NCBI GenBank assembly: GCA_903813345.2 | Contig: CAIIXF020000002.1 | Location: forward strand, 27,225,223-27,289,222 | Origin: Owenia fusiformis | Taxonomy: Eukaryota > Annelida > Polychaeta > Sabellida > Oweniidae | Direction of reading: 5' to 3' | Length of the DNA: 64,000 bases | Shown here: positions 1 to 64,000 of the stretch, piece after piece | Layout of the letters: each line of letters starts with the position of its first letter | Numbering within the stretch: position 1 is the stretch's first letter | Made by a program: the position numbers and the translations under genes | Notes under the pieces: model-generated | Databases searched by the model: none | Told to the model about the DNA's origin: nothing | What the model saw: the letters and a program-made list of their open reading frames with translations, nothing else

Positions 1-6
1 TAATTG

Positions 7-294
7 GTGTTGTTGCATCATTGCTCAAATCTTGAGGAGTGTTGTTGCATCTTCGGTTTGGTGTTGTTGCATCAATAGTGAGGAACTAAAACCGTGAACT
101 TGTTGATTCTTGATGATGCTACATGTATACTAATGACAGTTTCTTTAAATATAGATCGTGCGCTAACTTCACGTGTATGGTTATTGAGAAACTCGTCCTA
201 GAAATGGGTTTAAATTGGGGAAACAACATATCGTACGAAAATCTATCACCGGAAGTCTGGCCATCTTGATGCAACAACACGGTGTTGTTGCATC
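7..294. repeat. Repeated 13-bp motif GTGTTGTTGCATC with a palindromic copy
   Basis: The 13-bp word GTGTTGTTGCATC occurs at 7-19, 39-51, 61-73 and 282-294. Its exact reverse complement lies at 268-280, so 268-294 is a perfect 13-bp inverted repeat with a single-base centre. The other copies are direct. No gene is visible nearby. Confidence 0.75.
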
Positions 295-309
295 ACGATA
301 CCCCCCAGT

Positions 310-1011
310 GGTATTGGACGAGACAGGGTAGGGAACAACAGATATCGATTCATTTCTGCCTTAAAAGAGGAGGATTATATTCTAGTAGCAAAAGAGGTTG
401 AAGCAATGGAGTGAACATTGACAATAATGAATTTCAAGAGGCATGAATCTAAAATATATGGGTATGTGATCCTTTCTGATAATTACCTTCAAAGACCATA
501 TTCTTTGTAATTAGCGCCTAAGAAAATTGAAATACATTCATTCTTATAAGTGCCAATGTATGAATGAAGTCAAAAATCCCTGGTAATTTCATGTATGGCA
601 ATTTTTCCTGCCAAGAATGCCTTATTTGCAACATCAAAATGAAGTAACAGCATAATTTTACAATAATAATATGTATTGTTATTGGACAAATTATGGTAAA
701 GATCGCTTAAATAAAGCAAACTAAGGTCTTGCAAGAATCTAGTAACTAGACAATATTGAGTTATTGAGGAAATCCCCAGCAAAGCCCGCAAGTTGAAGGC
801 AATATTTTCCCAGATTATGTTCAGTATTTGCACTAGAGACTGTTTGATATCAATCTAAAGTTATACCTTATCTTTTCAATTTGATGATAGATCATCATTT
901 TTCATGTAAAAGTAGAGAAATATAAAAAAGAAACGAGAAAACTCATGACATGTTGACAATTTTAAAACTTGAATATTTCCTTCACTCATTATGGACTATC
1001 TTGAGATAATA
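310..1011. other. AT-rich stretch without recognisable gene
   Basis: Open frames here are short, have no flanking splice sites and show no family resemblance. I see no repeat that recurs elsewhere in the window. Confidence 0.5.
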
Positions 1012-1920
1012 CAGGGTGTTAAAAAAAATGCAACCCAAAGAAATCGCTATGTCTTGAAAAATACTGGTTCAATAATGTTCATATTTTCAGGAAATAAAGA
1101 AGAGACTGCGTATGTATAGCTCCTGTAAATGGTTAGTTGTAAAACATCATGTCTTGGACACTTGCTCAAAAGACAGTTGTACTAGGAAAATACGAAAAAC
1201 GCAGTCAGGTGTGACTGCAACCTCAAAAATATTAAATAACTTTCTAACCATCTTGTTTTGGCTCTTCAAATTTGGCACAAATCATTTTAATTCACTGTAT
1301 GGTAAATCTGTAGAGTGAAATCAAAATCACTTCAGGGACTTTACAGTCATGGTTGAAATGCTTTCAAATCGCAGTCAAACGCCCTGGTTCAGGCAGACTT
1401 AAGAAGGCATTTTGACCATGACTGTAAAGTCCCTAGAGTGATTTTGATGGAACTCCACAAATTCAGCACACATTGAATGAGGATAATTTGTGCCAAATCT
1501 GAGGTGCCAAAACACCATGGTTAGAAAGTTATTTGATTTTATTGCTGGGGCTGTCACCTCTGACTGCGTTTTCATGTTTTCCTAGAACAACTGTCATTTG
1601 AGCAGGTGTCCAAGGCATCATGTTTTACAACTTAATGACAACAGGAGCTATACATACACAGTCTCTTCTTTCTTTTCCTGAAAAAATGAACATATTGGAA
1701 TAAGTATTTTCCAAGATATAGTGATTTTCCATTCGCGTTTTTCGTATTTTGCTAGTACAACTGTCTTTTTAGCAAGTGTCAAAGACATCATGTTTTACAA
1801 CTAACAACAGGGGCTATACATACACAGTCTCTTCTTTCTTTCCTGAAAATATAAACATAATTGGATGAGTATTTTCCAAGATATAGCGATTTCCTTGGGT
1901 TGCTTTTTTTTAACACCCTG
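1012..1920. mobile_element. Foldback (long inverted-repeat) DNA transposon with TA target site
   Basis: Both ends read CAGGGTGTTAAAAAAAA on opposite strands and are flanked by TA, the target site typical of Tc1/mariner-type insertions. Complementarity continues inward for several hundred bases, so the whole unit can fold back. The right arm is partly duplicated: the stretch around 1565-1730 recurs around 1745-1890. The short open frame at 1112-1318 is part of the left arm and is not a gene. No transposase is present, so the element is non-autonomous. Confidence 0.8.
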
Positions 1921-1922
1921 TA

Positions 1923-2862
1923 TTAGCTCAAAGCATGATGTGGGAAGCACCCAATGATAGATATTTGTTGGGAGGATGCATCAAATTACAAAATGCATCT
2001 CGTTTACAGCAGTTTAGTGAAAGTACTCTATATTTGCTCACTAGATTCATCAGAATTTTTTTTCTCATATATTCACTATTCCTTGGTCATTTCTATATTA
2101 TAGTTCTTGAACTTAGTGAAGCAGGGTGTGCATTTATTAAGGGGCTGGTGCTAAATATGGCGATTATGGTATACAAAAAGTGATATTTTCATCTTTGAGG
2201 GGCCAAAAACCAAGAAATTTGGCATAATAGTTAAATACAATTGTGAATATGCATACAATGCATATAAGACTATTTGTTTGCATTAATATGTAAATATGAT
2301 TATTTGTACACATTTGTATGAAATTTTCTTTTTTTGAGGGGATGTTGTATAGAGAATCTCTCCCCAATATATATATCAAAATGAAAAACTGATAAACAGA
2401 TGTATGAACAATGTACATATGATATACATGTCGTCAGAGGTAGTGTGCATAGGCATTACATGTATGTATTTTCTCTACTATTTTGGTACTTTTGTACTTC
2501 ATTAAGAAACAACGAGCTGTTTAGGAACTCTTTAGCTTGTGGTAAATATCTCAAGTCATAACATACCTCAAGCATAATCCGTGTAACCCAATATCCAACT
2601 GTTAAACTTTATTGTACAATGTATATATAATATTTATTATATATTTTATATTTTTATCTGCATAAGAGTAGTATGTAAACTTTTTAGGATATTGTGATAT
2701 TGGTACTTTAAAAAAAATATATATATATTCATACAGTGTTAAATAGAAAAGTACTACAGACATAAAAGATATCACATGCCATTCAAACCGATGTAATACA
2801 ATAAACAAGTTTTGTTTCCATATGATACTAGGTTTCAAATGGTAGTACATTTGGTGTTATTA
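1923..2862. other. AT-rich intergenic stretch
   Basis: Strongly AT-rich, with runs of TA repeats near 2625-2730. Only short chance frames are present and nothing is recognisable. Confidence 0.5.
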
Positions 2863-2864
2863 TA

Positions 2865-3320
2865 CAGGGTGGTCCAAACTGATGGTCACAATTTTACAGT
2901 ACTTAAACAACATGCTCCAGAGGCCACTTTTGCACTGTAGGTAAACCTGCATGTGTCATCAAAAATCCCTGTGCCCATCTTCTACCTCGGAGATACGGCA
3001 AAGATAGAGGATACAAGAATGACCTCAGGACAATTGCACACCTCAAAAGGGTGATCATCCGTGCCATTCAGGCCATTCTTCCTGAGGAATGCAGTTTGGT
3101 CATTGACAACATGTGCAGGTTTGCTTAAGTGCGATAATGGCCAAACCTGATGCATGTTGTTCAAAGTGCTGTAACACTGTGACTATCAGTCTGATGGTCA
3201 TGAAATATTGTAGGCTGGTAGGAAACTGAATGATGTACAAATGTGTCAAATATCAGGGAGTAGTTCCTGAAAATTACAAAGAAATTAGGGAAATGCAGGG
3301 TTTCAGTTTTTACCACCCTG
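2865..3320 (+). mobile_element. Internally deleted mariner-like element with transposase remnant
   Basis: The ends are CAGGGTGGT and its reverse complement ACCACCCTG, each flanked by TA. Inside, about 2983-3130 on the plus strand reads as a broken transposase C-terminal piece with the pattern YGKDRGYKNDLRTIAHLK followed by IQAILPEEC. This resembles the segment after the last catalytic acid in IS630/Tc1/mariner transposases. Most of the transposase is missing. Related copies lie at about 9997-10866 and from 61232. Confidence 0.75.
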
Positions 3321-3342
3321 TACAAATACATGTGTAAATATT

Positions 3343-4440
3343 GTTATCCCATCGAATGAAGTTCGGAGGGATATAGGGAACGCCTCCCTCCGTCCGTCGG
3401 TCCGTACGTATGTACGTACATAAGTACGTACGTCCATATGTCCATCTGGGCAATAACTCAAATACTGTTGGCCTGATTTTGTTCATATTTTGAACACATA
3501 TACCCTATGGGGGTAGAAGTTCTGCTCGAAAGCTGTTTTCAAAATGGCCGCTTATTTAAAAATGGTGGCTATTTTAGTGCGATTTTACAGTAATTTAGGT
3601 ACAATATGTAAAACTGTAATAGCAATAAGTTTCAAATGTAAAAAAATTATATAGGACATTAATAAAGCTAGAAATGTAGATATTAAAGAAGCACATGGCA
3701 GCCATCTTGAAAAATGATGGCCTTTACTCGCTATTTTACAATTTTTGCTATAACTCAAAAAGTAGTGGAACGAATTTGTTCATATTTGGTATGTGAATAC
3801 CATAAGCATGGCCAACTGTCTAATGACACTTTTGCCATTTTCGCCATTTTAACGCATTTTACTATAACTTGAAAAGTAGTGGAGTGATTTTGTTCATATT
3901 TGGAATGTGAATACTATAAGCATGGCACACTATCTAATGACACTTTTGGTAGAAGGCGGAAAATTATATAGGACATAAATAAAGCTAGAAATGTTAATAT
4001 TAAAGAAGCACATGGCAGCCATCTTGAAAAATGGTGGCCTTTTATGGCTATTTTATGATTTTTGCTGTAACTCGAAAAGTAGTTGAGCTATTTTGTTCAT
4101 ATTTGGTATGTGTATACTATAAGCATGGCACGCTGTCTCATGACACTTTTGGTAGAAGGTGGCCATTTTGAAAAATGGCTGCCATTTTCACTTTATACTT
4201 TGTTTGCAATGGGATTTGCTACGCTTTGGCGTTGCTGTTGTCTAGTTGTACATTTTGTATTGAGTATATTACTAGGTGTTACTAGACTTTTGTCATATAC
4301 AAAAATGAACCTCACAGTATGTGATACTTGGAACTGCTGTAATATACTGCTTCTGCATTTCCCATCTAAAGAGTTAAAATCGAAAGCTCATCCAGACAAG
4401 AAAACTAGAGAATATTAAATAAGTTCTGGGTAAAATTTGT
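3343..4440. repeat. Degenerate dispersed repeat with internal 316-bp tandem duplication
   Basis: It starts with TGTTATCCCA..GAAGTTCG..AGGGATATAG followed by a CCGTCCGTC-rich tract, like the repeat beginning at about 60433. A segment containing ATTATATAGGACAT at 3647 recurs at 3963, a 316-bp period, together with the downstream words CATGGCAGCCATCTTGAAAA. The right part (4208-4260) matches the right part of the 60433 copy near 61180-61225. The 111-residue frame at 4083-4418 lies inside this repeat and shows no protein family signal. Confidence 0.6.
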
Positions 4441-4732
4441 TCTTTTGTCCTAGCTTGTTATTAGCAAATTAAGTGACATCATTTAGCTTATGGTATTATT
4501 TAAAATGGCAGCCCAGTTAAAAATGAACAATGTTTTTAAAAGGGTAACATTTTTGACATAAAGAAGATTTTCACATCATATTGATATTTTTTAATTGATT
4601 AAAGCAACCGTATAAAGACATCAACGGGCTAGTAAGGAATATATCTTTAAGGACTTTGATATATTTTTGTATAAAGGTGTCACATGTAATACTTGAAGAA
4701 AAAAAATTTTATGATTTAAAACATTATCAAAT

Positions 4733-4893
4733 ATTAATAATAGTTTAAGTTCATTTACTTCAGAGTAATATGTTTTTATTTTCGACGTTTCACCAGTCAT
4801 CCAACTAGCTTTTTCAAGATTCAAAATGGAAGTCGAAAATAAAAACAATTATTACTCTGAAGTAAATGAACTTCAATTATTATTAATATATCA
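4733..4893. repeat. Inverted repeat, arms about 55 bp
   Basis: The arm around 4735-4790 (AGTTCATTTACTTCAGAGTAAT) is the reverse complement of the arm around 4830-4890 apart from a few mismatches, with a loop of about 45 bp. It is probably a small foldback element or MITE. No target-site duplication could be assigned. Confidence 0.65.
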
Positions 4894-4894
4894 C

Positions 4895-5439
4895 CAGAGT
4901 GATGAATCTACACAGAAATTATCAAATATGTATATATGTATTATGATGAATAAAGTTAGTTGATTTATTTACAATAATTGTGCCCTCTTCCTTGTCATTT
5001 CTATGGAGTCTGAGAGTAATGAATGTCTTCATGCACTTATTTTAACAAGAGGGTTGTAGGTGCATCATAAAATTCATTTTCTGCTCGAACTTCAATTTTT
5101 GTATTTCGATTTTTTTATTTTTGTATTAAAATAACCTTAAGAGAGGAAAATATACTAAAGATTTCTTGCACAAACAATCCCTATTCAGGAAAGCTCACAA
5201 GCACATTTTGTAGCTGTTTGTATCCAAAGTATCATATGACACTCAGACATGTAATTTAATAATTTTCTCCTTAGTAATCTTCGAGTTCATGGCTCCTAGA
5301 TTATTCTTAACTTGTAAGGTTTTTTTTTAATTTGTTCATGATGTGGCAACCAATTCAAAGTTTGATTCAATTTTCTCCATCTATATGCAAATCTTCAGTC
5401 TTATTTCTAATTTTTTTTTACTTTTTCAACAATGTACCA
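4895..5439. other. AT-rich stretch, nothing recognised
   Basis: No spliced or continuous coding signal, and no repeat shared with the rest of the window. Confidence 0.4.
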
Positions 5440-5440
5440 G

Positions 5441-5960
5441 GTCGTTCAATAAGTTCTCATAATTTTGCTCTCATTTTAAGAGTTTTTTATATTTTTCCAT
5501 GAAAATTTCACAGACGATGCAGAATGTATCTGTGTAACAACCCTGCAAAAATTAAGTTTTAATTCTAATGGTCGTGAAAATGGCGGTTGTTATAGTAACA
5601 TGAAAAATGGGTAGGCGGGGCAGATTATTTGACGTCATAGTGGCATATAATTCAGTTCAACATTGTGGAGAGTAACAAGTGTTTTAATGTCATGTAGTCC
5701 CATTTATCCCATGAAATAGTATGGGGTAAATGTTTCTATTCCTACTTTAAATGCTCAAAATAATGTCCATTGGATGCGACACACTTTCGATGACGTTCTA
5801 CCCAATCCTGGAAGATTTTATGGTATTATCATTTTCTTGTAGTTTTGAAAGAACACTAATTGTCATATTTTTTCAAAACATATGTGTTGGAATTCTTTCA
5901 ATTTTAGCCAATGATTTTGCATTCATCTCTTCATAGATCATATTACTATAAATGCTCATA
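5441..5960 (-). mobile_element. Mariner-like element remnant with antisense transposase C-terminus
   Basis: The motif GGTCGTTCAATAAGTTCTCA at 5442 resembles mariner terminal repeats. On the minus strand, about 5830-5755 reads IFQDWVERHRKCVASNGHYF and ends in a stop soon after. This resembles the C-terminal tail of mariner-type transposases (the WxxRxxKCVxxxGxYF pattern). No intact frame precedes it, so it is a dead fragment. The opposite terminal repeat was not found. Confidence 0.6.
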
Positions 5961-6234
5961 CCTAATATGTAAACATAATATAAAATAAAATAGTACCATG
6001 GGTACTGCCCTCACATGGGAAGGTTTCAACATTTCCAATGTTTTACAGTAGGAGCTTAGAATAAATTAACGTTTTTTGCATATTATGAAAGGTTGATAAT
6101 AATTTTGTAGAAGTACTTAGCTAGCTGAAATCAAAAACAAGGGTATTAGCTTGGATCAATAAATACCATTTTCCAGAATGAATTAAAACAGAGGAATTTC
6201 ACAACTAAAAGGTAGCTTTAGAAATGATTTTTCT

Positions 6235-6560
6235 GCAATAAAAGTGGCGGCCATTTTGAAACTTGCAACATATTTTGCCTAAATTTGTAAACAAAGTTTT
6301 GATAACCTACAAATTAAGGTATTTGTTCAAGTTCATGAAATAAATGTGAAGATGAAAAAAGCTGAAAACCTGATATTTCTACATTAAAATTGGCAGCCAA
6401 TTTGAATATTTGCGATATATTTTGCTGAAACTTGTAGACATTGTTGGTAATCTAAAAAAAATTAAAATTTCAAGCAAATTGATGGAATACTTATGGGGTT
6501 ATGACCAAAAAAGTGTTGAAAACCTGATTTTTACGCCATAAAATGGCCGCCATTTTTAAA
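6235..6560. repeat. Short tandem repeat of about 155 bp
   Basis: Three copies of a block beginning with (G/A)TGGC(G/C)GCCATTTT (near 6245, 6390 and 6543) are followed by AAACTTGTA..GATAACCTA-like text. Similar ATGGCCGCCATTTT blocks are part of the dispersed repeats at 3343 and 60433. Confidence 0.5.
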
Positions 6561-6682
6561 ACAAGGCGAGCTTTTGAAACGCCACTTACAGAACAATTGA
6601 CGACCTTGTGTAGACACAATTTAAAATTGAAACCATTCCAATTGTCGTGGAGGATTTTGAATTAGCTGCCAATGTGTTGACA

Positions 6683-6765
6683 AACAGACAGACGGACAGA
6701 CAGACAGACAAACTGACGGACAGACAGACAGATGGACGGACGGACAGACAAGTGGGCCATAACAA
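6683..6765. repeat. (GACA/GACG)n simple repeat
   Basis: Nearly uninterrupted GACAGACAGACG units. The overlapping open frames on both strands (TDRQTDRQ / SVCLSVCL) are translations of this simple repeat. Confidence 0.9.
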
Positions 6766-8155
6766 TAGCTCACCATGTGAGCTAAATATGTTAAATACAC
6801 TAAAATGCAATGAAAATAATAGTTTCCCTGAAGGGGGTTGAACAATATATGGGGGTATAAAGGGTCCCAAACAAGCATCCTTTAAAGAAACAATTTTAAA
6901 AACTCCACAGACTAGTTAAAGATACTTCTGCAAATAAATTCACTCATTTCAGCAAACAAAGGGAGCAAAGGAGACCTTGAGCTGAATAACCAAATTATGA
7001 AGTTCCAGAACCGTATGGTAGAAAGCCTAATAAATTTTTTATAAGACAGCTGATGTCATGTGACCACTTGGAATGTAGCCAATCCCACAAAAATGAATGG
7101 TTTTGATAGTGGGTGTGTTCAATTAACATTGATGTAGCCATTTTTAGTGCAAATAAAAAGAAAGAGAGATTAATATGAAATAAGGAAAAAATTAGAATAT
7201 ATCGTATAGAAACAAAACAGAAGACCATTAAACCAAAACTGGCAAATAAAACCCTTTTTCTTTTACAATATCACATAAAAGCTAATCATCATGAACTTCA
7301 GTTTTTGAAAAAGCAAATAAAAATGTCATCAAGTACACTTCAATTCAGACAGTAAGCAAATAAAAAATCAATAATGAATCAGCAGAGAGATTACTGAATG
7401 GCACATATGTTACCCTAGAGGACAATAATTTGAACAAGAAAATCATGTATTTCAACGAACTAAAGTACATTGATATAAGCTTTAAAAATACAGGGTAACC
7501 GAAAATCAATATAATATATTTTTCAGGTACAAAACTACAATCCATGAATGACAATACAACATCAAAGTAACAAATACATTTATCATCATTTTTGCCAAGA
7601 ACAATACAAAAATGTACCTTATTTGGGACAAAGATATTTTTTCAATCTTATGTGACAAACTATGGGATTCATATCTGTTTTTCCAATCACATTCTGTTGA
7701 TTCCAACTTTAGCAAAATTTTGTAGAAATGAAGGCTGAGTTCACTATTGAGGAATTGGCACTATCATGCCATGTACAATTCTAGTGTTAGGTTATGTTTT
7801 CAGACTTTGTTCATATTGGTATTACGTTTTTAGGTGCTCATTGTATGTTTCCTGGATCAGTAGGCCTATATTCACTCCTCTTAATTTGGACTGTTACAGA
7901 TTCATATTTTATCTTTTGTTAGTAATGTGTATGATTATGTGACTTTGATGCCACATGTCAAGACTATTGAGTGTTTGCTTTTTGAGACGTCATCCAACTG
8001 AAGCTAACACAGTGTAAGGAGGTGTTCTTGCTTCTAGTCTTGGATTGTCTTGGATGTGTAATCGTACTTGTTCGTCATTTTCGACAAATAACTGAACTTG
8101 AGATATGAGATATCATGCCTTTTTGGAGTTTCTTTCTGCAATGCTCATTCAGTCT
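6766..8155. other. Intergenic, nothing recognised
   Basis: AT-rich. Several 60-80 codon frames occur by chance on the minus strand, without codon bias, splice context or domain resemblance. Confidence 0.4.
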
Positions 8156-8565
8156 TAAAGGACAACTGAAATAGTTTTTCTTAACTTGCAGTTACAAAAA
8201 TGCAGTTTCTTCATTGTAAGCCCAACGTAGAGTTCTTGCGATAGCCATCATAAAAGAAATGTTAGATAACTGTTAACGGTCATAGATAACATTATAATAT
8301 TAACAGATCAATCAGATTGGCCCCCACATTGGTTCCTTGGTAATCACAACGTCACGGCAACCATAGGATTGTTGTGTAAACAAATAACAAAACATTTTGG
8401 CATTACGACGTCATGATTTAATGGACCAAAACAGGCCACGTGGGGACCAGTGAGAGATCATGTGGGGGCCAAACCCAATTCAAATATTGCTTATTAAGCA
8501 GCTATAACGATCGTTAGAATGAAATAATTTTCACAATACTGATGAGAAAACATGTCCAAATACAT
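8156..8565. mobile_element. Dispersed ~435-bp repeat family A, copy 1
   Basis: It begins AAAGGACAACTGAAATAG and ends near AAACATGTCCAAATACAT. It contains the shared blocks CCCAACGTAGAGTTCTTGCG, TGTTGTGTAAACAAATAACA and GGCCACGTGG. Copies 2 and 3 are at 15568-16004 and 47311-48162. Copy 1 lacks a stretch around 8325 (TTAGTAACGTCATATACAAA) that the other two carry. No coding capacity, so it is probably a MITE. Confidence 0.8.
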
Positions 8566-9996
8566 TATCAAAAAATTATATTGATTCCTTTAGGTTAAAA
8601 ATACCATTTCATATCTGCTTTAAGTCATGATTTTGTTCTGTGTCGTTTTTCTTTTGAATTGGCACATACTTAGATCAGCCATGGCATGATGAATAAAAAC
8701 AATTATAAATATTCACCCATAGATACTAGATTCCACATCTCGATATAGTATGTTGGAAAAATGATTAAAATTTTGGATGGTTCTGTTTTTGGTAACCCTG
8801 TAAGAGTAGAACACAAAGAAGGATCATCACGAGGCAAATTATGAATGGAAGAGCTATATTCTCTCTCGGAGTACAAGCTAATACATTGCTACAATATACT
8901 AGAACCAATATAGTAAAACATGTAATGTAATACAAAGGGATCTAATTCAAACTTCAAAAAGATGAATACACACGATCATGAGTATGAAAAGAAAGGAGAG
9001 TCTAACAATTTCAAGTATGAATGGAAGGAAAGGGATTTACATACCCCAACTATATATACCACTGAGTATATACAGTCATCGGGTCTTTACTGCCTTTCAC
9101 ATGATTATATTCCAAATATGTAAGTTATTTGTTGTATATCTTCTATGATTTTATATATTATTTTATTATAATTATTAATGTTGATTTATTCAATACCAAT
9201 TTAAAATCATATTTCTTCTCGATGTTTTGGCAAGTGTAATGAATGAAAAGGATAATAAAATACATTTTTTAAAGTTTATTTTTGTATTCTTTTCCAGAAA
9301 TGTAGCACATTTTAAAATATTCAGCAACATATTTTTGAACCAATATGTTCATTCATTAGCATTTAGCAATAATAAAAATGGAGTAGCAGTCATGTTTCTA
9401 AGTGCATGTACAATTGTACATTAAATAGGAATGGAATTAACGAACATGACTTCACAACTGTTTAATTTAATAGAAGTACAAAATAAATGTTTCTGACGAA
9501 ATATGATAATAAGGTAATCAATAAATCAATATGGATAATTTTAAGCATTGCTCCATCTATTATTCATAAAAAAATATATTTTACGATAGATGTCGTATAT
9601 AAAAAGTGACGTCCATGTTGTGAAATCTGTTTCGAGTGAGCTCCCGGTGAAATTTTTACCAAAGTAATTTAAAGAGCATTTGAAGTGTAAGTACAGATTC
9701 AAAAGGTATTTTTACACAAAGTAGTTAGTATCAACAATGATGTTTGCATATCTAAAGAAATTCTAAAGCATGTGGAGCAGTCTGAAGCATGCAAACATCA
9801 ACTCAAAGTTATCGCATTTAGACGCCACGTTTTTAAGTTCAAATAATCTTTTTTCAAGTTGCAATAGAGACTAAACCTACTCAAAAAGAAGTATATGCCC
9901 AATTCTACTCTTTAATATTACTTGGTGCAGCTCCTGAAGCCCTCTAGAAATAAACTAAATCAATGAACTCTGTATGCATCCAAAATGGATCATAAT
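8566..9996. other. AT-rich intergenic region
   Basis: No coding exon, RNA gene or repeat recognised. A possible promoter-like TATATAAAA at 9597-9605 has no identifiable downstream gene. Confidence 0.4.
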
Positions 9997-10866
9997 ACTA
10001 GGTGGTCAAAAAATGCCAACCCTGGACTTTCCTCATATTTCTGCCATTTTAGGGAATAACTAGCTGATATTAGGCACATTTTTACCTCATTCAATTAGCT
10101 ACCAGCCTACCATCTTTCATGATCATCAGACTGATAATCAGAATGTTGCATCACTTTAAACAACATACCCCAGATTACATTGTCTGGTCTAGTCTGATAT
10201 TCAGATGAAGCCCATTTCTAACTTGATGGATAGGTAAACTCTAAAATGATATATTCTGGGGGAATTGAGCACATGATTAACTAATGGAGAGACCACTTCA
10301 CACGGACAGATACACAGTCCTGTATGCACTCAGTAGATATGGGATTAAGGGTTGTTTTTCTTTGAAGAAGGGAAATGCAGTAACTGTCAAAACTGAATGC
10401 TATAGTGATTCTCAGGAAGTTCTGGAGGGTCTTAGGTAAACTCAGGGGGTGAGAGGCAGGAACAGTAGTTCCAACAAGATGGGCCCATGCTATATATATT
10501 TACATCTAATGATGCACTAGTCTGAATGACCAATTCAGTGACCACTTTCAAAGTAGGAGAACAGATAATGAAGGGGGCCCCCATAGCCTGGATATGTCCC
10601 TACTTGACTTTTACCTGTGGGGATACGCCAAAGATAGCATGTAGGAGAATAACCTCAGGACAATAGCAGACCTCAAAAGATAGATCCCACATGTCATTCA
10701 GGCCATATCTGCTGAGGAATGTAGTTGGGTCATTTACAACTTTTGATGATGTGTGCATTTGCCTACAGCGTAATTGTGGCCATTATGGAGTATGTTGTTC
10801 AAAGTGCTGTAACATAGTAAATTATTGGTATATAGAAAATCCAGGGTTGCCATTTTTATCAGCCTG
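9997..10866 (+). mobile_element. Degenerate mariner-like element with transposase remnant
   Basis: The left end (TAGGTGGTCAAAAAATGCCAACCCTG) and right end (CAGGGTTGGCATTTTT..CCTG, reading inward) correspond to the ends at 2865 and 61232. The plus strand around 10580-10745 reads PHSLDMSLLDFYLWGYAKDS, a stop, then NNLRTIADLKR and IQAISAEEC. The LDFYLWGY block matches the region around the last catalytic acid of IS630/Tc1/mariner transposases. In-frame stops show the gene is dead. At 870 bp the element is shorter than a typical intact one of about 1.3 kb. Confidence 0.7.
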
Positions 10867-11018
10867 TATTATTCTATTAGGTATTAATTGATTCTCTGTT
10901 GATAACACATCTTCTTGGTATTTTGCATATCTTACCAGAATATTAGATAATCCTGTTTTACTCCAAAACTTAAAACTGTTTCTTTTGATCTACTAACATT
11001 GTTCTGCATATCTTTCAG

Positions 11019-13687
11019 ATGTCGGGACTGACATCTGAAAATCTAGCGCAGCTCTCAACACGCATTTCTCAGTTAGAAATGCTTCATGGAATCAACAAAG
11101 GTTATGGACACATGGCTACTGAAGACCTGTTAGGTAAGACCAATAATTCTTGACTTAAATGTCTATTGAAAATGACTCCACTGACCTAAGTACGTCCTCT
11201 AGACATTTAGTCTATTTGAGAAGGGGTGTATCTTCAGAATATATCCTGCTATACTGAATAAACATAAGTAGAATCAATCCAATAGACACATATGTGTAAC
11301 TTCAAATTTCCTATTCTAAATATGAAACACTGAAGCTGAACTGATATTGAAATGGTGCAAGGGAAAACTTCTTGTTTAGAGGGGGGCAGATAAAAGGCAT
11401 AGATACTTATCTACCCCACATTAATGTAAAAACCCATATGACTTATAGTAGTAATCATGTGGGGAAAATGTGTAGACTGCTTGAACCTCTCATTCCCTTG
11501 TATCACAGTGTGTCCACCCATCAATGCTTACCATTCATCAGGAGAATCAAAATTGTCTGGCCCATACTTTCATGATAATGCATAATAATTATAATGTTAG
11601 TCTGATAAATCAATTCATTAAAATATCTGTATTGGTTACAGGTACCATGTCTCCACTGGCTATAGTTCCGTATCTTGAGGACAAATTTGCAAAACTGATT
11701 GTGCATGGGGGAGACGAAACTGCCCTAGTGAATCCACCCCCAGATATCTGCTCAGTGAATTATGGTAATGGTCTCTCTATTGTATTGACATTAATTAATA
11801 TCAAGAGATTTAAAATGTCTTCACATAATTATGACACCTAAATCAAGATTTGTGAAAAATATCCCTGAGTGAAGAATATATTCTCCCATGAGGTGTTTTT
11901 CATGGTCTTAATATATCGATTACAGATGTTGTCATTCACCTAAATGATTTGATCCTATGCACAACAATCTGTTTGAAATATAAGATATATTTTTGCGTCC
12001 GTACAGGTGAGCTTTGTGACAGAAACCTTCAACGTTTGGCAATTATAATTGACGACCAGCAGGAGAAAGGCTTCCAGGAGAGAGGTTTTTTCGAACTGCA
12101 TGTCGCGTTTGGTATAACTGCAGAAAGATTGGACGAGGTATGTCCTGAATTAATATTCACCTGCCTTTATACACCCTATGCAGACAGAGCCTGTGGGAAA
12201 TATTGGGTGCGGAGCAAATGAGCGGAGGGTGCGGAGCTAACGGTTATTTTTGAATTTAAATTTGGGATATTTCTGAAACTAAGCCGTTTTGGGACTTCAA
12301 ATATACCAAGATATGTGTATTTGACACCAAATATCAATACAATTGTGAAAATAGTAGCGCAATTCATTCTATAGCGACGCAGTGTGCCTTAAACCTTTCC
12401 CAGACCTATATATTTTGAAATTATCCTTTTAATACTGAGTCCCCAGCATTCATAAAAAATGGTGTTCAAGGTGCACTATCTATACAAATTATTTTTGCAT
12501 CTTGGAAGCCAGGCAGTATCTGTGTGATTTTATAAAAATTCGGAAATTTTTTCAGATATGAGCCCCCTCTAAATATTGGGTGCGGAGCAGCTCCATAAAC
12601 GTAGCTCCGCACCCAATATTTAGAGGGGCTCATATCTGAAGAACATTTCCGAATTTTTATAAAATCACACAGATACTGCCTGGCTTCCAAGATGCAAAAA
12701 TAATTTGCATGGGTAGTGTATCTTGAACACCATTTTTTATGAATGCTGGGGACGCAGTATTAAAAGGATAGTCTCAAAATATATAGGTCTGGGAAATGTT
12801 TAAGGCATACTGCGTCGCTATAAAATGAATTGCACTACTATTTTCACAATTTTATTGATATTTGGTGTCAAATACATATATCTTGGTATATTTGAAGTCC
12901 CAAAACGGCTTAGTTTCAGAAATATCCCAATTTTAAATTCAAAAATGACCGTTAGCTCCGCACCCTCCGCTCATTTGCGCCGCACCCAATATTTCCCACA
13001 GGCTCTGTCTGCATAGGGTGTTATAGTGACTTTGAAAACTACATGTACATACTTTGTCTGAATGTAACTTTCTTAATATCTACATAATAGGGTACATATG
13101 TCATTCACTTAGGTGGCATGGGAATATATACCCTACCACCATTTGTTGGATATAAGGACAACACCCCAAAAACTGCCCATATATTAATACAAATAACAAT
13201 CTGGAGTTAAAATGCAGATACAAAAGCAACAAGCATCAAACCTCTGTCCCCCCCCCCCTTCTATTTACCTATCCAAAATAGAAGGTGTATATATCATTGA
13301 TTAGGCAGCATGCAAATGCTTGATGGAGGACTTAATAGTAATGCACTGTGGTATAATGTAACATGTACACCCCCAAAATGCAATCGGATTTTCGAGGCCA
13401 TTTCGGTGCCAAATTTCAGTGCCGTTTCAGACTGACTAGTCCAATGGCAAATGGTGCCTGAACAGCGCCGAATTTTTTCAATGTGTAATATAATATTAAA
13501 AATGATCTATAATCTCTTGTTTCAGGTGTTGTCTTATATGAAGGGTGCCTCTAACCCAGAACTGCTCTGTGCCATACTATGCATCGGACGTGAATTGGTC
13601 AAGGGCAATTTTTATAAATTTATTGAGACCCTCACAAAATCTGGGTTCAAAATAGAAGCAGATTGCCTTATCAAAATATGTGGTTAA
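11019..13687 (+). CDS. Unrecognised 176-residue protein, four exons
   Basis: I do not recognise this gene. Four exons join in frame: 11019-11133, 11642-11764, 12007-12137 and 13526-13687. Every intron has GT and AG ends (donors GTAAGA, GTAATG, GTATGT), and the phases fit (1, 1, 0). The product is 176 residues, starting MSGLTSENLAQL and ending CLIKICG. The ATG follows a good acceptor (TCTTTCAG) directly, so an upstream 5'UTR exon is likely and was not located. Residues 1-38 are polar and helical. The last 53 residues, with the block GNFYKFIETLTKSGF, look like amphipathic helices. The pattern is faintly reminiscent of the last helices of a death-fold (CARD-like) domain, but I would not name it on this basis. 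No signal peptide or membrane segment is visible. Intron 3 carries the foldback element at 12175-13023. The Furry gene points toward this locus from the right, so the gene could be nested in a Furry intron. I am fairly sure the gene is real and have no function to offer. Confidence 0.7.
12175..13023. mobile_element. 850-bp foldback element in intron 3 of the 176-residue gene
   Basis: The two halves are reverse complements almost end to end, meeting near 12600. Terminal arms read CACCCTATGCAGACAGAGCC and its complement. Distinctive inner words such as ATTGGGTGCGGAGC and CCAAGATGCAAAAATAATTT occur in both arms. Arm divergence is a few percent, so the element could still form a near-complete hairpin. 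There is no coding capacity. Flanking TATA-like sequence is compatible with a short target duplication but is not decisive. Confidence 0.85.
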
Positions 13688-13735
13688 AAGGGAACTATTA
13701 TTTATTTAATAACTGTCTGAGCTTTATAACCACAT

Positions 13736-14084
13736 GTATCACATGTCTAGGAATTTTGAAGCATTTTGATTTGGTCAGTTATGGATTGTGTTCAGCCTGT
13801 ACTCCCGGTAACTATTATAATTTTTGATTTCGCTTTGAAACAATATAATGATGTCATACCGTTGAATTCGTACTTGTTTGTGAAAAAGTATGACAGCATA
13901 ATGTTTTCCTTAGCTAGGAAGTGATATAACCAGTGACGTCACATTGTTGCTTTTGACTCCGTAGTGATACAGCCCACCGTATCACATGAAAATTAGTCAC
14001 GTGTCATGTGATACGGAATATACATCATCACAATTGACCAATCAAAATGCTTAGACACTCCTAATCATGTGATAATACATCATA
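13736..14084. mobile_element. ~350-bp repeat family B (MITE), copy 1
   Basis: The terminal inverted repeat TATCACATG/CATGTGATA closes the element. Internal blocks such as TTTTGATTTCGCTTTGAAAC and GTGACGTCACATTGTTGCT recur in copy 2 at 30845-31175. It lies about 50 bp after the stop codon of the 176-residue gene and may fall within its 3'UTR. No coding capacity. Confidence 0.8.
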
Positions 14085-15567
14085 TTGTTTCAAGATTCAT
14101 CAGAGAAGGAGAACAAAAATTTGTGACAGGTCTACTTAATTAACATGATCTCCAGGTTAGGCTATATCAAAGTATCATAAGAAGAAAGGAGGACTTTTAG
14201 TATCGCTAATGGTTTTCAAGACATAACCAAATCACCTGAGTATTGAAGTCTTAATTTTACACAGAGACATTAAAGATGTTGTTTATTCATTGTAGAAAAC
14301 AAAATATCAAATTGTGCAACATATTGTCTTGAAACAAATATTTCTCAACCTATTCATTTTTCTCCTCAAAACTAGTGCTTTTGTGACATCTTGAAAACCA
14401 TATATATAACTAAAGCCCTCTTATTTATTGATTTTCGGATTTAGAAATCACATTCGCATCAGCAGTTATTATTTATCAAAAATTACATATCATGCCTTCT
14501 TTATGTATATCTGTGTCTTCTCATTTTACCCCAATGGTGCAACAACACATTAATTTCCAGCAAAACACATTTTTTATTTCACTTAGAGGTCAGGAAAAAG
14601 GTCATTGTGAGGAAATTGATTTCTTGGTTTTCTGGGGTTCAAAGTTGGTTAATACTTAAAAGTTTCAATTCAGTACAACAATGCATCCTGGTACTTTTTT
14701 CCTTTGATAGTATATTATATAATTTTTTTAAATCTGAACAATTGTGAAAAAATGTGCAGTACTATTATTGGTATTACTCATATTCTAGTCATCAATTTAG
14801 CAGTTATAAGTGGATATCAAAACATAGCCTTTTGTTTTGAAGGGTCATGGGGGAGTTAAGTCAAGAAAAAATCTATTCATTTTGCTGGATGTTGATTTAT
14901 TTGCGCAAATTCAAAGTCATGAATCTCTTTAGTCATTAATATTTTCAAGTCAGCTTATTTACAAAATTTTAAGTTATCTCAGTCACATACATGTATGTCC
15001 ATTTGTCAAAAGTTTTTGGACAAATATTAACCACCACTCATCTGAAGTAAACCTCATATCTATTATATGGGTCCGTACTTTTAATATTCTTCTTCTTTTA
15101 ACTTATTTTAGAGAAATCTGCATTTTTCACCAATTTTCACCATTTTTAAGCCCATCGAAACTGCCATTTTTAAATAACATGTTTTTTAAATTACATCACT
15201 TATACAATATGATGTACACTGTTATCTATAAGTAACGAAAAAACATCAATGCATCACTTTCGTATTTTAAAGTGATCACAGATGTTTATACAAACAAAGC
15301 AGTATTTTGGCTAACTTTATTCCATTTTTAGTCTACTTGGATGCATTTCAATGTTATAAAGTAAAATAGAACTAGGACCATGACATGTACAAAAATTTCC
15401 AAAAAGAGCCTTTATTGTACATATCTCGTGTTACTGTATCTATTTCAGCTCAAGTTAGAATCAGGTTTACATACTTATGGACATGGATATTATTTTTCTG
15501 TACATAAAGTATATGAGAAAGGATTTGGTCAACATTTATTTGATTTCTTACCTTATGTTTACATAAA
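14085..15567. other. AT-rich intergenic region, nothing recognised
   Basis: I looked on the minus strand for continuing Furry exons and found none. Frames are short and AT-driven. Confidence 0.4.
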
Positions 15568-16004
15568 GTACAACTGAAATAGCTTTTCTCAACTTGCAGC
15601 TACAAAAATGCGGTCTTCTCCATTGTAAGCCCAACGTAGAGTTCTTGCGATAGCCATTATAAAATAAATGTTAGATAACTGCTAACGGTCATAGATAATG
15701 CAATAAAACTAACTGATCAATCAAATTGGCCCTCACGTGATTAGTAACGTCATATACAAAATATAGCTTTGGTTTATTGGTTCCTTAGTAATCACAATGT
15801 CACGACAACCATAGGATTGTTGTGTAAACAAATAACAAAACAGTTTGGCATTATGACGTCATGATCTAATTGACCAAAACGGGCCACGTGGGGACCAGTG
15901 AGAGATCACGTGGGGGCCAACAACCTCACAACCAATTCGAAAATTGCTTATTAAGCAGCTATAACGATAGAATGAAATAATTTTCACACTACTGATGAGA
16001 AAAC
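15568..16004. mobile_element. Dispersed ~435-bp repeat family A, copy 2
   Basis: It shares the full block order with the copies at 8156 and 47311, including CCCAACGTAGAGTTCTTGCG, the CAACCATAGGATTGTTGTG block and GGCCACGTGG. It is closest to the 47311 copy. Confidence 0.8.
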
Positions 16005-17389
16005 ATGTTTTATATTGTTCATTACATCTTATTTATTCATAATATAACTTTAAGTGTATACTTTAGTCTATCATAAGGAGAAATTATATTGTCTTCCCCA
16101 CGCAAACGGTTTTGTATAGCAAATGCCGTGGTGGATGTATTCCCTATGCCAAACATGTTTATATGTAGGTTATTTGAGTTTTATACTGTACATGTACAAT
16201 AAATTGTAACTTGCTATCATGTAGTTCTTTGCAGATATAAATTATTAGTCTTTTATATAATTTGTTTCTTTAAGATGTTAAAGACCAGAAATGATCAAAA
16301 AGATAATTGTTCAATATATGTATAGTCTATAGTGTTATTTTTCTGTGGGTAAAATAGATGAGAAAGGATCTGGTCAACATTTTGATTAATGCTTACATTA
16401 AAGATATCTTTAGTCAGTATTTTGTACAATTCATTTCTTTAAATTAAATATGTTAAATAGCAGAAATAATCAAAAAGATAATTGTTCAATATGTATATGT
16501 GATACATTCCATTTAGGGATGGCATGGAATAGAACAGAACAAGAATAAGTTGTTTCAATTTAAAATGCCAGCTGAATTAAACATTTTCATATTTATTTTT
16601 CCATTAGTACTACATTCCATGCCTCCCTGAATCAAATATGAACAAATTCAAAGGGTAATCTCTCGCTGAATCACAAAAATAGTTTTAAAAAATATTTTTA
16701 GTATATAAAGAACATTGTATATGTTATGTTATCATTGCTTTATATAATAAAATAAGTAAATTTGTAACCACTTAATTATGTCACTGTTCTTTTTACGTCC
16801 AGCCACTCTTCAGTTGTCACTGATACCACTGTTTCATATCTAAAAAGGATCTTGTCGCACTTACAACTATTTTCAGAATCTTTTAGCATTAATGGTCCAA
16901 AGTGGGATATAAAAATCTGCCGATTAAGCTGAGATCATTTTACCAATCTGAATCCATGTATTGTAAACAAGACCCTTTCAATAAGATGTTGATATAAGTA
17001 TGATATGATGGCTGATAAACCTAACTCTCGAAAAAATCAAACATAAAGGGAAATTCTATATGAGACTGTTATTTATTCCTTAAAATACTTGATTATGTCT
17101 GACAATACATTGAAGGTTGGTTTTAGTAGCATGTTATCATATGAAATCATTACAATTCTGTATTTAACTCGAGGACTGTAAAGCCTTAACTTTGGCCTTC
17201 AGTCTTGGTTTGACAAGGCAACATGCAAAATGTCACCACGTGCCATTTGTTACAAGTGCCAAATACCAAGCACCAACTGTCAAATGCCGCACACAAAACA
17301 CCAACTGTGGAACACTATCCATAACAAGAACACAAATGTGTACAAAATGTCCCCACCAATGGGTGATCCCATCAAATGGTTATCCCGAA
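16005..17389. other. AT-rich region with a ~175-bp partial duplication
   Basis: A block containing ATCAAAAAGATAATTGTTCA occurs near 16295 and again near 16468, with similar flanks (TGTTAAAGACCAGAAA / TGTTAAATAGCAGAAA). The rest shows no gene. Confidence 0.45.
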
Positions 17390-18420
17390 AATGAGTAGAC
17401 AAGACTTTACTGACACAATTTGAGGAAGGGAAATCCAAAATAGGCACCCAGAATGCCATAAAATTAGTAAGTTCTAGATTTTTATACTAAGAACCACCCC
17501 TGAAAATTTGAAATTGATCCGTCAAACAGTTAACCAGAAAACACGTAACAAGACTTTACAGACAAGATTTTAGGATGGAAAATCCAAAATGGCCACCTTG
17601 ACATTTACCCAGAATGTCAAAAGACTAATCAGTTCTAGATTTTCATACTAAGAATCATCCCTGAAAATTTGAAATTGATCTACCAAACGGTTCACCTGAA
17701 AACGCGTAGACAAGACTTTACTGACAAGATTTTAGAACGGAAAATCCAAAATGGCTGCCTTGACATTTACCCAGAATGCCAAAAACTAATGAGATCTAGA
17801 TTTTCATACTAAGAACCATCCCTGAACATTTTAAATTGATCTACCACACGGTTCACCTGAAAACGCGTAGACAAGACTTTACTGACAAGATTTTAGGACG
17901 GAAAATCTAAAATGGCTGCCTTGACATTTACCCAGAATGCCAAAAAATAATCAGATCTAGATTTTCATACTAAGAATCATCCCTGAAAATATGAAATTGA
18001 TCTACCAAACGGTTCACCTAGAAATGCATAGACAACACTTTACAAACAAGATTTTAAGACAAACAATCCAAAATGGTCACCTTGACATTTATCCAGAATG
18101 CATAAAAACTAATCAGATCTAAATTTTCATACAAGAATCATCCCTGAAAATTTGAAATTCATCTACCAAACGGTTCACCTGGAAATGCATAGACAAGACT
18201 TTACCGACAAGATTTTAGGACAGAAAATCAAAAATGGCCACCTTGACATTTACCCAGAATGACAAAAAACTAATCAGATCTAGATTTTCATACCAAGAAT
18301 CATCCCTGAAAATTTGAAATTGATCTACCAAACGGTTCACCTGAAAATGTGTAGACAAGATTTTACAGACAAGATTTTAGGACGGAAAAATCCAAAATGG
18401 CCGACAATAAAAAAGTGATT
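17390..18420. repeat. Tandem array of a ~161-bp unit, about six copies
   Basis: The marker GACAAGATTTTAG starts at about 17571, 17723, 17884, 18045 (varied to AACAAG), 18206 and 18368, so the spacing is 152, 161, 161, 161 and 162 bp. Each unit also carries AATCCAAAATGGC, TTGACATTTACCCAGAAT and ATCTACCAAACGGTTCACCT. Units differ by point changes and small indels. The array ends in a gradually diverging block that runs into the simple repeat at about 18840. Confidence 0.85.
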
Positions 18421-18839
18421 ATGAGGTTTTGCTGATTACTTTTTACAAAATTATCACATGTAACTACCATTAACAATAACAGAGGCTTTTACAACAAAGT
18501 ACACCTGGAATTATTTATAAAGCTACTAAATAGTTAAAGTATGAAAACTCAAAAACACCATTCAATATGATACAAAGTATTATCGCACGCTAACTTTTCT
18601 TAAGACATTAAAAATGGCTGCCATGACTGAGCTAACAGGTCCAAAATCTATTCAGATCTAGAATGAAGTGAGCTAAACAAAATGTTAAAGTTTTAAAAGC
18701 AACTGTGAAGCATTTTTTCTTAAATTTTGCAGACAAGGATTTTAGGCCGACAGGAAGTAGGTATCGAGTTAAAAAAATTTCATCCACATCTGTATGCACT
18801 CATATGTTATCCCTGAAAATTTAAAAGTGATATCTGTAG

Positions 18840-18935
18840 CAGTTTTGGAGAAAACTGCCGGATGTACGTACGGACGGGACGTCCGGACAGACGGACAGAC
18901 GGACAAAATGGCCCCACACTATGTGGTGGGGACAT
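18840..18935. repeat. GACGGACA simple repeat plus small palindrome
   Basis: The CCGGACAGACGGACAGACGG tract is followed by CCCCACACTATGTGGTGGGG, an imperfect inverted repeat around 18912-18931, then GACATAAAAA. Similar GGTGACA/GTCCCC text occurs at 53550-53585, which suggests both belong to one dispersed repeat type. Confidence 0.6.
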
Positions 18936-28742
<9,807 letters not shown>

Positions 28743-29086
28743 CTTAATCCCAAGGTATATGCTTGTATAAAGGGGCTTCAGGTGATCATCTGATTGATTG
28801 GATATCGTAGTCTCTTTTCTTGTGTACAGTTAATTTCATGCTAAGGAGTTGCAGAACTTCCAGACTGTAACATAACAAAAAATAATCTGAGATTCAGACA
28901 TTTTCAGAAAATGAACATGCACAAGGAAGTGTTTTATTAGCAATATTCTGACAATATTAATTAACATGGGTATCATTGATTTCAAGATAATATTGCTTGC
29001 AAATTAGAAATCTATTGATGTTGTTTAGGAATTATATTTTTGATTAAATTAAATTAAATTTGGGATTACACATTTAGTACATCTAA

Positions 29087-29469
29087 AGTCCGATTCATAA
29101 TTCTATTGAGTACTTTGAATTTAAAAAATAAGCAATCGAATGACCATATTGCAACAGTATGAAAAAATAGAAACATATGTACAAGGCCTAACTTTTGTAC
29201 TTGTATATTTACGTTTGTTTTGTAGTTTGGCTATCATACTGGTATATGTGACCGCTTATATTTTGATGCTTCTCGGTTAAAAATTAGCATGACTGAAACT
29301 CACTAAATTACAAGACCACAGCTTTGCTCCACATTATACCTTACTCCCTCATATATGCAAATGCTAGGCCTTGTACATATGTTTCTATTTTTTCATATAC
29401 TGTTGCAATATGGTCATTTGATTGCTTATTTTCTAAATTCAAGTACTCAATAGAATTATGAATCTGACT
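29087..29469. mobile_element. ~385-bp MITE of family C, between Furry and NDUFA2
   Basis: Terminal inverted repeats of about 90 bp (AGTCCGATTCATAATTCTAT at the left; its near-complement at the right) flank an interior with TTTGGCTAT, CATGACTGAAACTC and AAATTACAAGAC. The same interior words occur in the better preserved MITE at 47421-47813. It sits in the 1.45 kb space shared by the divergent Furry and NDUFA2 promoters. Confidence 0.75.
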
Positions 29470-30193
29470 ATATGTACATGTAATCACTGCCCCCAGGATT
29501 CTGTGTTTGCCGAGCGCAGATGAAATTTGCGTTTGCTCATGAAATTGCAGAATTAACTATTTTGGTCAATCTCCGAGGAATTATCAGCGTGGAATTATCA
29601 AAGTGTCATCTTAGGTGGAAGCTACATGTAAGTCAGCAGCCCTAAAATGAGGGAAGTTTTAGTGAAAACAATGAATTAGATTGATCTGCATTTTCTTCCC
29701 GATTTTCTTAGAGTTGCCTTCATTTGAAGAGTCAATCTTCTTTTTGAAGAGCACTTTGAAATACAAGTTGCGCCACCATCCATGAGTTTCCAATCCCTTT
29801 GTGTTCGTTCCAGGACCGATGAAGATGGAGCAATATGAAAGTACAGCTATATATCTCATTCAAGCCTGTGTAGAAATATATAGAAATGACCTTGGAAGAA
29901 GGTTATATCCAGAGCACAAACAAATAATAATGGCAGGCCATCATTTTGTCAAAAAAATAAAAACAATGGGCGATAATAGGTATGGCAAACAACAATGGTT
30001 GGATTTAGTATGCATGAATTATATTTGACTGAATTCAGCTTACACATACATTAAATGGTGTCAATACTTACACTCAAAAACCTGTTGATTCAAAAAGAAT
30101 TGCTCACATTCAATAAAATAGCAATTAAAAGAGAAATATATTTTTCATTTCCTGCTTTCAAAGTATTGCATGCTGGGATTGTTCAAGGTCAAA

Positions 30194-32158
30194 ATGGCAG
30201 CTGTAAAATTTGCACAATCTCTCAAAGAACTCCGTATTCATCTGTGTCAGAGGTCTGCAACGAGCCAAGGAGTAAGGTGTGTATCACGCGAAATATAGTT
30301 CGCACTATCTTAAAGTTTTAGAGCGATCACAATTGTGAATGACCAGACATTTCGAATTTTGTATAAAAAAAATTACAGTTGTTTTTTATTGCTTGTCAAT
30401 GAGCCAAGGGATTGGTTTCCAGTGTGCCAAATCGATATTCTGCCATATCTCCAAATTATCTCCAATAAATTTCAAAACATACAAAGGTGATCCACCAAGA
30501 TATTACCTCTGTAAAAAGTTATCCGACTTTTTTGAAAAAAAACTTTCAAAAAGCAACAGTCGCATGAATTCACATTGTTGTAGATCTACTTACAAAATGA
30601 TCCACCGCCTAACTTATACACCATCGAACTTGGTATTATTGTACACATAACTTACCATATTTTATGGCCACTGATACCATGGTCATGGCAGGATCCTTGC
30701 GAAACTTAAAAACACTTAATAACATGGTGATGGTTGTGCCAGCCATAAGTCTTGCAACATAGGGTCTCGCTTGAGTGGTGATACATTGTTACCCAAGTGG
30801 AATATTTCCTGTATCACATAAGCTGAAACGTGTGATGACCATTTTATCACATGTCTAGGGATTTTGAAGCATTTTGATTTGGTCAGTTATAATTCTGTTC
30901 AGTTACCCTGGACTCCTGGTAACTATTATAATTTTTGATTTCGCTTTGAAACAATATGACGTCATACCGTTGTATTCGTACTTGTTTGTGAAATAGTATG
31001 ACATCATATTGTTTTCCTTAGCTAGAAGTGATATAATCAGTGACGTCACATTGTTGCTATTGACTCCGTAGTGATACAGTCCACCGTATCACATAAATAT
31101 TAGTCACGTGTCATGTGATATGGAATATACATCATCACAATTGACCCACCAAAATGCTTAGACACTCCTAATCTAATGTGATGTACGTACGGTACAAATA
31201 TATATGGTACCAAAATTACTCGGCAGTTTGGTGAACTTTCACAATTTGGTGCATCCGCAAAATTGAAATGGCCGACAAATTAAATACGTAGAAGCACAGT
31301 AGTTGCTTTTATCACATGTTTAATGACACCAAGTTTTGCTGTTTTTCAGGGATTTTGTTGAGAAGTACTATGTTGGAGTTAAGCAGGCCAATCCCAATTC
31401 TCCAATTCTGATCAGGGAGTGCAGCAATATCCAACCTAAGATATATGCAAGATATGGTACTTCATTTTATTTAAATTGATTATTAGATAAGGTTTTTTAT
31501 AACATTTGAGGCAGGCTTAAAGCACTAGTTTATATCAAAACTGGAATACCCTGATCATCCAAAGTAGATAAGTACAAGGTCACCAACAAGGGGCACTTAG
31601 CAAAAGTAAATCACCCTATTCAATATTTATAGGCCCCTTTATGTTCAAGAAAAATTTGAAATATTGAACGCTCCAAATCATGCAAGTTTAAAAACATAAT
31701 AGAGATCTGTTTTCTGCGTTACGCTTACAAACATGACAGAACTCTATCTTTTAATCATTTTTAAAATATGAGGGTCTTTAACCAAACTGTGCTTGTGAGG
31801 TTCTTTCATCCATGGGCTATCTCGACAGTGAGGTTGCTTTGACCAGTTAGCCAGATATTGTTTATATTTTACATGTATATGCCCTACGGGGTATGTGAGT
31901 TCAAGTTCTGCATGAAAGCCAATTTTGAAAATCTTCGCTGGTTTCAAAATGCAATAGAATATTGACATAAAAAATCTCGTAATGCAGATCTATCTTAACG
32001 AACAATATATAAATATTCTGATCATGCACTCTACCTTAATCATAATGAACGATTTTGTATTTCCAGAGCTTGGACGTGAGATGAGCATGCCTCTCGGTGG
32101 ACTATCAGGTGAACAAGTTTTAGAGACAATCAAAACACTCTCCAGCAAGCAGACCTGA
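30194..32158 (+). CDS. NDUFA2: NADH dehydrogenase 1 alpha subcomplex subunit 2 (complex I B8 subunit)
   Basis: An accessory subunit of mitochondrial respiratory complex I with a thioredoxin-like fold, located on the matrix arm. Three exons, 30194-30276, 31350-31456 and 32067-32158, join in frame to 93 residues (human is 99). Donors are GTGTGT and GTACTT, with acceptors TTTTTCAG and TTTCCAG. The hallmark blocks are present in order: [18 protein letters not shown] (residues 11-28), [25 protein letters not shown] (46-63), and a C-terminal helix [13 protein letters not shown]. The two conserved cysteines fall at 18 and 52. The start ATG gives a short N-terminus similar to other invertebrate forms. 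The last seven codons and the stop sit in a 68-bp unit that is tandemly repeated into the 3'UTR. A possible AATAAA lies at 32534. It is divergent from Furry. Confidence 0.95.
30845..31175. mobile_element. ~330-bp repeat family B (MITE), copy 2, in NDUFA2 intron 1
   Basis: Same internal order as copy 1 at 13736: TATCACATGTCTAGG, TTTTGATTTCGCTTTGAAAC, GTGACGTCACATTGTTGCT, ATTAGTCACGTGTCATGTGA and ATGCTTAGACACTCCTAAT. The right terminus is eroded (ATCTAATGTGATG), and a few bases are missing inside relative to copy 1. Confidence 0.8.
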
Positions 32159-32270
32159 ACATGTAGAACATAGGCGATTATTAATATTAGGATTATTTGT
32201 AAACACTCTCCAGCAAGCAGACCTGAACACATGGAACATAGGCGATTATTAATATTAGGATTATTTGTAA
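32135..32270. repeat. 68-bp tandem duplication across the NDUFA2 stop codon
   Basis: The unit starting ACACTCTCCAGCAAGCAGAC at 32135 recurs 68 bp later at 32203, followed both times by the ACATAGGCGATTATTAATAT block. The first copy holds the true last codons and stop. The second repeats them inside the 3'UTR. The copies differ at about two bases (TGTAG/CATGG). Confidence 0.9.
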
Positions 32271-32274
32271 TTTG

Positions 32275-32975
32275 ATACCATAGCAACATGGTGTTTATTG
32301 TTTATGAGTGGATACTGTATTATGATTAATGTTTATAATAGGAACTTGGATTTGTTGCCAAATTATACGACATATACTTCATAAAGGGTGAAGTGGACTA
32401 GTATAACAACTTTGAATTAAATTTGAATTGATCTGGTTGCTTTTTCGAAAGACATAATATAAAAGGAAATTCACATTTAGCCTTGGAAATTGTTTTATTT
32501 ATTGTAACATTATATACTATAGCTATAGGTTTAAATAAAAATGTAAATAATTATAATAAATACTGTAGTTCTTTTTCTCTTCATTGTATCAATACATTTT
32601 GATTTGTTTGTTAATGAGTTTTAGGTTTAAGAACATAGGAGGCAGGGACATAGGAAGAATCATATAACTTCCTTTTGGGTTAAAAAAGATCTGAATTGAT
32701 ATCTTCTGTTGAGTTTTCGGAGGCAGCTTCCTTACCCACATTATGCCTGGCTACACCTATAAAAGATAATATTAACATAACATTTAAGCCTGGTCCTAGT
32801 TTCTAGATTTGTATGAAGAACTGCATTCTCCAAACACAGTTCTCCAGAACTCGTACCTCCTTTCAGAAGAAGGAAGGAACATAATGGATGATGTCTGGAG
32901 CACTGCGTTGGGAGAGAGGAAGAACTGTTAGATAGTCACTAAGCTGTAGGCACCTCAGACTAAACTTTTACAACA
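32275..32975. other. NDUFA2 3'UTR and intergenic sequence
   Basis: AT-rich, with AATAAA at 32534-32539 as a possible polyadenylation signal. Nothing else recognised. Confidence 0.4.
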
Positions 32976-32976
32976 A

Positions 32977-33092
32977 TGTTATGCATAGGCCTGGGAACAT
33001 GTATAAAAAATTGAGTCAAATACACAAGTAAAGAGACTTGGTGTGTTCGACTCAATTTTTTATGCATGTTCCTGGGCCTATGATGTTATGTC
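32977..33092. repeat. Hairpin with ~45-bp arms
   Basis: GTTATGCATAGGCCTGGGAA near 32979 and its near-complement (TTCCTGGGCCTATGATGTTATG) near 33070 enclose further complementary text (AAAAAATTGAGTC / GACTCAATTTTTT). The loop is about 35 bp. A small foldback MITE is likely. Confidence 0.75.
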
Positions 33093-33228
33093 TCGTATAT
33101 TTTATTTATAAGCTCTTCATATTATCTTTTTCCTCAGTCAGCAACTCAAGTGGCTTTCAAATTTTCTGATTTTTACCTCAAGATGGGTAACAGATTAGAT
33201 TAGACTAGGGTTTCTCATAATGAAGTCA

Positions 33229-33560
33229 ATAGACTAGATGCAAGAATAAATAATTTTGAATTTCATTATTAGAAATTCAAAATTCGGTCAAAGTGATATC
33301 ATATTTGAAATCTACATGTAATCTTACATCCAGTGTTTTTCAACTTTGAAAATTATATTTTCTATGAAAATGTGATTTCTAGGTTGGGGAGATTCCCCAT
33401 AGATCCCATGTTATAAATTCACAAAAAAGTGAAATATCATTTTTTGTATTGGGCAGATACTATTTTCTTCAATGGAAATATTTTAATTTTTAAAATTATC
33501 AGATATAAAGGGTAATATGAAAATTGAACCACATCACCCAAAAGTAAAAACAAAAATACT
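33229..33560. mobile_element. Repeat family D, copy 1 (right end missing)
   Basis: It starts TAGACTAGATGC and carries ATATTTGAAATCTACATGTA, TCCCCATAGAYCCCATGTTA-like text and ATTGAACCAC in the same order as the copies at 41346 and 53649. The right terminal TACTCGCATC is absent, so the copy is truncated. Confidence 0.7.
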
Positions 33561-34009
33561 CCATCATATATCAGTGACCTCTTTAATACTTTTATAGAGA
33601 TAAACACTAGAATGCAGAGGTTCAGATTTCAATATACTAGTACCAGTCACATTGCAAAGGAAATCACCTGTATATATGATGAATATATGAAATTTGAGTT
33701 AAAATCCAAATTACCAAGTATACACCCCATGCAGACAGATCGCCTGAAATTACATTCGTATGATGTGAGATTCGACATTCACCGGGAAAGTAGAAACATT
33801 TTGTCACCCATGATGCAAATTAATTTTATACTGCTTAATAAATTATGAATGACAGTCATATTAAGTCCTATAAGTATGAGAATAGCACGCCGTCTTGATA
33901 TTTCAAGGTAACTCGTTCGAAAAATGATGACGGTGATCGAACTTACGATGTAAAGATAAAACTGCAACAAAATATTTGTAGATTTCTTTGAAAAACTAAG
34001 AAATATACA
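33561..34009. other. No gene recognised
   Basis: A 78-codon plus-strand frame (33612-33848) is open but has no splice context, homology signal or codon bias I can recognise. Confidence 0.35.
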
Positions 34010-34014
34010 TTTCA

Positions 34015-34306
34015 TATCGAATTTTTCAAAACAGAAAAAACATGTATAAATAGTTCGGCATGTAGGTCCAATCCCCCCTGGTAACATTAACATTGGTCTC
34101 GTATAAGTCATATGAGTACTTCAATGTAATATTAATAAAGTAACATCATACTGATGTCCGATCATAAGTTCGAATGATAGTTGTATTTCAAATATTAATT
34201 GTATGACATGTATGAGACCAATGTTAATGCTACCAGGGGGAAACTGACCTACAGGCCTTACTTTTTATACATGTTTTTCTGTTTTGAAAAATTCGATATG
34301 TGATAC
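34015..34306. repeat. ~290-bp foldback, arms about 95 bp
   Basis: The left arm (ATCGAATTTTTCAAAACAGA, ACATTAACATTGGTCTC) pairs with the right arm (GAGACCAATGTTAATG, TCTGTTTTGAAAAATTCGAT). The loop is about 100 bp. No coding capacity. Confidence 0.8.
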
Positions 34307-34309
34307 GTC

Positions 34310-35989
<1,680 letters not shown>

Positions 35990-35992
<3 letters not shown>

Positions 35993-37069
35993 TCAAAATG
36001 GCATAACGTATTTGTTTTTTTCCACAGATATATTTTAGATCCTAGCTGCAACCCTGGATAGTGGATATATACATATAATAGAAATGTTTTTGTTTTTTAC
36101 TGTACCACGATCAAGCTCAATGTTACTCAACGCCCCTCAGCGCAGAGTCAATGTCATATTAAAGGTCATGTCATAGTCTCTGCAAAGGTGGTATTTGTAT
36201 TTTTATGTCAGTTGACATTCAGAAGGATTTTGTAGGGCCTCAATTAGTGAGCGTTTTTGGGCATAACTTGACTATTTGGCTTTTAAGGCCAAATATCAAG
36301 AAATCTGCCTCAAATTTTCAAATTGAGTTGATTGGATCCGCCAGTGCACGTGTAGTTGATAATCCATAGAACAAGCGTACCTTCACTACGGCAAGGCACA
36401 GGAAGTACAGATTGCACTGAACGAAAGGCTCGGAGATTGGAGATATTGGAGATACAGCGTTTAAAGTCAATTAATTATCGCTAATACACTAGTTATAAAA
36501 AGGAATTTTTGGTTGATTTTAAAAAAGTATTCAAAAAATTAATACAAAATCCCCCAAAAATAGATAAAAATCAAGATAAACCTTTTATTTCATTAACAAG
36601 ATACCTTTTTAATATCAACCAAAATTTCCTTTGTACAATTACAATGTTGAGAGACCTAAACATGTTGTGTTTATGTCGTTTTGTTCCAATGAGTTTCATT
36701 TCACTCTGGAAACATGATACCAAGAACAAAACAAGCCGCGGTTTGATGTGTTTTCTAAAACAATATTGATGAAAATATATAAGCCTATATATTTTTCAAA
36801 TTATATTATTACCATTCAAAAGATGACCATTAAATTGACGATGTGTTAAATTTTTAGATTTTTTTATGACTAGTTTAAGAGAAACGTGTGTTCAAAAGTT
36901 CTCCATATCGATACCACTCCTTTTAGAGTATGATACGTGCCGTTTTCAGTTTACCCGCTAGTACTATTTCTTAAACCATAGTTGACCTAAACAGTCTAGT
37001 TAGATTTACAACAAATGACGGATTCTCGCCTGGTGCCATGGTGCCAAAATACAATAGCACTCCTTTAGA
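35990..37069. other. Intergenic, nothing recognised
   Basis: No exon, RNA gene or repeat shared with the rest of the window. The 86-codon frame at 36509 lacks supporting context. Confidence 0.4.
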
Positions 37070-37735
37070 TGCCAACCACCCAGCCAACCAATAACCCAAG
37101 CAACCAACCAACTGATCATGATCTCTCACTCAATATACCAGTCATCCAATCAAGCGACCAACCAACTAATCTACCAAGAAACCAACCAAGCAGTAAACCA
37201 ACCAACTAACCAACCTATCAAAGGAGGAACAAACCAATCAATCAACCAGGCAACCAGTCAAGTAACTAACCAAAAGTATCAGCCACCCAAGCAACAAACC
37301 AACCGATTTATCAAACATGAAACCAATCGGCAAATAAACCAAGCAACACGCCAAGAGAACCAAAGCAACAAATCACCTAACCAAATAACGAGCGTACCAA
37401 TCAACAAAGTAGCCAATCATACAACTAAGCCAGTTACTGGCCGACAACTCATCAATCAACCAAACAACTTAAAAGCAATCAACCGACCAACAAACCAACC
37501 ACCTAACTGATCAATCAATTACCAACAAACAAACCAACTTACCAACAATGAAACCAATAAAACCGAGCAACAACCCAAGAGCAACCAAACAACCAAGTTG
37601 ACTCTGACTGATCGGTTTGTTTGTTTGTCCAGTGGGTGCTTGCTTGCTTGATTGGTTGGATGGCTGGTATGTTGAGTGGGAGGTCAATATGGAGGGCGGT
37701 TGGTTGCTTGGATTGTTGGTTGGCATCTATTATTG
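37070..37735. repeat. Degenerate (CCAA)n-type tract with a mirrored TTGG end
   Basis: From about 37070 to 37600 the plus strand is dominated by CAACCAACC-type words. From 37610 to 37735 it switches to GGTTGGTTG-type words, so the two parts are roughly inverted. The Asn/Gln/Pro-rich 130-codon frame at 37118-37510 follows directly from the repeat. Confidence 0.8.
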
Positions 37736-37830
37736 TGTTGTATAGGACGTTTTATCGGGTCAGGAGATGGAGATTTTTTTATTGCAGAAAAAGGCGAGAA
37801 TTCGTGATTTGATCTATCAACTAGTCAACT

Positions 37831-37905
37831 ATACCCTGCGTGCAGAGTCTAGTTAAACTACGAAGCTCTCTTTTGAGAAGTGAAGTCAAACGAATGCAAA
37901 GGGAA
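37831..37905. mobile_element. Tiny MITE (about 75 bp), copy 1, with 8-bp target duplication
   Basis: Flanked on both sides by AGTCAACT (37823-37830 and 37906-37913). Its ends are (A)TACCCTGCG and GCAAAGGGAA, an imperfect terminal inverted repeat. The interior includes GCAGAGTCTAGTTAAA and GAAGCTCTCTTTT. The second copy is at 39581-39659. Eight-bp duplications fit hAT-type transposition. Confidence 0.85.
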
Positions 37906-38011
37906 AGTCAACTAGTTTAGGCTAACTAGTTTTTGAAATATCAAGTCCTAGAGAGATACATTGTAAAACGCATAATGTCGATGCTGCAAGGAAGATAAGA
38001 TATCCACTACA

Positions 38012-38214
38012 GTGACGGATTCGAGGGGCCCCCCCCATTCTAGTGGCCTTTTTTGGGCCTTATTTAGACAATTTATCAAAACATGGGCCATCATTTTTTA
38101 ATACTTGGGCCCAATTTTTGGTTTGAGGGCCTAAACTTTTTTGCGCGGAAATTCCTTTCCAGTTTCCAGAGTCAAAGTTTCATTGGGCCCCTGTTAATTT
38201 CTGGATCCGCCACT
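38012..38214. mobile_element. ~200-bp MITE with CAGTGRCGGATYC ends
   Basis: The left end is CAGTGACGGATTCGAGG and the right end GGATCCGCCACTG, forming a terminal inverted repeat. The interior is GGGCC-rich at the left. The same end sequence (CAGTGGCGGATCCAGG) occurs alone at about 41253-41268. Confidence 0.65.
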
Positions 38215-38399
38215 GCACTACACCATTCACCCGGTTACCCGACGTTCTCCTAGCACTCGTTTGAGTCCAATCGTGCCTCTTTACCTTACGTCAGGTAATA
38301 AGGTATGCAACGAACGGAATGAATTTTGAGAATGGTTACCCGACTATTCAAGTTACCTTGAATCAAGATCTGCTGATGCTCACTAGCTAGCCCGTGGTC

Positions 38400-38760
38400 T
38401 CAGGGCCGTCAGATGGTGAGGGGTGGAGGGGGGGGGGGGTGCGATGGGTACGACCGCACCCCTTCCGGCTTTCCCAAAAGTTTTTTTATCAATTTCTTTT
38501 GACTTATTATACACCTCGAACGTGCCCACGAATCACCAAATATTAAGCATTTTAAAATGGTTAAAACTTTTTAGAAGGCGTAGGCCACTCATCGCTTTCC
38601 CAAAATAATTGAAATTAATTCTGACTTTATTATAGTTTATTGTCTCAGACATCATATTGCCAGACAACATCATAGCACCTTGATTTGAAAAAATGTTTTG
38701 GAGGGAGGGCACCAACCTTTGCCCGCGGCACAATTTCCAAGAGAGAGAGGCCATCACTTC
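38400..38760. repeat. G-rich dispersed repeat fragment
   Basis: The run GGGGGGGGGGTGCGATGGGT followed by ACGACCGCACCCC resembles GGGGGTGATATGGGTGCGAT..AACCCC at 26995-27025. The overlapping short frames are not convincing. Confidence 0.35.
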
Positions 38761-38904
38761 TTTTATTTATTTTATTTAATAAAAATGTATACAATAATAA
38801 TCCATGACTAATACTGACACCAAATGGCATCTACAAGTATAATGTTAGTATCAAAAAGTATCACTAGCAAATAAAAAAGGTATTTATATAGTCTAACTAG
38901 TTTA

Positions 38905-39680
38905 CAACGGTATATCATGCCCGGTGATCGTACAAAAATGATGGAGGGAGGGATTGGGCGATTTCTGCAAGAAAACTCAACAAATTTGGAGAATTTATTT
39001 TTTCAAGAGAAAATTTACAACTGAATTGCCAAATGAATAGGCACAGTGCATGGCAAAATATGTTAGGTCATCTGGTATTTTTTTTGAACTGATACCCTTC
39101 TAAGATATGAGATCTATGAAAAAAGGCGCATCATCACCAACGTGCAGTCAATGTTTTTGCTATAAATCGGGCAACAATGGTCTACACGATCTGTAATAAA
39201 TAGGTATAAGGGACGTTATTATCACAATACTTAGGACATTGCTCACTTTTTAAAGTTAGTTCCCATGCGTTATACAAAAAATAATCGAAATAAATTAATT
39301 TGGGATGGAGGGGGGGATTTTTATATATTTACGATGGAACAAATTCACAAGAACTCGTGTATTTGAAAAAAAATAAAAACTCAGTATCCCAGTAAGAAAC
39401 TGGATATTATATCTCTGGAGAATGAAAAACGGGAACATTTGGAGTCATAAGAATAAATTCAAGTAGCATGTCTTATCATGTCTTATATACACGTTTCTCT
39501 TGAAAAATAAAAATTCCAGATTTGTTGAGTTTTCTTGCAGAAATCGCTTAATCCCCCCTCCATCATTTTTGTACGATCACCTACCCTGCGTGCAGAGTCT
39601 AGTTAAAATATAGACGAAGCTCTCTTTTAAGAAGTGAAGTCAAACGATTGCAAAGGGTAACGATCACCGGGCGTGTACAC
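38905..39680. mobile_element. Foldback element, about 780 bp, interrupted by the tiny MITE
   Basis: The left arm (CCCGGTGATCGTACAAAAAT, GATGGAGGGAGGGATT, TTTCTGCAAGAAAACTCAAC) and the right arm (GTTGAGTTTTCTTGCAGAAA, CCCCCCTCCATCATTTTTGT, ACGATCAC..CGGGC) are complementary. The right arm is split at ACGATCAC by the MITE at 39581-39659, which shows the order of insertion. No coding capacity. Confidence 0.75.
39581..39659. mobile_element. Tiny MITE (about 79 bp), copy 2, nested in a foldback arm
   Basis: It has 8-bp flanking duplications, ACGATCAC at 39573-39580 and 39660-39667. The sequence matches copy 1 at 37831 over almost the full length (TACCCTGCGTGCAGAGTCTA, GAAGTGAAGTCAAACGA, TGCAAAGGG). 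Confidence 0.88.
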
Positions 39681-40541
39681 TCCCCTCCATAAGTTTGGCA
39701 ACCTTAGCTCCCTCATTGAACTACGTGTTAAAGCCTCTTTACTTTTGAATTTTTATTTCCTTAACCGGCGATGAAATAACTTATAACATTGATGGAAACG
39801 TAAATTGACTTTATTTCCAATACCTCCAAATTTTTCTTTCTTTTCCTCAATTACAATAAGTCGAAAATTGATGATAAATTTGATGAATTTTTGAAAATCG
39901 TCATTCCCATGTAATCCAATGGGAAATGGAGGGTTCTGGGCAAATCAGAAATCAGGATATCTGTTCAGTAAAATATTAAGCAAAAATATTTTTATATAGA
40001 AAATTGAATTTTCTAACTTTTTCCTAAGTGTTTAGTTCATTTGATGAATACTAAAGTTACAGCGCTTCAAAGTCATTTTTGAAAATAATTTTTTGCCTCC
40101 TGTGTTATTTCAATGGGAGAGGTTTTTTGAAAAACAATTTTGACTTTGAAGCCCTATAACTTTGTTAAATCTGAAGAAACATATCATTTTTTGTAAAATA
40201 AAGTTAGCAAATTCAATTGCCTGCCTAACTCGTATTTTTTGCAGGGTCTCGGATGAATGTTCTGTCATATGACTTGCGGCAAACCTACCATTTCCCATTG
40301 GTTAACATGGGGGAATGTCGATTTTCAAAAATTCATCAAATTTATCATCAATTTTCGACTTATTGTAATTGAGGAAAAAAATTGAGAAACTTTGGAGGTA
40401 TTGGAAATAAAGTCAAATTACGTTTCCATCAATAGTATACTATTTTAATCGCAGGTTAAGTAAATAAAAATTCAAACATAAAGAGGCTTTAACACGTAGT
40501 TCAATGTGGAGATAAGGTTGCCAAACTTATGAAGGGGAGTG
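39678..40541. mobile_element. 864-bp foldback transposon with TA target site
   Basis: The ends CACTCCCCTCCATAAGTTTG and its near-complement CAAACTTATGAAGGGGAGTG are flanked by TA. Complementarity continues over about 300 bp per arm (for example TTGAACTACGTGTTAAAGCC and TTGATGATAAATTTGATGAA, found inverted at the right). It abuts the foldback at 38905-39680, so the two were inserted back to back. No transposase. Confidence 0.85.
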
Positions 40542-40544
40542 TAT

Positions 40545-41345
40545 AAAGGTATATGCTTTTCATATTTACAAGTATTTACATCATGTACATGATATAAAAT
40601 AGTACAATGCATATATTAAACATGCATGTATATATAGGGTTGTGTTAAATGATGTGCCATGGCGTATTGTTATAAACAATGCGTGGATAGTAAAATAAAA
40701 CGAAATTATAGATTTTGACATTTTGGTGGAATTTTTAAGAGAATTCCATAGTGAAGGCCCATTACGTTTTTTATGATCTCTCTTTTCTAAATTGAAAATT
40801 CTGCATCACACCCCCTTTGGCACCTCCCCAGAGAAAATTATTTCTAGAGGGAGTGGGCTACACCTCGCATCCCAAAAAACAAATAGCACTGCCTTAAAAT
40901 GGTAAAATGTTCTGGGGGAGAGCAGGAGAGGACCATCATTTGGGGCCCAACTAGCACTAGACCTTCCAAAAATGAATAAAAATGTTTTCCGTTGTTTTTC
41001 CTCAGTTTTAACGGCTTTCAAGAGGTGAAAGCCCATGGTTTTATTTAGTTTATCTCTATATTTGGAATTTTTGTCAACTTAAAGGGGGGGGGCTTAAACA
41101 CTTTAAGATAATTGCCACATTGATTAAAAAATAGTTCTGGCACCAAAACCCAAAATATAAAGCATTTCAGTGGAAATAACCAGATAGCATAGTACTGATA
41201 ATATTTTCCGGACGCGAATGGCGCATCCCTGTCCCTCTGCCGCCTCTTTCCAGTGGCGGATCCAGGAGGGTGGGGTTCAAGTTTAGAATTCCCAATTTAT
41301 CATGTCAATCAAATTGCAGGATGTGATCACGTGAACAATCAATAG
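40545..41345. other. Intergenic with an isolated transposon end
   Basis: Carries the single CAGTGGCGGATCCAGG motif near 41253. No gene was recognised; the minus-strand 76-codon frame at 40806 lacks support. Confidence 0.4.
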
Positions 41346-43200
41346 AGTAGATGCGAGTAGAAATAATCTTGATTTACGTTATTAAATATTCAAAATTCAG
41401 TCAAAATGATGACATATTTGAAATCTGCATGTAAAAGTACATCTAAAAATATGTTTTCGAATTGTCTATCAACTTTGAAAATTTAATTTTTTTTTGAAAA
41501 TGTGACTTCTTGTTCGGGTTGATTCCTCATAGACCCCATGTTACCACAGGTCCGTGATGTTACAAAATCACAAAAAGTGAATTATCTTCTCGTGTATTGG
41601 ACAGATAGCATTTTCTTTTACTGGACATATTTTAATTTGCATAACTATTAGATACATGAGGGTTATATGAAAATTGAACCACGCAAATAGATGTAATTTA
41701 AGTTAAAGGGAACTTTCTACTATACCCGCCACTGTGGCGTAGGAACAATGTACGCCAAAACGCCAGTGCGTAGTGTTGAAAAGTGAGAATAAAAAGGCTT
41801 ATTAATTTTCCTATGTTTTTTATTCATATTTTCTCATTGTATTGTACAAAAGTTATCTCGAGCACACTAGCCTAAAGAAATTTATTTGTGGATACCATAT
41901 GATATGCTCGTTTTTTCAATAGTACTCTTTTGCATGGTTTTTGTGCCTCTGTTATTTTTCTAATCTGGGCCACAGATAAATGACACTTTTTGAAAAATAA
42001 AATATTGAAAGTTACCTTGTTTCTACAGTTCTAATACTGTAGAATATGCAAAGTAACATGCTTTATTTCATGATAATCAAGCCACTATTGACTATCTTAT
42101 GGATTTTAAAACTAAAATACAATTTCGCCAAATATTCGTGATTCGCGTTCTCTTCACGAATTTGAGAAAAAACAGTCTTTTCAAAAACTACTTGATGAAT
42201 ACCTTTGCAATTTTTTTTGCACATGTTCTGTAATGCTTATGCAATCAAACTGTGGTATCGTTTAATTACAATGATGAACCTCTTTAAATGAGATGTATAT
42301 TTTTTATTCTCCCCTACCCCCCAATTTTTCAATTTCACTATATTGATTTATATTCCGTTGCTAGGCAAAATCATAGACGGAAATTATAGTTAAGTCAGCA
42401 ACTATCTATTTTCTTACTAAATCACCAATTGTCATTGGTAGTACTTCTTGAAATATGAATGTTAAAGACAAAAACAACTTGAAAATGTTGATTATTCAAA
42501 TACACGTTCCATCGATTTCAGTTCTAGAAAACCTATTACCAAGGTTTTTATTTCATTTGAAAGATAATAGATTATTGTTTTAGGAAATATAACATTTTTG
42601 GCACCCACCCTTAATTGTTTCATTGATCACGAATGCGTTTCTTTAAATCAATTGATCAAGCTAGATTCTTTAATCTGTACGTGTCGTATTGCACGGTACA
42701 CGATGTAATCAGACAAAAATATATCTCAATTTAATTAAAATGATTAAAAATCTCTCATTGTTATTTGGAAATTGATCGTCTATATCGTTCGAGACATAAG
42801 AGAATGATTTGTGATTTTCCATGGTGATTTTAAATGATGAAAATCATTCGAACAATTTAAGCACATTAAAAGGGGCATCAAGGATTTTAAGCTTGCATAT
42901 AAAATCGAAACGCCAACCTAAACGTATGACCAATCGCCCATACAAATGCATCGCTTAAACATTTCCGTTCACATTTAGGTTATGAAAACATTGCATTCTA
43001 TTAACATAAAATGACGTTTAACGAGCATAAAATAGGCGTTTTGATATAGAAGATTTGACACAATTGTTTCATAGTTTTGGCGGGACTTTTTGGCGTAGTG
43101 TTGAATTTACACCTTCCTACGCCCCTGGGCCGCCATGCTATCTGACCCGAACGAGCAACCTGGTGGTGAATCTGGTAACTACCTACTCGCATCTGCGTTA
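41346..43200. mobile_element. Repeat family D, copy 2, split by a 1.4 kb insertion
   Basis: The left part 41346-41730 begins AGTAGATGCGAGTA and the right part 43131-43200 ends CTACTCGCATCTGCGTTA. Together they match the intact copy at 53649-54082. The break falls within ACCCGCC|ATGCTATCTGACC. Confidence 0.8.
41731..43130. mobile_element. 1.4 kb insertion inside family D copy 2
   Basis: Defined by comparison with the uninterrupted copy at 53649. Its ends (CTGTGGCGTAGGAA and TTCCTACGCCCCTGG) form an imperfect inverted repeat, and CGCC flanks both sides as a possible 4-bp duplication. The interior is AT-rich with no intact coding frame. A similar GGGCGTAGCC word occurs at 26985. Confidence 0.7.
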
Positions 43201-43469
43201 TTGTTTCAATTATAAACAATCATTAAATTTGAAATCGTGGGAATGGCGTTAACATCAGTTCAACATCATCATTTCAAACCAACGGTAATACTATTGAAGT
43301 TACTCGATCCATACTTGTAGAGAATACTCATAAAACTACAGCAAGCATTTGGGGATCCATTTCAATGGCAAATGAAGCCTGTTAATAAAATTTGTTTTCG
43401 AACGTGCCAATACGAAAGTTCATCTTTGGGAATCGCCCCCCCCCCCCCCTGTATCTCCCACGTGTTTCG

Positions 43470-43620
43470 AGTATTTTATTGGAATGTGTTGGAGCCAAGA
43501 TTTTATTGTCCAATCAAGTTTCAAATATTTTATTGGAATGTGTTTCCAACAAGTTTGTATTGTCCAATCAAAATACCACGGGAGTTCGTCAATCAAGTTG
43601 ATGTTTTGATTTGACCAATC
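43470..43620 (+). promoter_or_regulatory. CCAAT-box cluster upstream of alpha-tubulin
   Basis: CCAAT occurs at 43510-43514, 43564-43568 and 43615-43619, and ATTGG (the reverse) at 43478-43482 and 43532-43536. Two of each lie in a ~54-bp tandem duplication (TATTTTATTGGAATGTGTT repeated). This arrangement upstream of a TATA box suggests an NF-Y-driven, strongly expressed promoter. Confidence 0.6.
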
Positions 43621-43667
43621 AGACTTAAACAATTCAAATTAAGTCACGCCCACGAAGGCGGGCGAAG

Positions 43668-43675
43668 TATATAAA
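43668..43675 (+). promoter_or_regulatory. TATA box of the alpha-tubulin gene
   Basis: TATATAAA lies 128 bp before the start codon, preceded by a GC-rich stretch (CACGCCCACGAAGGCGGGCG). Transcription would start near 43700, giving a 5' leader of about 95 nt. Confidence 0.7.
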
Positions 43676-43795
43676 TCAACACGAGATATTTTACCGGTAT
43701 AATTTACTTGCAGACCCTTTGAAACGTCGTGCGAGTGAAATATTCTATCGCAATCTTACACCTTCCGAAAGAAGAAAGTAAACTCAAACCTTAAC

Positions 43796-52274
<8,479 letters not shown>

Positions 52275-52644
52275 AGATTCCATGATATTTATTGATCCAT
52301 AGTACATCCATGTTTTACAAAATACAAGATCTCAATCTTTATGTACTCCTTATTTCTACTACAGTGCTATCCTAGTGAACATTAATCTACGAAAAGAGAC
52401 TACTTTATCAGCACACGGGAGTACTATGGGTATCAATATAGACTAAGTCGTGTGAATGACCCAAGAAAATATTTTGCTTTGTGCAATATACAGTTGCAAT
52501 TGAGTTGCAATATTTTTTAACAAAAAGTGCTAATACCTGTACTATAGGTATCCTATACTTACCTTTAAAGGTGCCATTTATAAGTTCCTATTTTGGAAAT
52601 TTTTGATAACATACATTTCTTATGACATACATATTTCATGAATT

Positions 52645-52650
52645 AATAAA
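52645..52650 (+). terminator. Polyadenylation signal AATAAA of alpha-tubulin
   Basis: AATAAA lies 371 bp after the tubulin stop codon and about 50 bp before the left end of the long inverted-repeat element. No better signal is nearer the stop. Confidence 0.55.
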
Positions 52651-53648
52651 TTACATTCAAAGTGAAATATATTGGTTATTAGTGTATTTATTTAGGTTTA
52701 GGTAGCGATCTGAGGCACTTCGATCAGGGTGTTGTCGGGACAATTTCTCTTGTGACTTAGGTTATGTATTTAGGTCTATCTCAACAGATTTTACTGGTCT
52801 TATGCGCCGCAAATGGTGCGAAAGATGTTAAAATTGCATTTTCGACCCTAAAATTCAGATTTCTTGGGGGTACATTATTATTTAGCTATAAAACAAAAAC
52901 TAAACAACCAATGCTTCTTTCTTTTGGTGTTTCTGTTAAGAGTAATCATACTTACAATGCATATGTAAAAGAATTGAAGAATTTTAACTTTATTTAAAAA
53001 CAGCAACATTTTTTCACCCTAAAATCATAGAATTTAGGGGGGTTGAGAGACATTGATTGGAACTGATTTTTTAATTTCTCAATCAATCTCAGTTTAATAT
53101 TAATGGAACTTTCCTAAAAGTAGCACCAACATGTCCCCAACACATTACCATAAAGAAAAAACTCAAACTCTAACATGTTTTTTGCCTATATGGGTCAATT
53201 TACCTCTCCCCTCTTTCCCTTTTTAGAAGGGCGTGGCCATATTGGCATGTTCATCTAAAAATAAATACTTCATGTTCATATCCATCCTCCGATCACAGGG
53301 CTTCAAAATCCAGAACATATTCTTTCTTTTTACCCCCAGCAATAAGCAGTTACCATTTCCCCGATTAAGAACTCGCAATCTGATTGGCTGTCGCAACACT
53401 GCGACAGAAATCATGTATACGTCATTGTGCATAATTAGATCACGTGATTCAGTTAAATCAGGCGCGTCGAAATTGGTTATCGCAGGGGGAAGAAGGAGGT
53501 ACGGATTCTGGACACCTGCTTAGGAGATTGGTTCATATCATGTTATCATTTTTATGTCCCCAACAAAAAGTGGTGACATATTGTTATGGTCTCTGTTTTT
53601 TTTTGACAGTGGTCAGTGGTCGGCGGTTTGTGGTTGGAGCTTGGCAAT

Positions 53649-54082
53649 AGACTAGATGCGAGTAAAAATAATCTTGATTTACGTCATTAAATATTCAAAA
53701 TTCAAAGTGATGTCATATTTGAAATCTACATGTAAAAGTACATCTAGAAATATGGTTTCGAAAATTGTTTATCAACTTTGAAAATTTAATTTTTTTTGAA
53801 AATGGGTGACTTCTAGTTCGGTTTGATTCCCCATAGACGCCATGTTACAAAATCACAAAAAGTGAAATATCTTTTCTTGTATTGGACAGATAACATTTTC
53901 TTTTACTGGACATATTTTAATTTACATAACAGTTAGATACATAAGGGTTATATGAAAATTGAACCACTAAACAGATGTAATTTAAGTAAGGGGGAACATT
54001 CTACTATACCCGCCATGCTATCTGACCCGAACGAGCCACCTGGTGGTGAAACTGGTAACTACTTACTCGCATCTGCGTTATT
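53649..54082. mobile_element. Repeat family D, copy 3 (intact MITE, about 430 bp)
   Basis: It begins TAGACTAGATGCGAGTA and ends TACTCGCATCTGCGTTA, so GATGCGAGTA forms the terminal inverted repeat. This is the uninterrupted reference for the copies at 33229 and 41346. Nested inside the 5 kb element. Confidence 0.8.
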
Positions 54083-54139
54083 GGTGTCTGTAACAAATTC
54101 TTACAATTTCAAATAATTAACAAATACTGTATAGACTGA

Positions 54140-54450
54140 CTTCAATTGTTTTCAAAATCATCTACGTGTTTACAGATGTTCAAATCTGACATTATATTTA
54201 AAGATTTGACCTTCAATGACCTTTTCAAGGTCAGAAAAAGTCTTTTTTCAACTTGCTTCAAATTAACCATTTTTTCAAAATCATCTATAAGTTATCAGAA
54301 GTTCAAATCTGACTTAATGTTTGAGATTTGACATTCAATGACCTTCTTAAGATTTAAGAATATAGATTTGATCATTAAATGACATTCTAAAGGTCAAAAT
54401 AGATTTGACCTTTAGTGACCTCCTCAAGGTCAAAAAGGTATTTTTTATCT
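54140..54450. repeat. Degenerate tandem repeat containing GACCTTCAATGACCTT
   Basis: Blocks with TTCAAATCTGAC, GATTTGAC(C/A)TTCAATGACCTT and AAGGTCA recur two to three times with roughly 100-130 bp spacing. Not coding. Confidence 0.5.
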
Positions 54451-54538
54451 TGTTTCAACTAGGTGGTGACATTTTGTTATGTTAATGCCTTGTTTTACTT
54501 GTAGCTAGTGAATGTCTTTGAAATGACATAAGCCTAAT

Positions 54539-54705
54539 ACAGTGGGACCTGGGTTAGTGAACACCTTTCTCTAGTGAACACCTGTGTAAAATGAACACCC
54601 TATTTTCAGCACATACCTTGATTCCAATACAAATTGTCTTTCTGTATTGAAATCTTTTTTTGTGGCTCTATAGATGTTCACTGTACACAGGTTTTACTTT
54701 ATGCA
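54539..54705. mobile_element. Small TIR element of the TAGTGAACACCT family, copy 1
   Basis: The left end ACAGTGGGACCTGGGTTAGT and right end ACACAGGTTTTACTT are imperfect complements. TAGTGAACACCTxTCTAGTGAACACC matches the copy at 59857-60009. It lies just upstream of the nuclease-like pseudogene. Confidence 0.65.
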
Positions 54706-54862
54706 AAACATCTTTATATTTAACTTTAATTAATAAACTGATTATCTAATTGCAATTATAAATTGCTATCTATTATTTGCAGGGAACATGTAGCAAAACA
54801 ATAAGGGAGAATAGTAAGCTATTCAAGGCTTATTACTGTCTGATGTTCTATTATTAACTAAT

Positions 54863-56913
54863 TTGATTGATTCAATTGATGGCTTTCTCAATCCATTCCA
54901 AATTGAGGACAATGATCATTTATACTGCATATCATCTGGAATGCCAACACCCTCTACTTTAGCAGATGATCTCTTAAATGCAGCATCCAAGGGCACACAA
55001 GCCTTTAAGCAATTTATTCAAGACCAATTTGTGCAGAAGGGAAAAAGTTTTCATAACCCCATAAAAGAATGAAACTGAAAACATCTGAATTCAATGCTGG
55101 AGTCAAAAAGGTGAAAAGCTCTGGAAACAAACTGATTGAGATTAGAGCTGAGCGCAATACATTTGGCCAGTTAGTCATGTTATCAGAGCAGCATAGTATC
55201 AGTCTAAAGCGAATATTAGAATATCCCCTGAGTCCAATACCCTGGGCTCTTGGAACACCTGATGGGCTCTTGGTTAAAACAGAAAAGTCAAAATTATTAC
55301 ATGAGCTGGAAACATATGATATTACATGGACCCAAACCAGAAAAAAACAATTATAGTCTATGATGGCAATGCATTGTTCCATATACTTCCTGAGCGACCC
55401 AAAACATTTGGATTATTGGCAGAGAGGATCCTTCAGATGCTTCCTATAAGAAAGATTCAATTAAAGAACCAGAAAGAATACGCAGGCGTGTCTCCAAAAA
55501 GCTAATAATAAAAGGACCTAATACCAGAATTCCTAACAATTGGAAGGAATTCCTTTTAAATGATGAGAATGAAATGCAGCTGAGTCAGTTGATCCTTGAA
55601 GAATGGAAAAAGATAAAAATGCTCCTTAACTCAAAGAAAGATAGATTCATGTGAGATCTGTACAGTGGTAACCAGTGATAGAACTACTGCTACACATACA
55701 GTTGAATCAAGCCTGAAATCTTCCCACAAAGAGGCAGATACAAAAATTATACTCAATGCAATTAACATGAAATGAACCTGAAAATACAGAAAAAACTATA
55801 GTTGTGAGATCCCCAGATAGCGATGTTTTTTGTACTTCTTACGCACTTTCCAATCTTATTCAAACTCCATTAATTTTTGACACTGGTAGTGCAGACCACA
55901 TATGACTTATTAAAGGTGCAACAATTAGTGCAGGGGGGTAATTCAACGATCATCGACCAGTGTCAAATATATTTAAGTTTGGATGTTTCATCAAGAGTAA
56001 CATATATTTTTATTATCTACAAAGAAACCCCCTTGATGAACATTATTTCAGCTGATATTCCTCTTGAAACGTGGTGAATCTTAAAAATCTTAAAAAGTGG
56101 GACTCCCTTTATAGAAGCTTTGAACTGAATTTACACTTCTAAATTGAGAGTTTATCCATACATTTTAAGAAAATAGATATGTCAAAGAAGATGTTAAGCC
56201 AAATATTGACCTGATAGCTCAGAAAAAAGAAAAAAAAATTGAATTTTCTCTCTACAGTCCCTTGTTGCCCCTTTAATGTAAAGGAAGTAGGAAATGCGCT
56301 CAGTTCAGACATTTGTAAATTTGTAATGCTTTACCAGCCTTCTATTCATTCACTGGATGTGATTCCTTCAGTGCCTTTGTGAGAAGGGAGAAAGTGTCCC
56401 CCCCCCTTAAAATTACTTATGAGAATTTCAAAAAGGTTTCGGCACCATTGGAGGGGTCATTAGTGATCAAACTGCTAAATGTGCTGAGAAGTTTACTTGC
56501 CAGATGTATGGAAACAAAAAGTGTTCAAATATAAATGAGCTGAGATATACCTTATTCAAGAACAAATTTCAACCAAAATCTGCTCCAAGTGTGATAACAA
56601 GCTATGAAGGCACTAACAATAAGCCTCCTACCCCCATGTAAAGATTCATTACAGCAGCATCTGGCAAGGGCCAGTTATCAAGCACACATATGGAAACTTG
56701 CCAACATCCCCTCCCCATCAATTCCCTCCCCTGTGTCACATGGATGGAGGATGAAAGATGGCCATTTGGATTTCAATGGGTGTCAAATCCAGATAAAATT
56801 CTACCCCAGGACCTGGTAGATGTTATGTATTAGATGATACTTTAGAAGATCAAAATGAAGAGGAAGTTTATGAAATACAAAGCTTTATGGATCAAATATA
56901 TTCTGGTGAATAA
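54863..56913 (+). pseudogene. Decayed gene of a widespread uncharacterised family with PIN/FEN-nuclease-like motifs
   Basis: Several frames on the plus strand, broken by stops and frameshifts, line up in the order of a large protein family I recognise from many invertebrate and fish genomes, usually in multiple copies. Blocks in order are ILEYPLSPIPWALGTPDGLL (about 55210-55270), VYDGNAL (near 55356), SIKEPERIRRR then KGPNTRIPNNWKEFL (55457-55560), SHKEADTKIIL (near 55725), IVVRSPDSDVF (near 55800) and FTGCDSFSAF (near 56345). The spaced acids (Asp in YDG, Glu-Ala-Asp, Asp-x-Asp, Gly-Cys-Asp) resemble the metal-binding acids of PIN/FEN1-type nucleases, and the GCD block resembles the motif leading into the FEN1 helix-hairpin region. 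That link is my inference. The reading frame changes at least three times, so no functional protein is made. It sits centrally between 540-bp inverted repeats, which suggests it is the gene of that mobile element. Confidence 0.65.
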
Positions 56914-57737
56914 AAACTACATTTGTGATGACAGAAATTCATACAATGAGTAAAATTAATATTATGACTGAGTCGTGAACTGTGTATTAGATAATATTCA
57001 ACTTCAGATTTTCAATATTCTTATATCTCGAGCCTACATAGAAAAAATATTGTATTATAAATAATTCACAGGTATGTACTATATGTATACACCTAAGTGA
57101 AAATATTTTATGATAATATATTTGATAAAATACATGATATGTACATGTATTCATTTAATGTGCCATCATGCTACTGTTTAAATCCACATGTATTAATGGC
57201 CACACCCCTTTTATAAGGGAAAGAGGGGAGAGGTAAATTGACCCATACAGGCAAAAAACATGTTAGAGTTTGAGTTTTTTCTTTATAGTAATGTGTTGGG
57301 GACATGTTGGTGCTACTTTTAGGAAAGTTCCATTAATATTAAACTGAGATTGATTGAGAAATTAAAAAATCATTTCCAATCAATGTCTCTCAACCCCCCT
57401 AAATTCTATGATTTTAGGGTGAAAAAATGTTGCTGTTTTTAAATAAAGTTAAAATTCTTCAATTTTTTTACATATGCATTTCAAGTATGATTACTCTTAA
57501 CAGAAACACCAAAAGAAAGAAGCATTGGTTGTTTAGTTTTTGTTTTATAGCTAAATAATAATGTACCCCCAAGAAATCTGAATTTTAGGGTCGAAAATGC
57601 AATTTTAACATCTTTCGCACCATTTGCGGCACATAAGACCAGTAAAATCTGTTGAGATAGACCTAAATACATAACCTAAGTCACAAGAGAAATTGTCCCG
57701 ACAACACCCTGATCGAAGTGCCTCAGATCGCTACCTA

Positions 57738-59856
57738 GTTAGGTTATTAAGTAGATAATATTGCAGATCTTTTGGAAGATTTACATTCAGCATCGTGAAG
57801 AACGCGATGCTTGCTCAATTGTACACATTGCTTGCAAATTTTGTCACCCTCTATAGATCTGATTCCACCTTTAAATGAGATATTAGCAAAGAGATGCAAT
57901 CATTGTTTTTCAAAAAGTCGGAATATTGAATGACTTATCTAGCTTTCGTATTTACAGAAAAAATGTCTGTCTATTAAAGCAAATCAATTTCACAAAATTT
58001 TAAGACACAAGGTTGGAGGCACTTTGGTTTTTGAGAAGATCCCTTGTAAAAGTTGACAGATCAATCTATTGACCTACCTGATAACAAGAAAGTTAGGTTT
58101 ACACTTATTATGTTTGAGCTTTTATATCCACTCTGACTTCGTTGACATATCAATCTCTACCAGTCAACACATCAAGTGACCATCGACAACTTTGTTGCTA
58201 TTGGTATTATAGCGGTAACTCAGTTATAAGGGCCAGTAGGTTTGATTACTTGGTGGTGTTGTGCCTTGTTCTAATAGTAACAAATCTGTTACATTTGTTG
58301 ATTAAGGTTTAAGACTTGTCCTTGTAGGATATCATCACCATATTCTTGACTTTTGTAAATAATGATTTTGTTGTCGTGCTTTACCTGAGGTCCCGTCACT
58401 AAAGAATTTCAAAAATGCTCACGTCTCAAGAAAATCAAAATTGTTTTTTGAAAATTGTTCTCCCAAAATTATACTAAGCCCCCCCCCCATTGGCTCTCAA
58501 AAGCTTGGGTCGTGACATTTTGGTCAAATGATGATTTCTTTTTTAAATTTTGAACATTAAATGTTATTGGATGAATATAATATGAGCAAATTAGTTTAAT
58601 ATGTCGTTCTAATACTCAAACCATCTTTGTCTTAAGGCTGTGATCTGTCACGATGGAAATATGCAGCAATGAGAATTTTTGGTAAAATGTTAGATGAACA
58701 AAGTAAAGTTATCGGGATTATAAACAGATATCTCCGAAAAACCATTGTTTACATGTCGGGCCCATCTTAAGACATTTTTCAAAATGTCAGGCTTATTTTC
58801 TAAAAGTAGACCTATTCCTTTTCTCATTTTTATCATATCAAGTTTTTTCTGCAATATGTTAGCCTTTTGAAAGGGAGAAGGGCATTGACATATGAAGTTG
58901 AAAATACCATATATCCAATGTTATTTTCCCATTGAAAGAAGAACCATTGTTTTCAGCCCTATTTTGGTCATCAAAATTTGATATCTTGCAAATTAGGCTT
59001 TCAATGCCATTCTACCTTTGAAGAAGTTATAGATCTCTTTTATATATGATGAAGATCTATCAGGAAATAAAAAATATTTTGAAAATTGCAAGTAAGGTTA
59101 TAATTCATGATTTTTGGAGAGTCCGATTGACAATTTCATAATCCTGGGGAACACACTAAGAGCTAGGAAAAATATTATTTTGATAAGAAAAAATTTATGG
59201 TCAAAGATATGACTGTCTAAAAGCATTTGCCATACTATACCTGGTCCTCTGCCAGTTTAGTGGCTGCCTTCAGTAATGTAATTTGTTTTTGTGTTTTAAT
59301 TGGCAAAGATTCTTTCAAAATTCTTGTTACATCAAAATAGTTGACTATCATTTATCAGTTATATCGTACTTGAATTGAATAATCCTAGAATAGATATGAT
59401 AAATTGATCTTTTGGAATTCAGTCAAAAAGTGTTTGGAAATATTTTAAATTTTTCTCCTTTGAATTATTTCATTTGTACACAATAATAGGAGATGTAAGG
59501 CTAAGTAAATATTGACCTTTGTTTTACAATATCTTGAACTTTGGATTAAGGCTACATTCGTTAAGTAAATAGTGATAAGAACTGTTTACTTGTACTAATA
59601 TTTTGTATTCTTGAGTTAGTGATATCACATTTGGCATGTGCTCAACAATGCGCTTACACAATTGGGTTATGATATCATCATGCCAATGACAGATCATCTA
59701 TGAAAATAGCAACATTGTGTTTCTACTCATGTGAGAGGTGTGTGGTAACATCATTTATCATACACCAATACCATCATGATAAACCATGACATCTCAAATC
59801 TTCTCAGCCCTGAGATGAAACAGAAAGATACTATGAGTATCAGAATGCACCAATAC
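57738..59856. other. Intergenic, no gene established
   Basis: AT-rich. One short minus-strand exon-like stretch near 59235-59275 is discussed among the rejected items. No repeat shared with the rest of the window was noticed. Confidence 0.4.
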
Positions 59857-60009
59857 AGTAAAACATGTGTTAGTGAACACCTGTCTAGTGAACACCCCTT
59901 CTCAACACATACTGCACTGACTTCTGGATAAAATTGTTGTAGGTGTTCTCCATAGTGAACACCTAGAGTGACTCAATATGTGTTTAATGTACACAGGTTT
60001 TACTGTAAT
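59857..60009. mobile_element. Small TIR element of the TAGTGAACACCT family, copy 2
   Basis: The ends CAGTAAAACATGTGT and ACACAGGTTTTACTG are flanked by TA, giving about 153 bp. The interior repeats TAGTGAACACC. It is related to 54539-54705, and the TA flank suggests a Tc1/mariner or pogo-type source. Confidence 0.75.
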
Positions 60010-60432
60010 ATGTAAAGGTAAAATATGTCACAACTTCTCAGTACTGACATTAACTAGGAAACGCACAAGATTCTGAACAACATATTCCAATAATTTTTGA
60101 TTTTGATATTTATTATGTTCACTGTTTGAATAACAATATTATGCAATTTGCATTCAGCTGGTGGAACATGCATGCATAACGTTTAAAATAACTACTGTTG
60201 CCATGGTGATTTATATTTGCATGCATTACAATAACTTAGACTTATATCTGATACAACTTATAATTACAATTAACTGTATACATGTAAAGTATGTACATAT
60301 TGACATGTACATATTATGTTTATGTACTTATATTTACATGAATTTATGCTACTATACAGTGTGTACAATATGAACATATTTCAGATAGATTGAAACAATT
60401 GCCCAAACTTTGAGAATAGTTTGGCATTAATC

Positions 60433-61229
60433 CTATTGTTATCCCAACGAACGAAGTTCGTTAGGGATATAGTGAAGCCCTCCGTCCGTCCGTCTGTTAG
60501 TCCGTCAGTCAGTCAGTCAGTCCGTCCGTCTGTCCGGAAGATAACTCAAATACTAGTTGACAGATTTTCTTCATATTTAGTGGAAAGATGTATATTGGTG
60601 AATAGTTTTACGCAAAAAATTTTTTTTCAAGATGGCCGCCACTTTAAAAATGACGGGACTTTTTCGCAAAAATCATAAATTTTTCATTCTAAACCAAAGT
60701 AATTAATATTATTGTTTGAAATTTTGGTAGTGCATTCACAACATTTATCTATTTCACATATATTCCGTGTTTTTCATCCTGACCCCCAGGGGCCATGTAT
60801 GGGGGGACAGGAAAACAGAAATTTTCGCTAATTTTTAGATCTTTCTGAAGTATAGCTTTATTATACTCAAATGAAAGGCAATTAAGAGTAGATTGCAAAT
60901 ATTGTATCTTTTTTCTGATTCGAGCCTCGTAAAATTCAAAATGGCCGTCTAATGTACGATTTCGCAATAATTTTTCGATCCCTTCAAAGTATGGCTATAT
61001 TATACTCAAATTGAAGGAATTTTGGAGTAGATCACAATTATGTTATTATTTTTCAGACTTGTACCTCAGAAAATTCAAAATGGCTGCTTTGCAGGAATTC
61101 GCAATTCTAAAATCTAATTTTTTCATTTTCAACCAAAGTAATGAGTATAATTGATTGGAATTCGGTAATTGATATTTTGTTCGTTGGGATTTGCTACTCC
61201 GCGGAGTTGCCGTTATCTAGTTTTACATG
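60433..61229. repeat. Dispersed repeat with CCGTCCGTC tract (relative of 3343-4440)
   Basis: It starts TGTTATCCCAACGAACGAAG followed by TTCGTTAGGGATATAG and a (CCGT/CAGT)n tract, with repeated AATTCAAAATGGC blocks at about 160-bp spacing. It ends with TTCGTTGGGATTTGCTACTC. The start and end share TTCGTTGGGAT in inverted orientation, so it is probably an old TIR element. No coding capacity. Confidence 0.65.
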
Positions 61230-61231
61230 TA

Positions 61232-61559
61232 CAGGGTGGTCAAAAAATGGAAACCCTGCATTTTCCTCAAATCTTTGTCATTTTAGGAAATTACTCCCTG
61301 ATATTTCACACATTTGTAAATCATTCAATTTCCTAACACCCTACCATATTTCATGACCATAAATCTGATAGTCACAATTTTACAGCACTTTGAACAACAT
61401 GCTTCAGGTTTGGCCATCCTCGCGCTGGAGACAAACCTGCACAGCTGTCAATGATCCAAATGCATTCCTCAGCAGGAATGATACAGATGATCTCACTTTT
61501 GAGGTCTGCAATTGTCCTGGGGTCATTATTGTACACTCTATCTCTGCCATATCCCCATA
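61232..61559 (-). mobile_element. Truncated mariner-like element with antisense transposase remnant
   Basis: The left end CAGGGTGGTCAAAAAATGGAAACCCTG follows TA. The minus strand around 61555-61430 reads WGYGRDRVYNNDPRTIADLK then IIPAEECIWIID, the same transposase C-terminal block as at 2983 and 10600. The element stops abruptly near 61559, and the opposite terminal repeat is missing. Confidence 0.75.
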
Positions 61560-61574
61560 GGTAGGCATACCTGC

Positions 61575-61870
61575 CAACCTACCGTATTTTTACGGGAATC
61601 TACCGTAAATTTTTCGTTTTTCCGTAAAAAATGACAAACTACCGTAAAAAAATACCATGTTTTTCCCGTAAAAACGCCCGTAAAAAAATCTACCGTATTT
61701 TTTTCGAAATCTACCGTAAATTTTTTTAAAAACTCGTTTCTTCCATGAGAACGGCCGTAAAATCCACCGTAATTTTCAAAAATCTACAGTAAATTTTCAA
61801 AAATCTCCCGTATTTCTGCTAAAATCAACAGTATTTTTGTTCAAACTGCCGCAAAATTTCCCGTTATTGT
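61575..61870. repeat. Degenerate tandem repeat of CTACCGTAAATTTTT
   Basis: The short word (C)TACCGTA(A/T)TTTTT, on both strands as TTTTACGG, recurs more than ten times over 300 bp with irregular 20-35 bp spacing. It begins exactly where the truncated mariner copy ends. Confidence 0.75.
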
Positions 61871-63229
61871 TGGGAAATGCTGAAAAATTGAAGTCTTCCT
61901 GTACTGTCACTGTAATATTCCTTCACCAACCCGAATATAAATAGGTATCGGCAGGTCTGTGGTTATCAGGTTATTGCGCATTTATCCAAGGGCGATACAA
62001 TACCCGGGAATTTATCGGTTCGTGCAGTACTTGTTTGTGATAGCGCCCTCTGTAGGTCACTGTGCTTATAGCCTACAGTAATACGGGGTAGGATATCGGG
62101 AATTCGGTCAGTTTCTATCCGTCGATTTCGCTATGAATTGAAGCAAGTGTGACCACTTTATCCACTTAAACAATTTGATAATTGATTAAATCTTTAAACA
62201 AAATCGATAAACACGTTATACACTTCCTATCTCCTTATGCTAATTAGTATGACGTCATATTTTCCTGGGGAATCCTAGATTTCAAAGCCTCAGTCTGTTA
62301 TTGTGTCAAATGTAAACGCTCTTTTGCAGACAGAAAATTGACAGATTAGCTTTTAACTTTCAGCTTTGATGTTTAAATATTCTGTATTTCTACCGGACTT
62401 CTTGCTGAATATCATATAATGTTATAACTTGATTTGGACCATTGCCTGACTGATCATTCTGAAATTTTGATTGTGATTCATGATTGATTGACAAGAAAAA
62501 TAATTCCTATTGTTTTCCAGCGAAGTGAAAATGTTACAGCATGAGTTATAATGTCGAGTTTGCATCATGTTAAATCCTGCTAGTGATTAGAAGTCCATGC
62601 ACAAGCATACACATAAGAGACAAACACATCCAGGCTCCAGGCCGTGGATGGAAATATAAAACTATTTAAGGCACAAACTGGTATTAATAGACTGATATGT
62701 AGTGTCTGCAATGTATTGAAGGTAAACCAATCTGCATTATTGATGTTTCTTCTATCAATACATGGATTGTGCAATGGAAAAGCAATGGCACAATCAAAAA
62801 TCTGCATATCAATCGTGAATATCTCTCGGTTCAAAGCTTATTTCCAACAGAATCGTGTCAAAATATGTGTCTGAGTAACAGTTATACATTATAAGATCGC
62901 AAACTCTTACCAATTATCAGCCGAATGGCTCATTTTCAACGAAATGTCCTTAAGACAACAGCCCTGGGTCGCGCCTGAGACCAAAAACTATTTCAAATAG
63001 CCCTCCCCTAATTATATTGGATAATCACATTTATGCGTGCGCGCGCAGCTCATCCACTGAACGAAACGCCACATCCCGCTGAAATCACTGGGTATTGATC
63101 TTTCCCTTGCATAAACATGGTATAAAAAGAACGTTGTTGTAACGTGTCCGTAAAGTTCGTTAGTGTGGAGACATAAGAAACAGGAACGTTTGATTTTTTA
63201 CTACATTCTGGTCCATATGTGACGTAACT
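61871..63229. other. Intergenic, nothing recognised
   Basis: Frames at 62580-62874 overlap on opposite strands without supporting features. A CG-rich GCGTGCGCGCGC word lies at 63035-63046. Confidence 0.4.
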
Positions 63230-63520
63230 CAAACGTTAAAATTCAACGTTGTCAAAACAGGCTTTTAATATCAAAATATTTGTTGGTGGAAAAAAACATG
63301 ACAAAAACTTTGTGTTCTCACTAAATTGGTTCATTACCAACGTTTTTTAACGTTAAAAGTTAACGTTGTCAAAATGTTCTTACGATGTGAAAAAACTCAA
63401 ACGTGACGTCGAAAATAACGTACATGTATCGTCCAACATTATAAATAAAAAAATTCCTAACCCTGCTAGGAACGTTAAGTACCCGGTCACCCGGTTACCC
63501 GGTTACCCGGTCACCCGGTT
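63228..63520. repeat. AACGTT-rich stretch followed by a short CACCCGGTTACCCGGT array
   Basis: AACGTT words recur about eight times between 63130 and 63475. Then (TA/CA)CCCGGT units run from 63480 to 63520. The word CACCCGGTTACCCG also occurs at about 38228. Confidence 0.6.
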
Positions 63521-64000
63521 TTTTACACAAACCCATAGAAGAGCAAATAAAAATCTATTTTGGAACTTACTGACTATCCATTGGATCATTTTTACGACGT
63601 TTTGTATTGACATTTGTATCGATAATTTTCATTGGCACTTGATTACAATGTATTAGCTACTCTGTCTGGAAACAAGGGTGGTCCATACATTGCTGTATGG
63701 AGAATCTGTCATGTGGTTCAAGAACTAGACGGTTTTTAATAAAGTTTATCATATTTTTCAGACATTACCATGGCTACACATTGATAATGGTGGCATTACA
63801 AATGGTCTCATATTCAATAAAAGTTGTTTCCTTTTGGTATTTATAAAAGGGCCTAGTTTTCAATAAACATGGTCTCCCAAAGTTATACACCTAGTAACTT
63901 GATTGTGAATATTTATAATGACAAAATAGGCTATTCTCGTACATCAAAAGTCTGAGGAAAACAACTGACTCTGTGGCTCCTTTAAAAAAGGATGGAGTAT
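63521..64000. other. Right edge, nothing recognised
   Basis: AT-rich sequence without coding or repeat signal. Confidence 0.35.

Follow-up and report, generated by a model that had tools for sequence, protein, structure and literature searches.

A probable non-autonomous AcademX-like DNA transposon carrying the relic of a FEN/EXO1-like nuclease gene in Owenia fusiformis

A decayed gene lying between two long inverted repeats raises the question of what kind of mobile element it belongs to, and of whether the nuclease that it seems to encode could have driven its movement. The original prediction for this locus held that the gene is a member of a widespread family resembling PIN/FEN1-type nucleases, that gene and terminal inverted repeats (TIRs) might be paired elsewhere in the genome next to target-site duplications, and that the element would then carry a structure-specific nuclease in place of a standard DDE transposase. 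The locus is part of a 64,000-nucleotide stretch of DNA, hereafter the window (C2:27225223-27289222), and the searches covered the 498-Mb assembly, which comprises 525 contigs.

The element, its copies and its target-site duplications

The element in the window measures 5,039 bp (TAGGTAGCGA...TCGCTACCTA) and occupies positions 52699-57737, within one base of the 52698..57737 originally proposed. The inverted copies of ~540 bp described around the decayed gene are real. A repeat search returned raw arms of 561 nt at 52699-53259 and 57177-57737 (96% identity), and the clean TIRs are 542 bp long and 97.8% identical to each other; the left one (52699..53240, + strand) opens with TAGGTAGCGATCTGAGG, and the right one lies at 57196..57737 (- strand). 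The trinucleotide GTT borders the element on the left (52696..52698) and on the right (57738..57740), and comparing the flanks of 22 elements identified it as a 3-bp target-site duplication. A nested insert of ~430 bp (53649..54079; junction 951/1383 in the copy comparison) is spanned in 6 of the 20 compared copies and has relatives elsewhere in the window, at 41340-41731 and 33227-33532 (window BLAST).

When a 543-base TIR sequence was used as the query, 215 candidate places were found in the genome, and the 40 that were scored are all listed at ≥98% identity. The terminal 30 bases of the TIR occur 92 times with at most two mismatches, as against 0 times for the backward control, and these ends resolve into 39 facing pairs and 14 singles. 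The pairs span 4.2-5.9 kb in 32 of 39 cases, 0.2-3.3 kb in four and 7.2-13.2 kb in three. The window element and 19 of 20 retrieved stretches were taken as a sample of the family (n=20), leaving out L029, the TIR pair of which is merely 1.28 kb apart. Averaged over matches longer than 600 bases, 17 of the 19 other copies are 97.0-98.6% identical to the window element, and L028 and L030 are about 94% identical.

An exact 3-bp duplication flanks 20 of the 22 elements compared (18/20 of the window family and 2/2 of an intact family described below), so that the duplications expected at other copies are indeed present; among mismatched flank pairs, 3-bp agreement was found in 18/462. One copy, L014, has a 4-bp duplication, AACT, and for L028 no target duplication was found in this flank comparison. 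Duplications of 5-9 bp occur in 0/22 elements. An 8-bp duplication, TTTAGGTT/GTTAGGTT, which matches at 7/8 positions in the window alone, was rejected once the 22 elements had been compared and had yielded 3 bp. The duplicated triplets are diverse, and include GTT, AAT, CAA, TGT, TTG, TTT and others besides TAA and TTA. PIF/Harbinger elements duplicate the triplet TWA and hAT elements duplicate 8 bp; the former were rejected because the triplets are not confined to TWA, the latter because none of the 22 elements is exact at 8 bp.

The pairing of gene and TIRs also holds elsewhere in the genome. A 65-residue query from the gene gave 96 matches among 130 scored candidates, from which 39 close gene places were listed by hand. 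Multiple matches to the same place were counted once, and two further short matches were set aside: C3:11560679, some 2 kb away from an unpaired TIR end, and C3:13283442, which has no neighbour among the 92 TIR ends. Of the 39 relics listed, 37 fall inside window-type TIR pairs, and the other two lie at distances of 1.8 and 5.1 kb from unpaired TIR ends. Conversely, 35 of the 39 TIR pairs hold a listed gene match, and the L030 pair also has a relic (tblastn). Intact TIRs, multiple copies and the lack of a functional transposase gene characterize non-autonomous derivatives; this genome holds about forty such DNA transposons of similar make-up, among them the window element.

The broken gene and its intact relatives

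The relic in the window (54860..56827, + strand; tblastn and frames) corresponds to residues 950-1500 of p62, an intact relative, and in other copies it extends to residue 1522 (tblastn). The N-terminal half is absent: p62 residues before 948 have no match in any of the 20 copies (tblastn, E 0.01). The YDG, EAD, DSD and GCD motifs originally noted are present, scattered across different frames that contain stops. All on the + strand, they comprise the first FEN-like acidic motif, YDGNALF, at 55359..55379 (frames and motif alignment), the EAD motif, KEADTKII, at 55728..55751, the DxD motif, SPDSDVF, in a different frame at 55810..55830, and the GxD motif, TGCDSFS, at 56352..56372.

One of the frame breaks is shared by the whole sample. 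It lies at 55442..55454 (+ strand), as delimited by the ends of the tblastn matches in the window, and no match there covers p62 residues 1147-1153, a span to which the second acidic residue, D1153, belongs. The segments on its two sides, YDG and KDSIKEPER (starting at 55359 and 55451 in the window), stand in the identical out-of-frame relation in 20/20 copies, and since both matches overlap on the DNA there is no room for an intron between them. Thus, the gene was broken before the family spread. The remaining frame breaks vary by copy; at one position, L028 or L030 is in frame, unlike most copies. The longest frame among the 20 copies has 177 codons. As the family is devoid of the N-terminal half and its nuclease part lost its frame before it spread, neither half can have been its engine.

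Searches with the relic itself returned little. None of ten translated pieces of the window scored over the cut-off of any Pfam family, a single-sequence search of the PDB with the joined window gene gave no match, and a profile (A1) retrieved two unrelated chains alone (E 0.25 and 0.87). No relative was found in viral contigs with the window gene, A1, the motif pattern or the A2 alignment described below as queries. A motif scan of genome contigs gave three matches in bacterial bins, which were put down to chance (with a three-locus database, the best tblastn E was 0.009).

A further query was used to look for intact members. It yielded 544 candidates, and all 150 scored places matched; 20 of these 150 matches sit, stop-free, in frames of 1,274-2,087 codons, some of which may represent duplicate contigs. 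Three relatives, p62, p64 and p65 (from loci L062, L064 and L065; 1,526, 1,602 and 1,509 codons), were taken full-length, and in each of them an N-terminal half and the nuclease are fused in one protein. The L062 element measures ~6.43 kb, with TIRs of ~521 bp and the duplication TCA; L063, which shares 99.6% identity with it, has the duplication AAG. The L062 TIR has 20 matches, 14 of them strong (96-100%), and the strong ones form 7 pairs that bracket all 7 p62-type genes seen. Similarly, the L038 and L064 genes lie between inverted arms of at least 605 and at least 643 bp, respectively. For L065, no inverted copy was present among the matches listed, and its 3' flank is repeated in tandem.

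Long TIRs thus surround intact relatives in three of the four other families tested, as predicted, but their sequences are never those of the window family; the L062 and window TIRs are unrelated, with a best match of 12 bases (E 0.034). Among the scored matches, none was an intact copy between TIRs of the window type, and the nearest intact long frame among the matches listed is 51% identical to the window relic. The partner of the window family is therefore missing, lost or among the unscored candidates. An abundant protein family is hereby identified as transposon-encoded, in four of five subfamilies tested, and a genome that holds near-identical intact elements, such as the two compared here, makes a role of the nuclease in transposition testable.

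Two halves of one protein

The C-terminal half was analyzed in an alignment (A2) of 13 intact nuclease regions, drawn from 17 ranges of which four near-duplicate or short ones were dropped. Seven acidic residues are invariant in 13/13 domains (D22, D59, E161, D163, D186, D188 and D244), as are, among others, K67, R71 and R74. FEN1 and EXO1 likewise have seven acidic residues, in the identical order and with the same pairs spaced by two. The positions are 1116, 1153, 1255/1257, 1280/1282 and 1338 in p62, 34, 86, 158/160, 179/181 and 233 in human FEN1, and 30, 78, 150/152, 171/173 and 225 in EXO1; in FEN1 and EXO1 these residues are catalytic. A K..R..R pattern behind the second aspartate is also common to them. 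In contrast, the second and third motifs are 102 residues apart in the p62-type nuclease, as against 72 in FEN1/EXO1, and the p62-type nuclease is fused to a transposase-like half.

The similarity to FEN1/EXO1 borders on the undetectable. The best matches of the A2 profile in the PDB are EXO1 chains, as the predicted likeness would have it, with E values of 0.036-0.037; an unrelated receptor comes next at 0.42. The EXO1 matches consist of two short stretches, around the second-aspartate and GxD motifs, neither significant by itself. When A2 was compared with six FEN/EXO1 sequences by hhalign, 215 columns were aligned with a score of 31.8 (P 0.0011, probability 20%), in a register that superimposes the first, second, DxD and GxD motifs and sets EAD/EAE off by two residues. 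Restricted to gap-poor columns, the score was 30.65, above all of 300 column shuffles (maximum 23.3), and the reversed-profile control gave 10.25. In Pfam, the 13 intact domains matched eight families, each with one member and none better than E 0.013; two of these are nucleases, XRN_N (0.024) and NYN_YacP (0.11), and the remaining six are not evidently nucleases, DUF7674 (0.013) and ParG (0.015) outscoring both. This half of the family thus goes unseen in Pfam scans. The invariant acids and the shuffle test make kinship of the C-terminal half with FEN1/EXO1 likely, in keeping with the FEN part of the original proposal; a PIN-like fold would be in line with this kinship, and the half may well act as a nuclease.

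In the N-terminal half, D402/D405, D633 and E879 (p62 numbering) are invariant in the three full-length proteins; the counterpart of E879 is invariant in 10 sequences, and that of D633 nearly so. C42, C45, H101 and C104 are also invariant in the three proteins, and we read them as a zinc-finger-like motif. A profile of this half retrieved no DDE transposase from the PDB (3 matches, E 0.91-2). Its sole convincing Pfam match is DUF6589, found in three of ten members (best 3.4e-5), and 14 further families match weakly with one member each. DUF6589 (PF20231), of unknown function in Pfam, is matched above its cut-off by the N-terminal region of L042 (32.4 vs 27 bits) and below it by that of L065, and by neither p62 nor p64 at E 1. 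It occurs at eight places in the genome, in particular at C11:19954101, in one 2,087-codon frame with a nuclease match, and at C3:3010745, just upstream of a nuclease match. In the literature searched, no paper was found that names DUF6589. Short staggered duplications are a trace of DDE joining, and because the residues are conserved and the duplications staggered, the N-terminal half is a putative DDE transposase.

What moved the element, and its place among known transposons

The most probable explanation, to which we would give a probability of roughly 0.8, is that the window element is a non-autonomous AcademX-like DNA transposon with a dead gene, moved in trans. Its autonomous ancestor would have encoded one protein of ~1,500 amino acids, the zinc-finger-like motif and D...D...E region of which may have bound the TIRs and cut and joined DNA, and the FEN/EXO1-like nuclease might, speculatively, have processed flaps or hairpins arising from TIRs of more than 500 bp or at 3-bp staggered joints. 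The ancestor of the window family would have lost residues 1 to about 949 and the frame of the nuclease part, and would then have spread to about 40 copies by means of its intact TIRs and an enzyme supplied from elsewhere.

EnSpm elements also make 3-bp duplications, and a member of this or another such superfamily, like Zator, might have picked up a piece of a nuclease gene by chance. The duplication length is indeed not unique, since Zator makes 3 bp as well, according to PMC10045372. This alternative is improbable, as intact relatives lie within long TIRs of their own, the gene being apparently native to such elements, and the two examined for duplications have 3-bp ones; two further intact families are counted here on their long TIRs, not on duplications.

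Still less probable is that a structure-specific nuclease, in place of a DDE transposase, is the engine, as originally proposed. The order of the acidic motifs, the profile match and the failure of the N-terminal half to find a DDE structure in the PDB speak for it. Against it, the three full-length relatives retain a long D...D...E half next to the nuclease, short staggered duplications fit DDE joining, and the window copies have neither half intact, one being absent and the other broken. It would be just as surprising if the FEN-like domain, instead of the N-terminal half, did the essential cutting, with long-TIR transposition running on a flap or hairpin nuclease; in that case, the window family would have arisen as a side product of a mobile system driven by a nuclease. 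A host pseudogene between accidental foldback arms, which the decay of the window gene might suggest, is refuted by the 39 TIR pairs, the interior common to 20 copies and the target duplications.

AcademX is a lineage of Academ DNA transposons, reportedly due to Kojima in 2020, and encodes a nuclease. The name AcademX-like as used here for the window element relies on duplication length, nuclease and size, rather than on an aligned Academ reference protein. In literature searched for AcademX, AcademH and Academ with XPG, no description of the window element was found. A transposon lineage that encodes a nuclease and makes 3-4 bp duplications thus already has a name, AcademX, and the window element itself is ordinary; PMC10045372 ties the 3 or 4 bp duplications of AcademX to its nuclease and the 9 or 10 bp duplications of AcademH to its encoded helicase. 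An AcademH counterpart is unsupported in this genome, as no Helicase_C match adjoins the DUF6589 genes (150 of 155 candidates scored).

The window copy differs from AcademX in having no transposase-like half and a dead nuclease. As in AcademX, the nuclease of which is of the XPG type, the intact relatives encode a nuclease, judging by motifs and profile, of which the window family keeps a broken relic, and the duplications are of 3 bp in 20/22 elements and of 4 bp in L014. Academ elements are expanded in bivalves, where they average 5,565 bp, according to PMC10294476, a size that the window element, at 5,039 bp, and the intact L062, at ~6.43 kb, resemble.

Relatives of the L064-type terminal inverted repeats

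When the terminal inverted repeat (TIR) bracketing the intact nuclease gene at locus L064 was used as a query, 419 candidate places were found in the genome, of which 40 were scored. Many of these 40 matches were 76-83% identical, and several were paired 5-6 kb apart (e.g., C7:21644219-21650085), which suggests a large non-autonomous family related to the L064-type elements.

Variant copy and gene-associated tandem unit

One copy of the window element, L013 (C8:26788782-26796009), is 7.2 kb long and contains an internal inverted duplication. Tandem copies of one common unit sit 3' of nuclease genes of the type found at L065 (L065 3' flank, C1:32171828-32175170), and a row of copies of this unit occupies C9:30353876-30360243.

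Repeats within the window

The strong strand skew at 34-36 kb probably stems from a 551-bp GA dinucleotide array (35438-35988; 275.5 copies, 98% matches). Another tandem array, of 161-bp units, spans 17446-18402 (5.9 copies). Comparison of the window sequence revealed a repeat of ~430 bp nested inside the element (53649-54079), with relatives at 41340-41731 (86%) and 33227-33532 (77%). Its inverted-looking ends, GATGCGAGTAA and TTACTCGCATC, make this repeat a possible small non-autonomous transposon.
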